A DNA stretch of 45,855 nt. It comes from an uncultured Bacteroidales bacterium (GTDB lineage Bacteria; Bacteroidota; Bacteroidia; Bacteroidales; Paludibacteraceae). The stretch covers positions 1 through 45,855 of the forward strand of contig ONUF01000017.1 of NCBI GenBank assembly GCA_900321005.1. The letters are read 5' to 3'. The position numbers and the translations under genes were made by a program. Positions within the stretch are counted from its first letter, which is position 1, and each line of letters begins with the position of its first letter. This document shows, piece by piece, positions 1 to 45,855 of this stretch. Under the pieces are notes generated by a model, which had not been told where the DNA came from, searched no databases, and worked only from the letters and a program-made list of their open reading frames with translations.

Positions 1-127
1 TATTACTTCGTAGTTTAGTGCCTTCGGCGTGTATTACTTCGTAGTTTAGTGCCTTCGGCGTGTATTACTTCGTAGTTTAATGCCTTCGGCGTTTAGTACT
101 TCGTAGTTTAGTGCGACTGTGTCGCGT
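1..127. repeat. Tandem linker-plus-mini-hairpin repeat array (intergenic)
   Basis: The first 127 bases are built from a 7-base linker (GTTTAGT, GTGTATT or GTTTAAT) alternating with a short perfect palindrome that has a 3-base loop. The palindromes are TACTTCGTA, GCCTTCGGC and GCGACTGTGTCGC. The stems differ in sequence and length (3 to 5 bp) but stay paired, so the structure is conserved rather than the bases. About eight units are visible and the array is probably cut by the window edge. The right end supplies the stop codon of the neighbouring minus-strand gene. A second array of the same linker and hairpin type lies inside the MMPL gene at 13741-13865. Confidence 0.85.
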
Positions 128-490
128 TTATTGCTGCGCGAGCTTATAGGATCGGCGCAAATAAGTTAGTTTATTTTTTATGTCTTCAACTTGCCGTACT
201 GCAGCATGGTATTCCAATTCAGTTATATACCCTACATCCATCGCTACTTGAAGTTGCGATACGGTTTCCAGCAAAGAGCCATATGCAATTTCTAAAAAAT
301 GCACTTTGTCCTTTTGCGATGAACGGGAAGTTCCTTCTGCAATGTTTGAAGTGACAGAAACAACTGCTCGTCGTATTTGAGAAGTTAAGGCATAATCCTC
401 CTTTGCGGGGAAGCATTCTGACAGCCGGTAAATCAGCCGAACATACTCCCGCGATAGTTGATATGCTTCTAATTTCTCAAACGACAACAT
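128..490 (-). CDS. Four helix bundle protein (23S rRNA intervening-sequence protein family)
   Basis: This 120-residue protein matches the four helix bundle / IVS-protein family. It shows the N-terminal FEKLEAYQLSREYV helix, the core block ALTSQIRRAVVSVTSNIAEG and the following SxxxKxxFLEIAYGSLLE helix. Family members form small helical bundles, often as multimers, and their role is unknown. Some sit in intervening sequences of 23S rRNA genes, but no rRNA is present here. The gene is last in a minus-strand run after the deoxysugar genes. Its final codons (KLAQQ, stop) lie where the hairpin-repeat array begins, so the repeat may have replaced the original end of the gene. The family call is firm; the function is not known. 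Confidence 0.85.
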   Translation of the reverse strand: MLSFEKLEAYQLSREYVRLIYRLSECFPAKEDYALTSQIRRAVVSVTSNIAEGTSRSSQKDKVHFLEIAYGSLLETVSQLQVAMDVGYITELEYHAAVRQVEDIKNKLTYLRRSYKLAQQ

Positions 491-565
491 ATTAATTATT
501 TTTAAACGTCCTTCAGGACAATTAAACCTCTTACACCCTCTTACACATGCGCTCGGCGCATAAGA

Positions 566-1561
566 TCAATTCCCTTTGCCACAGGCTTTGATGCGCATTA
601 GGAGGCGGGTTTGGTTGAGGAACTCCTCGCGCCATGCGTCGGCATGGGTAGCGCAGTTGGCGACGAAATATCGCATCTCTTCCTCGAAATGATTGCATGC
701 CGGCATCGTCTGCTGCGTCGTGCCCTCTTGCGTCTCTATCGTCAGCGTCGATTGGAAATCCGGCGGAAGAGCATAGGCGCGCTCCAGCGACAGCAGTCCT
801 TTGCTACCCCATATCACCTGTTGACTCTTGTACTTATTATTGAATCCGGACACCAGATTCGCTACTCTGCCCTGTCCGAAATCCAACAGGATCGTCGCAT
901 GCGTCTCCACCTCGCGTCCATCCTCTTTGCTGAGTACCGCATATACGTTCTCCGGTTCGCAACCATAGAAATGACGTGCTGAATGCACGAGGTACGCACA
1001 AGAGTCAAGCACACAACCGCCTCCAAGTGCTTTCTTATACCGGAAGTCCGTATCGGCTATCGGCGGGAATCCGAACCAACCTTGGAACAATTGCGGTTCA
1101 CCGATCGCACCATCCGCTATCATCTGGTTCTTGATGCGATGCTGCGCATGGAACTGGTACATGAATCCCTCAAAGATAGGGATATTGTACTGCTTACCGA
1201 GTTCCGCAATGCGCTCCGCATCCGCCATCGAACCAGCAAGCGGTTTCTCGCAAAGGATATTCTTCCTGTACGGAGCCACTTGTTCCACTATCTGCACATG
1301 GATAGCGTTCGGCGTGGAGATATATACGGACTCAAAATCATAGGTCTCCAGTACATGGTGCAGATCCGTCTCAAACGGCAAGTCGAAACGTCCTTCGACA
1401 ATCTCGCGTTTGTGTTCATCCGTATCCACCACGCACACCACTTCCGTCGCACCGCTATTCATCAGCGCCGGAATAGCACAGCGCTGCGCGATATTTCCGC
1501 AACCAACTACGATGAAACGGTGTGATGTTTGATGTTTTATGTTTGATGTTTTATGAGTCAT
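566..1561 (-). CDS. Gfo/Idh/MocA family NAD(P)-dependent oxidoreductase, probable NDP-sugar 3-ketoreductase
   Basis: This 331-residue protein has an N-terminal Rossmann fold (FIVVGCGNIA, about residues 16-25), the family EKP motif at 105-107 and the usual C-terminal alpha/beta domain. The family reduces or oxidises sugars and sugar derivatives. It lies downstream of an NDP-hexose 2,3-dehydratase and an RffA-like aminotransferase on the same strand. Members of this family such as KijD10 act as 3-ketoreductases after the 2,3-dehydratase step, so that role is inferred here. The first 14 residues are encoded by an AT-rich micro-repeat that continues upstream of the gene, and no other Met precedes the Rossmann strand, so the annotated ATG itself lies in repeat DNA. 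Confidence 0.85.
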   Translation of the reverse strand: MTHKTSNIKHQTSHRFIVVGCGNIAQRCAIPALMNSGATEVVCVVDTDEHKREIVEGRFDLPFETDLHHVLETYDFESVYISTPNAIHVQIVEQVAPYRKNILCEKPLAGSMADAERIAELGKQYNIPIFEGFMYQFHAQHRIKNQMIADGAIGEPQLFQGWFGFPPIADTDFRYKKALGGGCVLDSCAYLVHSARHFYGCEPENVYAVLSKEDGREVETHATILLDFGQGRVANLVSGFNNKYKSQQVIWGSKGLLSLERAYALPPDFQSTLTIETQEGTTQQTMPACNHFEEEMRYFVANCATHADAWREEFLNQTRLLMRIKACGKGN

Positions 1562-1628
1562 GTTTGATGTTTTATGAGTTATGTTTTATGTGAACAAATC
1601 ACACATTACACTTTACACATTACACATA
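1517..1628. repeat. Degenerate AT-rich micro-repeat (TGATGTTTTATG type) at a gene start
   Basis: The sequence repeats TTTGATGTTTTATG several times with small changes, then passes into a second motif of the type CACATTACACTTTACACATT. It fills the space between the aminotransferase and the Gfo/Idh gene and also codes for the first residues of the latter. It is one of many such short degenerate repeats in the window. Confidence 0.7.
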
Positions 1629-1631
1629 GTT

Positions 1632-2777
1632 TTAAAATCCGTATATCGATTTTAAAACGCCCTTCATGTTTTCGTATACGTAATCCAAGCAGCCATCGGC
1701 CATGCCGGTGTAATACGGCAGACGGGCGACGCGCCAACCGATACTCTCCGTAATCGGCAGATCTTCGGGTTTGTAACCGAACTTCAGACCATACGGCGCG
1801 GAATGCAGCGGCATGTAACCGATATACACGTATATCTCCGACTTACGGCACTCGTCCATGAAGCGCTGACGGTTCTCCGTCGTGTCAAACACTGCCCAGT
1901 ACGCATGGTTATTCAGTTCGTCATCCTTCGTCGGACGCATGATATCGATCACGCCCTTCTCGAAATACGGCTCGAACAGTTTGTCATACATCGCCGTGAT
2001 CTGTCCGCGCTTGCTGCGGATCTCATCTTCATGCTCCAACTGCGCCAACAGCATCGCTGCCAGCACATCCGAAAGCAGATAACTCGAGCCCTTGTCCACC
2101 CAGCTATACTTATTCTTCATGCCGTTCAGCACCAAGCGTCTGTCTGTACCTTTCTCCTGCAAGAAATGCGCACGCAACTCCCACTCCGGTACGTTGCAGA
2201 TCAGCGCACCACCCTCTCCGGCAGAGAAGTTCTTCGTCTCATGGAACGAGAAAGTAGCCAGATGAGGCACCGTACCGGCAGGACGTCCCTTATAGCGCGT
2301 ACCGTACGACTGCGCGCAGTCCTGCATCACAATCAGGTTATGGCGATTGGCAATATCCATCACTGCATCGATGTCGCAACTCAATCCGGCATAGTCAATC
2401 GGCACAATCATCTTCGTCTTCGGCGTAATGAGCGCTTCGATCTTCGTCACGTCGATATTCAGCGTCTTCGGATCCACCTCGCAGAACACCGGCTTCGCGC
2501 CAAAGAGCACGACCGAGTTAACCGTCGAAGAGAAGGTATATGAAGGAAGGATCACCTCATCGCCCGGTTCGATACCAGCCAGTACCGCACCCATCTCCAA
2601 CGCTGCTGTGCCGGAAGGAACGAGATACACCTGCTGGAAACCGTAACGCTGCTTCATGAGCGCTATCACTCGCTCGCAGAACTGATGGTTACCGCATTGC
2701 AAACCGGAGTGGATAGCCTCCAGCACATAGGCGTCCTCCGCGCCTGTTTGATACACTTTGTTAAAAGGAACTTTCAT
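1632..2777 (-). CDS. dTDP-4-amino-4,6-dideoxygalactose transaminase family (RffA/WecE-like)
   Basis: This is a 381-residue PLP-dependent sugar aminotransferase of the DegT/DnrJ/EryC1 fold, closest by pattern to RffA/WecE. Visible features are the PSGTAALEM cofactor-binding loop (about 54-62), the QDCAQSYG aspartate region (about 152-159) and the Schiff-base lysine in FHETKNFSAGEGGA (Lys182). The family transfers an amino group from glutamate to C4 of an NDP-4-keto-6-deoxyhexose. The next gene upstream in the transcript is an NDP-hexose 2,3-dehydratase and the next downstream a Gfo/Idh reductase, so the natural substrate may be a 2,6-dideoxy-4-keto sugar rather than the WecE substrate of enterobacteria. 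The length is normal for the family. Confidence 0.88.
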   Translation of the reverse strand: MKVPFNKVYQTGAEDAYVLEAIHSGLQCGNHQFCERVIALMKQRYGFQQVYLVPSGTAALEMGAVLAGIEPGDEVILPSYTFSSTVNSVVLFGAKPVFCEVDPKTLNIDVTKIEALITPKTKMIVPIDYAGLSCDIDAVMDIANRHNLIVMQDCAQSYGTRYKGRPAGTVPHLATFSFHETKNFSAGEGGALICNVPEWELRAHFLQEKGTDRRLVLNGMKNKYSWVDKGSSYLLSDVLAAMLLAQLEHEDEIRSKRGQITAMYDKLFEPYFEKGVIDIMRPTKDDELNNHAYWAVFDTTENRQRFMDECRKSEIYVYIGYMPLHSAPYGLKFGYKPEDLPITESIGWRVARLPYYTGMADGCLDYVYENMKGVLKSIYGF

Positions 2778-2787
2778 ATGTTTATTT

Positions 2788-2821
2788 TTTAGTTGTCAGT
2801 TATAAGTTGTCAGTTGTCAGC
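2788..2821. repeat. AGTTGTCAGTTATA-type micro-repeat between operon genes
   Basis: The block repeats AGTTGTCAG three times with one AGTTATA variant. It separates the 2,3-dehydratase from the aminotransferase and ends at the stop codon of the former. It belongs to the same class of degenerate intergenic repeats seen at many junctions in this window. Confidence 0.6.
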
Positions 2822-4213
2822 TTAAATCATTCGAATCAATGAGATAAGGCTTCGGGATTGAATATTCAGGTAGTTATTGAACTGCAAAAACAGCATCAGC
2901 TGTTGGAACGAGACCCAGATATAGTTCTCCGGCAGGTTATCTACCGGGAAGGAGTCATCGGCCTCGATAATCAGATTGCGGTTCTGCTCCTGATAGAACC
3001 GTCCTCCTTCTTCCGATTGCAGCGTGTCCACGCGTATCTGTTCCGGCTTGGCATTCAGCACATAGTCCACAAATGGCTGTGCGTTCCTAATACTCACATA
3101 GCTATCCGTGATACACTGCACAGTCGGCGCCATCTCGAGCGTATCGAAATTACCCGACTCCACTTTACCCTGCACCAAGAAATGGTACGTGCCGTTGATC
3201 TTCTTTATCACAAATGCAGTCAGTCCCTGCTGCGCCGGAGCGACTAAGGGCTGGCACCATGTCTTCACCTCCCGGTTATTGATCTCGACCTGCGCAGCGA
3301 TGACTTTGAAGAACCGTCCGGCCTCATGCTCAATCGCCACATCCGTCGTACGCCAATGACCTACTTGATTCAGCGGGATGGACGTTATATTCAGTTCATA
3401 CTTACATTTGAGCGAGGTCATCCAACTCAGTATCTCCGTCGTCGTATGGCAGGGATGCGCATCGTGCAGCAAATCATAACCCCAGGCCTTCTTTTCCGGC
3501 AGTTCGATGCCTTCCAGCGCATGCAATGGTATACCGGAGATAACGGTTCGCGTATCCATATTCACGATGTTATCCATCGAAGCCAAGGCCTTAATCTGAC
3601 CCAAGGTCACCCAGATGAAGTTGTCATACACCGGAATCTCTTCCTCCACGCGGATGATGATATTCCGATTGCGTTTCCGCAAGAACCGCGCGCCTTGCTC
3701 CGACTGCAACTGATCCAGCAGGATCTGCTCCGGCTTCGCGTTCTGAAAATACTCCAGATACAAGGGTTTATTGCCCTTATGCACCTGCGAATAATTGCTC
3801 TTCGTAGCCTGCAAAGTCGGAGACAGTTGCACATTATTCACATTACCGGGTTCCACCTTCGCTTGCAGCAAGAAGTACAACACCCCATCCATCTCCTTCG
3901 TGATAATACCGAGATATCCTATCTCCGGCTGGTTGATGATCGGTTGCTCCCACTCCGCTACATTGCCGTAGTTGGTCTGCACGCGGATTCCTTCTATCGA
4001 GAAGAACTTACCGCTCGTATGACGAAGATTACCCTCCGCATCAAACTGCCACGTAGGCAGCATCTGAGCAAACGGCACCTGACGGACATTCACCAAGATC
4101 TTCCGGTTCTGCTCACGAATCCAATCCAGCACCTGTTCGGTGCTATGATACGGGTTCTGCATCGTCAACGCAGAACGCAAAAATGCAAAGGATATATATT
4201 CGCTTTTTTTCAT
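2822..4213 (-). CDS. NDP-hexose 2,3-dehydratase family protein
   Basis: This 463-residue protein consists of two similar halves (about residues 20-235 and 255-460). Each has a Q(V/I)E or QT block near FF(S/K)(I/V), then a GxxxFxxQ(A/G)KVE(P/S)GN block, then a segment ending in NAKPEQI with LQSEEG or LQSEQG. That internal duplication and the KVExGN motif are typical of NDP-hexose 2,3-dehydratases (TylCVI, EryBVI and SpnO types). Those enzymes remove the C2 hydroxyl from NDP-4-keto-6-deoxyglucose. The gene has its own promoter and is the first of a three-gene deoxysugar cassette. It is best known from actinomycete antibiotic clusters; here it probably serves surface polysaccharide. Confidence 0.82.
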   Translation of the reverse strand: MKKSEYISFAFLRSALTMQNPYHSTEQVLDWIREQNRKILVNVRQVPFAQMLPTWQFDAEGNLRHTSGKFFSIEGIRVQTNYGNVAEWEQPIINQPEIGYLGIITKEMDGVLYFLLQAKVEPGNVNNVQLSPTLQATKSNYSQVHKGNKPLYLEYFQNAKPEQILLDQLQSEQGARFLRKRNRNIIIRVEEEIPVYDNFIWVTLGQIKALASMDNIVNMDTRTVISGIPLHALEGIELPEKKAWGYDLLHDAHPCHTTTEILSWMTSLKCKYELNITSIPLNQVGHWRTTDVAIEHEAGRFFKVIAAQVEINNREVKTWCQPLVAPAQQGLTAFVIKKINGTYHFLVQGKVESGNFDTLEMAPTVQCITDSYVSIRNAQPFVDYVLNAKPEQIRVDTLQSEEGGRFYQEQNRNLIIEADDSFPVDNLPENYIWVSFQQLMLFLQFNNYLNIQSRSLISLIRMI

Positions 4214-4300
4214 CGTTGATTCTTGATTTCCAGTTCCATCATTTGCACGTACGTATGCGAGTATATGCGCTCAACATATGCGCACAATGATTTCGGGCGG

Positions 4301-4332
4301 CAAAGGTATACAAAAAATCCCATATATGCAAA
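4301..4332 (-). promoter_or_regulatory. Bacteroidota-type promoter for the deoxysugar cassette
   Basis: Read on the minus strand there is TTTG at 4332-4329, a 20-base spacer, and TACCTTTG at 4308-4301, about 90 bases before the 2,3-dehydratase start. The TTTG is followed by CATATAT, and the spacer contains a T6 run, both shared with other promoters in the window. Confidence 0.75.
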
Positions 4333-4342
4333 TATATATGGG
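4311..4342 (-). terminator. Rho-independent terminator after sodB
   Basis: A 9-bp perfect stem (CCCATATAT at 4319-4327 and ATATATGGG at 4334-4342) with a 6-base loop is followed on the minus strand by a T6 run. It lies just downstream of the superoxide dismutase stop and overlaps the promoter of the next gene, so termination and initiation share the same bases. Confidence 0.6.
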
Positions 4343-4384
4343 AAATTCTTTCAAAAATGTTGATTTTGTAGCGAAAATCAGCAA

Positions 4385-4990
4385 TTATTCAGTGTAACGG
4401 CGATTAATCTCGTCCCAGTTAATGATCTGCCATAGGGATTGGAGATGGGCGGCACGACGATTGCGATAGTCGATGTAATACGCATGCTCCCAGACATCCA
4501 TCGTCAGCAAGGGTTTGAGGCCTTTGGTGACGGGATTTCCGGCATTAGGTTCCTGAGTAATGACGAGTTTACCGTCTTTGTTAGCTGCGAGCCAGACCCA
4601 ACCGGAACCGAAGAGCGTAGTACCTTTCTGCTCAAACTCCGCTTTGAAAGCTTCGAACGAACCGAAGTCGCGGTTTATCGCGTCCCTGAGAGGGGACGGG
4701 ATATCGGTTACAGGTGAGGGGTTACCGGTTACCGGACGGAACTGCAGGAAATACAGGTTGTGGTTCAGGATCTGGCCGGCATTGTTGAAAATTGCGCCTT
4801 GCGATTTGGCGACAATATCCTCCAGCGGCATGGACTCAAACTCCGTTCCGGCAATAAGTTTATTGAGATTATCAACGTAGGTCTGCAGGTGCTTACCGTG
4901 GTGATACTCAATCGTTTCCTGACTGATTACGGGCTCTAACGCGTTAGGTGCGTAGGGCAATGTAATGAGCGAAAATAGAAGTGCCATCAT
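4385..4990 (-). CDS. sodB: Superoxide dismutase, Fe/Mn family
   Basis: This 201-residue enzyme converts superoxide to hydrogen peroxide and oxygen. The four metal ligands of the family are visible: His30 (EYHHGKH), His77 (LNHNLYF), Asp165 and His169 (MDVWEHAYY). The gene starts one base after the rubrerythrin stop, so the two are co-transcribed and the peroxide made here can be removed by rubrerythrin. Two things are odd. The first nine residues are hydrophobic rather than the usual polar start before LPYAPNALEP. The loop at about 85-101 is a repetitive stretch (TGNPSPVTDIPSP) encoded by a GC-rich micro-repeat that also contains the motif GTTACAGGTGAGGGG. All ligands are kept, so the enzyme is probably active. 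Confidence 0.93.
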   Translation of the reverse strand: MMALLFSLITLPYAPNALEPVISQETIEYHHGKHLQTYVDNLNKLIAGTEFESMPLEDIVAKSQGAIFNNAGQILNHNLYFLQFRPVTGNPSPVTDIPSPLRDAINRDFGSFEAFKAEFEQKGTTLFGSGWVWLAANKDGKLVITQEPNAGNPVTKGLKPLLTMDVWEHAYYIDYRNRRAAHLQSLWQIINWDEINRRYTE

Positions 4991-4991
4991 A

Positions 4992-5534
4992 TTAGTAATT
5001 TTCCGCTAACAGTTGGAAGTAAGCTTGGGCGTGGTGGCAAACGGGGCACTCCTCCGGTGCTGCCTTTCCTACTACGATATGGCCGCAGTTGGAGCACTGC
5101 CAGATGCAATCGCCGTCACGCGAGAAGACAACCTTATCCTCGATATTCTTGAGCAACTTACGGTAACGCTCTTCGTGGTGTTTCTCAATCGCACCTACCT
5201 GCTCGAATTTCTCTGCAATCTCGTCAAAGCCTTCGGCACGAGCCTCGGCAGCCATGCGTGCGTACATGTCCGTCCACTCGGCATTCTCGCCGGCAGCAGC
5301 GTCCGCGAGGTTGGCTGCTGTGTCGCTGATCTTGCCTCCGTTCAGGTATTTGTACCAGAGTTCTGCATGCTCTTTCTCATTAGCAGCCGTCTCTTCAAAA
5401 ATCTTACTGATCTGCACATAACCATCTTTCTTTGCCTTCGATGCAAAGAAGGTGTACTTGTTACGCGCCATAGATTCACCGGCAAAAGCCTCCATGAGGT
5501 TCTTCTCGGTCTTTGTTCCTTTTAAGTCTTTCAT
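4992..5534 (-). CDS. rbr: Rubrerythrin
   Basis: This 180-residue protein has an N-terminal ferritin-like di-iron domain with ExxH pairs (EKEH near 53-56 and EKHH near 117-120). A C-terminal rubredoxin-like domain has two CxxC knuckles (CSNCG and CPVCH). It reduces hydrogen peroxide in the cytoplasm of anaerobes using electrons delivered through the rubredoxin centre. It is the first gene of a two-gene operon with superoxide dismutase, with its own promoter about 40 bases upstream. Length and domain order are normal. Confidence 0.95.
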
Positions 5535-5572
5535 TGTAGTGAGTTTTTATAGGGTTAAACAATTTTTCGCCG

Positions 5573-5603
5573 CAAAGGTATGATAAAAAAATGATATATG
5601 CAA
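5573..5603 (-). promoter_or_regulatory. Promoter of rbr-sodB
   Basis: On the minus strand TTG at 5603-5601 is followed by CATATATC, a T-rich spacer of 20 bases and TACCTTTG at 5580-5573. The 5' leader to the rubrerythrin ATG is short (about 35 bases). Confidence 0.75.
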
Positions 5604-5613
5604 GTTTTGCTTG

Positions 5614-6267
5614 TCAAAAAGTTGTAATGTACTCCACTTTATTGCCCACGCAAGCCAAATATTGCATTAAATCTTCCGGTTGGTCGATGATACGCGTCAC
5701 CCCGGCTTCTATGAGTGCGTTGCGACTTACGAAACCCCACGAGCATGCCACAAACGGCACGTTGGCATTCTGAGCCGTATCCCTGTCTACGAGGCTGTCG
5801 CCAACATAGATTAGTTGAGAGTTTAGAGATGAGAGTTGAGAGAAGTCGTCTAGTTTATAGTTGAAAGTGGAAAGGATATCGTAAACAATCTGGGGATTCG
5901 GTTTGCGTTCGATGCCCTCGCGTTCTCCAAGGATGACATCAAAGATGTCGGGGAAGAAATGATTGACGATTTTCTCGGTTGCGGCTTGGTATTTGTTACT
6001 TGCTACAGCGAGTTGATGTCCTTGAGATTTGAGGGTTGCGAGGAGTTCAGGAATGCCTTCGTACGGACGCGTGTAGTCGCAGTTATGGTTATTATAATAC
6101 GGAACGAAATGCGCGCGTACACAGAGGATGTTGTCCTCGGTGCGTTCGGATTCCGGCAAGGCACGACGAATGAGGTTGTTTATGCCGTTGCCGACCATGC
6201 GCGGGTATTCTTCGATTTTATGCGTTTGGTAACCGGTTTGTTCCAGCGCATAGTTGACGATTAAATT
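5614..6267 (-). pseudogene. HAD-family phosphoglycolate phosphatase-like gene, 5' end missing
   Basis: The open frame from ATG 6198 gives 194 residues that align in pattern with the cap and C-terminal part of bacterial phosphoglycolate phosphatases: VGNGINNLIRRALPE, then VASNKYQ (motif II), KPNPQIVYDIL (motif III) and YVGDSLVDRDTAQNA (motif IV). The same frame continues upstream of the ATG to about 6262 with NYALEQTGYQTHKIEEYPR, which also looks like family sequence, then hits TAA. The first roughly 20 residues, including the catalytic DxDGT motif, are absent. In their place is the promoter of the divergent bcp gene. Without motif I it cannot be an active HAD phosphatase, so I call it a 5'-truncated pseudogene. 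A repeat-derived stretch, SQLSSLNSQL, lies before motif IV. Confidence 0.8.
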
Positions 6268-6278
6268 TTAACTATTTT

Positions 6279-6309
6279 TTTGATATATGCAATTTTTTCA
6301 CTACCTTTG
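6279..6309 (+). promoter_or_regulatory. Promoter of bcp
   Basis: TTTG at 6279-6282, a 19-base spacer beginning ATATATGCAA, and TACCTTTG at 6302-6309 lie about 25 bases before the bcp ATG. Confidence 0.75.
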
Positions 6310-6334
6310 CCGCAAAATTCTAACAAAAATAATT

Positions 6335-6778
6335 ATGTTACAAGTTGGAGGCAAAATGCCGAGTTTTGCGGCAGCAGACGAAACCGGCAAAATGGTTACA
6401 GACAAGGATCTGATCGGTAAAAAGACAGTCATTTATTTCTATCCGAAGGATTCCACTCCGGGTTGTACGGCTGAAGCATGTAACATCCGTGATAACTACC
6501 ATGCCTTCCTTGCGCAGGGTTATCAGGTGTTTGGTGTGAGCAAAGACAGCCAGGCCTCGCATATCAAGTTCAAAGAGAAGTACGACCTACCCTTCCCTCT
6601 TCTGAGTGATCCGACTACAGAGATGCTACAAGCCTTTGGTGCCTGGGGTGAGAAAAAGAACTACGGCAAAGTGTCTATGGGAACACTCCGCAAAACCTTT
6701 GTTTTCAATGCGGAAGGCATCCTTGAGCGTATCATCGAAAAAGTGGATACTAAGAATCATAGCGCACAGATTTTATAA
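6335..6778 (+). CDS. bcp: Thioredoxin-dependent peroxiredoxin, BCP/PrxQ type
   Basis: This 147-residue peroxiredoxin reduces hydrogen peroxide and organic peroxides. The active-site block YPKDSTPGCTAEACNIRD contains the peroxidatic Cys and, five residues on, the resolving Cys typical of the Q type. I chose ATG 6335 (MLQVGGKMPSF) rather than the in-frame ATG 6287, because 6287 lies inside the promoter spacer and the family normally starts just before this block. It joins superoxide dismutase and rubrerythrin in a small oxidative-stress neighbourhood, although transcribed the other way. Confidence 0.93.
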   Translation: MLQVGGKMPSFAAADETGKMVTDKDLIGKKTVIYFYPKDSTPGCTAEACNIRDNYHAFLAQGYQVFGVSKDSQASHIKFKEKYDLPFPLLSDPTTEMLQAFGAWGEKKNYGKVSMGTLRKTFVFNAEGILERIIEKVDTKNHSAQIL

Positions 6779-6784
6779 GCACAA

Positions 6785-7687
6785 ATGCCACGCGTCATCG
6801 GAATAGGAGAGACGGTACTGGATATCTTGTTCAAGAATGACCAGCCGCAGAAAGCCGTCCCAGGAGGATCGACGTTCAACAGCATCGTCTCGCTCGGACG
6901 TGCCGGTGTGCCATGTGCGATGATTACTCAAACGGGAAGTGACCATATCGGAGATATGATCTGCGATTTTCTGCGCAAGAACGGTGTTTCCGATGAGTTT
7001 GTCTGCCGACATCCGAACACCAAGTCGCATATCACGCTGGCTTTTCTCGACGAACACAACGATGCGCAATATGAGTTCTATAAGGACCACAAGAGGGACC
7101 TGTTGGACATCCAGCTGCCGCAGATCAAAGCAGAAGATGTTGTCCTTTTCGGGTCGTTCTTTGCCATCAATCCCGTCATTCGTCCGGTGGTGAGCAAGTT
7201 GCTAAGAGAGGCTCACGAAGCCGGAGCGTGGCTCTATTATGACGTCAATTTCCGCAAGAATCATATCGCTGAGTTACCGCAAATCCAGCCCAATATCGAA
7301 GAGAATATGCGGCTTGCTTCTGTTGTACGTGGTTCGATGGAGGACTTCGACTATCTGTTTGGTTTACAGGATGCTGACGCAATCTACGAACGTGTTTGTA
7401 CCCTCTGTTCAACACTCATTCTGACGGACGGAGCACGATCCATCCGCGTCTATACTCCTGCAGGTTGTGAGACCTATCCCGTTGCTCAAATCGATACTAT
7501 CAGTACTGTCGGAGCCGGGGATAATTTCAATGCCGGTTATATCTATGCCAAACTCCGTGGCATCAACGACCAATCGGCTCGTATCGCCATGGCGCAACGC
7601 TGGAGTCAAGACGTCTGTCAACAGATTGGGAACAACATCAGCGACGAGCTGGTGAAGGAACTAAAGGAAAATTTATCTTTGTTTTAA
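6785..7687 (+). CDS. PfkB/ribokinase-family carbohydrate kinase
   Basis: This 300-residue kinase starts six bases after bcp and is probably co-transcribed with it. It has the N-terminal GIGETVLDI strand, the PGGSTFNSIVSLGRAG sugar-binding motif and the C-terminal STVGAGDNFNAGY motif with the catalytic Asp. Family members phosphorylate fructose, ribose, 2-keto-3-deoxygluconate or nucleosides. The Bacteroidota relatives are usually annotated as fructokinase-like, but the substrate cannot be read from the sequence. The last 15 bases overlap the end of the convergent acyltransferase gene. Confidence 0.88.
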   Translation: MPRVIGIGETVLDILFKNDQPQKAVPGGSTFNSIVSLGRAGVPCAMITQTGSDHIGDMICDFLRKNGVSDEFVCRHPNTKSHITLAFLDEHNDAQYEFYKDHKRDLLDIQLPQIKAEDVVLFGSFFAINPVIRPVVSKLLREAHEAGAWLYYDVNFRKNHIAELPQIQPNIEENMRLASVVRGSMEDFDYLFGLQDADAIYERVCTLCSTLILTDGARSIRVYTPAGCETYPVAQIDTISTVGAGDNFNAGYIYAKLRGINDQSARIAMAQRWSQDVCQQIGNNISDELVKELKENLSLF

Positions 7688-8656
7688 ACGTTTAACGCCC
7701 CATTCTCCAAAACGGTAAAGCGCTGGTTTGCAGATAGATAGGAAGCGGCCATGCTCAACGAGGGTGCCACCGAATTCGGCTTTGAAGTCTCGCACACCAT
7801 AAGGCACTCCGGGTTCACCGGCGCCCATCATGTCATAGCGCGTACAGCCGGATTGGTGCGCCAATTGAATGCCGGAATTAGTCGCTAAAACGGACGGATA
7901 TTGGTCCTTAAATTCCGCATTGAGCCCACATTCAAACCACTCATAGACGGTACGTTTATCGGCTACTACCATGCTGCCGCCAATCACTTTTCCTTCATGC
8001 TTCACCAACAGGAATTGAGCGATATTCTGACGGAAGGCTGACAGGAAGAAATCAATGGGCCAAAGGGGCGTTTTGACCTTCGTGCGGTAGAGTTCCGCAA
8101 GGACTTGGTACCACTCTCTAATCTCGGATTCGCTATGCGCCGGTTCTGAAATCGCATCCGATTTCTTGAGTTGGCGCTTGCGGTTGTCGCTCAGCTTATT
8201 GACAGCCGGATCGACATGGAAATTGAGGTGAGGTTTATAGGCAAAGCCTGCGGCTATGAATGCCGATTTCCATGAACTAAAGTCATTGAAATTGCGGCAT
8301 TCGATGTATATCGGAGCATTCGCTCCGGTTGATAGTTGCTGGCGCAACGTGGAGAGAAGAAGTTGCACTTCTTCGTTTAGAGAGTTATTCGCCAAGCATG
8401 GGCCACCGGTGATGATAGCGCGGCGGGTGAAGAACTGGCGGATAGGATTGCGCTCTTTGGTCACATATCCGACGCACACGGCGCAAAGTCGGTTACCCTT
8501 CTCTACCCCATAGACAAAAGGCTCGAGCAGCGTCGGCATGGACGCAAAGAAGTCATAGGCTTCCGGAGACTGAAACCATGTTCCCGTCTCACTCGTCCGC
8601 AGCAACTCCGTCCATTGCTGCCGATCGATTTGGTTATATTGGAGAATCTGCGTCAT
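7673..8656 (-). CDS. GNAT/FemAB-like acyltransferase
   Basis: This 327-residue protein has the pattern of the FemAB-like GNAT group (Acetyltransf_6 / peptidoglycan-bridge type). It has an N-terminal WFQSPEAYDFF block and a C-terminal half with VKHEGKVIGGSMVVADKRTVYEWFECGLN, followed by YDMMGAGEPGVPYGVRDFKAEFGG. The last block resembles the family stretch found in lipid II-aminoacyl transferases and related cell-surface acyltransferases. Its ATG overlaps the stop of the comM-like gene by one base (TAATG), which implies translational coupling. The exact substrate is unknown. Confidence 0.75.
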   Translation of the reverse strand: MTQILQYNQIDRQQWTELLRTSETGTWFQSPEAYDFFASMPTLLEPFVYGVEKGNRLCAVCVGYVTKERNPIRQFFTRRAIITGGPCLANNSLNEEVQLLLSTLRQQLSTGANAPIYIECRNFNDFSSWKSAFIAAGFAYKPHLNFHVDPAVNKLSDNRKRQLKKSDAISEPAHSESEIREWYQVLAELYRTKVKTPLWPIDFFLSAFRQNIAQFLLVKHEGKVIGGSMVVADKRTVYEWFECGLNAEFKDQYPSVLATNSGIQLAHQSGCTRYDMMGAGEPGVPYGVRDFKAEFGGTLVEHGRFLSICKPALYRFGEWGVKRLKQR

Positions 8657-10236
8657 TAACCGGCCCAGGTACTTCGGTCGAGGGAACGATACGAGATCGC
8701 TTCGAGCAGATGGTTCTTTTGGATGTTCGGTGCGCCTTCGATGTCAGCGATGGTTCGCGCGACCTTTAAGATACGATCGTACGCACGCGCGGAGAGACCG
8801 AGTTTGGCCATCGTGAACTCCAAGAGTTTATCGCATTCTTCGTCCAACGCGCAGTACTGGCGGACCATCTTCGAATTCATCATGGCGTTGCAATGCACAA
8901 GGCGGCTGTGTTTGAAGCGCTCATTCTGGATAGCGCGCGCCTTGAGGACACGTTCACGCATCGCGGCGGACGATTCGCCCGGTTGGGTATCGCGCAGTTG
9001 GTCGTACGGCACGGCTTCTATCTCGCACTGGATGTCAATACGGTCAAGGAGCGGACCACTTATCTTCGATAAGTAACGATGCACTTGCGCAGGAGTACAG
9101 GTACAGGGGTGCGCGGGGTTGTTCTCGCCGTAATGTCCGCAGGGACAGGGGTTCATCGCTGCGACCAACATGAACGATGCCGGATATTCGACGGTATCTT
9201 TGGCACGTGAGACGGTGATCTTCCGGTCTTCGAGCGGTTGGCGCATTACCTCAAGCGCCGAGCGTTTGTACTCGGGAAGTTCGTCCAGAAAGAGCACACC
9301 ATTATGGGCGAGGGAAATCTCTCCAGGATGGGGATTGGTTCCTCCACCGACAAGAGCGACGTCGGTGATAGTATGGTGGGGCGAGCGGAAAGGACGCTGC
9401 ACGATGAGCGAGCCGCGTGCCCCTTGGCGTTTGTTGGTCAGACCGGCGATGGAATGGATCTTCGTAGTCTCGAGCGCTTCTTCGAGCGTGAGCGGCGGCA
9501 GGATAGACGGGATGCGCTTGGCAATCATCGATTTTCCGGCTCCCGGAGGACCGACCATAATCATGTTATGACCTCCTGCGGCAGCTATCTCAACGGCCCG
9601 GCGCACTTTGAATTGGCCACGTACATCGGAGAAATCCAGATCTGCAGGAAATGCCAGTTCGTCAAAAAGCGCTTGGGTATCGATATGCGTTGGTTCGAAT
9701 TTATCGTCGGGATTGAGTTCGTCTTTGGGTTCACCGTTGAGGAAATGAATGACATCCATCAAGTCATTGAGTCCATATACCTCGAGACCATCCACTACGG
9801 CAGCTTCATCGGCATTGGCTGCGGGAAGGATCAGTCCTTTGAAACCTTCTTTGCGTGCACAGAGTGCAATGGGCAATGCGCCGCGAATAGGTTGGAGCGA
9901 ACCATCGAGCGATAATTCGCCCATAATCATATAGTTCGAGAGTTCTTTCGTCTTCAGTTTTTCCGCACCGGCAAGCATGCCGACAGCCAGCGGCAAGTCG
10001 AAGGCTGCACCTTCTTTCTTGATGTCCGCCGGTGCCATATTGATCGTGTAGGAACGACGAAGGGTCTCCAATCCGTTCACCGTCAGCGCAGCGAGGATAC
10101 GTTCGTGGGATTCCTTCACCGCATTATCCGGCAGGCCGACGAGCGTGAAGTCAAAACCCGGGACAGAGTGAACTTCAATGGTCACAGGAACGGCTTCGAT
10201 ACCTACAGGAGCTGCGGAATGGATTTTTATTAGCAT
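8656..10236 (-). CDS. comM: YifB/ComM family Mg-chelatase-like AAA+ ATPase
   Basis: This 526-residue protein shows the whole family layout. An N-terminal Lon-protease-like fold (residues 1-165, with [19 protein letters not shown]) is followed by the AAA+ core with Walker A GPPGAGKS (about 231-238) and Walker [10 protein letters not shown]. Next come a CPCG...CTCT cysteine cluster and a C-terminal helical domain with [20 protein letters not shown]. ComM of naturally transformable bacteria is a helicase that extends branch migration during recombination; in other bacteria the role is less clear. It is placed between two ABC permeases and an acyltransferase on the same strand. Confidence 0.93.
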
Positions 10237-10266
10237 AAAAATATTGAAGATTTAAGATTGCAGATT

Positions 10267-11121
10267 TTAGATGGTGTCGATGAAGAACTTCTGCTTGCGG
10301 TTGAACATCGCGATGCCGATGAAGAGCAGCACGAAGGTAACGAGCGCACTGAAACCGAGTGCGGTCCACGAGAACTGCCCAGCTCCATATGCCCCGTATT
10401 TGAAGGTCTCGATGATAGCCGTCATGGGATTGAGCAGCATAATCTTATGCAGCGTCGGGTTCGTGACATAACTGAGCGGATAGACAATCGGCGTAGCGTA
10501 CATCCAGAGGGACACAAACACGCCAAAGAAATTCGTCAAATCGCGGTATTTGGTGGTGAGCGACGAGACGATGAGTCCGAGACCCAAGGCGAGACATTGG
10601 ATCAAGAAGATAAGCACCGGGAAGAGGAGCAAGTACCAGTTCGGATGCAAGTCCACTCCTTTGAACACAAAGAAGAGATAGACGATGACGAATGTCGCGA
10701 GTTGGAGCGAGAAGCGGAACATCTTCGAGACAACTACCGAGACGGGTGAGACGAGTCGCGGGAAGTACACTTTACCGAAGAGGTTAGCGTTGGTCTGGAA
10801 GGTTCCTGAAACGGCAGTAAGGCACTCCGCGAAATACTCCCAGAGGCAGATTCCGGAGAGATAAAAGACCGGTTGCGGGATGTCATCCGTCGGGATACCA
10901 GCCACACGACCGAACACCACGATATACATAAACATCGTGAAGAGCGGCGAGATGAAATACCAGCCCATACCGAAGATGGTCTGCTTGAACTGCACCGTGA
11001 TGTCGCGCTTGATAAATAGCCAAATCAGGTACTTCTTCGCCCATAATTCTCTCAATCCCAAACCTCTTGAGAAAGTATTGGGAGAGATCTCCGTCGTCCA
11101 ATATGTAGTATTATTGGTCAT
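10267..11121 (-). CDS. ABC-2 type polysaccharide/teichoic-acid export permease (Wzm/TagG-like), copy 2
   Basis: This 284-residue integral membrane protein has about six membrane segments. The family pattern is LWFIKRDITVQFKQTIFGMGWYFISPLFTMFMY at the first segments and GLGLIVSSLTTKYRDL in the middle. It would be the membrane half of an O-antigen or capsule exporter. It is a close paralogue of the gene just upstream: both share KQTI(F/L)G, IPTD, NA(N/D)(L/I)FGKVYFPR, TKYRDL and VTNP blocks. The start ATG lies inside a GTCATTGGTAATTT micro-repeat. No ATP-binding (Wzt) gene is next to it. Confidence 0.88.
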   Translation of the reverse strand: MTNNTTYWTTEISPNTFSRGLGLRELWAKKYLIWLFIKRDITVQFKQTIFGMGWYFISPLFTMFMYIVVFGRVAGIPTDDIPQPVFYLSGICLWEYFAECLTAVSGTFQTNANLFGKVYFPRLVSPVSVVVSKMFRFSLQLATFVIVYLFFVFKGVDLHPNWYLLLFPVLIFLIQCLALGLGLIVSSLTTKYRDLTNFFGVFVSLWMYATPIVYPLSYVTNPTLHKIMLLNPMTAIIETFKYGAYGAGQFSWTALGFSALVTFVLLFIGIAMFNRKQKFFIDTI

Positions 11122-11142
11122 TGGTAATTTGTCATTGGTAAT

Positions 11143-11994
11143 TTAAACCGTGTCCATGAAAGATTTCTGCACCTTATTGAAGAGCATAAGGCCGAAGATT
11201 AATAATACCAGCGTGATTGCCGCGCTGTAGCCGAGCCAGAGCCAGGAGAACTGACCTTGACCGAGTAGCGAAAACTTGATGGCTTCCATCACCGGCGTGA
11301 CGGGGTTGAGGCTCATCGCCAGATGCAGTTTGGGGTTGGTCACCATGCTCAAAGGGTAGATCACCGGCGTGATATAGACCCAGAGCGAGATGATCTTCGC
11401 CAACATAATCTGCAGGTCGCGGTACTTGGTTGTCATAGACGAGAAGATCATTCCGAAACCCACCGCCATCAGCGCCAGAAGGAGGATGAGGACGGGGAAG
11501 AGAACGATCTGCCAATGAATGACGAGTTCCGTGCCTGTCGCCACATAATAGATATAGAACACCGCGAAGATCGCCAGTTGGATAGCCAGCGACAAGAGGT
11601 TGGTCGTCACAGCCACCAGCGGCATGATGATTCGCGGGAAATAGACTTTTCCGAAGATATCGGCGTTCGTCACGAAGGAGTTAGACGTAGCGCTGACGCA
11701 CGAAGCGAAATAGCCCCAGACGGAAATGCCGAGCAGGTAGAACAGGATGGGCGGGACTCCGTCGGTTGGGATATTCGCGATGCCGCCGAACACCGTCACA
11801 TAGACGATCACGGAGAGCACCGGCGTAATGATAAACCATAGCGGACCAAGGATGGTCTGCTTGTACGCCACACGGAAAGCACGCAGCACAAAGAGGATGA
11901 ACATGTCGCGATAGCGCCACAGTTCCTTCCAGTCTACCGCCAGCAGTTTGTCGCGCGGCGTGATGACCGTATCAAATGTTTGGTTTTCGTTCAT
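11143..11994 (-). CDS. ABC-2 type polysaccharide/teichoic-acid export permease (Wzm/TagG-like), copy 1
   Basis: This is the membrane subunit of an O-antigen-type ABC exporter, 283 residues from the ATG at 11994. I chose this start because it gives MNENQTFDTVITPRDKLLAVDWKELW, matching the length of the paralogue downstream. A longer frame begins deep inside the MMPL gene. The chosen ATG still overlaps the MMPL stop by about 23 bases, so the genes are coupled. The visible blocks are YKQTILGPLWFIITPVLSV, NADIFGKVYFPRIIMPL and FGMIFSSMTTKYRDLQ. The two permeases could form a heterodimer or serve two substrates; the ATPase must be encoded elsewhere. Confidence 0.88.
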   Translation of the reverse strand: MNENQTFDTVITPRDKLLAVDWKELWRYRDMFILFVLRAFRVAYKQTILGPLWFIITPVLSVIVYVTVFGGIANIPTDGVPPILFYLLGISVWGYFASCVSATSNSFVTNADIFGKVYFPRIIMPLVAVTTNLLSLAIQLAIFAVFYIYYVATGTELVIHWQIVLFPVLILLLALMAVGFGMIFSSMTTKYRDLQIMLAKIISLWVYITPVIYPLSMVTNPKLHLAMSLNPVTPVMEAIKFSLLGQGQFSWLWLGYSAAITLVLLIFGLMLFNKVQKSFMDTV

Positions 11995-14900
11995 TTGCAG
12001 TTTCTTGTTTTTCTTCTTCGCCGGTATAGCGGTTTTGTTTGCCGTAAACGACCCATTTATCGAGTGCGACAAGGACGGCAGGCAGGACGGTGAGCGTCAG
12101 CAGGACAGCCATGAACGCACCGACAGCCAGACAGCCGACGATATTCGAAATCATCAAGTCGTCTATGGCCAATGCCATCGCTCCCGGGCCAATCACCATG
12201 ATCAATCCCGAGGTGAGGATGGTTCGTATCGAGCCTCTGTATGCCGCACAAACGGCATCCACGGGCAGCATGGTCTTACGACTCTCGCGGTAGTAATTCG
12301 CAAAGAGAATTCCGTAGTCGATGGTCGCACCCATAAGGATGGCCTGAACAATGAGGTACGCGAGGTACAGCATCTGGCCCGAGACGAGACCGGCTACGAC
12401 GACATTGACATACACAGCCGTCATGACGGTAAGCACCAGAATCGTCGGCACGATGACCGAGCGGAAGGTAAGCGCCACGATGAGGAAGATGGAGAGGATA
12501 GTAAGCCATGTAACGACTTCCATCTCATGGTCGAAGCCTCCACGCATCTCGGCGTACATGACAGATTCACCGACATAGTAGTGCTCGTGCGGCATACGTG
12601 CGTCTGCCATCGCCGTGAGGGTATCCACGAAATCATAGGTCTCGGGAGACTCAGGCGGCAAGGACGAGAGGACGACGAGTAACGAGTAGTTGTCTTTGCG
12701 CAACTGACCCAAACCGTCGGCTATCTGCTGATGGATATCCTTCGCTTGGAACTGAATCGTATCGGGTAAGATATCCGCCAGACGCGGGTCATAGACGAGT
12801 GTGTCGCAGAGGTAAGTCAGCAGCGGACCAAAGCCCAGACGGAGCGTGTCGCAACGGCTGTTGGTAGAACCGTAATAGTCGTATAAGAGCGACATCTGCG
12901 ACGCCGTGACAGGATCGGACTTGACGTCCGAGAGTTTCATCAACCGCGCCAGTTTGGCAGCCATCTCTTCGGCCGTATAGTGCTTGCCACCAAAGACAAG
13001 TTCCGTAAACAGCTCAGCCTGTAAGTCGGCACGCGTAGGACCATGGTGACGGTTAGCCTCTTTGTGCGCTTGCTGCGAGCGGTTATAGGCTTCGTCGTCG
13101 ATGGCACGGGCCGTGTCAGTACTATGCAGGGCAGACTGGATCACCGCCAGCGAGTTGACGATCTCCTCAGGTGTACCGACCGGGATGATCGGTTCTTCTT
13201 TCTTCGGCGGATAGGCAAGCGCCATCAGTTCCTCGTCCGAGAATCCGTCGATGCCGAAGGCGCGCAGCAGGATATTGAGATCCGAAGGTGTGAGGTACGC
13301 GTTCTCGTTCGCCAGGTCCATGAGATGGGCACGCTGACCTAACTGTGTACGCTGTTCCTCCGATATCATACCAGCCAATCCGGGTCGTTTGAACAGGTCA
13401 TCGACCAGCAGATGAACGTATTGCAGCGGCGTCATCTTCTTCACATGTCCCGACGCATAACCATATACGAGACGCGTCTGGATCTGGTTCGAACCAATGA
13501 AGACCGACATCTCATTCACCGACATCGGCAGACGAATCGCCAGGGTGTCCGTCAGTTTGCGCATCTCGACGGTAATCGCCGAAGTATGCACGGCGTTGAG
13601 ACGCTCGATGAACGGCACAATCGCGATACGGTCGATATCTATCTCCGGAATCTCCAGCGTATCGACATGGATGGGGGTAGATGTGAGGTCGTTAGGCGTG
13701 AGAGGCGCTATGGTCTCGCGGACGATGACGACGGTGTCATCGTGTAGTGCAGCTTCGCTGCGTGTAGTGCCTTCGGCGTTTAGTGCTTCGCGTGTATGGC
13801 CTTCGGCATTTATTGCTTCGCGTTTATTGCCTTCGGCGTTTAATGCAGCTTTGCTGCGTTTATTTTCTTTCGGCACGTCGAGCATCGTCTGCAGAAGGGC
13901 AATCTGCGACTTCATCTCGTCGTCCAGATAAGTCGAGAAGAGCGGATTGGATGCTACGTGGGTATGCAGGAAACGCGCAATCTCGGGGAAGGTGTATGTC
14001 GCTTCCGTAGAGTCTTTGGAACGCATGTAATAGACGATCTGCACCATCTCCGGCGTCAGCACATCCAGTGCCTCTGACGGAACGGTGGCGCCTTCCGGCA
14101 TCATATCCTTGAAGTTGATCATCAGACTCCGCACGTGGTTGGTCATCTCCCTCGGCGTGAGGGGTTGACTCATCAGCGTCGGGTATGAGATGACCGATTG
14201 GATGCCGGGTTGCGCCATGAGGTTATCCACCAGGCTGTAGACCGAGTCTTCGTCCTGGGTGTCATACACGAGGACAAAAGGATTCGGCGCGGGGAAGATT
14301 TTCTCTATCTGCGACTCGGCTTCGGCGGAGAAGAAGATAGTCGTGCGGCCGGCAAAGAACCACGAGATGAAGAAGAGCAGGATAGCTCCGATGGCCATCG
14401 GCAGTTTATGCCGCGAGATGAACTTCGCCATTCCGTCCGTCGGCGGGACGTACGCTTTCTTCGCCGTCGCGTTGATTGTGCGGCGGAAGAGCAGCATCAG
14501 TGCCGGCATGGCGGTGAAAGTACATATGAGCGAACAAACGACACCCTTGGCCAGTACGACACCCATGTCCGCGCCGATTTTGAGGCGCATAAAACAGAGC
14601 ATCAGCAGCCCCACAACGGTCGTGAAAGCCGACGAGAGAATTGACGGCGCAGCTTTGCGAATCGCCCTGTTAGCCGCGATGACAGCCGTTCGGCGATCCG
14701 TATGTTCGTCCTGTTCCTGACGATAGCGGTTCAGCAGCACGATGCAGTAGTCGAGCGAGAGCACGGCCTGCAATATGGAGCCGATGAAGTTCGTCGTGAT
14801 AGATACAGACGGCAGCAGTGCGTTCGTTCCCATATTCAGCACGATCGCCAGCAGGGCGGTGACAAGGATGACAACGGGTTCGAACCAACTCTGCGCCATG

Positions 14901-15379
14901 ACGAAAAGCACGACCATAATCAGTACGGCGGAGAAGATCATCACCGACATCGGCGGCGTCGCGCCGTCCTGACTGGTCTCCACTACGCAGTTACCACCGA
15001 AACGGGTGCTGATTTGCTTGCCTAACTCCTTTTGATCGACGGATTTCGGCACGTCGAGATCAAAGACCGTGTGCGTGCTGTCAGCCGAATAGCGATAGGT
15101 CACGCTCTGCACGTCGGGATAGGACTCCAAGAGCGTTCGGATACCCGGGATCTCCTTGGGACGCACCCCTTCGAACATCACATGCACATCCGCTCCGGAC
15201 ATCTGGGCTGAAGAACCGAACTCAGACATTACGATCTCCAAGCCCCGCTTCATTTGCGAGTTATCCGGCAGGTATTTCGTCATATCGGCATTGACGTTCA
15301 CATGGAACATCATTATGCCGGCTACGATCGACAGCACTACCGTAATGGCGAATAATATGTAGTGGAAGCTGCGCTTCAA
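11972..15379 (-). CDS. MMPL/RND-family exporter
   Basis: This 1135-residue protein has the RND/MMPL layout. TM1 is at the N-terminus, then a periplasmic loop, a six-helix block containing the LSLDYCIVLLNRYR motif, a long second periplasmic domain (about 360-900) and a second helix block with GATIDYGILFANYYRES. Such proteins export lipids, glycolipids or hydrophobic compounds using the proton gradient. Residues about 505-547 (reading KAALNAEGNKREAINAEG and further NAEG copies) come from an in-frame array of the linker-plus-hairpin repeat described at 13741-13865; they lie in the second periplasmic domain and have no counterpart expected in the family. It is upstream of two polysaccharide permeases on the same strand. 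Confidence 0.88.
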   Translation of the reverse strand: MKRSFHYILFAITVVLSIVAGIMMFHVNVNADMTKYLPDNSQMKRGLEIVMSEFGSSAQMSGADVHVMFEGVRPKEIPGIRTLLESYPDVQSVTYRYSADSTHTVFDLDVPKSVDQKELGKQISTRFGGNCVVETSQDGATPPMSVMIFSAVLIMVVLFVMAQSWFEPVVILVTALLAIVLNMGTNALLPSVSITTNFIGSILQAVLSLDYCIVLLNRYRQEQDEHTDRRTAVIAANRAIRKAAPSILSSAFTTVVGLLMLCFMRLKIGADMGVVLAKGVVCSLICTFTAMPALMLLFRRTINATAKKAYVPPTDGMAKFISRHKLPMAIGAILLFFISWFFAGRTTIFFSAEAESQIEKIFPAPNPFVLVYDTQDEDSVYSLVDNLMAQPGIQSVISYPTLMSQPLTPREMTNHVRSLMINFKDMMPEGATVPSEALDVLTPEMVQIVYYMRSKDSTEATYTFPEIARFLHTHVASNPLFSTYLDDEMKSQIALLQTMLDVPKENKRSKAALNAEGNKREAINAEGHTREALNAEGTTRSEAALHDDTVVIVRETIAPLTPNDLTSTPIHVDTLEIPEIDIDRIAIVPFIERLNAVHTSAITVEMRKLTDTLAIRLPMSVNEMSVFIGSNQIQTRLVYGYASGHVKKMTPLQYVHLLVDDLFKRPGLAGMISEEQRTQLGQRAHLMDLANENAYLTPSDLNILLRAFGIDGFSDEELMALAYPPKKEEPIIPVGTPEEIVNSLAVIQSALHSTDTARAIDDEAYNRSQQAHKEANRHHGPTRADLQAELFTELVFGGKHYTAEEMAAKLARLMKLSDVKSDPVTASQMSLLYDYYGSTNSRCDTLRLGFGPLLTYLCDTLVYDPRLADILPDTIQFQAKDIHQQIADGLGQLRKDNYSLLVVLSSLPPESPETYDFVDTLTAMADARMPHEHYYVGESVMYAEMRGGFDHEMEVVTWLTILSIFLIVALTFRSVIVPTILVLTVMTAVYVNVVVAGLVSGQMLYLAYLIVQAILMGATIDYGILFANYYRESRKTMLPVDAVCAAYRGSIRTILTSGLIMVIGPGAMALAIDDLMISNIVGCLAVGAFMAVLLTLTVLPAVLVALDKWVVYGKQNRYTGEEEKQETANERKPNI
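13741..13865. repeat. Linker-plus-mini-hairpin repeat array inside the MMPL coding sequence
   Basis: Seven units are visible. Each is a 7-base linker of the GTTTATT/GTGTAGT type followed by a mini-palindrome: GCAGCTTCGCTGC, GCCTTCGGC, GCTTCGC, a GGCCTTCGGC variant, GCTTCGC, GCCTTCGGC and GCAGCTTTGCTGC. This is the same family as the intergenic array at 1-127, with the same linker and the same GCCTTCGGC unit. Here it is translated (minus strand) without interrupting the reading frame and gives repeated AL/AI-NAEG peptides. Stem length varies from 2 to 5 bp. Confidence 0.85.
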
Positions 15380-15410
15380 TTGCTAATTGCTTATTGCTAA
15401 TTGTTGATTG

Positions 15411-16394
15411 TTAATCAAAATTTCCCATTTGGAGGAAAGCTACTTCCTTCGGTGTGAGGAAACGCCATTTGCCGCGACCTACGTTTTTCTTGGTCAAACC
15501 GGCAAAAGAGACGCGGTCGAGGTTGACGACCTTATACCCTACCTTCTCGAAGATGCGGCGAACGACGCGGTTCTGACCGGAGTGAATCTCCAGGCCGATA
15601 TGCTTGCGGTCGCCTTTCGGGAACTCCAGGGCATCGGGGATGATACGCTCGTCGTCCAATACGACACCGGCGCGAACGATGGCCTCATCTACTTCGTCCA
15701 ACTCCTTGTCGAGCGTGACAGCATAGATCTTCTTCTTATGGAATTTCGGATGGGTCAGCTTGGCTGCCAAGTCACCGTCGTTGGTGAGCAGCAGTACGCC
15801 CGTGGTGTTACGGTCCAGACGACCAACCGGATAGATACGCTCGGCACATGCCGAACGAACGATGTCGATTACCGTGTGACGCTCCTGCGGGTCATCGGTG
15901 GTAGTTACGGTGTTCTTGGGTTTGTTAAGCAGGATATAGACCTTGCGCTCACGGCGAACAGGCTGGTCATGGAAACGTACCTCATCGGTCGGAAGTACCT
16001 TCACGCCCAGATTATCGACTACTTGACCATTGACCGTGATCACTCCTGCCTGGATAAAATCATCGGCCTCACGACGGGAACAAATGCCGGCATTGGCCAG
16101 GAATTTATTCAGACGAATAGGCTTCGTCGGGTCTTCGTGCTGCTGACGATAGTTCTGTTGTTTACGTTCGGAATAGAGTCCGTTGTTACGTTTCGGTTTG
16201 TTAAACGGACGATTGGGACGGCGCTCGCCGTCCTGACGAAAGCGCGGACGTTGGTCGTCACCTTCGCGCTGAAAACGGGGACGGGGCTGATGGTCGCCTT
16301 CACGCTGAAAACGCGGACGAGCGGACTCTCCGTCTCGATGGAAACGCGGACGAGGTCTGCGTTCCGATTCATTGTTGGAATGATTGTCAAACAT
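15411..16394 (-). CDS. RsuA/RluB-type pseudouridine synthase with Arg-rich repeat N-terminus
   Basis: This 327-residue enzyme isomerises a uridine in rRNA. The S4 RNA-binding domain starts at about residue 93 (IRLNKFLANAGICSRREADDFI). The catalytic Asp is in YPVGRLDRNTTGLLL-like sequence and the C-terminal block GQNRVVRRIFEKVGY is also present. The first roughly 75 residues are a low-complexity extension of about four RPRFxR(E/D)G repeats, rich in Arg, Pro and Gln, which probably adds nonspecific RNA binding. RluB (position 2605 of 23S rRNA) is the closest role, but RsuA and RluE/RluF cannot be excluded. Confidence 0.9.
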   Translation of the reverse strand: MFDNHSNNESERRPRPRFHRDGESARPRFQREGDHQPRPRFQREGDDQRPRFRQDGERRPNRPFNKPKRNNGLYSERKQQNYRQQHEDPTKPIRLNKFLANAGICSRREADDFIQAGVITVNGQVVDNLGVKVLPTDEVRFHDQPVRRERKVYILLNKPKNTVTTTDDPQERHTVIDIVRSACAERIYPVGRLDRNTTGVLLLTNDGDLAAKLTHPKFHKKKIYAVTLDKELDEVDEAIVRAGVVLDDERIIPDALEFPKGDRKHIGLEIHSGQNRVVRRIFEKVGYKVVNLDRVSFAGLTKKNVGRGKWRFLTPKEVAFLQMGNFD

Positions 16395-16435
16395 GTTCTT
16401 TAAACATTAAACTTTAAACTTAAAACTTTTCCGAT

Positions 16436-16482
16436 GTAGCTCTCCCGAGCTACGTACGTGCTCACGCACGCGTTTAATAAAC
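16436..16482. repeat. Three consecutive small hairpins
   Basis: Three perfect palindromes follow each other with almost no space: GTAGCTC/GAGCTAC with loop TCCC (16436-16453), CGTGC/GCACG with loop TCAC (16457-16470), and GTTTA/TAAAC (16472-16482). They lie between rpmF and the RsuA-like gene. They could act as a processing or termination signal, or be a third kind of hairpin repeat. There is no clear T-run after them on the minus strand. Confidence 0.6.
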
Positions 16483-16546
16483 AAGGTGAAAAGGCAAAAG
16501 GGGTATAAACCACCTTTCACCTTTCATTTTTCACTTTTCACCTCGA

Positions 16547-16729
16547 TTAAGCCTCAGCTTTCTCGATTGCCAATTTGCCACGGTAGTAGCCACAGGACGG
16601 GCAAACAGTGTGGTAGATGTGAAGTGCGCCACAGTTCGGGCATGTAGCCAGTGTCGGAGCCTTCACTACGTCATGGGTACGACGTTTCGCTTGGCGGGTG
16701 TGCGATTGTCTTCTTTTAGGATGTGCCAT
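16547..16729 (-). CDS. rpmF: 50S ribosomal protein L32
   Basis: This 60-residue ribosomal protein starts MAHPKRRQSHTRQAKRRTHD, exactly the family start; a longer frame upstream is ignored for that reason. It carries the zinc-ribbon pairs CPNC and CPSC, and ends YYRGKLAIEKAEA in the Bacteroidota manner. It follows the DUF177 gene on the same strand, the classical DUF177-rpmF arrangement. The 183 bases between them hold no gene but several imperfect hairpins, for example one around GGGCAAAGCCC. Confidence 0.97.
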   Translation of the reverse strand: MAHPKRRQSHTRQAKRRTHDVVKAPTLATCPNCGALHIYHTVCPSCGYYRGKLAIEKAEA

Positions 16730-16912
16730 TGCGCTGCTGGCTATGACTCGCGCGACTTCGGGCAAAGCCCTCGTGATAGCGCTACGTCATGCCCTCGCGC
16801 TTACGTCCGCAAACAGTCACTACGTTCCTTGGTTTCCGTCCGTAGGTTAAAGGGCGCCTCTTAACCAGTGAAGAGGAATTAATTATTGTACAATACGTTT
16901 ATTCTATATTGA

Positions 16913-17362
16913 TCAATTTTCGGGATCCGGTTCGGCACAAAGGTGATCATGGAGGAGAAGTTCCATTTGCTTGTTGCACTCACCCGGTTGGTGACTGTGC
17001 ACGATCGGAATATTGATACTTACTATTTCATAGGCGAGCCAAGTTAAATCTAATTGGTGATTGTTGATTGATGATTGGTCATTGTCTTCTTCAGCCGACC
17101 AAATCTCTTGCTCGTCGTTTATTTCAAGGGGCATGGGATCGAGGCATCTGTCGCACACAACAAAGACAGTTCCCTGAACCGCTATGTTGAGCTGATAATC
17201 CTCCTCCCGGAGATTAAGCACCGCTTTTGCTACCACTTCGCCGCTCAGGATTTCCGACTTCTCGAGGGAAGAGAAGAAATCGTTATCTAACTGAAAATCA
17301 AATAGATGCGTGCCTACCGGCAAACGTTTCAGATCGACGATATAGTGGTTCTGCTCGCTCAT
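16913..17362 (-). CDS. DUF177 (YceD) family protein
   Basis: This 149-residue protein is of the YceD family, which acts with 23S rRNA or ribosome assembly and is nearly always found before rpmF. The ATG at 17362 (MSEQNHYIVDLKRLPVG) is chosen because it follows a good promoter by about 17 bases and matches the family start; the frame extends further upstream into the neighbouring gene. Visible blocks are VVCDRCLDPMPLEI, with the family CxxC, and the C-terminal PGECNKQM...CAEPDPEN. A repeat-derived stretch, DQSSINNHQLDL, lies at about residues 102-113. A short linker is normal there, so the insertion is tolerated. Confidence 0.88.
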   Translation of the reverse strand: MSEQNHYIVDLKRLPVGTHLFDFQLDNDFFSSLEKSEILSGEVVAKAVLNLREEDYQLNIAVQGTVFVVCDRCLDPMPLEINDEQEIWSAEEDNDQSSINNHQLDLTWLAYEIVSINIPIVHSHQPGECNKQMELLLHDHLCAEPDPEN

Positions 17363-17379
17363 AGGTGCAAAATCGGCTG

Positions 17380-17411
17380 CAAAATTACTACAAATTTTTG
17401 AAATACGCAAA
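17380..17411 (-). promoter_or_regulatory. Promoter of DUF177-rpmF, inside the end of the RluA-type gene
   Basis: On the minus strand TTTG at 17411-17408, a 20-base spacer and TAATTTTG at 17387-17380. The -33 element and spacer lie within the last codons of the upstream pseudouridine synthase and the -7 element starts directly after its stop codon. Confidence 0.7.
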
Positions 17412-18710
17412 TTTATTTGCAAAAAAATGCATCTCCTGCTGCGTGACGGGGTGAACGAATCGTATCTCCGCGGCGTGGAGCATGAGCCGTTCTGCGGGTT
17501 GACCATACAACCTATCTCCTACAATCGGCGCATTCAGTCCTTCGGGATGAGCGGCGTGAACACGCAACTGGTGCGTCCGACCGGTGAGCGGAAAGAAATC
17601 CACGAGCATCGTGCCATCCGCTCTGCGTTCGCGTATCACATAGCGCGTGATAGCCGGTTTGCCGTGCTCCCGATCTACCATCTGCCGCGGCCGATCATAG
17701 GGATTCGGTAAGAGCGGAAGGTTTATGATACCTTCCGATTTGTGATTTGACATTTCTTCCGATCTGCTGACGCCGTATGGTGATTTGTCATTTGGCTTAC
17801 AAACCGCTTCATACCGTTTGTAAATATCTCGGCGCTGGAAATAACTCTGCAAAGTCTTATAGACTTCGGGCGTCTTGGCGAGAACGAGTAGCCCGCTTGT
17901 ATCTTGATCCAGACGATGCACGGGCTTGGCGTGTAATAAACTCTCGGCAGAAGGTTCGTCCGTTTTACCGGGAACAGAAAGCAATCCAGCAGGTTTATTG
18001 ATTACGATAATATAATCGTCTTCAAAAAGAATTTCGGGCGGAGAACTGACTACTGAATACTGATTACTGAATGCTGAAATCTCAAGGTCTTCCAGTCCTT
18101 GAAGCATATGCCGCAGAATCGGCACACACCGGCCGGAACAAGGGGCATAGAATGCTCCCTCTTGCCGAATCTCCGTCTTTGACGGAGCACCTACCCAGAA
18201 CTCCGCCAGTTGCAGCGGTTTGAGACCGTGCGTCAGAGCATATTGCAGCAACTTCGGCGCGCAGCACTCGCCAGCCCCCGATGGGGGCATTGGTGATTGG
18301 TGATTGGTTATTGGTGATTTGTTAAACCACTCATCTTCAGGGATGATGGGTTTCTCATTGGCAAAGATCTCCAGCAGGTTCTTGCTATCGCCTCTTCCGT
18401 TCAGGAAATTATAGTTGGCAAACAGCAATCGCTGCAAGCGGCGCGACTCCTCTTTGCTGTGCCCAATGGGTTCTTCCGTCATCGCATAAACGGGAGGCAC
18501 AAATCCTTCGTGGAAATACGAGCCATCGAGTTTGGCAGAAAAAGCCGCAAGGTAATTATCTGAATACTGATCACTGATTGCTGACGGCTCGACCATCAGC
18601 ACCCCGAACATCTTACCGCAGGTATGCAGTTCGGACTCCGGGTGCTCGCGCATATACGCGTGTACCTTATTGATAATGTTCGCTGTCGCTGTGGAAAGGT
18701 CGGCAAACAT
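17388..18710 (-). CDS. RluA-family pseudouridine synthase with N-terminal extension
   Basis: This 440-residue enzyme has a C-terminal RluA-type catalytic domain (from about residue 225) with the catalytic VHRLDQDTSGLLVLAKT motif and the FFPLTGRTHQLRVHAAH motif. The N-terminal half resembles the long N-terminal region found in Bacteroidota homologues (CCAPKLLQYALTHGLKPLQLAEFWVG, then GAFYAPCSGRCVPILRHML). At least four stretches look like in-frame repeat insertions: AISDQYSDNY, SPITNHQSPMPPSG, AFSNQYSVVSS and NDKSPYGVSRSEEMSNHKSEG. All lie outside the catalytic motifs. The ATG overlaps the stop of the ion-channel gene by one base (TGATG). Confidence 0.88.
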   Translation of the reverse strand: MFADLSTATANIINKVHAYMREHPESELHTCGKMFGVLMVEPSAISDQYSDNYLAAFSAKLDGSYFHEGFVPPVYAMTEEPIGHSKEESRRLQRLLFANYNFLNGRGDSKNLLEIFANEKPIIPEDEWFNKSPITNHQSPMPPSGAGECCAPKLLQYALTHGLKPLQLAEFWVGAPSKTEIRQEGAFYAPCSGRCVPILRHMLQGLEDLEISAFSNQYSVVSSPPEILFEDDYIIVINKPAGLLSVPGKTDEPSAESLLHAKPVHRLDQDTSGLLVLAKTPEVYKTLQSYFQRRDIYKRYEAVCKPNDKSPYGVSRSEEMSNHKSEGIINLPLLPNPYDRPRQMVDREHGKPAITRYVIRERRADGTMLVDFFPLTGRTHQLRVHAAHPEGLNAPIVGDRLYGQPAERLMLHAAEIRFVHPVTQQEMHFFANKFAYFKNL

Positions 18711-19513
18711 CAGGATTTCTTCTTGAGTTCTTTCTCTATCTCCTCCAGTTTGCGCTCGATGCCGTCAAGTTGGTACTTCACGTCGTCATTATTGTCGGAC
18801 ATCATCGCATCGACAAAGACCGAGTTGATAAACGACATGCCCAGCAAACCGAAAGCGCCTAAGAGCACACAGAAATAAAAGCGTGAGAGACGGCCGATAA
18901 GCGGCGTTGTGGCCTCCATGATGGCATCCGGAATCTCGTACCACCCTTCCACCGTGAACACGCGGAAAACCGAATAGATGGCGTTAATCGGCGTGTCGAA
19001 ATACTGCGGGGCGATGTGGCTGTACAAACCGCAGTTGATCATTCCGAAGATAAACAAGAGCAAGAGAAAAGCGAGCATAATCACGCCGGAAGAGCGCAAC
19101 GCGCGTTTCAGTCCCGCGCCAATCTGGGCGATCTTCGGGAAGAAATGGAACATACGAAAAGCCCGCATGGCGCGCAACAGTCGGATCGTCATCAAGATCG
19201 AGAAATCATATGCGGCCACGTCCAGGAACGGCGTCACTAAGGACGGAAGCGAGATAATCACCAGAATACCGTCCATCCGGTTCCAGCCGTCTTTCCAGTA
19301 CGCTTTGAGGCCGTACTCGCGCTGCTTGATGATCATTTCGGCCACAAAGATCAGCGTACATAGCATGTCCACCGCCATGATAAGAGGATGGCTGATGCCC
19401 GATTCCTGCATGTAGATGATGACCGTGTTGATGAGTATCACGCCCAGTATCACATGGTCATTCAACAACATGCGTTTGAGAAACTCCGTCAGTTTGGGTT
19501 TTCGATTTTCCAT
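18710..19513 (-). CDS. Voltage-gated ion channel of the bacterial sodium-channel type
   Basis: This 267-residue protein has six membrane helices. S4 carries four arginines at every third position (IRLLRAMRAFRMF). The pore loop FRVFTVEGWYEIPDAIM resembles the TLESW filter of NaChBac-type channels, with a glutamate at the selectivity position. The C-terminus (YQLDGIERKLEEIEKELKKK) is a coiled coil, as in bacterial Nav channels that form tetramers. The start is ATG 19513 (MENRKPKLTEF), about 40 bases after a strong promoter; an earlier in-frame ATG lies inside the promoter. The ion selectivity is an inference. Confidence 0.85.
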   Translation of the reverse strand: MENRKPKLTEFLKRMLLNDHVILGVILINTVIIYMQESGISHPLIMAVDMLCTLIFVAEMIIKQREYGLKAYWKDGWNRMDGILVIISLPSLVTPFLDVAAYDFSILMTIRLLRAMRAFRMFHFFPKIAQIGAGLKRALRSSGVIMLAFLLLLFIFGMINCGLYSHIAPQYFDTPINAIYSVFRVFTVEGWYEIPDAIMEATTPLIGRLSRFYFCVLLGAFGLLGMSFINSVFVDAMMSDNNDDVKYQLDGIERKLEEIEKELKKKS

Positions 19514-19551
19514 ATTCGTCTGCTCTGTTAGGTTAGCGCAACATTGCGGCG

Positions 19552-19582
19552 CAAAGGTACACAAAAAATCCCACATACGCAA
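19552..19582 (-). promoter_or_regulatory. Promoter of the ion-channel gene
   Basis: On the minus strand TTG at 19582-19580, a 20-base spacer and TACCTTTG at 19559-19552. The spacer (GTATGTGGGATTTTTTGTG) is nearly the same as that of the promoter at 4301-4332, and a short inverted repeat (CATAC/GTATG) spans the -33 box in the same position. Confidence 0.75.
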
Positions 19583-19618
19583 GTGTATGCAGGATAATTG
19601 TAAGAAAAAACCGTTTTT

Positions 19619-21625
19619 TTACCATCCTCCGGGACCTCCGCCGCCACTATTGCTGTAGTTGGAGAGCGAGACATTCGAGCCGCCTGTGGCCGTAGCGGGA
19701 TAATACCCTACTCCGTCGAAAATCTCCGTGCCACCGGCTGTCACACCGGATTTGAGCGTCGGCGTAGAGGAAGTATAAACGACCAGTTTCTGGCTACTAC
19801 CTCCGCCACCGCCGGGACCGTAACCACCACCGCCGGAATTGGACTTGGTCGGGGTCTTGAAGACAAAGGCCAGTTCGCCGTTATTATAGAGTGCATGCCA
19901 GGTGTTCGCGGTCCAAGAGCTCGTCTGCTTGCAGGTACCGCCGGTGATGCTGGCGCCGGACTCGAGGTTACCCACCGCGACAATCGTACCGCCGGAGATA
20001 TAGAGTTTCTTGCCTTCCTCGGTATTGGCATCAATCGCCACTTCCGGGCTGGTAGATCCGATGGCATAGACGATGCCGCCCTTGATATAAACGTTTCCGT
20101 TGGCGTCTATACCGTCGTTATTGGTTGAACGCGAATAGACGAGTCCGCCGTTGATGGTGAGGTCCGAAGCGGCATTGATACCGTCATCGTACGCATTGAC
20201 CACCACTTCGCCTTCGTTGATGACGAACGTGCTCTTACTCTCGATACCCTCGGCATTGCGTCCCGATGTGCTGACGGAGATCTTACCGCCGCTGATGACG
20301 ATACCTCCTGCATACGTATATGTCACATACCATCCGCTGCCCGACTCGGTCTTGATACCGGCTTTGATACCTTTCGGCGAAGAGTAATACTTGCTGTCGA
20401 TATTATCGGTGTTACCTGTGTAATTGGTGTTCTCGGTCGTGCCGTTGTTGTAATAGAGCGCGCCGGTTGTTTTAATCGTCATCGTGCCGCCTGTGAAAGT
20501 AAGCAAGCTGTCGCATTTGAGTCCCTTACCGCCGGAACCGGTGGACGTCAGGTTGAGTGTACCGCCACTGATGGTGATGTTCGCATCGCTGCTGATACAA
20601 GCCGCTGCTTTGGTCTCCAAGTCCTCTGTATCCCACATTCCGATGCCGGAAGTGGTGATAGTGAACTCACCGCCGCTGATAGCGATGTTACCCTCTGCTT
20701 TGATACCCTTACAAGCCACACCGGTGATGTCCATCGTCAGCGTTCCGCCGGAGATATAGATATTTCCGGAGTCTTCCTCTTCGTGATCCACGGTCTCGCC
20801 TGTTGAACCGATGGTCGTGTCCTCGATGTCGCATTGCAGACCATCGTCGGCTACGTTGTTGATGGTGATCGTGCCGCTCTCCATGAGGAAGAACTGCTCA
20901 CAGTTGATACCATCACCCACCGCCGAGAGAACATGGATGGTGGAGTTCTTAATACTGAAATACTCGCCGGTCTTGATACCGTGTTTGACGTTACCCGTCA
21001 CGTTCAGCGTACCTTTCTGCGCAAACTCCGCATGACCCTTGATATACAGACATCCTTTCTGCTTACCGCCTGCTGCATCCACAAGCGTGTTCGTTGTGCC
21101 GTTGAGCGGTTTTACTTTGATACGCTTGCTGTTCTGGATGTGCACTGCCGCTCCGGAATAAACGGCTGACACGTTCGTCAGGTTAAGGTTATTTAACTCC
21201 ACCGTTGCCTTGTAACTGCCCTCGTTATAGAACCCGCCGTCGCTCGAAGAACCCGACAGCGTATAGGTGATCTCAGTGGCGAGGTCGCTACTCTGCACGA
21301 TGCTCACATGCGCACCGGAAGAGGTGATCGTCAGGTCTTTGGCGACATTACCGGCTACCGTGATAGCTGCGCTCGCGTCACTATAGACAACCTTCACCGA
21401 ACTATCCGTCACTTTCGTATCATCGACATACATCGCCGTCACATCGCTGAGCGTAAAAACCTTCTCCATGACGGTCAAGGTCGTGCCGTTGTCGTATGGC
21501 ATGAGGGATGTCTGCTCGGCCGAGAACTGATATGTTACGTTGCCCACTTCTACATTCAGGGTCTGGGCAAATATCAAATGACAAATAACCAATGTCAAAT
21601 AACCAATTACCAATATCTTTTTCAT
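19619..21625 (-). CDS. Secreted carbohydrate-binding domain protein (Cthe_2159 family)
   Basis: This 668-residue secreted protein is made of repeated strand motifs of the type ISGGTLTM/DGIN/KGIKAEGN, predicting a right-handed parallel beta-helix as in the Cthe_2159 pectin-binding family. A Gly-rich tail (GGGGYGPGGGGG and GGGGPGGW) ends it. I chose ATG 21625 because AAAGGAGG stands seven bases before it. The signal peptide (KKILVIGYLTLVICHLIFAQ) is unusual: its hydrophobic core is translated from a degenerate micro-repeat (TTGGTTATTTGACATT type) seen elsewhere between genes. The stop of the upstream gene overlaps the longer frame, so the two genes are coupled. Confidence 0.85.
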   Translation of the reverse strand: MKKILVIGYLTLVICHLIFAQTLNVEVGNVTYQFSAEQTSLMPYDNGTTLTVMEKVFTLSDVTAMYVDDTKVTDSSVKVVYSDASAAITVAGNVAKDLTITSSGAHVSIVQSSDLATEITYTLSGSSSDGGFYNEGSYKATVELNNLNLTNVSAVYSGAAVHIQNSKRIKVKPLNGTTNTLVDAAGGKQKGCLYIKGHAEFAQKGTLNVTGNVKHGIKTGEYFSIKNSTIHVLSAVGDGINCEQFFLMESGTITINNVADDGLQCDIEDTTIGSTGETVDHEEEDSGNIYISGGTLTMDITGVACKGIKAEGNIAISGGEFTITTSGIGMWDTEDLETKAAACISSDANITISGGTLNLTSTGSGGKGLKCDSLLTFTGGTMTIKTTGALYYNNGTTENTNYTGNTDNIDSKYYSSPKGIKAGIKTESGSGWYVTYTYAGGIVISGGKISVSTSGRNAEGIESKSTFVINEGEVVVNAYDDGINAASDLTINGGLVYSRSTNNDGIDANGNVYIKGGIVYAIGSTSPEVAIDANTEEGKKLYISGGTIVAVGNLESGASITGGTCKQTSSWTANTWHALYNNGELAFVFKTPTKSNSGGGGYGPGGGGGSSQKLVVYTSSTPTLKSGVTAGGTEIFDGVGYYPATATGGSNVSLSNYSNSGGGGPGGW

Positions 21626-21639
21626 ATCCGTTCCTCCTT

Positions 21640-22044
21640 TCATTTATGGATGTTGATTTTCACGGAACGTTTACCGTCGGTAACGATATATATTCCGTGT
21701 CCGAGGCTGCTCGCTGCCTGCACCAGGTTATCGAACTCGCCGAGCGAGGTGCCTAAGATACTAAACACGCGCACCGGAGCGTCTCCGTCCAGCACATTAT
21801 CCACTGCCGCTAAGTCGCCGGCCTCCGTACGGAACTGCATCGCGGCCAGTTCGGTCAACGAGAAATTCACCGTGCCGTCGTTATTCGTCACGTCTAACTG
21901 CGCACCATTGACCGTGATCGTCAGATTGGTCACCGTCAGTGCGGTCTGCGTACCTTCCGTATTGGTAAATACCAAGTACGCGTACTCACCTGCCTGCACC
22001 ATCCCGGCGCACACCAGCAGGAATATTAAAATCAGTTTTCTCAT
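21640..22044 (-). CDS. Secreted protein with T9SS-like C-terminal segment
   Basis: This 134-residue protein starts at ATG 22044 with a clear signal peptide (MRKLILIFLLVCAGMVQAGEY). The middle has short beta-strands rich in Thr and Asn. The last roughly 45 residues (VRVFSILGTSLGEF...GIYIVTDGKRSVKI) resemble the C-terminal sorting domains of Bacteroidota secreted proteins, where a VxVxxxxG start and GxYIV end are typical. It is co-transcribed with the carbohydrate-binding protein (stop at 21640, next ATG at 21625) from a promoter about 100 bases upstream. The 5' leader contains two hairpins (CACGA/TCGTG and GCCTT/AAGGC). The function is unknown. Confidence 0.7.
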   Translation of the reverse strand: MRKLILIFLLVCAGMVQAGEYAYLVFTNTEGTQTALTVTNLTITVNGAQLDVTNNDGTVNFSLTELAAMQFRTEAGDLAAVDNVLDGDAPVRVFSILGTSLGEFDNLVQAASSLGHGIYIVTDGKRSVKINIHK

Positions 22045-22141
22045 ATACTCGTGGAATATTATCGGGCCGGACCCTTGCCTTTCCAAGGCACCTTAAAGAA
22101 ATCAACTATACACGACAATTATCGTGCCATTTTTACCGGCG

Positions 22142-22173
22142 CAAAGGTACTACTTTCTTTCGAGATATGCAAA
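22142..22173 (-). promoter_or_regulatory. Promoter of the two secreted-protein genes
   Basis: On the minus strand TTTG at 22173-22170 followed by CATATCTC, a 20-base spacer in all, and TACCTTTG at 22149-22142. Confidence 0.75.
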
Positions 22174-22180
22174 TAAAGAC

Positions 22181-22209
22181 AAAAAAATCGCCCCGAAGGA
22201 CGATTTTTC
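22181..22209 (-). terminator. Rho-independent terminator of the hyp operon
   Basis: AAAAATCG (22183-22190) pairs with CGATTTTT (22201-22208), with an inner CC/GG pair around a TTCG loop, and continues into a T7 run on the minus strand. It lies about 40 bases after the stop of the DUF5692-like gene and directly before the next promoter. Confidence 0.75.
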
Positions 22210-22246
22210 TTTCGCTTTCAGCTACTTAACGGTGTCTTTCCGTCTA

Positions 22247-23350
22247 TTAGCTATTGACCACGGCGCGAGCCATCGCGTCTTTGTAGTACTTCTGATTAAC
22301 GAAGACATCCTCCTTGTACGGGTTGATGTGACGTGCCTTGGCTTGGTACATAATGTAACCGAAAGCAACGATGTTCGTAATGAGCGCCAGCGCGGAGATT
22401 ACCAGCATAGCGGTCGGATTAGCAGCTGTAGCACCCACTGCCTCAATAGTAGTACCGGTTGCTGCAGCCTCGCCGCCAGCCTCTGCATAGAGAGCGGTGA
22501 TGGTGTCAAAGCCGTTGACGTACTGCGTCGGCAGAACAACCCAGCTGAACTTGTGAAAACCATCTTTGAAGACCTCTTGGAAGAGCGGGAATACCTGTGC
22601 AAACATACACCAGATAGCCAGAGTGTTAGCACGGTTCTGAATCCAACCGCCACGGTTCCAAAGGAGAGCAGCTACTGTCGGAGCGAGCAACAACGCAATA
22701 CCGCAATACCAGCTGTGTGTCGGCAGGCAGTTGTACGTGTACGCGAAGTTCCAGATGTCATAAACGAGGATATAAACCCAAGTCATGTCCGCCCAAATCA
22801 TATCTTTCTTGTCCTTGGACGGATACACATTCCACCATGCGGTCATACAGAAGATGTTGAATAGACCGGCAAGACCATTGAAGACATTGTGCCAACCGCC
22901 ATACAACCATACACCTTCGCTTGACAGCCACCATTTGTTCCATCCCATGATAGCGGACTCGAAATCCGAAGCCACGGCAATCAAAATGTTAATAGCTACG
23001 ATGATGAACGGGAACGGTTTGAACCAGCGTTTTGCGCCAATACCCCATTCGTACTTGATCATCATAAAACCAATACATCCGGTCAAGGCAGCATACAGCT
23101 TAGCGTAGTGGAACCAACCGTTCATGTACAGATGGGTCTGGTTCGTCAATGCCCACTCAGCGCCCATACGGGCACCCACTGCGATGGCTACGAAATACGC
23201 GGTCAATGCTAACGGGATTGCAAAGAACGTGATAGCACCGCCGAGTTTCGTACGGCGGGCAAACTCATTGAAAAGGATTAAGCCCACGAGGACAACTAAT
23301 AGCATTCCCCATTGAGCAAGGGCATTTGCCCCATACACTTCAAAAAACAT
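22247..23350 (-). CDS. Polytopic membrane protein, DUF5692-like
   Basis: This 367-residue protein has around ten predicted membrane segments and is rich in Trp and Tyr (for example NKWWLSSEGVWLYGGWHN and WVYILVYDIWNFAYTYNCLPTHSWYCG). The pattern NEFARRTKLGG near the N-terminus and WFHYAKLYAALTGCIGFMMIKYEWG suggests the DUF5692 family, as far as I recall it. No function is established for that family. It is the last gene of a minus-strand operon with hypB, a large oxidoreductase, hypA and a small membrane protein, so a link to a redox or nickel process is possible but only inferred. Confidence 0.65.
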   Translation of the reverse strand: MFFEVYGANALAQWGMLLVVLVGLILFNEFARRTKLGGAITFFAIPLALTAYFVAIAVGARMGAEWALTNQTHLYMNGWFHYAKLYAALTGCIGFMMIKYEWGIGAKRWFKPFPFIIVAINILIAVASDFESAIMGWNKWWLSSEGVWLYGGWHNVFNGLAGLFNIFCMTAWWNVYPSKDKKDMIWADMTWVYILVYDIWNFAYTYNCLPTHSWYCGIALLLAPTVAALLWNRGGWIQNRANTLAIWCMFAQVFPLFQEVFKDGFHKFSWVVLPTQYVNGFDTITALYAEAGGEAAATGTTIEAVGATAANPTAMLVISALALITNIVAFGYIMYQAKARHINPYKEDVFVNQKYYKDAMARAVVNS

Positions 23351-23411
23351 AAGCTTTTGTGTTATAATTAATGGTTATTATTGATTTTTAGGATCGCATG
23401 TTGCGGTCTTT

Positions 23412-23762
23412 CTATGCATTTACAGTTTTGCGCTCTTTGGCGTAAGCCCATATAGCCCAAGCTACGGTGACGATTACCGACATCGGTACACCCACGGTCA
23501 GCATCTCTTTGAGCATCACCAAACCGCCGCCTTCGGTCTCCAAGGCGGGAAAGAACGGGTACATCCATGTCACCTCGCCGTTGAGGATATGATCCACTAT
23601 CAGCATCAACGAACCGCCCCAAAGCATTTTCTCCAGAGCCGGTAGATGCTTGCTGAATGCATTGTAGTTACTTTGTGCAGGTTCAACCTGCGTTTTCTCC
23701 ATACGTTTGCGGTATACCGTTGTTGCCACCGCTTGTACTAAGGGTACAATAAAACAAGCCAT
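23412..23762 (-). CDS. Small membrane protein in the hyp operon
   Basis: This 116-residue protein has an N-terminal hydrophobic stretch (FIVPLVQAVATTVY), a central segment (KMLWGGSLMLIVDHIL) and a strong C-terminal membrane helix (VPMSVIVTVAWAIWAYA) followed by a basic tail. I do not recognise a family. It sits between hypA and the DUF5692-like gene on the same strand with short gaps of 27 and 61 bases, so it is probably part of the same membrane complex. Confidence 0.7.
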   Translation of the reverse strand: MACFIVPLVQAVATTVYRKRMEKTQVEPAQSNYNAFSKHLPALEKMLWGGSLMLIVDHILNGEVTWMYPFFPALETEGGGLVMLKEMLTVGVPMSVIVTVAWAIWAYAKERKTVNA

Positions 23763-23789
23763 ATTATTTACGATTTACGATTTTACGAT

Positions 23790-24137
23790 TTATTGAGGTA
23801 CTACGATTTCCTTTATCTCCACTTCGTTCCCTTGTAGCAGCCAAGTCTTCTCGCTGCCGCAATGCGGACAGATCTTTCCATGCGCCACTGTGGGGTACTC
23901 CTTACCACAACCGTCGCAATGCGTCACCGCCGGTATCGGTTCGATCTTCAATTCGCAGCCCCGCAGCATCTCTTCCTTGTCTGCTGCCCAACGCCAGCAA
24001 TCGGTCAAGTATTCCGGTACAATGGTGGACACCTCTCCGATGTTCATCACCACCGCCGAGACATGCTCCACGCCATGTTCTTGCGCTGCTTTCTTCACGT
24101 CGCGGATGATATAAAAGACAATCCCAAGTTCGTGCAT
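23790..24137 (-). CDS. hypA: Hydrogenase maturation nickel metallochaperone HypA
   Basis: This 115-residue protein begins with the nickel-binding MHE triplet and has the zinc-binding pairs CDGC and CPHC in the C-terminal half. HypA hands nickel to HypB and on to nickel enzymes, mainly [NiFe] hydrogenase and sometimes urease. The ATG overlaps the stop of the upstream oxidoreductase by one base. No hydrogenase structural gene is in the window. The long gap between the residues of the normal pattern is unremarkable and the length is as expected. Confidence 0.92.
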   Translation of the reverse strand: MHELGIVFYIIRDVKKAAQEHGVEHVSAVVMNIGEVSTIVPEYLTDCWRWAADKEEMLRGCELKIEPIPAVTHCDGCGKEYPTVAHGKICPHCGSEKTWLLQGNEVEIKEIVVPQ

Positions 24138-26995
24138 TACTTCTTCTTAAAAATAATATTTCCAGCACGTTTAATCATGTACGGAAGTATGCCGTCGAAC
24201 TTATTCTCGGAAGTGCGCATGATGCTGGCTTCCGGGTGCTCGCGATGCAGATGAATGGCGTCGAACGCGCACTTGGTGGTACAAATACCGCAACCGATAC
24301 AGCGGTTCTCATCCACGACCGATGCACCGCAACTGAGGCAGCGGGCAGTTTCTTTCTTCACCTGTTCTTCGGTCAACGTACCGTGGTATTCTTCGAATTT
24401 CGTCTTCGTCGGAATGACTCCCGGGTCTTGACGGCTGCTGTTATCGTATTGTTCCACAAGGATATCCTGCTTGTTCAGTTCGATGAAATCACGGCGGTTG
24501 CGACCAATGGTCATGTGTCCGTGTTGCACGAAGCGATGCAGGCTCTCCGCCGCTTCCTTGCCTGCGGCGATAGCGTCAATCGCAAACTTCGGACCGGTGA
24601 ACACATCACCGCCCACGAAGATATCGGGTTCGGCAGTCTGGTATGTCAGTTTGTCTGCTACCGGATATACGCCGCGGAAGAACTCCACTTTCGTATCTTT
24701 GAGCAGGTCTTTGAGAACGACGGTCTGACCGATAGCAAAAATCACCAAGTCCGCCTCCAGCGTAATCGTCTCGTTCTCATCGAACTTCGGTGCAAAACGA
24801 TGCTCTGCATCAAATACCGACACGCAGCGTTTGAACTTTATTCCTGCTACTTGGGAGACTCCCTTCCCTTTAGAGGAGGGCTGGGGTGAGGCTATTACTT
24901 CCATAGGTCCCCATCCCGGGTTGATGATTACACCATCTTCTCGCGCTTCCATCCGTTCCTCCAGCGATGCCGGCATGATATCTTCGGTCTCCAGCGACAG
25001 CATCGTCACTTCGCTTGCGCCGCTGCGTTTTGCCACACGCGCTGCATCGATAGCTACGTTTCCGCCACCGACAACAACGACTTTTCCGCTGATCTTCTTG
25101 TCGCCGCAATTTGCCTCATGCAGGAAATCAATCGCGGTCATTGTGCCCTCCAAATCCTCTCCCGGAATACCCGGCAGGCGGCCGCCCTGGCAACCGATAG
25201 CCACATAGAAACCTTTATAACCCTGCTCGCGCAACTGGGCTATCGTGATGTCCTTGCCCACTTCCACGCCGGTCTTTATCTCCACACCTATCTCGCGCAT
25301 GATATCAATCTCGGCTTTGATGATGTCCTTGTCGAGTTTGTAGGACGGTATGCCGTATCGGAGCATACCGCCGGGTTCGGCATTGCGTTCGAACACAGTA
25401 GGCTTGTACCCCATCGTCGCTAAATAGTACGCGCAACTCAGACCCGCAGGTCCGCCACCGATGATGGCGATTTTCTCTTCCCAACGCTCCTGTACGTTCG
25501 AGCAGATATTAACCTCCGGCACAAAACGCGTCTCGGCATGCAGGTCTTTCTCAGCGATGAATTTCTTCACGGCATCGATTGCAACCGCGCGATCAATCGT
25601 GCCGCGGGTACAAGCGTCCTCACAACGGCGGTTACAGATTCGTCCGCATACTGCCGGGAACGGGTTCTCGCGTTTGATCAGTTCCAACGCCTCGGTGTAT
25701 TTGCCTTCTGCGGCTTTCTTCAAATAGCCCTGCACGGCGATATGTGCCGGACATGCGGTCTTACAAGGCGCCGTTCCGGTCGGGTAGCAGTTGATCCGGT
25801 TCTTGTCGCGGTAGTCTTCCGTCCATTTGTCTTCGCCCCATTTGGTTGCGTCCGGCAACTCCTGTTTCGGGTAGGTCTGCGGACCATGTTTGGTACATAG
25901 TTTCTGACCCAACTTAACCGCTCCTGCCGGACAATACTCCACACATCGACCGCACGCCACACAGTTCTTCGGATCCACTTCCGCTACATACGCGCTACGC
26001 GACATATTAGGTGTATTGAAGAGTTGCGATGTACGAAGTGCGTTACAAATCTTCACATTACAATTACAAATCGCAAAGATCTTACCCTCGCCATCGATAT
26101 TCGTTACTTGGTGTACAAATCCGTGGTCTTCGGCTTTTTTGAGGATCGCCATCGCCTCGTCGTACGTAATATCGTGTCCGCGACCTGTCTCACGCAAGTA
26201 ATCCGCCATATCACCCACACCGATACACCAATCGCGATAATCGTCCGCACAACCTTCATCCAATTTCTTGCGGCCGTAGCGGCACGAACAGATACCAACG
26301 CCGATATGTCCCTCGTATTTCTTGAGCCAGTAACTGATGTGCTCGATATCGACACTTTGGTTCTCCATGGAGATAGCTTTCTCCACCGGAATAACATGCA
26401 TACCAATACCGCTGCCGCCCATTGGAACCATCGGCGTGATCTTCTCCAAAGGCAGGAACGTCATGCGTTCGAAGAACATAGCCAACTCCGGATGACGATC
26501 CATCAGCTCGGTGTTCATGTTCGTATATTCGGCACTTCCCGGCACGAACATCGGCACCCAGTAGATACGATCCTCGCGGTTGAAGGTCGTACCTTTGTCC
26601 GACCCTTGACCGTTAGTATAGTGATCGCCGTAATCGTACTCTAACATGCCGAAATAAGCGAGTTTATCTAATAATTCGTCAAAACTCTTGTCGTCCGGCG
26701 TGTAGTGTTTCTTGGTGTTCATCTCATGCAACTGCGCGTACGTGTGATGCTTGCGTACCTTAAAGAAATTACCGGGCAGCATGTCCAGCAGCAGATCCAG
26801 CGACGCCTCACGGGTTACTGCATCCATCTCATCCTCGAAGATACACGCGAGCCCCCAATATTCCGGGGCATCGGTGGTCATCTTTATCTTTCCGGGAATA
26901 CGGTCCGTGACATGGCGGACGAACTTCAACAATTTCGGATTAGGGTTCTTGTCCCCTTTGTGTTTCGGGACAAACTTGTCTGACATTTGCGGCAT
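24137..26995 (-). CDS. Iron-sulfur/FAD pyridine-nucleotide oxidoreductase (GltD-like core, two ferredoxin domains)
   Basis: This 952-residue protein has an unrecognised N-terminal region (1-340) with a cysteine group around ICSCRYG and DWCIG. A ferredoxin-like domain (NCVACGRCVEYCPAGA, about 345-360) precedes a glutamate-synthase small-subunit-like core: its cysteine domain (CKTACP...CGRICNRRCEDAC), FAD site GGGPAGLSCAYYLA (about 510) and NAD(P) site VVGGGNVAIDAARVA (about 640). A second ferredoxin motif ends it (CIGCGICTTKCAFDA). It probably moves electrons between NAD(P)H and an iron-sulfur partner. A stretch reading SPQPSSKGKGVSQ (about 701-714) comes from a GC-rich micro-repeat (GAGGGCTGGGGTGAGG). 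An alternative start is ATG 26986. Confidence 0.88.
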   Translation of the reverse strand: MPQMSDKFVPKHKGDKNPNPKLLKFVRHVTDRIPGKIKMTTDAPEYWGLACIFEDEMDAVTREASLDLLLDMLPGNFFKVRKHHTYAQLHEMNTKKHYTPDDKSFDELLDKLAYFGMLEYDYGDHYTNGQGSDKGTTFNREDRIYWVPMFVPGSAEYTNMNTELMDRHPELAMFFERMTFLPLEKITPMVPMGGSGIGMHVIPVEKAISMENQSVDIEHISYWLKKYEGHIGVGICSCRYGRKKLDEGCADDYRDWCIGVGDMADYLRETGRGHDITYDEAMAILKKAEDHGFVHQVTNIDGEGKIFAICNCNVKICNALRTSQLFNTPNMSRSAYVAEVDPKNCVACGRCVEYCPAGAVKLGQKLCTKHGPQTYPKQELPDATKWGEDKWTEDYRDKNRINCYPTGTAPCKTACPAHIAVQGYLKKAAEGKYTEALELIKRENPFPAVCGRICNRRCEDACTRGTIDRAVAIDAVKKFIAEKDLHAETRFVPEVNICSNVQERWEEKIAIIGGGPAGLSCAYYLATMGYKPTVFERNAEPGGMLRYGIPSYKLDKDIIKAEIDIMREIGVEIKTGVEVGKDITIAQLREQGYKGFYVAIGCQGGRLPGIPGEDLEGTMTAIDFLHEANCGDKKISGKVVVVGGGNVAIDAARVAKRSGASEVTMLSLETEDIMPASLEERMEAREDGVIINPGWGPMEVIASPQPSSKGKGVSQVAGIKFKRCVSVFDAEHRFAPKFDENETITLEADLVIFAIGQTVVLKDLLKDTKVEFFRGVYPVADKLTYQTAEPDIFVGGDVFTGPKFAIDAIAAGKEAAESLHRFVQHGHMTIGRNRRDFIELNKQDILVEQYDNSSRQDPGVIPTKTKFEEYHGTLTEEQVKKETARCLSCGASVVDENRCIGCGICTTKCAFDAIHLHREHPEASIMRTSENKFDGILPYMIKRAGNIIFKKK

Positions 26996-27022
26996 GATAT
27001 AACGATTTAACGGTTTAACAGT

Positions 27023-27709
27023 TTAACGTTTCCATTCGGAAACCTCATTAAGCAGCCATTCGGCAAAAACATCCACGCCTTCTCCTGTTTTGGCGCAGAT
27101 AGGTATGACGGTCGCTTTCGGGTTACGCATGTGGATGTACTCCTTGCATTTCTCCATATCAAAATCGAAGTACGGCAGCACATCTATCTTATTGATTACC
27201 ACCACATCGCAAATGGAAAACATCAACGGATACTTGAGCGGTTTGTCATGTCCTTCCGGCACGGAGAGAATCATCGCGTTCTTCACAGCACCGGTGTCAA
27301 ACTCCGCTGGACATACCAAGTTCCCCACATTCTCCAGTATCACAAGGTCTGGACATTGTGAATTGTGCATTGTGAATTGTAAATTGCTAAGCCCTTGCTT
27401 CGTCATCTCCGCATCCAGATGGCACATACCGCCTGTATGCAACTGAATGGACTCCACGCCGGTGGCTTCCTTGATCTTGATCGCATCGACATCGCTGTCG
27501 ATATCCGCTTCCATGACGGCTATACGGATTTTGTCTTTAAGACGATTGATGGTCTGAATGAGGGTAGTCGTCTTGCCGCTTCCTGGCGAAGACATCAGAT
27601 TGAGCAAAAACACGCCCTTGGTCTTCAACTCACCGCGCAACTCATCCGCCGCACGGTCGTTATTCTCGAAGACACTCTTCTTAATCTCGATAATTTTAAC
27701 GTTTTCCAT
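27023..27709 (-). CDS. hypB: Hydrogenase nickel incorporation GTPase HypB
   Basis: This 228-residue GTPase drives nickel insertion. It has the P-loop SSPGSGKTT, the EADIDSDVDA block, the metal-site region QLHTGGMCHLDAEM, ENVGNLVCPAEFDTGA and the NKIDVL specificity motif. ATG 27709 is chosen because a promoter lies about 35 bases upstream and the protein then begins like other Bacteroidota HypB. Residues near 107-117 (NLQFTMHNSQC) are translated from a micro-repeat of the TTGTGAATTGTGCATT type, placed just before the conserved LVILENVGNLV strand. The gene is first in the operon leading to hypA and the DUF5692-like gene. Confidence 0.92.
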   Translation of the reverse strand: MENVKIIEIKKSVFENNDRAADELRGELKTKGVFLLNLMSSPGSGKTTTLIQTINRLKDKIRIAVMEADIDSDVDAIKIKEATGVESIQLHTGGMCHLDAEMTKQGLSNLQFTMHNSQCPDLVILENVGNLVCPAEFDTGAVKNAMILSVPEGHDKPLKYPLMFSICDVVVINKIDVLPYFDFDMEKCKEYIHMRNPKATVIPICAKTGEGVDVFAEWLLNEVSEWKR

Positions 27710-27742
27710 GGTATAAATTTCTACATATTTCGGAATCGACTG

Positions 27743-27773
27743 CAAAGATACAACAATTTTTTGACATACACAA
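27743..27773 (-). promoter_or_regulatory. Promoter of the hypB-hypA operon
   Basis: On the minus strand TTG at 27773-27771 followed by TGTATGTC, a 20-base spacer in total, and TATCTTTG at 27750-27743. Confidence 0.7.
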
Positions 27774-27865
27774 GAGTTGAGGGCATTTTGAGCGCAAATT
27801 GCTGTATGGCATAATTTTTGTAATGTTTTATTTGAAAAATTTTTAACAAACAAAAACATACTATT

Positions 27866-28300
27866 ATGAAGAAGAATTTATTTGTAGCGCTGCTGGCGCT
27901 GACATGCTCCTTCACAGCTTGTGCTAAGGACCAAGTGATCACTTATGACCAAGTTCCCGAACCCGCCAAGGCCATCGTGGCTGCCCATTTCGATGCTACG
28001 CAGGTTGCGTATGTCCTGTTAGATAAAGGACTTTTTGACGACGAATACGAAGTTCGTTTCAATGACGGCCGCACGATTGAGTTCAACAAGGCGGGCGAGT
28101 TACTGAAAGTGGATTGCAAACTGATGGAAGTGCCCTCTGCGCTGATTCCTGAACCCGTACAGGCCTACGTTAAAGCCAGCTTCCCAAACGCTTTCATCAC
28201 CGAGTGGGGCAAAGATGACCGCGGCTACAAAGCCGAACTGAACAACGGTCTCGACCTGAAGTTCAACCGCCAATTCGAGTTCGTCCGCATTGACGATTAA
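27866..28300 (+). CDS. PepSY-like domain lipoprotein
   Basis: This 144-residue protein starts with a lipoprotein signal peptide (MKKNLFVALLALTCSFTAC, Cys19 as lipidation site). Two PepSY-like halves follow, each with the pattern VP...I..HF or LIPEPVQAYVKASFP, then a strand block ending in NDGRTIEFNKAGE or NNGLDLKFNRQFE. Such proteins are periplasmic and common in Bacteroidota, with no proven role. It is divergent from hypB. Only a weak promoter (TTTG about 20 bases before TAATTTTTG near 27812) is visible. The next gene begins three bases after the stop. Confidence 0.88.
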   Translation: MKKNLFVALLALTCSFTACAKDQVITYDQVPEPAKAIVAAHFDATQVAYVLLDKGLFDDEYEVRFNDGRTIEFNKAGELLKVDCKLMEVPSALIPEPVQAYVKASFPNAFITEWGKDDRGYKAELNNGLDLKFNRQFEFVRIDD

Positions 28301-28303
28301 AAG

Positions 28304-29980
28304 ATGGATCTATTAGCTGTCATAACCGCCGTTCTAACGCTCTTGGCAGGCATCGGAGTTTTTCTGATTGCCTGCACCATGATGAGCAGTAACCTCGAAT
28401 CGGCTTCCTCCAAACGGCTCAAACGCCTCTTTGCTAAGACCGGCGACAATAAATGGCTCGGCGTGGCAATCGGCACTGTCGGCACCGCTGCTATCCAGAG
28501 TAGTGGTGCCATTACTGTGATGGTCATCGGTTTTGTGAACGTGGGGATCATGTCCCTCGCACAAGCGGCAACCATCATCTACGGCGCGAACATCGGTACG
28601 ACGGTCACGGCACAGTTGGTAGCCTTGGGTATGTTCGGCACCAACAGCATCTCCACCACCCTCATCTTCAGCGCTTTTGCAGGTATAGGCGCCTTCATCA
28701 TGCTCTTTACCAAAAGCGACGCGTGGAAGCAGGCAGGAGGTGTACTCACCGGCTTCGGAATGTTGTTTGTCGGCCTCAGTATGATGTCCAATGCCATGGA
28801 TGAGTTTGCAGCCTTGCACTCCGTCAAACTGTTCCTCGCTTCGATACGCAACCCGCTGCTCTTAGTGCTGATTGGCGCGGTCCTGACCGCCATCATCTAG
28901 TCTTCGTCCGTCATGACCTCTATCGCCATCACGATGGTCGTTACGGGGCTGGTGACGCTCGATCAGGGTATTTACCTCACGATGGGTAGTAACATCGGCT
29001 CGTGCGTGGTAGCGGTCATAGCAGGTCTGACCAGCGGAATAGCCGCCAAACGGACGGCAATGATCCATCTCATTTTCAACATCATGGGTGTTGTGCTCTT
29101 CCTGCTGATTGCCGGAGCAATGAGTCTGTTCACCGCCGGAGTATGGACCTTCGGTACGCTCTTCGAGCACCTTCTTCCGGCAGCGCCGCAACTCCAGTTG
29201 GCGATGTTCCACACCGTCTTTAATGTCTGCACGATGCTTGTAGCCCTGCCTCTCACCGGTGCATTGGTAGCGCTGGCTTGTAAGATCATCAAAGACCAGC
29301 CGCAGCCTGCCGAAGACAAGCCGCATCTCTATTTCCTCGACGAACAGATGCTCCGCACGCCGGTGGTAGCCGTACGACAACTCAAAACCGAGATTGAACA
29401 CATGGCGGAAATGGCGGTAGCCAATTTCAGCCGGTCAATACACATCGTCAAGACGCTTGACACCGGCGAGTTGGATGTCTTCAACAAGACCGAAGAAGAA
29501 CTCAACTTCCTCAACCGCGAACTCGTCCAGTACGCCGTGAAACTGTCGGACAAACAGCTCAACCGTTTTGACCACCAGTACCTGGCATCCACCATCCGCA
29601 CGGTCAGCGATCTGGAGCGTATAGGCGACTACGCGACGAATATCGTGGAGTACGCCGAGAGCCTGCAGCAACACGACGTGCGCTTCTCCGAATACGCAAT
29701 CAAAGAGATTGACCAGACGAACGACCTCATCGCCCAACTCTACGAGGCAACCATGCAGGCATACCACAAGATGGACATGGAAGCTCTTGGACGCGCTAAC
29801 CAGATAGAGGACGAGATTGACCGTCTGACCGATGAGATGGAGCGCAACCATATCCAGCGTCTCTCGTTGGGTATCTGCGAACCGCAAGCGGGCACCGAAT
29901 ATATCTCCCTTGCCCAGAACTCCGAACGTGTCGCCGACCACCTCATCAACGTCGCCAAAACCATCCGGCAACTGCAATAA
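28304..29980 (+). pseudogene. Na/Pi cotransporter family protein with PhoU-like tail, interrupted by an in-frame amber codon
   Basis: Two open stretches (28304-28900 and 28913-29980) are in the same frame and together give one normal-length protein of about 558 residues. The first half has the Na/Pi repeat with TAAIQSSGAITVMV. The second repeat reads TAII, amber, SSSVMTSIAITMV, so TAG (28898-28900) replaces the conserved Gln of the QSSS substrate motif; one C-to-T change of CAG explains it. The C-terminal roughly 210 residues form a PhoU-like helical domain. Unless the amber is suppressed or is a sequence error, the transporter is inactive, although the second half could start at ATG 28913. 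Confidence 0.85.
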
Positions 29981-30090
29981 GGACACTTGGGCAACTGCCC
30001 CACCCTCTGCGAAGAATGGTATAAGGCCTATATAGTTGAAGTTTTTGCGCTTGTTAGAGGCTTTTGTCTCCTGCTTACTAGAATCAAATA

Positions 30091-30127
30091 AATAAGAGAG
30101 GCACCCGATGGATGCCTCTCCTTATTA
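30091..30127. terminator. Bidirectional terminator hairpin
   Basis: GAGAGGCA (30096-30103) pairs with TGCCTCTC (30113-30120), and the arms extend as AATAA against TTATT with one bulged base. T-rich or A-rich sequence on both sides allows it to end the Na/Pi transcript (+) and the transcript coming from the DUF1295 operon (-). Confidence 0.75.
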
Positions 30128-30156
30128 TTACGCGTACACGCGTGGATTACCAAGCT

Positions 30157-30225
30157 GTGCCGAGCATGCGGAGGCCGCTTCTCTCGTTTGGCGGGAGAAC
30201 GCTCCGCCCTACGCAGGCACGGCAC
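30157..30225. repeat. Nested palindromic element at the break in an aldo/keto reductase
   Basis: A compound inverted repeat has outer arms GTGCCG (30157-30162) and CGGCAC (30220-30225), then GCGGAG/CTCCGC and TTCTC/GAGAA further in. It begins exactly where the reading frame of the aldo/keto reductase remnant stops resembling that family. It may be a small mobile palindrome. Confidence 0.55.
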
Positions 30226-30288
30226 CTGGAACACTCCGTATCCCAATACCGGCATCTCAACGCCGTTGTTCAGTTGGATGGTTTGCAT
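30220..30288 (-). pseudogene. Aldo/keto reductase, N-terminal fragment only
   Basis: From ATG 30288 the frame reads MQTIQLNNGVEMPVLGYGVF, the typical N-terminus of bacterial aldo/keto reductases of the 2,5-diketo-gluconate reductase type, and then passes into the palindromic element with no further family sequence. About 23 of roughly 280 residues remain. It follows the hypothetical gene at 30300-30959 by 11 bases on the same strand, so it was once the third gene of that operon. Confidence 0.75.
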
Positions 30289-30299
30289 AGTAGTGTATG

Positions 30300-30959
30300 T
30301 TATTGTTGTTTCGTTTCAGCAGTACAGCAAGTCCCGAACAGGCATTGCCGGAAGAGGGTCTTGGCGTCCTCGGCACCTATCATCCTGCTCACGGCGCGAT
30401 AGGTCGGACCGTCGTTAATCAGGCCCTCCACGTATACGCTGTTGCGCTCGTTCTTGACAGCACGGTCTATGTCCCGCGCCGTGGCGAAAAGGTCGATATA
30501 GGCTTTGAGCATCTGCTCCGCCATCACCTCCAACCGTGCGCCGTTGCCGGTCTTGCAGACGGTGGGCGGCAGTTTCAGGCGGTCGTACCATGCAGGGCGC
30601 ATCGTTTTGTCCTTCAGGTCGCTATATTGCTCTTTCACCGCCGTCATGGTACTCAGATCCACGCTGCCTACCAAGGTGTCGTAGGTCTCCAGCAGCAGGG
30701 TCTTGCGCCCGAAGGCGCTGATGAGGTCGTACGAAAAAAGCGGCATGTCTTTGGCGTAGGGCGTACAGATGAGCGTGTCCATCTTCATCAGACCGAACAA
30801 ACCGCGCATGCTCAGATGCGACACATGGGCGGTGTCGTTCCAGTCGTATGCCTCCAACTCGAACCGCATCCCCTTGCCGGAGAACGTCTGCCACGGCGTT
30901 ACGTCTTGGGGTGTCAAAGACCCCTTGGCGGCAAACCAATCAAGCTTTGAGCCATTCAT
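30300..30959 (-). CDS. Hypothetical cytoplasmic protein (219 aa)
   Basis: I do not recognise this 219-residue protein with confidence. It has no signal peptide or membrane helix, and has a central stretch MDTLICTPYAKDMPLFSYDLI followed by GRKTLLLETYDT. That pattern (a strand with PLFSYD and an acidic strand ending YDT) weakly recalls ferredoxin-dependent bilin reductases, which I mention only as a lead. It overlaps the end of the DUF1295 gene by 20 bases and precedes the aldo/keto reductase remnant, so it belongs to that operon. Confidence 0.6.
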   Translation of the reverse strand: MNGSKLDWFAAKGSLTPQDVTPWQTFSGKGMRFELEAYDWNDTAHVSHLSMRGLFGLMKMDTLICTPYAKDMPLFSYDLISAFGRKTLLLETYDTLVGSVDLSTMTAVKEQYSDLKDKTMRPAWYDRLKLPPTVCKTGNGARLEVMAEQMLKAYIDLFATARDIDRAVKNERNSVYVEGLINDGPTYRAVSRMIGAEDAKTLFRQCLFGTCCTAETKQQ

Positions 30960-31734
30960 ATTTTGCTACGGAATAAATAGGCAGTAATGGTATCAGGATA
31001 GGCGTTTTCTTCACATACGCCTGATATTCGGGGTCATTGCCATAGGCGGCGTTCTGACGCAGTTCCAGCCGGAGGGCGCCGCTGAACATCACAAACACGA
31101 TGCCTGCGTACCCTATTCCCACTATCAGCCACTGCCACCAGTTCAGCCCTGCGCCAATAGCACTGAGCAACGCACCCGTCCAGATGGTCACTTCGCCCAA
31201 ATAGTTCGGGCAGCGGACGATACGGTACAGACCGGTATCCACAAACCGCTTCGGGTTCTTTTTCTTGGCGGCACTCTTCTGCGCGTCACTGATACTCTCC
31301 AGCAAGATACCGCAAGCCACAACCGCCGCACCTATCCATGCCCATAACTCACTGTCGTGCGGGCCGTTCGCCAGCCGGAAAGCCACAGGGCTCACCTGTG
31401 CAACGTACAGCAGCGCGCAGAACAACCATATCATGATCATCACGCCGGCGGGCTTCTTGTCAGAATGACCCTCGCCATACAGAATCTTGCGGTACCCAAC
31501 CGCCTTGCGTTCGCGCACCAGCAGGTACGTTCCCAGCCGCACGCCGAAGATGAACAGCAGCACCAACATCGCCATCGTCGGCACCGTGAGATTCGCATGG
31601 TACATCACACCCATCGCCACCGCCAAAGCGGCAATGCCGTAACCATAACCGAGACTGAAGAAATACACGAAGTATTTCCACCCCACTGCGGAAACCGCCA
31701 TCGCCACCGCAAAAAGAATCAATAAATCCATCAT
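30940..31734 (-). CDS. DUF1295 / steroid 5-alpha-reductase-like membrane protein
   Basis: This protein of about 264 residues has six or more membrane helices. The family C-terminal signature is GLYRIVRCPNYLGEVTIWTGALLSAIG, followed by RLELRQNAAYGNDPEYQAYVKKTPILIPLLP. It shares the fold of steroid 5-alpha-reductases and isoprenylcysteine methyltransferases; the substrate is unknown. The start is set at ATG 31734 (a second ATG follows at once), because the longer frame runs into the promoter. It is the first gene of an operon with the 219-residue protein and the broken aldo/keto reductase. Confidence 0.85.
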   Translation of the reverse strand: MMDLLILFAVAMAVSAVGWKYFVYFFSLGYGYGIAALAVAMGVMYHANLTVPTMAMLVLLFIFGVRLGTYLLVRERKAVGYRKILYGEGHSDKKPAGVMIMIWLFCALLYVAQVSPVAFRLANGPHDSELWAWIGAAVVACGILLESISDAQKSAAKKKNPKRFVDTGLYRIVRCPNYLGEVTIWTGALLSAIGAGLNWWQWLIVGIGYAGIVFVMFSGALRLELRQNAAYGNDPEYQAYVKKTPILIPLLPIYSVAKYEWLKA

Positions 31735-31784
31735 AATTGTATTGTTTGTTTTATAATTAAGTTGTTGCTGCATTGTTTCTTTCT

Positions 31785-31831
31785 GCACGCAAACTGCGTG
31801 CAAAGATACTGCTTTTTTCGGACATATGCAA
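31785..31831 (-). promoter_or_regulatory. Promoter with hairpin at the transcription start (DUF1295 operon)
   Basis: On the minus strand TTG at 31831-31829 followed by CATATGTC, a 20-base spacer, and TATCTTTG at 31808-31801. A perfect inverted repeat GCACGC/GCGTGC (31785-31790 and 31796-31801) begins at the last base of the -7 box, where the transcript should start. The same palindrome is found at the same place in the restriction-modification promoter near 34048. Confidence 0.7.
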
Positions 31832-31881
31832 GTATTATGGCGGAAATTGAATTGGGGAATGTGGTTTTTGACCGTTTGGGG

Positions 31882-31904
31882 GGGCGAAAAAACGCCCGTT
31901 TTTT
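31882..31904 (+). terminator. Orphan terminator-like hairpin
   Basis: GGGCG (31882-31886), loop AAAAAA, CGCCC (31893-31897) and G then T6. No plus-strand gene precedes it in the window, so it may be left over from a lost gene at the border of the AbiE module. Confidence 0.6.
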
Positions 31905-31923
31905 CTCTCGGTCATCTCTCGGT
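31905..31923 (+). repeat. Left arm of a 19-bp inverted repeat around the AbiE genes
   Basis: CTCTCGGTCATCTCTCGGT is the exact reverse complement of the sequence at 33997-34015. The two arms enclose about 2.1 kb holding only the abiEi and abiEii genes and their promoter. Confidence 0.85.
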
Positions 31924-32291
31924 ATTAAGGAGTTCTTATTTCACTACGTTCAAACGATTATTCCTATGTTCGCTTTGCGAACTCGCGCGGCGTACTTACT
32001 CCTCATACCGTCCCCCGGACGCTATTTCGGTACGCCTGTTCCGCTTCATGTTTCGCTTCTGTAGCAAATGGCAGTTCCCGAAAAAGAGGCAGACGGGCGC
32101 GAAGCCGCTGCACAGGAGAATGGCACAGGGGCGGAAAGACTACCCTACGCACGCTCGGGCACGCAAATGGGGAATAAGGGACGCACAACGAAAGTTCCAT
32201 GGAAAAATCGCTGACGAAAAACTTTGAAACAAAGAAAATATCACAATTATCGCAAAAAATAAGTAAATATATCAAAATTATCATCAAAAAC

Positions 32292-32322
32292 TTGCACATA
32301 TCAAAAAAAAACTGTACTTTTG
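32292..32322 (+). promoter_or_regulatory. Promoter of the AbiE toxin-antitoxin operon
   Basis: TTG (32292-32294) followed by CACATATC and an A-rich spacer of 20 bases in total, then TACTTTTG at 32315-32322, about 60 bases before the abiEi ATG. Confidence 0.7.
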
Positions 32323-32381
32323 TGCCGTAAATGGAATTGTTAGAAAGCACTTTCTGTTTTCCTTTGCAACAAAAATGACAA

Positions 32382-33179
32382 ATGAGCATCGAAGAATGGA
32401 TAAGAAATAGAGAGCGGCACGGACAAGTAACCTTTTCTGCCGCAGAGGTACGCGAAGCATTCCCCACCCACTCGCCTAAAGGCCTGAAAACCGAATTGGG
32501 ACGCATGGTGAAGCGTGGACGGATTATTGCCGTGTATAGAGGCTTCTATGTGATTGTGCCGGTACAATATCAGCTAAAGCATATCGTACCGCCGCAATTC
32601 TATTTGGATGCGCTCATGCAATATATCGGCAAGCCCTATTATGTATGCCTGCTCTCGGCCGCCACGCTATACGCCGCAGCGCATCAGCGCCCCATGCAGT
32701 ATCAGGTGATGACCGTCATTCCACGCATATCCATGTCGAACAAGTATCCGTTAATCAGTTGGAATTATCGGACGGAGATTCCCGAGCACCTACTGGTTAC
32801 CCGGAATGCAGAGATGGGCATATTGCGTTATGCCTCTCCTGAACTAACCGCCATTGACCTGGTGCAGTTTGCTGACCATGTAGGCGGCTATCAACGTGCC
32901 GCTACCGTACTTGCCGAACTGATGGAATCCGTCGATATGCAGAAGATGGCGGATGCTATTCCCTATACTACTACGGCTACCGTTCAGCGATTAGGCTACT
33001 TATTGGAATTTGTATTGGAAGAACAGGACAAGTCCGACAAGTTGTTTGCTTTGCTGAAGGCGCAAGCGCCGAAATATCATACCATATGTATGAGCAATTC
33101 GCGCCCGCCGAGAGAGGATGCCCCGTCCAATCGCTGGCATGTGAACATGAATATTGATATTGAGATAGACGATATATGA
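32382..33179 (+). CDS. AbiEi-family antitoxin / transcriptional regulator
   Basis: This 265-residue protein is the antitoxin of a type IV AbiE system. An N-terminal winged helix (FSAAEVREAFPTHSPKGLKTELGRMVKRGRIIAVYRGFYVI) precedes the AbiEi domain with YLDALMQYIGKPYYVCLLSAATLYAAAHQRP and LTAIDLVQFADHVGGYQRAATVLAEL. In known systems AbiEi represses its own operon by binding inverted repeats and counteracts the toxin without direct contact. Its stop overlaps the toxin ATG (ATGA), the usual coupling. The absence of a full second HTH segment and the 265-residue length are normal. Confidence 0.88.
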   Translation: MSIEEWIRNRERHGQVTFSAAEVREAFPTHSPKGLKTELGRMVKRGRIIAVYRGFYVIVPVQYQLKHIVPPQFYLDALMQYIGKPYYVCLLSAATLYAAAHQRPMQYQVMTVIPRISMSNKYPLISWNYRTEIPEHLLVTRNAEMGILRYASPELTAIDLVQFADHVGGYQRAATVLAELMESVDMQKMADAIPYTTTATVQRLGYLLEFVLEEQDKSDKLFALLKAQAPKYHTICMSNSRPPREDAPSNRWHVNMNIDIEIDDI

Positions 33180-33997
33180 TTGACAGAGCCTCTATTATGG
33201 CATGGAACGAACATGCGCCATGGATAGAACCGTTTATGGTGGAACAAGATCTAATTATCTGCCGTGCGTTGGTGGATATCTTCAGCGACGGGTTTCTTCG
33301 CGAGCAACTGGCTTTCCGCGGAGGCACTGCCTTGCATAAACTGTACTTGCAACCGCAGCCGCGATATAGTGAAGATATCGACCTTGTGCAGATTCATCCG
33401 GGTCCGATCAAGCCTATTCTATATCGTCTGGGGGAAGTGCTCAACTGGTTGCCTGACCGTGTCACGAAACCTCGCCGTTTCAACAACACGATGGTCTTTC
33501 GTTTGGAGTCGGAGATTCCGCCGGTTCAGCCCATCCGTCTGAAACTGGAGATTAACTGCTATGAGCATTTCAATGTGTTGGGATGGCAGCATGTTCCCTT
33601 TGCCGTTGAGAACAGATGGTTCACCGGGCAATGCCAACTGACCACTTATGCGTTGGAAGAACTGCTTGGCACCAAACTGAGAGCACTATATCAGCGGAAG
33701 AAAGGCCGTGACTTGTTCGATTTATATGTTGCGCTCCAGTCTCCGGATGTCACTATTAATCTTGATAATGTGGTGACTTGCTATCAACGATATATGGAAT
33801 TTGTTGTTGAGAAAGCACCTACGTACAAGCAGTTTATCCAAAATATGGAATTGAAGATGCAAGACGAGGAGTTTTTAGGTGACACTCAGCATCTTCTCCG
33901 CAATGGTGCGACCTTTGACCCGCAAACAGCTTATGAATTAGTGAGAGAAAAGTTAATTGATCGTCTGACTCCGTCCTCCGCCTTAACCGACCGATGA
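33176..33997 (+). CDS. AbiEii nucleotidyltransferase toxin
   Basis: This 273-residue protein carries the nucleotidyltransferase motifs of AbiEii/AbiGii toxins: FRGGTALHKLY (48-57), with the GG of the GS-like motif, then RYSEDIDL (63-70) with the two metal-binding acids. A later block, TTYALEELLGTKLRALYQRKKGRDLFDLY, is the family signature. AbiEii toxins use nucleotides to modify targets such as tRNA acceptor ends, which stops growth in phage-infected cells. The gene follows abiEi with a 4-base overlap. The stop codon's last base is the first base of the right 19-bp repeat arm. Confidence 0.9.
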   Translation: MIDRASIMAWNEHAPWIEPFMVEQDLIICRALVDIFSDGFLREQLAFRGGTALHKLYLQPQPRYSEDIDLVQIHPGPIKPILYRLGEVLNWLPDRVTKPRRFNNTMVFRLESEIPPVQPIRLKLEINCYEHFNVLGWQHVPFAVENRWFTGQCQLTTYALEELLGTKLRALYQRKKGRDLFDLYVALQSPDVTINLDNVVTCYQRYMEFVVEKAPTYKQFIQNMELKMQDEEFLGDTQHLLRNGATFDPQTAYELVREKLIDRLTPSSALTDR

Positions 33998-34015
33998 CCG
34001 AGAGATGACCGAGAG
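33997..34015 (-). repeat. Right arm of the 19-bp inverted repeat, within 11-bp tandem repeats
   Basis: ACCGAGAGATGACCGAGAG mirrors 31905-31923 exactly. It lies inside about two and a half tandem copies of an 11-base unit (ACCGAGAGATG) directly after the abiEii stop codon. Confidence 0.85.
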
Positions 34016-34047
34016 ATGACCAATTTTTATATATTGGAAAATTTTAG

Positions 34048-34070
34048 TATCTTTGCACGCCAAAGCGTGC
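34048..34070 (+). promoter_or_regulatory. -7 box with start-site hairpin of the restriction-modification operon
   Basis: TATCTTTG at 34048-34055 is followed by the perfect palindrome GCACGC/GCGTGC with loop CAAA (34055-34070). The -33 element is weak. The bases TATCTTTGCACGC and GCGTGCAGA are identical to those of the DUF1295 promoter read on the other strand. Confidence 0.65.
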
Positions 34071-34116
34071 AGACAACAAAGAAATAAATTACACTACATA
34101 ATAAAATCATACAACG

Positions 34117-36168
34117 ATGGCACAACAATCCGTAGAACCTCAAATTGCCGACCTCGCTAACGGCTGGCTCAAACAGTACAAACTCAAATATTTTATTGAG
34201 CAAGACGCGCCCAACGCTGAAATCAAGAATGCGTTGCTTGAATATGAGTCTAAACAAGGTGGTACTGGCGGCAATCGTCCCGACTGCAATTTGCTGCTCC
34301 AAGATAGTCAAGGCGAGTGGTGGCCTGTTCTTATCGAATACAAAGGCTACAAGGACAAATTGGTCAAACTGGACAAGGAAGGACAAGTTGCCAATCGGAA
34401 TACCAAGGGAAATCCTGAATACAAAAATATCAGCCAGTATGCTGTCAACGGTGCTGTTCACTACGCCAATGCGTTATTGCACTACACCGCCTATGAGCAT
34501 GTTATTGCCATCGGCATCACTGGTTACAAGGATTCTGCCACTCTTGAGTTGCATCATGAGTTGGGCGTTTATTATGTAGGAAAAAGCAACTTTGGTGTAG
34601 GACAACGCATCGGCGATTATACCGATTTGTCATTTCTTGCACCAAAACATTTCGAATCCTTCATAGAGAAGGTTCGTAATTTGAGCATTGATCCTGACGA
34701 ACTAGAAAAGCTCAAGCAACACCGAGAACAAGAGATCAATGCCAGTCTTGTCAAACTAAATAATGAGATTTTCAAAGAAGAAAAGGGACTATTAGAGAAG
34801 GACAGAATCTACCTTGTTGCTGCAACGATTATTGCTACATTAGGCGTTCCTAATAAAGTAAAACCGTTGGAGAAAAGCGACTTACGGTCTTCACAAGAAC
34901 TTGGTAGCCGTGACGGAGACATCATAACTCAGAAAATTAAGAATTTTCTTGCAGATGAAGACAAGCGAATCCCCGCAGACAAACAGTCTTTGATTGTTCG
35001 CACATTGGAGAATACGCTAACGAACGAAAACATCAACCGTGCAGAAAATGGAGAGAGCCAACTCAAGCGTGTTTTCGTGAAAATATATGACGATTTAGGC
35101 ATGTACTATAAAATTGGTCTTACTACTGATTTCACCGGTCGTCTATTCAACGAAATGTATCAATGGCTCGGATATACAAAAGACAAACTGAATGATGTAG
35201 TACTTACACCTTCATACGTAGCCACACTTTTGGTTCGTTTAGCTCGCGTAAACCGCAATAGTTACGTATGGGACTTTGCTACAGGTAGCGCAGGTCTGTT
35301 GGTTGCGGCTATGAACGAAATGCTTGTGGATGCCAAAGCAAACATTCATTCCCCCGAAGCTCTTGCGCGTAAGGAAGCAGAAATTAAAGCCAACCAATTA
35401 TTGGGTCTTGAAATATTGACCGATATATACATGCTCGCTATCATTAACATGATACTCATGGGAGACGGTCGTTCTAATATTCTAAACCAAGACTCTCTTA
35501 ATGGATATTCTGGCAACTATTTATATTCTAAACCCAATGAATATTTCCCTGCTGATGCATTCGTACTAAACCCGCCTTATTCTGCTCCGGGAAATGGTAT
35601 GGTATTCGTAGAACGTGCACTTTCCATGATGTGCCATGGCTATGCGGCCATCATTATTCAAAACTCGGCAGGTAGTGGAAAGGCTGTTGATTACAACAAA
35701 CGCATTCTTCAGCACTCTACTCTATTGGCAAGTATCAAAATGCCATTAGATCTTTTCATCGGCAAAAGTAATGTACAGACTTACATATATGTATTCCGCG
35801 TTGGCGAAGCGCATAAAAGCGATGACATTGTACGCTTCATTGACTTTAGCAATGATGGTTATACACGCACGAATCGTAAAAAAGCATCTATCAATTTGCG
35901 AGATACAAACCATGCTCGTGAGCGCTACAAAGAAGTTGTGGATATAGTTCGTATTGGCAAATCTGCTATCAAATACATTGATCCTAAGAATTTCTACGAA
36001 GGGCATATTGACCCGACAAAAGGAGATGATTGGAATCAGTCAGTTCCTATGGACACTCGTCCGACATTAAGTGATTTCCGCCGCACCGTGGCAGATTATC
36101 TCGCATGGGAAGTATCTAATCTCCTCAAAAACAAAAAAGATGAGGAGGATGGCCTGGGAAAATTTTAG
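34117..36168 (+). CDS. BcgI-like type IIB restriction-modification subunit (nuclease plus N6-adenine methyltransferase)
   Basis: This 683-residue protein has an N-terminal PD-(D/E)xK-like nuclease (RPDCN with Asp56, then WWPVLIEYKGYKDK with Glu74 and Lys76). The C-terminal N6-adenine methyltransferase has motif I WDFATGSAGLL (385-395) and motif IV NPPY (485-488). This order matches the A subunit of BcgI-type systems, in which one polypeptide both cuts and methylates and a separate subunit sets the sequence. No separate HsdR gene is present, as expected. The stop TAG overlaps the start region of the specificity gene and is followed at once by a 15-bp inverted repeat. Confidence 0.88.
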   Translation: MAQQSVEPQIADLANGWLKQYKLKYFIEQDAPNAEIKNALLEYESKQGGTGGNRPDCNLLLQDSQGEWWPVLIEYKGYKDKLVKLDKEGQVANRNTKGNPEYKNISQYAVNGAVHYANALLHYTAYEHVIAIGITGYKDSATLELHHELGVYYVGKSNFGVGQRIGDYTDLSFLAPKHFESFIEKVRNLSIDPDELEKLKQHREQEINASLVKLNNEIFKEEKGLLEKDRIYLVAATIIATLGVPNKVKPLEKSDLRSSQELGSRDGDIITQKIKNFLADEDKRIPADKQSLIVRTLENTLTNENINRAENGESQLKRVFVKIYDDLGMYYKIGLTTDFTGRLFNEMYQWLGYTKDKLNDVVLTPSYVATLLVRLARVNRNSYVWDFATGSAGLLVAAMNEMLVDAKANIHSPEALARKEAEIKANQLLGLEILTDIYMLAIINMILMGDGRSNILNQDSLNGYSGNYLYSKPNEYFPADAFVLNPPYSAPGNGMVFVERALSMMCHGYAAIIIQNSAGSGKAVDYNKRILQHSTLLASIKMPLDLFIGKSNVQTYIYVFRVGEAHKSDDIVRFIDFSNDGYTRTNRKKASINLRDTNHARERYKEVVDIVRIGKSAIKYIDPKNFYEGHIDPTKGDDWNQSVPMDTRPTLSDFRRTVADYLAWEVSNLLKNKKDEEDGLGKF

Positions 36169-36206
36169 CCCCACTTGACATTAAGCTACGCAATGTCAAG
36201 TGGGGC
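36168..36206. repeat. 15-bp perfect inverted repeat at the start of the specificity gene
   Basis: GCCCCACTTGACATT (36168-36182) and AATGTCAAGTGGGGC (36192-36206) flank a 9-base loop (AAGCTACGC). The left arm contains a run of four C (36169-36172). With three C instead of four, the reading frame from ATG 36149 would be continuous into the specificity gene. Confidence 0.9.
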
Positions 36207-36224
36207 CAATATAGGCTTGATGAA

Positions 36225-37766
36225 TTGTTTGAAATACAAAACACGTCAAGTTTTAACACAGATAGATTAACAGAAGGCAATGAGTATGACTATGTCACTC
36301 GTACTTCTCTCAATCAAGGAATATTGCAATCTACTGGTTTTGTAAATGATACGAATATCAATCCTGCTGGTACTTGGAGCCTTGGTTTACTTCAAATGGA
36401 CTTCTTTTATCGCAATAAACCTTGGTACGCAGGACAATTTGTTAGAAAAATTGTCCCTAAGATTCATATACCCCAAAGGGCTATATTGTTTTTTCAGACT
36501 ATTCTAAACATGCAAAAGTCTGTTTTGTTACAAGTTCTTGTGCGCAATGTTGATGAGACATTTCGCAATATTAATGTACAATTACCTCAAACTAACAACG
36601 GAGACATAAATTTTACATTTATAGAAGAATTCTTGCGCGAACTCGAGAGGGCGCGCTTGCGCGAACTCGAGGCTTACTTGAAGGCTACCGGGCTTGATAA
36701 TTATGAACTTACCGAAGCAGACAAAGATGCACTTCGCAACTATAAAAATCTGCAATGGAAAGAATTCAATATAAAAGAACTATTTGGAGCCTCAACACGT
36801 GGAAGACGTCTTAAAAGCGAAGACCGTATTCCTGGTATATTACCTTTTGTAACAGCAGGCGAAGCTGAAACCGGAATCTCCGCTTTCATCGGCAATAATG
36901 TGACTGTTTTTGAGAGCAACACTACCACTATAGATATGTTTGGGTCTGCCAAATATCGTAACTACAAATACGGTGCAGACGACCATGTAGCAGTAATTCA
37001 TACAGAAAAGCTACAAAAGCATGCTGCTATCTTTGTGACTTCCGCTTGTCATCAAGCCGCACACACGGGTAAATTTAACTATGGCAACAACTTTTATGCA
37101 AAAGATGCAGATGAGTTATACATTATGCTACCGACTGCAGATGGCAAGCATCCGGATTTCAACGCAATGGAAAGACTGATTGCTGCCATGCAAAAGATTG
37201 TTATTGCAGATGTTGCCAAATATACTGCCCGCAATCTGGAAGCTACGCAAGAAGTTATCGACAATCAAGAAGAACGACAAGAGCCCGCCATCACTCCTCT
37301 GCATATTTATGACATCTATCAGCCGGGGCGCATTCCTTTGTATACACTCCGCGCTGCCTGCGGATATTTCGATGAAGGAGAAGTGCCCGAACCAGAAGGT
37401 TGGATTGATGCTACAGGGAATGGCTTTACGCCAGACCCCAAGCGGCACTTTGCCATCCACGCCAAAGGCGATTCGATGCTCCCAAAAATAAAAGACGGTG
37501 ACATCTGCATCTTTGAATGGTATAACGCCGGCACACGTAATGATGAGATTGTGCTTACTCAAAGCCGCGAATATGATCCGGAATATGGAGGCAAATACAC
37601 CATCAAACGCTATCACAGCGAGAAGGTTGTTTCCGAGGAAGGGTGGCAGCACAGCAAAGTCGAACTCCGCCCCCTCAACCCCGATTTCGATACAGTTGAG
37701 CTAACCGAAGATGACGATATCCGCACCATCGGCATCTTCAAATGCGTGCTATTGTTAAATAATTGA
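36225..37766 (+). CDS. Specificity subunit (BcgI/HsdS-like) fused to a LexA/UmuD-like S24 peptidase domain
   Basis: The uninterrupted frame (513 residues from TTG 36225) has two target-recognition units with a helical spacer each (ELERARLRELEAYLKATGL and NLQWKEFNIKELFGASTRG start unit two). A complete S24 domain follows: predicted self-cleavage pair Cys379-Gly380 (TLRAACGYFDEG), catalytic Ser417 in AKGDSMLPKIKDGD and Lys461 in YTIKRY. Spacings are like those of UmuD (38 and 44 against 36 and 37). The true start is probably ATG 36149 (MAWENFSP...LDIKLRNVKWGQYRLDELF), which needs removal of one C from the run 36169-36172. As written, the N-terminal 25 residues are out of frame. The second unit aligns with that lost start (QWKEFNIKELF against KWGQYRLDELF). 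Confidence 0.82.
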   Translation: MFEIQNTSSFNTDRLTEGNEYDYVTRTSLNQGILQSTGFVNDTNINPAGTWSLGLLQMDFFYRNKPWYAGQFVRKIVPKIHIPQRAILFFQTILNMQKSVLLQVLVRNVDETFRNINVQLPQTNNGDINFTFIEEFLRELERARLRELEAYLKATGLDNYELTEADKDALRNYKNLQWKEFNIKELFGASTRGRRLKSEDRIPGILPFVTAGEAETGISAFIGNNVTVFESNTTTIDMFGSAKYRNYKYGADDHVAVIHTEKLQKHAAIFVTSACHQAAHTGKFNYGNNFYAKDADELYIMLPTADGKHPDFNAMERLIAAMQKIVIADVAKYTARNLEATQEVIDNQEERQEPAITPLHIYDIYQPGRIPLYTLRAACGYFDEGEVPEPEGWIDATGNGFTPDPKRHFAIHAKGDSMLPKIKDGDICIFEWYNAGTRNDEIVLTQSREYDPEYGGKYTIKRYHSEKVVSEEGWQHSKVELRPLNPDFDTVELTEDDDIRTIGIFKCVLLLNN

Positions 37767-37824
37767 CTGTAAACAACATGCAGATGTATTGCTGCGAATC
37801 CAAAAAATATTAATCTAATACTAT

Positions 37825-40233
37825 ATGATTTCTAAAGTTTCGTACATCAAAAATTTTGCAGTATTCCAAGATTTCAATTGGGATAATTCTATTTGTGATG
37901 CTGATGGCAATATATTGGAGTTCAAAAAGAACAACATAATCTTTGGTCATAATTATTCTGGGAAAACTACATTGTCAAGGATTGTTAGATCATTAGAAAG
38001 GAAAAAATTGCCTGAAAAATACGATAATCCTCAATTCTCGATAAAAATCAATGGTGTAGACATAACGGAAACAGATTTGGAAACATGTGGTGATACCATA
38101 AGAGTTTTCAATGAAGACTTTGTAAGAGAAAACTTAGCTTTTATAACCAATCCAGATGACGCATCAATAGTGCCTTTTGCTGTTGTTGGAGAAGGAAATG
38201 TTGAAATCACCACGAAGATAAATGATATTAATGATGAACTCGGTGACGAAGGAAAAGAAGAAGGACATCTAAAAACAAAGCTTTATAAAGAACAAGAAGA
38301 AAAAAATAAAGCATATTTGGAGGCGAAAAAAGCATATGATGATGCGCAAAATTCTTTGAACTATAAATTAAGTCAAAAAGCAAATGGCGATAGAGAGCAC
38401 TCCATTAAATACGATCCTATTTATGGAATGCCCGCTTACACATTCAATGCTTTAGTGAGAGATATTAATGAGATTCATAACACATCATACAAACCACTTA
38501 CGAAAGAAGAAATACAACAGAAAAAAGACATGGTTCGGGAAGACGCTAAAAATAACATATCCGAACCTAAACAATTGAAAATTTCATTCGAAGATATAAA
38601 TAAAACGGTAAGGGGTCTTCTTTCTCGCAAGGCAGGGAAAAGTGAAAAGATTGAAGAATTGGTAAAAGATGCAGCTTTGCAAAGATGGGTAGAACAAGGA
38701 AAACTATTGCATCAAGGCAAGAGAACTGTTTGTGCATTTTGTGGCCAAGAAATTCATAAAAACAGATGGGAACAATTAGAGAAACATTTTGACACAGAAC
38801 TTGCAGAAGTTAACGAATCCCTTGATGCACAATACAATGAATTGCAAGAACTCATTAACCGGGTTAACTCCTATTATGCTTTAAACAAATCTGAATACTA
38901 TAGCAGCCTAGCACCCGATATCGATAATTTTACCACAATTTGGGATTCTTTAAAGAAAAACATTATTTCATATCTTAAAACTTTGCAAGAGCAAATAGAG
39001 GAAAAAAGAGGAAAACTTTTTGAGCCAATTGAATTTAATGAAACTAAAGATTTCACTGGGGAATTAGACGATATCTATTCAACTTTAATCGCTATCATTC
39101 AAAAACATAACGGCTACACAGCTTCCATAACAACTCAAAAGAAGGAAGCGCAAACCGCGTTAAGATATGATGCGGTGTACGAGTTTGCAAAAACGATCAA
39201 TTACCAACAAGAGATTATAAATATTTCTAAATTAGATGATACAGCTAAAAATAAGAAAAAGGAACTTGATGATATCAATGAAATAATTAATAACAAAAAG
39301 AAAGAAATAGAGTCTCTTAAAAAACAGATAAATGATGAAGAAAAAGGAGCCGAGAAAGTAAATGAATATCTCACAGGATTCTTTGGACATCAATATCTAT
39401 CATTAGAAGCATTCAAGGAGGGAGAGGATAAACCCTATCGGTTCACGATAGTAAGAGATGGGAAACCGGCATATCATCTAAGCGAGGGCGAATGTAGCTT
39501 AGTGGCTTTTTGCTATTTCATGGCGCGTTTGGAGGATAATATAACAAAAGGAACTCAACCAATCATATGGATAGATGATCCAATATCAAGTTTGGATGCA
39601 AATCATATTTTCTTTATTTATTCATTGATCAATGAGAAAATTGCGAGCCGAGAAGATTCATATCAACAATTGTTTATATCTACACACAATCTCAATTTTT
39701 TGAAGTATCTCAAACGACTTCCAGGAGCAGATAACGAAATAAATAATAAGCCAAATGAAGGCAAACGGAAATATAGACATTTACTTGTACAAAGAAAAAA
39801 TATGTGTTCTGATATTCTCATAATGCCCAATTATTTGAAGGAATACATAACTGAATTTAATTATTTATTCAAACAAATATACGATTGTGCAACCTTGGAT
39901 ATTACAGATGATAATTATGCTACAATTTATAATTTTGGCAATAACGCTCGAAAATTCTTAGAGTTATATTTGTATTATAAGTATCCTAAAAGTATGAAAG
40001 ACCGCGACAGGTATACCAAGTTTTTTGGCTCTGAGGATAAAATACCTACTATTTTAATTGAACGAATTAATAATGAACACTCCCACCTTTCTGGTAGCTT
40101 TGAAATAGGCGGAACACCGGTAGTAGTTCCGGAAATGAAAAAGGATGCACAGTTCATTTTGAAAACGATTAAAGAAAAAGACAACGACCAATATAATGCT
40201 CTCTTAGAGAGTATCGGAGCATCCATTGAGTGA
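37825..40233 (+). CDS. RloC/PrrC-like AAA_13 ATPase with zinc hook, candidate anticodon nuclease
   Basis: This 802-residue ABC-type ATPase has Walker A GHNYSGKTT (41-49), signature LSEGE (552-556), Walker B IIWIDDPISSLD (580-591) and an H-loop STHN (619-622). Between two coiled coils stands a CxxC zinc-hook candidate (VCAFCGQ, Cys303 and Cys306), as in Rad50 and RloC. The C-terminus resembles the PrrC anticodon-nuclease domain: NNARKFLELYLYYKYP gives Arg709 and Glu713 (spacing four), and RINNEHSHLSG gives His754. PrrC, kept silent by a restriction system, cleaves tRNA-Lys when phage disable that system; RloC combines this with DNA sensing. The gene follows the specificity gene by 58 bases and is much richer in A+T. 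Confidence 0.82.
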   Translation: MISKVSYIKNFAVFQDFNWDNSICDADGNILEFKKNNIIFGHNYSGKTTLSRIVRSLERKKLPEKYDNPQFSIKINGVDITETDLETCGDTIRVFNEDFVRENLAFITNPDDASIVPFAVVGEGNVEITTKINDINDELGDEGKEEGHLKTKLYKEQEEKNKAYLEAKKAYDDAQNSLNYKLSQKANGDREHSIKYDPIYGMPAYTFNALVRDINEIHNTSYKPLTKEEIQQKKDMVREDAKNNISEPKQLKISFEDINKTVRGLLSRKAGKSEKIEELVKDAALQRWVEQGKLLHQGKRTVCAFCGQEIHKNRWEQLEKHFDTELAEVNESLDAQYNELQELINRVNSYYALNKSEYYSSLAPDIDNFTTIWDSLKKNIISYLKTLQEQIEEKRGKLFEPIEFNETKDFTGELDDIYSTLIAIIQKHNGYTASITTQKKEAQTALRYDAVYEFAKTINYQQEIINISKLDDTAKNKKKELDDINEIINNKKKEIESLKKQINDEEKGAEKVNEYLTGFFGHQYLSLEAFKEGEDKPYRFTIVRDGKPAYHLSEGECSLVAFCYFMARLEDNITKGTQPIIWIDDPISSLDANHIFFIYSLINEKIASREDSYQQLFISTHNLNFLKYLKRLPGADNEINNKPNEGKRKYRHLLVQRKNMCSDILIMPNYLKEYITEFNYLFKQIYDCATLDITDDNYATIYNFGNNARKFLELYLYYKYPKSMKDRDRYTKFFGSEDKIPTILIERINNEHSHLSGSFEIGGTPVVVPEMKKDAQFILKTIKEKDNDQYNALLESIGASIE

Positions 40234-40384
40234 AATGTTTATGGCTAACAAACAAAAGCAATAAAATTAGAGTACCATCGAATATAATCGGCTAATCAGG
40301 TAGCAAGGGTTATCAATTGGCGTATTATCAATATATCCATAGCGATTTGTTATAGTCCCAGAATATTTTCTAAAAATCTATATT

Positions 40385-41680
40385 ATGAAAAAATTATATT
40401 TCGTTGAAAGCATTAAAGCAAATGTTTCTCCAGAAGGTGAAATAACTGGATATAATATTTTGTATGAAGATGTTGAGATTACCGAGAAATCAGAAAGTCC
40501 TCGAAGAGATAACATCAATGAGCCTTATGAAATCCAGGAAGGACGCAGTCCTTTCATTAATAATGTATATCCCACAGTCCCCATTCCCAAGAAAGCAAAA
40601 CGTCCTTTGCATGAGGGGCAATATGTATACATAGATGGCGAACACCTCATTTCGGCAACAAGTAATTCAATAGCTAAAAGACGTCGAGCAGATAATAGAA
40701 CATATCGAGAGAGATTATTATCCGAAAGAGGTATTGATGAACTTGAAAGTTATTATTCCGATGAAACTCATGTAAAATCATACCATGTGAATGTCGGGCA
40801 TGGGAATTGTACAATTATATTAATTCAAGATCATAACTTTTATCAAATATGGATGGTTGATTGCGGAGCTATTGATCAAATGAACCATATAAATTACTAT
40901 AGTAATATTGATAACTGTTTCGCAGATATAGCTCACATTCTAAATAAAGATAAGTCAAGTCTTTTTATCTCTAAATTTCTGTTAACCCATTGGCACTATG
41001 ACCATATTTCAGGCATTCCATATCTTATCAGAGATGGATATATCAAACAAACAACACAATTCTATATGAATCTATATTACGAGCATTCCTCGCAATGTAT
41101 GAATGAAGTTCTTAAAAAGCTGGATAATCTTCATGTCTCATGTTACGAACCAACTAGCTTTTTAAATCATAAACACCCCCGTAAAACCATAGCCATACTT
41201 CACCCTAATTGTCGTATTCGAAGGAAATATTCACATAAAGATCCAAACAGCCGATTTGTTAGTAATATAAACAACTCCTCTGTGGTGTATTCTATTTCAG
41301 TCGTAGGCAGAACAATGGTATTTCCTGGAGACATAGAAAAAGATGGACTGGATTATATGACAATGACGCGAACTTGCCAAAATCAGCCTCTTTGTCATAC
41401 AGATTATTATTGTGTCTCGCATCACGGTAGTTTAAATGGGCATATAGATATTGATTGTATGGGTAATAGTCACTTTAATAATATAGGAAGGTGTTTGCGT
41501 GCTTACTCCCTGAAAAAAGCGATAATAATGGGACGTGATAAAGCTTTCTCTGGGATATATAGTCCTGTCGTCCAGAATTATTGGAAACGGATTCATAAAT
41601 ATTCAGAGTTCGATGCGTCGGGAAAACCCTGCAAAGCCTATGTCTTAGAGTGGAACTCTGGAGCTGATTCTTATTTATAA
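40385..41680 (+). CDS. MBL-fold metallo-hydrolase, ComEC/Rec2-like
   Basis: This 431-residue protein has an N-terminal unrecognised region (1-130, basic around residues 98-112) and a metallo-beta-lactamase fold. The opening strand YHVNVGHGNCTIILI resembles the VGQGDS block of ComEC-type enzymes. Metal ligands are visible in LTHWHYDHISG (His202, His204, Asp206, His207), MVFPGDIEKDG and VSHHGS. Such domains hydrolyse phosphodiesters or bind nucleotides. No signal peptide is seen, so it acts in the cytoplasm. It is preceded by 150 bases without a gene and lies between the RloC-like gene and the 615-residue gene, all on one strand and AT-rich. Confidence 0.82.
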   Translation: MKKLYFVESIKANVSPEGEITGYNILYEDVEITEKSESPRRDNINEPYEIQEGRSPFINNVYPTVPIPKKAKRPLHEGQYVYIDGEHLISATSNSIAKRRRADNRTYRERLLSERGIDELESYYSDETHVKSYHVNVGHGNCTIILIQDHNFYQIWMVDCGAIDQMNHINYYSNIDNCFADIAHILNKDKSSLFISKFLLTHWHYDHISGIPYLIRDGYIKQTTQFYMNLYYEHSSQCMNEVLKKLDNLHVSCYEPTSFLNHKHPRKTIAILHPNCRIRRKYSHKDPNSRFVSNINNSSVVYSISVVGRTMVFPGDIEKDGLDYMTMTRTCQNQPLCHTDYYCVSHHGSLNGHIDIDCMGNSHFNNIGRCLRAYSLKKAIIMGRDKAFSGIYSPVVQNYWKRIHKYSEFDASGKPCKAYVLEWNSGADSYL

Positions 41681-41708
41681 TTTTTCTGTCATTTATCAAA
41701 TTAACATT

Positions 41709-43556
41709 ATGGGAAAGCTTGTAATGGACGCCTTAACGTACGGCTCGTTTCATCAAGAAGTAATTCTTAAACTGCCTTTTCTAAAAAATCATGTAACGAG
41801 CAAGTCTTTTTATGATAAAGCTTTATACTATGCAAATAACATTAACCTTTCTCCAGAAGGGCGGATACTTGATGTCCTGGCTGTAACTCAGGCTGAAATT
41901 ATTTCCGAATACGGGAAAGCACTTCCAAACGTTACGCCAACAATTTACTACTCTAATATAATGTGGGAATATGTATATATTCTCTTATATTACGCACATT
42001 ATGGGGAACAATTATGGATTGATACCATAATGCCCAAGATGTGGAAGATGCAGAAAAATGCGGTTATACGAGACGAGATGAAAAAAGGCGAAGAATATGT
42101 CGACGAATATATAAGTGCTCGTAGAGATTTTAATGAGAAAAAGCGCGCTGCTTCTCTGCAAGCAGAAACGGTACCTGATGTAGTGCAGATAATGCGAGAT
42201 ATTAACGCTGGAAAGATCCGCTATATCGAAGTTGACTGGGAGCAACAAATAAAAGCCGTTTTGAAACTCTGCAAGTTAATGCCCACCAAATTCCCTTATG
42301 TCATTTGGTTGTGGGGATTATTAGGCGAGATAGAAGACCCAACTATCCGTATGGATATCATCGGTAAAATGCAAAGTGCGGCTCCAAAATGTTTCGATGA
42401 CCAATTCGAGGCACAAAGGTTTATTGAAGAGTGCACTTGCATATACCAGATATGTATCAGGGCACGAGCATACAACCTCAAAAACGATATAGGTATTCGA
42501 CACAAATGGACTGACGAAAGAAAAAGTCTTAATGATTTAGCGCATATCTTTTCCGATAAAGTAGTCGAGCCATCATTGATGGTTGCGCTCGCCGAAGAAA
42601 TGTATAGTTCAGTACAAGATGGAGAAAAGAAGCATTATATGCTCACTCTTGTATTGAGAGCTCCACGTAGTATCGGCAAACTAACTATTGATAATATCGT
42701 TGATTTCGCAAAGAATCTATATATTGCCGAAGGTTTCCGCCAACTACTCATAGAGGGAAAAGAAGATTCATTGGATGTGCCTACCTTAGAAACATTTAAT
42801 TGGAAATTGCGTAACGCATGTTTCGATGTCTATATTAACTTACGAAAAGCGCTAATCAAAGAAGAACTTGAGCAAGACAATACGCGAGTCGATGGTGCAA
42901 GTGATGTTGAATGCTTGGAATATTTACTGGAAGAAGAAAATGCTGTTGTAGATCGCGAGAATGGATTAGAGCAATTCCGTGGGTCTGCGGCTTATCATGC
43001 AATGTGGTATCCAGGACGTCAAATAGTTCTGGATATGATTAAGGTCTTTATCAAGTATTTGCAAACACGTATTGAGAAAGCGAAAAAAGATGCAGCAGAA
43101 AATGAAGCACTCGCAGCAATAAGTTCCAACGCTGCTGTTGCAAAAATGGCAGCCATAGTCAAGCAAGCAATAAGCGGACAGGGCGAACAACATGCACAAC
43201 AAGAGTTAAAAGAAGAGACGACTACCGAAGATGGTATTGAGAACAAAAAGAAGACACCAACGAAAGAAGAGATAGAGGAGATCTTCCTTCCAATCTATAC
43301 CAGGACTGCCAATTGCCAAATGCTAATCAACCTTTTACTTGATGACAGAGACAAAGTATCTGATACCGATTGGGCACGCTATGCATTGACGATCTATCGT
43401 TGCAAGAAGATCTTCAGACATCACCCGGAATCATTCAAAGATTGGTTGCCAAAATTCTGCTCGTTGCTCGGAAGAGATGTGGAATATCGGGCTCCGAGTG
43501 ATTTGAATAGAACAAAGTGCAAAACGGATATCTCATCATTTCTTCCAAAACCATAA
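41709..43556 (+). CDS. Unrecognised 615-residue protein of the defence island
   Basis: I do not recognise this family. The protein is helical and soluble, with many charged residues. A lysine/glutamate-rich segment in about 450-530 (RIEKAKKDAAENEALAAISS, then EELKEETTTEDGIENKKKT-like sequence) separates a large N-terminal part from a compact C-terminal part (TANCQMLINLLLDDRDKVS and later ESFKDWLPKFCSLLGRDVEY). No nuclease, ATPase or membrane motif is visible. It begins 28 bases after the metallo-hydrolase gene and ends shortly before a terminator, so it is the last gene of the AT-rich defence operon and probably works with the RloC-like and MBL proteins. Confidence 0.75.
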   Translation: MGKLVMDALTYGSFHQEVILKLPFLKNHVTSKSFYDKALYYANNINLSPEGRILDVLAVTQAEIISEYGKALPNVTPTIYYSNIMWEYVYILLYYAHYGEQLWIDTIMPKMWKMQKNAVIRDEMKKGEEYVDEYISARRDFNEKKRAASLQAETVPDVVQIMRDINAGKIRYIEVDWEQQIKAVLKLCKLMPTKFPYVIWLWGLLGEIEDPTIRMDIIGKMQSAAPKCFDDQFEAQRFIEECTCIYQICIRARAYNLKNDIGIRHKWTDERKSLNDLAHIFSDKVVEPSLMVALAEEMYSSVQDGEKKHYMLTLVLRAPRSIGKLTIDNIVDFAKNLYIAEGFRQLLIEGKEDSLDVPTLETFNWKLRNACFDVYINLRKALIKEELEQDNTRVDGASDVECLEYLLEEENAVVDRENGLEQFRGSAAYHAMWYPGRQIVLDMIKVFIKYLQTRIEKAKKDAAENEALAAISSNAAVAKMAAIVKQAISGQGEQHAQQELKEETTTEDGIENKKKTPTKEEIEEIFLPIYTRTANCQMLINLLLDDRDKVSDTDWARYALTIYRCKKIFRHHPESFKDWLPKFCSLLGRDVEYRAPSDLNRTKCKTDISSFLPKP

Positions 43557-43620
43557 TGTAGAGTCCATGTAGAGTGGTTTTGTAGAGTCTGCCATTCTAT
43601 AACTATCTGCCAACAAAAGC

Positions 43621-43655
43621 ATAAGTCGCTGTTATTCAGTGACTTATTTTTATTC
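43621..43655 (+). terminator. Rho-independent terminator of the defence island
   Basis: ATAAGTCGCTG (43621-43631) pairs with CAGTGACTTAT (43637-43647) with one G-T wobble and a 5-base loop, followed by a T-rich tail. Around it (43559-43680) the octamer TGTAGAGT occurs four times. Confidence 0.75.
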
Positions 43656-43704
43656 ATAGGTGTTTGTCGAGTTTGTAGAGTAAAAAAAATTCAAAAAAAA
43701 GCAG

Positions 43705-43786
43705 TAATTTTGCACTCGATTTTGATCGGGTGCATTTTATTTATATATATTTTGATTTATAAGTCGTTATATTTACGATATCTTTG
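43705..43786 (+). promoter_or_regulatory. Two -7 boxes, the first with a start-site hairpin
   Basis: TAATTTTG (43705-43712) is followed by a hairpin GCACTCGAT/ATCGGGTGC (43712-43720, 43725-43733) and then ATTTTATTT, which could end transcription at once. A second box TATCTTTG lies at 43779-43786 and is followed by the same GCACTCGA letters without a partner arm. The -33 elements are weak. Either could drive the gene at 43892. Confidence 0.5.
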
Positions 43787-43891
43787 CACTCGAAATCAAT
43801 TTAACATATTTTATTAACCCGCGAGGTTTTGTAGGCTTGTAGCTACAGGAAAACGTTTTCACTCAAAGCCGAGCATAAATCTCAAAGGTAT

Positions 43892-44431
43892 ATGAAAGAA
43901 ACAACTTTAACCTCTGCCCAACTCGCCGAGTTGCAGCATTGCTTCCAACGGATAAACGATATCCTTGGATTGTCTATTTCTCCTACTGACACCCATCAAT
44001 CTGATGCACAGCGTCCTTTTGCTCGTCCGCGTAAACGGACTGCACACCGCGTGACAACGGCCACATTTACCTATCGTTGGCTTGCGTCTGCACCGCAACG
44101 TATCACCCTGCTCTATCAGCATCTACTTCGTGCCCAATGGATTGCGTCGGACACAACGCCGGATGATTTCTTCTCTCTTTTCGCAGGAAAGGACACACCC
44201 GTTCATATCAAATGGACATGATCTAACCTTCAATTGGCATACCTGATTCGTGTACTGACAGAACGTAATTACATCACAGCCCCGCAAGGCATTGGCAAAT
44301 GGACATGCGTTTATAACCACTTCGTGGACAAGAACAACCGACAGTTACCTAAACTGAATAGCTTGCATACGCCTTTAAGGTCCAAGATGGCGATTGAGCA
44401 ACTGGCGGATCTACTCAACCCGGAAAAGTAA
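43892..44431 (+). pseudogene. Hypothetical Bacteroidota gene interrupted by in-frame TGA
   Basis: Two stretches (43892-44218 and 44222-44431) lie in the same frame and read as one protein of about 179 residues, split by TGA at 44219-44221. Around the stop the reading is HIKWT, stop, SNLQLAYLIRVLTERNYI, which looks like one continuous strand-helix unit; a Gly codon GGA changed to TGA would explain it. The family is not recognised; it may belong to a mobile element. It is preceded by two promoter-like boxes. An alternative is that only the 109-residue first part is made. Confidence 0.6.
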
Positions 44432-44795
44432 CCAACGGCACAAGTAGCGGCATTGGTAAAAAACTTGTAGCATAGTAAATTCCATGCATCACAAGACATT
44501 TTCTGCCAATCGGCGGCAGCATTATTTTCTCTTGCCGCTACTTTTTACAGCATTATTATAGAAACGCGTCCCGCAGAGGACAAGCATAGAAATAAAAACA
44601 GATTGAAAACGAAATTGTTTTTTATGTTTATGTCTTTTGAATGATTTAAACTCGGTAGAGTGTGAGTTAAGGCGGTAGATGGTCTTGGGAGCTTGCTCAC
44701 AAAGGCTATCTATCGGACTAAGGCACAAAGCGTATAGCGCTTAAGCATTCAAAAGGGTTTTATAGGTTTTTGTTTAACTAAAATAATTGAAATAT
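44432..44795. other. Stretch without a recognised gene
   Basis: I see no gene in this 364-base stretch. It contains a near-palindrome AAGCGTATAGCGCTT (about 44728-44742) and short hairpin possibilities, but nothing that I can name as an RNA or regulatory element. Confidence 0.4.
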
Positions 44796-45059
44796 ATGAA
44801 ATCAAAAAACATTGTAAAAATCGTCATCCCCTGCCGAAGTGCAGAAGAGATGCAACAAGCCAAAGAGGCTGTTCTTTATCATCTGGAGACACTCAATCCG
44901 GAGTTCGTAGCAGACAACAACACACTTACCGTCTCTGTACCTCCGTTGGACTCCGAACTGTTTGCACCGGACGAAGCCTGTGACATCATCCGTCAGACCC
45001 TCGCCCAGTCCCTCACCTTCATCCACGAATGGACGTGCACACTCCATACCATTAATTAA
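44796..45059 (+). CDS. Small hypothetical protein (87 aa)
   Basis: This small soluble protein starts at ATG 44796 (MKSKNIVKIVIPCRSAEEMQ); an upstream TTG would add three residues. Its pattern is strand, helix (AEEMQQAKEAVLYHLE), strand (LTVSVPPL), helix (CDIIRQTLAQSL), suggesting an alpha/beta fold. I do not recognise a family. It lies between the interrupted gene and the pair of related small genes at the right end. Confidence 0.6.
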   Translation: MKSKNIVKIVIPCRSAEEMQQAKEAVLYHLETLNPEFVADNNTLTVSVPPLDSELFAPDEACDIIRQTLAQSLTFIHEWTCTLHTIN

Positions 45060-45288
45060 CCCTATTTATTAACTCGCATCTACGACCACACCAAATATCT
45101 GTTCCTTTAGACTTTTTAGGGTGCAGATACAACGCACAATCGAAGGAATTATGTGGACATAATGACTGAGATTGAACGCAGGGGCTATAGGTTAGAAAGT
45201 GTTTTACAACAAACGCGTTTGTTAGTCACACTCCACTGACCTTTACCCCAAGTGGTGCGGCAGTAGATGCCCCTAAAAAACTAAAGAA

Positions 45289-45594
45289 ATGAGTAAGTAC
45301 AATTTGGAAACCCCATTTACTGCCTTCAGCGGCAAAGTCTGCAAGCACTCCAAGATCATCTTCAAAAAGGTGCGTCAGACCAACTTCACTTCGCAGATCT
45401 GCAATCCGCGTACCAAACCCTTCACGGAAGCAGAACTGGCACGCCAGAACAAGTTCCGTCAGGCGGCTGCCGCCACCAAGACAGCACTGGCTGACCCTAC
45501 TACTCGTGCCACCTACGAGGCTGACTTCAAAGCACAGAGTAAGTACCAAACCCTTTACGGCTACGTCCTCGCCCAAGAGTACTCGAAGTTGTAA
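45289..45594 (+). CDS. Small hypothetical protein (101 aa), paralogue of the next gene
   Basis: This 101-residue basic protein begins MSKYNLETPFTAFSGKVCKH and has a helical region rich in Ala and Gln (RQNKFRQAAAATKTALADP). The N-terminal 40 residues align in pattern with the partial gene at 45751 (shared SGK(V/I) followed by Lys/Arg-rich and Tyr/Phe residues). The family is not recognised. Two related genes in tandem suggest duplication or a phage-like origin. Confidence 0.65.
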   Translation: MSKYNLETPFTAFSGKVCKHSKIIFKKVRQTNFTSQICNPRTKPFTEAELARQNKFRQAAAATKTALADPTTRATYEADFKAQSKYQTLYGYVLAQEYSKL

Positions 45595-45616
45595 ACTAAA
45601 TTATTAACATTATCCC

Positions 45617-45747
45617 CCTCCCACGGCGTGGAGGTCCGAGCAGGAGTCTTTCAGCTCGAAGAGCGGTCTTTCAGTGAATGGATTGAACGGTCTTTCAGCG
45701 TAGCGGTCTTTCAGTCCGCAGGACGGTCTGTTCGGCAAACGCCGAAC
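45617..45747. repeat. Second array of linker-plus-mini-hairpin repeats
   Basis: A linker (GGTCTTTCAG) recurs four times, each followed by a different short palindrome: GCTC gaa GAGC (45654-45664), a TTCA/TGAA pair, a CG tag CG unit, GTCC gca GGAC (45714-45724) and GTTCGGC aaac GCCGAAC (45730-45747). An imperfect hairpin CCTCCCACG/CGTGGAGG (45617-45634) opens it. The plan is the same as in the arrays at 1-127 and 13741-13865, but the linker is different. Confidence 0.75.
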
Positions 45748-45750
45748 TAA

Positions 45751-45855
45751 ATGGCAAAAGTAGAATTTGAAGACCCTGTACATCACATCTCAGGGAAGAT
45801 CAGTAGGAAGTATCGCACCTGCTACAACTACCGTCGATGGTCGCAGCGCAAGTAC
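45751..45855 (+). CDS. Small hypothetical protein, partial (window edge)
   Basis: An ATG three bases after the hairpin array opens a frame that runs to the window end (MAKVEFEDPVHHISGKISRK onward). The first 35 residues resemble the neighbouring 101-residue protein in pattern. The rest lies outside the window and the family is not known. Confidence 0.6.
   Translation, partial: MAKVEFEDPVHHISGKISRKYRTCYNYRRWSQRKY

Follow-up and report, generated by a model that had tools for sequence, protein, structure and literature searches.

A predicted self-cleaving S24 tail on a BcgI-type restriction enzyme whose subunits would be joined by programmed -1 frameshifting

We read the locus at positions 34117 to 37766 of the window (the whole 45,855-nucleotide stretch analysed here) as a BcgI-type restriction-modification system in which the specificity part S would be reached by -1 frameshifting from the R-M gene and would end in a self-cleaving S24 domain that switches restriction. 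Taken as a whole, this is the best explanation that we can offer, and we give it an even chance of being right.

Domains of the locus and residues of the S24 tail

The R-M gene (34117..36168, + strand, as are all features below) encodes a 683-residue protein, a putative BcgI-A-like nuclease with an N6 adenine methyltransferase, as judged by Pfam (N6_Mtase, PF02384, 4.6e-18) and PADLOC (REase_MTase_IIG, 1.1e-226); a PD...EYK string is visible in its sequence, and the VRR_NUC match at its N-terminus scores 15.4 bits, below the cut-off of 23.8. A single open reading frame, running from stop to stop (36144-37766), encodes both Methylase_S (two stretches, E 1.3e-31) and Peptidase_S24 (E 5.1e-11; 42.7 bits, above the cut-off of 23.3) in a Pfam domain search, in keeping with the initial annotation, which had described a BcgI-like specificity gene ending in an S24 domain. 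The first target-recognition domain lies at 36192..36671 (PF01420, residues 17-176 of P0001) and the second at 36726..37211 (PADLOC Specificity_II, 5.2e-71 on the S protein, residues 195-356 of P0001); the presence of two such domains, as in a BcgI-type S, is also backed by fold matches of the predicted model. In this model (mean pLDDT 78.9, pTM 0.52), the body matches structures of HsdS and BsaXI S (8w0p), and the tail matches LexA, UmuD and lambda CI, including UmuD on the RecA filament (8gmt). A PDB sequence search returned one weak match to S and nothing else. The type IIB enzymes BcgI and BsaXI likewise have a fused R-M subunit and a two-domain S; to this plan the window locus adds the S24 tail, an S that would be entered by -1 frameshifting and, presumably, the covalent joining of S to one R-M.

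The tail (37335..37763; PF00717, alignments and fold matches) includes the cleavage-site region PLYTLRAAC/G, the slash marking the predicted cut. Numbering from the TTG at 36225, the predicted cut bond Cys379-Gly380 (37359..37364), the predicted dyad nucleophile Ser417 (37473..37475) and the predicted general base Lys461 (37605..37607) are found exactly where they had been proposed. Fold, Ser-Lys dyad and a Cys-Gly or Ala-Gly bond are common to the tail and to UmuD, LexA and lambda CI, but the tail sits at the C-termini of restriction enzymes and helicases and not on a DNA-binding domain or polymerase partner; the NCBIfam UmuD model NF007621 scores 22.6 bits on it, short of the curated cut-off of 110.

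Among the matches listed, 75 of 78 complete tails possess Cys-Gly or Ala-Gly together with Ser and Lys, with Cys-His or Cys-Thr replacing Cys-Gly in the other three (L118, L122 and L126). By column, again among the tails in the matches listed, the cleavage-site region retains Pro in 79/79, the second Ala in 78/79, Cys in 75/79 and Gly in 76/79, and the dyad retains Ser in 79/79 and Lys in 78/79; the cleavage-site region, required for cutting alone, is thus conserved to the same degree as the dyad. All 12 BcgI-type fusions examined, namely the window and 11 other named loci, keep a cleavage-competent-looking S24 domain, and none lacks the cleavage pair, Ser or Lys. The recurrence of the fusion in the 11 other loci also refutes the concern that a separate S24 gene had been joined to S by an assembly error. 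Judged from these residues, the tail likely cleaves itself. One of the 11 loci, L065, has an earlier stop within the S part.

The junction between R-M and S

We infer from the sequence signal that a shift occurs here, and consider it very probable that a slippery heptamer and a covarying stem-loop mark a programmed -1 frameshift. The heptamer, G GGA AAA in the R-M frame (36156..36162), is a legal X XXY YYZ encoded by the last R-M residues. An SD-like AGGAGG (36143..36148) lies 7 nt 5' of it, the R-M stop codon (36166..36168) stands 10 nt past its first base, and a stem-loop (36168..36206) of 15 bp (36168-36182 with 36192-36206; MFE -27.1, z -5.82) begins 5 nt 3' of it. A -1 shift would lead into the S-S24 frame (36162..37766, 534 aa), and the predicted products would be R-M alone and a 1216-residue (682 + 534) R-M-S-S24 chain. 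The dnaX signal, as described in the consulted portion of PMC3711429, consists of an SD-like motif, a heptamer and a hairpin, all of which the window junction shares, the difference being that it would join two restriction enzyme subunits. The consulted portions of that paper and of the frameshifting review PMC5009743 mention no restriction system that uses frameshifting, and our literature search found neither such a case nor an S24 tail on restriction enzymes described; Rfam has no family within 33900-38000.

The same arrangement is found in all 26 R-M/S junctions for which M is at least 45% identical: a legal X XXY YYZ heptamer precedes the zero-frame stop (GGGAAAA in 19, GGGAAAG in 4 and AAATTTT in 3 cases), as compared to 927 of 16166 nine-codon windows taken from the rest of these genes, and the downstream gene is in the -1 register in 26/26. 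One of five loose SD-like words is present at most 20 nt upstream in 23 of the 26. The median hairpin strength is -22.9 kcal/mol after junction heptamers versus -6.4 downstream of 106 in-frame heptamers situated elsewhere in these genes; among the 20 hairpins tested besides that of the window, the L119 hairpin is no better than shuffles (z -0.25) and the L177 hairpin is weak (z -2.42). Covariation was counted on 15 of the 26 junctions (alignment A2, near-copies L053 and L071 excluded), while a joint alignment (A3), in which nine of the 24 junctions have a different stem, was left out of the counts for that reason. Double changes affect seven stem pairs and amount to 20 cells versus 7.7 in shuffles (reached by 0 of 500), with a score that no slide and none of the 500 shuffles reaches; 'further pair types' did not rise above shuffles in this test (113/500).

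Between -60 and +45 relative to the heptamer, the S frame of the window junction contains no ATG, GTG or TTG. The ATG at 36149, initially taken as the S start, is in a different frame and runs into a TGA after nine codons, and the TTG at 36225 is possible as a start, yet loses a conserved N-terminal stretch. S is therefore probably translated not from a start of its own as a free subunit, as had been assumed, but as the C-terminal part of the R-M-S-S24 chain. In the one public E. coli record examined, the S start is annotated too far downstream, since the S frame would be entered by way of the frameshift signal. It is very unlikely that translation of S instead begins by re-initiation or at a non-AUG codon downstream of the R-M stop, with the hairpin serving re-initiation and not frameshifting: while ATG or TTG lies near some junctions (ATG, GTG or TTG in the S frame within the same interval in 15 of 26, ATG in 8) and lactobacillar relatives at 38-40% start S at their own ATG, 11 of the 26 junctions, the window among them, have none of these codons there, and re-initiation needs no legal heptamer, yet every junction has one, of three kinds. 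We give practically no credence to a sequencing error or a decayed gene as the cause of the missing start. The window does come from an incomplete draft genome (78% complete), but the register and signal are the same in 26 junctions, and of 5426 complete E. coli genomes, 29 contain the junction of the Escherichia phage copy (20 of them over at least 80% of the query).

With programmed frameshifting, most ribosomes would stop after R-M and some would slip back one base on GGGAAAA at the stable hairpin to make the R-M-S-S24 chain. From this long chain and free R-M, an enzyme would assemble in which R-M outnumbers S. An EcoKI M-S fusion made artificially is able to restrict, and in vitro it depends on additional free HsdM (PMC3510504, consulted in part), a need matched by the free R-M that frameshifting would supply.

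Relatives of the tail, host and neighbours

Relatives of the tail are found at the C-termini of BcgI-type S, single-chain type IIG enzymes, HsdR and type ISP enzymes, and likewise on Schlafen-type helicases, as anticipated for some defence helicases in the initial annotation, and on other nucleases. The tree of tails requires repeated jumps between carriers. On these relationships we regard the tail as a mobile module, and the BcgI-type S fusion as one instance of a tail common to many defence enzymes. Among the matches listed, HsdR-like proteins account for at least 17 tails and HsdM for none, which points to control of cutting and not of methylation; type I locus L041 has a tailed HsdR next to tail-less HsdM and HsdS, and HsdS of L042 has no tail. 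Searching viral_contigs with the tail yielded three weak relatives (27-40% identity). Plasmid and phage records matched the S part, the sole match to the S24 part among those listed being in Halomonas sp. PA16-9 (32%).

The host, a bacterium of rumen or gut type, possesses RecA (459 bits) as well as a UmuD-like gene distinct from the tail. The Bacteroidetes SOS box CTAA-N5-TTAG shows no excess in the window (7 one-mismatch matches versus 13.3 expected). A RloC-like neighbour had been suggested as a second step: an AAA_13 (PrrC/RloC-like) gene is indeed present by domain and PADLOC search, but L031 is the one locus among the fused loci compared that shares the cassette, which gives no support to a fixed second step. 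Next to the fusion, L034 and L035 carry another AAA_13-type gene or other genes, and L032 and L033 an unrelated gene.

Predicted consequences of the proposed tail cleavage

Restriction enzymes endanger their own host when its DNA is damaged or replicated without methylation, and in the best-known answer, that of E. coli, a separate protease destroys HsdR. EcoKI restriction alleviation by ClpXP controls HsdR post-translationally when host DNA is unprotected (PMC4231737 and PMC11109961, both consulted in part); control would be post-translational in the window enzyme too, with the enzyme cutting itself where in EcoKI an outside protease acts. We propose a regulatory role for the S24 tail: upon encountering RecA filaments on single-stranded DNA produced by damage or phage infection, this domain would cut itself at Cys-Gly and leave an enzyme body ending in ...RAAC; RecA as the trigger seems to us somewhat better than an even prospect. 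The predicted site is approximately 35-45 residues past the end point of tail-less relatives, so the cut would remove the tail alone and would neither separate the recognition part nor alter the target, as had initially been envisaged. Since the cut body resembles the tail-less relatives, loss of activity would need a further step such as a degron, and the new C-terminus may be recognised by a protease, like the LexA fragment. The purpose would be restriction relief (restriction alleviation) upon damage to the host's own DNA. We put forward restriction being turned off as a tentative outcome, a little less than evenly probable.

A tail that does not cut and acts in dimerisation or docking, for instance by bringing the enzyme to RecA-coated DNA, is unlikely: S24 domains form dimers and the bond is altered in three tails, but the two catalytic residues and the cleavage-site region rank with the best-conserved columns in tails on unrelated carriers. 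UmuD is activated by cutting. Following this precedent (PMC8565304, consulted in part), cleavage could conversely turn restriction on, with the tail inhibiting the enzyme until RecA filaments arising from infection or damage release it. This is conceivable but rather improbable in our judgement. The post-cut body equals the tail-less relatives, which are presumably active enzymes, and the tailed Schlafen-type and other helicases do not include, within the protein, a methyltransferase partner that could shield the host; however, the same BcgI-type chain also methylates, and an inhibited enzyme would leave host sites bare unless cutting alone were blocked. Of the self-cleaving S24 domain originally proposed for a BcgI-type specificity part, the predicted competent domain stands, together with RecA and a UmuD-like gene in the host; S is probably not free, the cut would not change the target, and the fusion is not unique to BcgI-type S.

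A built-in self-cutting tail, if true, would tie restriction to the DNA-damage signal in a new and direct way, and the range of unrelated enzymes that carry it would mark it as a general design and no curiosity. With confidence just short of even, we suggest that one interchangeable RecA-sensing self-cleaving tail may be a post-translational switch shared across immunity enzymes (type I, ISP, IIB/IIG, Schlafen-type helicases and other nucleases), damage or infection resetting several defences at once, and that in the BcgI-type case a programmed frameshift may both supply it and set the subunit ratio. The frameshift signal, if true, would be a case of cellular, non-transposon -1 frameshifting setting the ratio of R-M to S.

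Gene context and predicted structure of S-S24

The stop-free S-S24 frame (36144-37766, plus strand), which encodes two Methylase_S domains followed by a Peptidase_S24 domain at the C-terminus (the tail), lies downstream of the gene for the BcgI-A-like R-M subunit (34117-36168). Numbering from TTG 36225, we found Cys379-Gly380, Ser417 and Lys461 exactly where the initial annotation had placed them. In an AlphaFold model of S-S24 built on 48 aligned rows (mean pLDDT 78.9; tail mostly 80-90), Foldseek matched the body to HsdS, PacII, EcoR124I and BsaXI, and the tail to LexA, UmuD and lambda CI, RecA-bound forms included. An AbiEi/AbiEii toxin-antitoxin pair (32382-33997) lies directly upstream of the R-M gene. 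Three genes occupy 37825-43556: one for an AAA_13 protein (PADLOC PDC-S06, 1.1e-282; PrrC, 1.4e-11) whose sequence shows CxxC and RxxxxH strings, one whose product weakly matches the metallo-beta-lactamase fold, and one for a 615-residue product that Pfam does not match; genes with these lengths and this order recur at another locus, L031. Between the window and the related locus L051, identity is 97% in the tail, ~67% in the S body and 85% in R-M, so the recognition part diverges faster than the tail.

The R-M/S junction and its slippery heptamer

The window S frame has no start at the junction. Aligning the window R-M protein to the collected loci yielded a core set of 26 distinct junctions (R-M at least 45% identical), which includes two near-copy pairs (window/L053 and L070/L071), an Acinetobacter plasmid, an Escherichia phage and an unverified faecal phage contig. 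All 26 have S in -1 register, and each carries, 7-22 nt upstream of the stop, a slippery heptamer of legal form (GGGAAAA in 19, GGGAAAG in 4, AAATTTT in 3); elsewhere in these R-M genes, 5.7% of nine-codon windows contain one. Among 20 distant junctions (R-M 40% identity or less), one has a heptamer before the stop (L141, in a G run), and at three lactobacillar ones S has its own start. Between -60 and +45, the S frame contains no ATG, GTG or TTG in 11 of the 26 core junctions; such a codon is present in 15, being ATG in 8 of these. A search of 5426 complete E. coli genomes matched the junction of the Escherichia phage copy in 29, with 20 of these matches covering 80% or more of the query; the junction arrangement is no artefact. 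In one E. coli record (NZ_CP027380.1), R-M ends at 2723 and the annotated S starts at 2792; begun 69 nt past the R-M end, this annotation would omit the predicted frameshift-coded N-terminus.

A 15-bp stem directly follows the window heptamer (z -5.82). At 20 further junctions z-scores range from -7.66 to -0.25; the L119 hairpin is no better than shuffles and that of L177 is weak. Folding after the heptamer has a median of -22.9 kcal/mol over the 26 junctions (weakest -15.5), compared to -6.4 kcal/mol after the 106 heptamers that lie in frame elsewhere in these genes, one of which reaches -15.5. Across the 15 junctions that align gap-free, 88.4% of cells are paired versus 31.6-44.9% when the stem is slid. 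Double-sided changes occur in 20 cells versus 7.7 in shuffles (0/500) and in 7 pairs (8/500), and further pair types are no more numerous than in shuffles (113/500), though shuffles overstate significance for related sequences, a weakness to which the slides and the strength control are less prone. As the stem is also protein-coding, its freedom to vary is limited.

If R-M alone and R-M-S are both made, the complex would be richer in R-M than in S. An artificial EcoKI M-S fusion is described as restricting, with HsdM addition required in vitro (PMC3510504). Searches of the open-access literature turned up nothing on frameshifting in BcgI-type systems or on S24 tails of restriction enzymes; subscription papers and preprints fell mostly outside this search, and absence is not proof.

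The S24 tail across carriers

A tail-covering match (E 1e-13 or better) was found in 30 of 300 genomes of the host's family, many matches lying at the ends of long, unrelated proteins. Scanning 84,980 species genomes with an alignment of 16 tails gave 128 relatives, the best 80 of which were analysed further. The 79 tails placed in a tree (window included, L075 and L089 excluded) are carried by Schlafen-type helicases (23), HsdR (17), BcgI-type S (12), single-chain type IIG (7), type ISP (5), ResIII helicases (3), PLD helicases (2), a 759-residue unknown (2) and, once each, an S protein beside another R-M (L069), DUF4420, HNH, LlaJI, a DEAD+MZB helicase, a 466-residue unknown, an HTH repressor and a lone domain. 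Representatives were labelled by Pfam and the remainder by BLAST to these, some HsdR labels resting on only 21-25% identity to the reference. Bacteroidota account for 73 of the 78 loci; Planctomycetota, Bdellovibrionota, Kiritimatiellota and Actinomycetota appear singly or in pairs. Among these best 80 of 128, the tail is the C-terminus except in L081, L103 and L129 (89-140 more residues); scanning the L081 and L129 proteins gave no other Pfam domain bar a weak Peptidase_S26 overlap in L129. In Halomonas sp. PA16-9 (1959-4429), a Schlafen-like helicase ORF overlaps an S24 ORF in a different frame; the pair is a split relative of the helicase-S24 fusion.

On the quick maximum-likelihood tree (146 columns), 27 carrier changes are needed (least possible, 15; shuffled mean, 49.8); the exact figure is soft, since at this length 29 of the 76 inner branches lack resolution. 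Counting starred branches only, no fewer than three changes each are required for HsdR and Schlafen-type, and no fewer than two each for BcgI-type S, IIG and ResIII. The tail is thus a module that is inherited along with its carriers and also transferred from one to another.

Predicted consequences of a cut

At the type I locus L041 the tail is on HsdR, and HsdM and HsdS lack it; HsdS of L042 has none; L069 carries it on S with a tail-less R-M protein; a single chain combines R, M, S and S24 in L059. Among 11 tail-less S proteins of BcgI-type relatives, the closest terminates near ...AATQQVINQ, and the window S runs past this end via a 35-45 residue linker to PLYTLRAAC|G. Cys-Gly cleavage would therefore leave a nearly ordinary enzyme. 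That ordinary body is consistent with a cut that frees the enzyme, and the known requirement that the host be spared is consistent with one that silences it. An S24-based SOS response is described in Bacteroidetes (PMC8565304), and the host genome contains RecA as well as a UmuD-like gene with an apparent UmuC after it.

We compared residues in 80 rows, the window and 79 loci from the best 80 of 128 (L089, too short, omitted); with L075 and L080 incomplete, 78 tails are complete. All 78 keep Ser and Lys, and the cleavage pair is Cys-Gly in 71, Ala-Gly in 4, Cys-His in 2 and Cys-Thr in 1. Strong conservation of the cleavage-site region beside the dyad argues for real cutting. The L118, L122 and L126 tails keep Ser and Lys with Cys-His or Cys-Thr replacing Cys-Gly, and are natural test cases for the loss of cutting.
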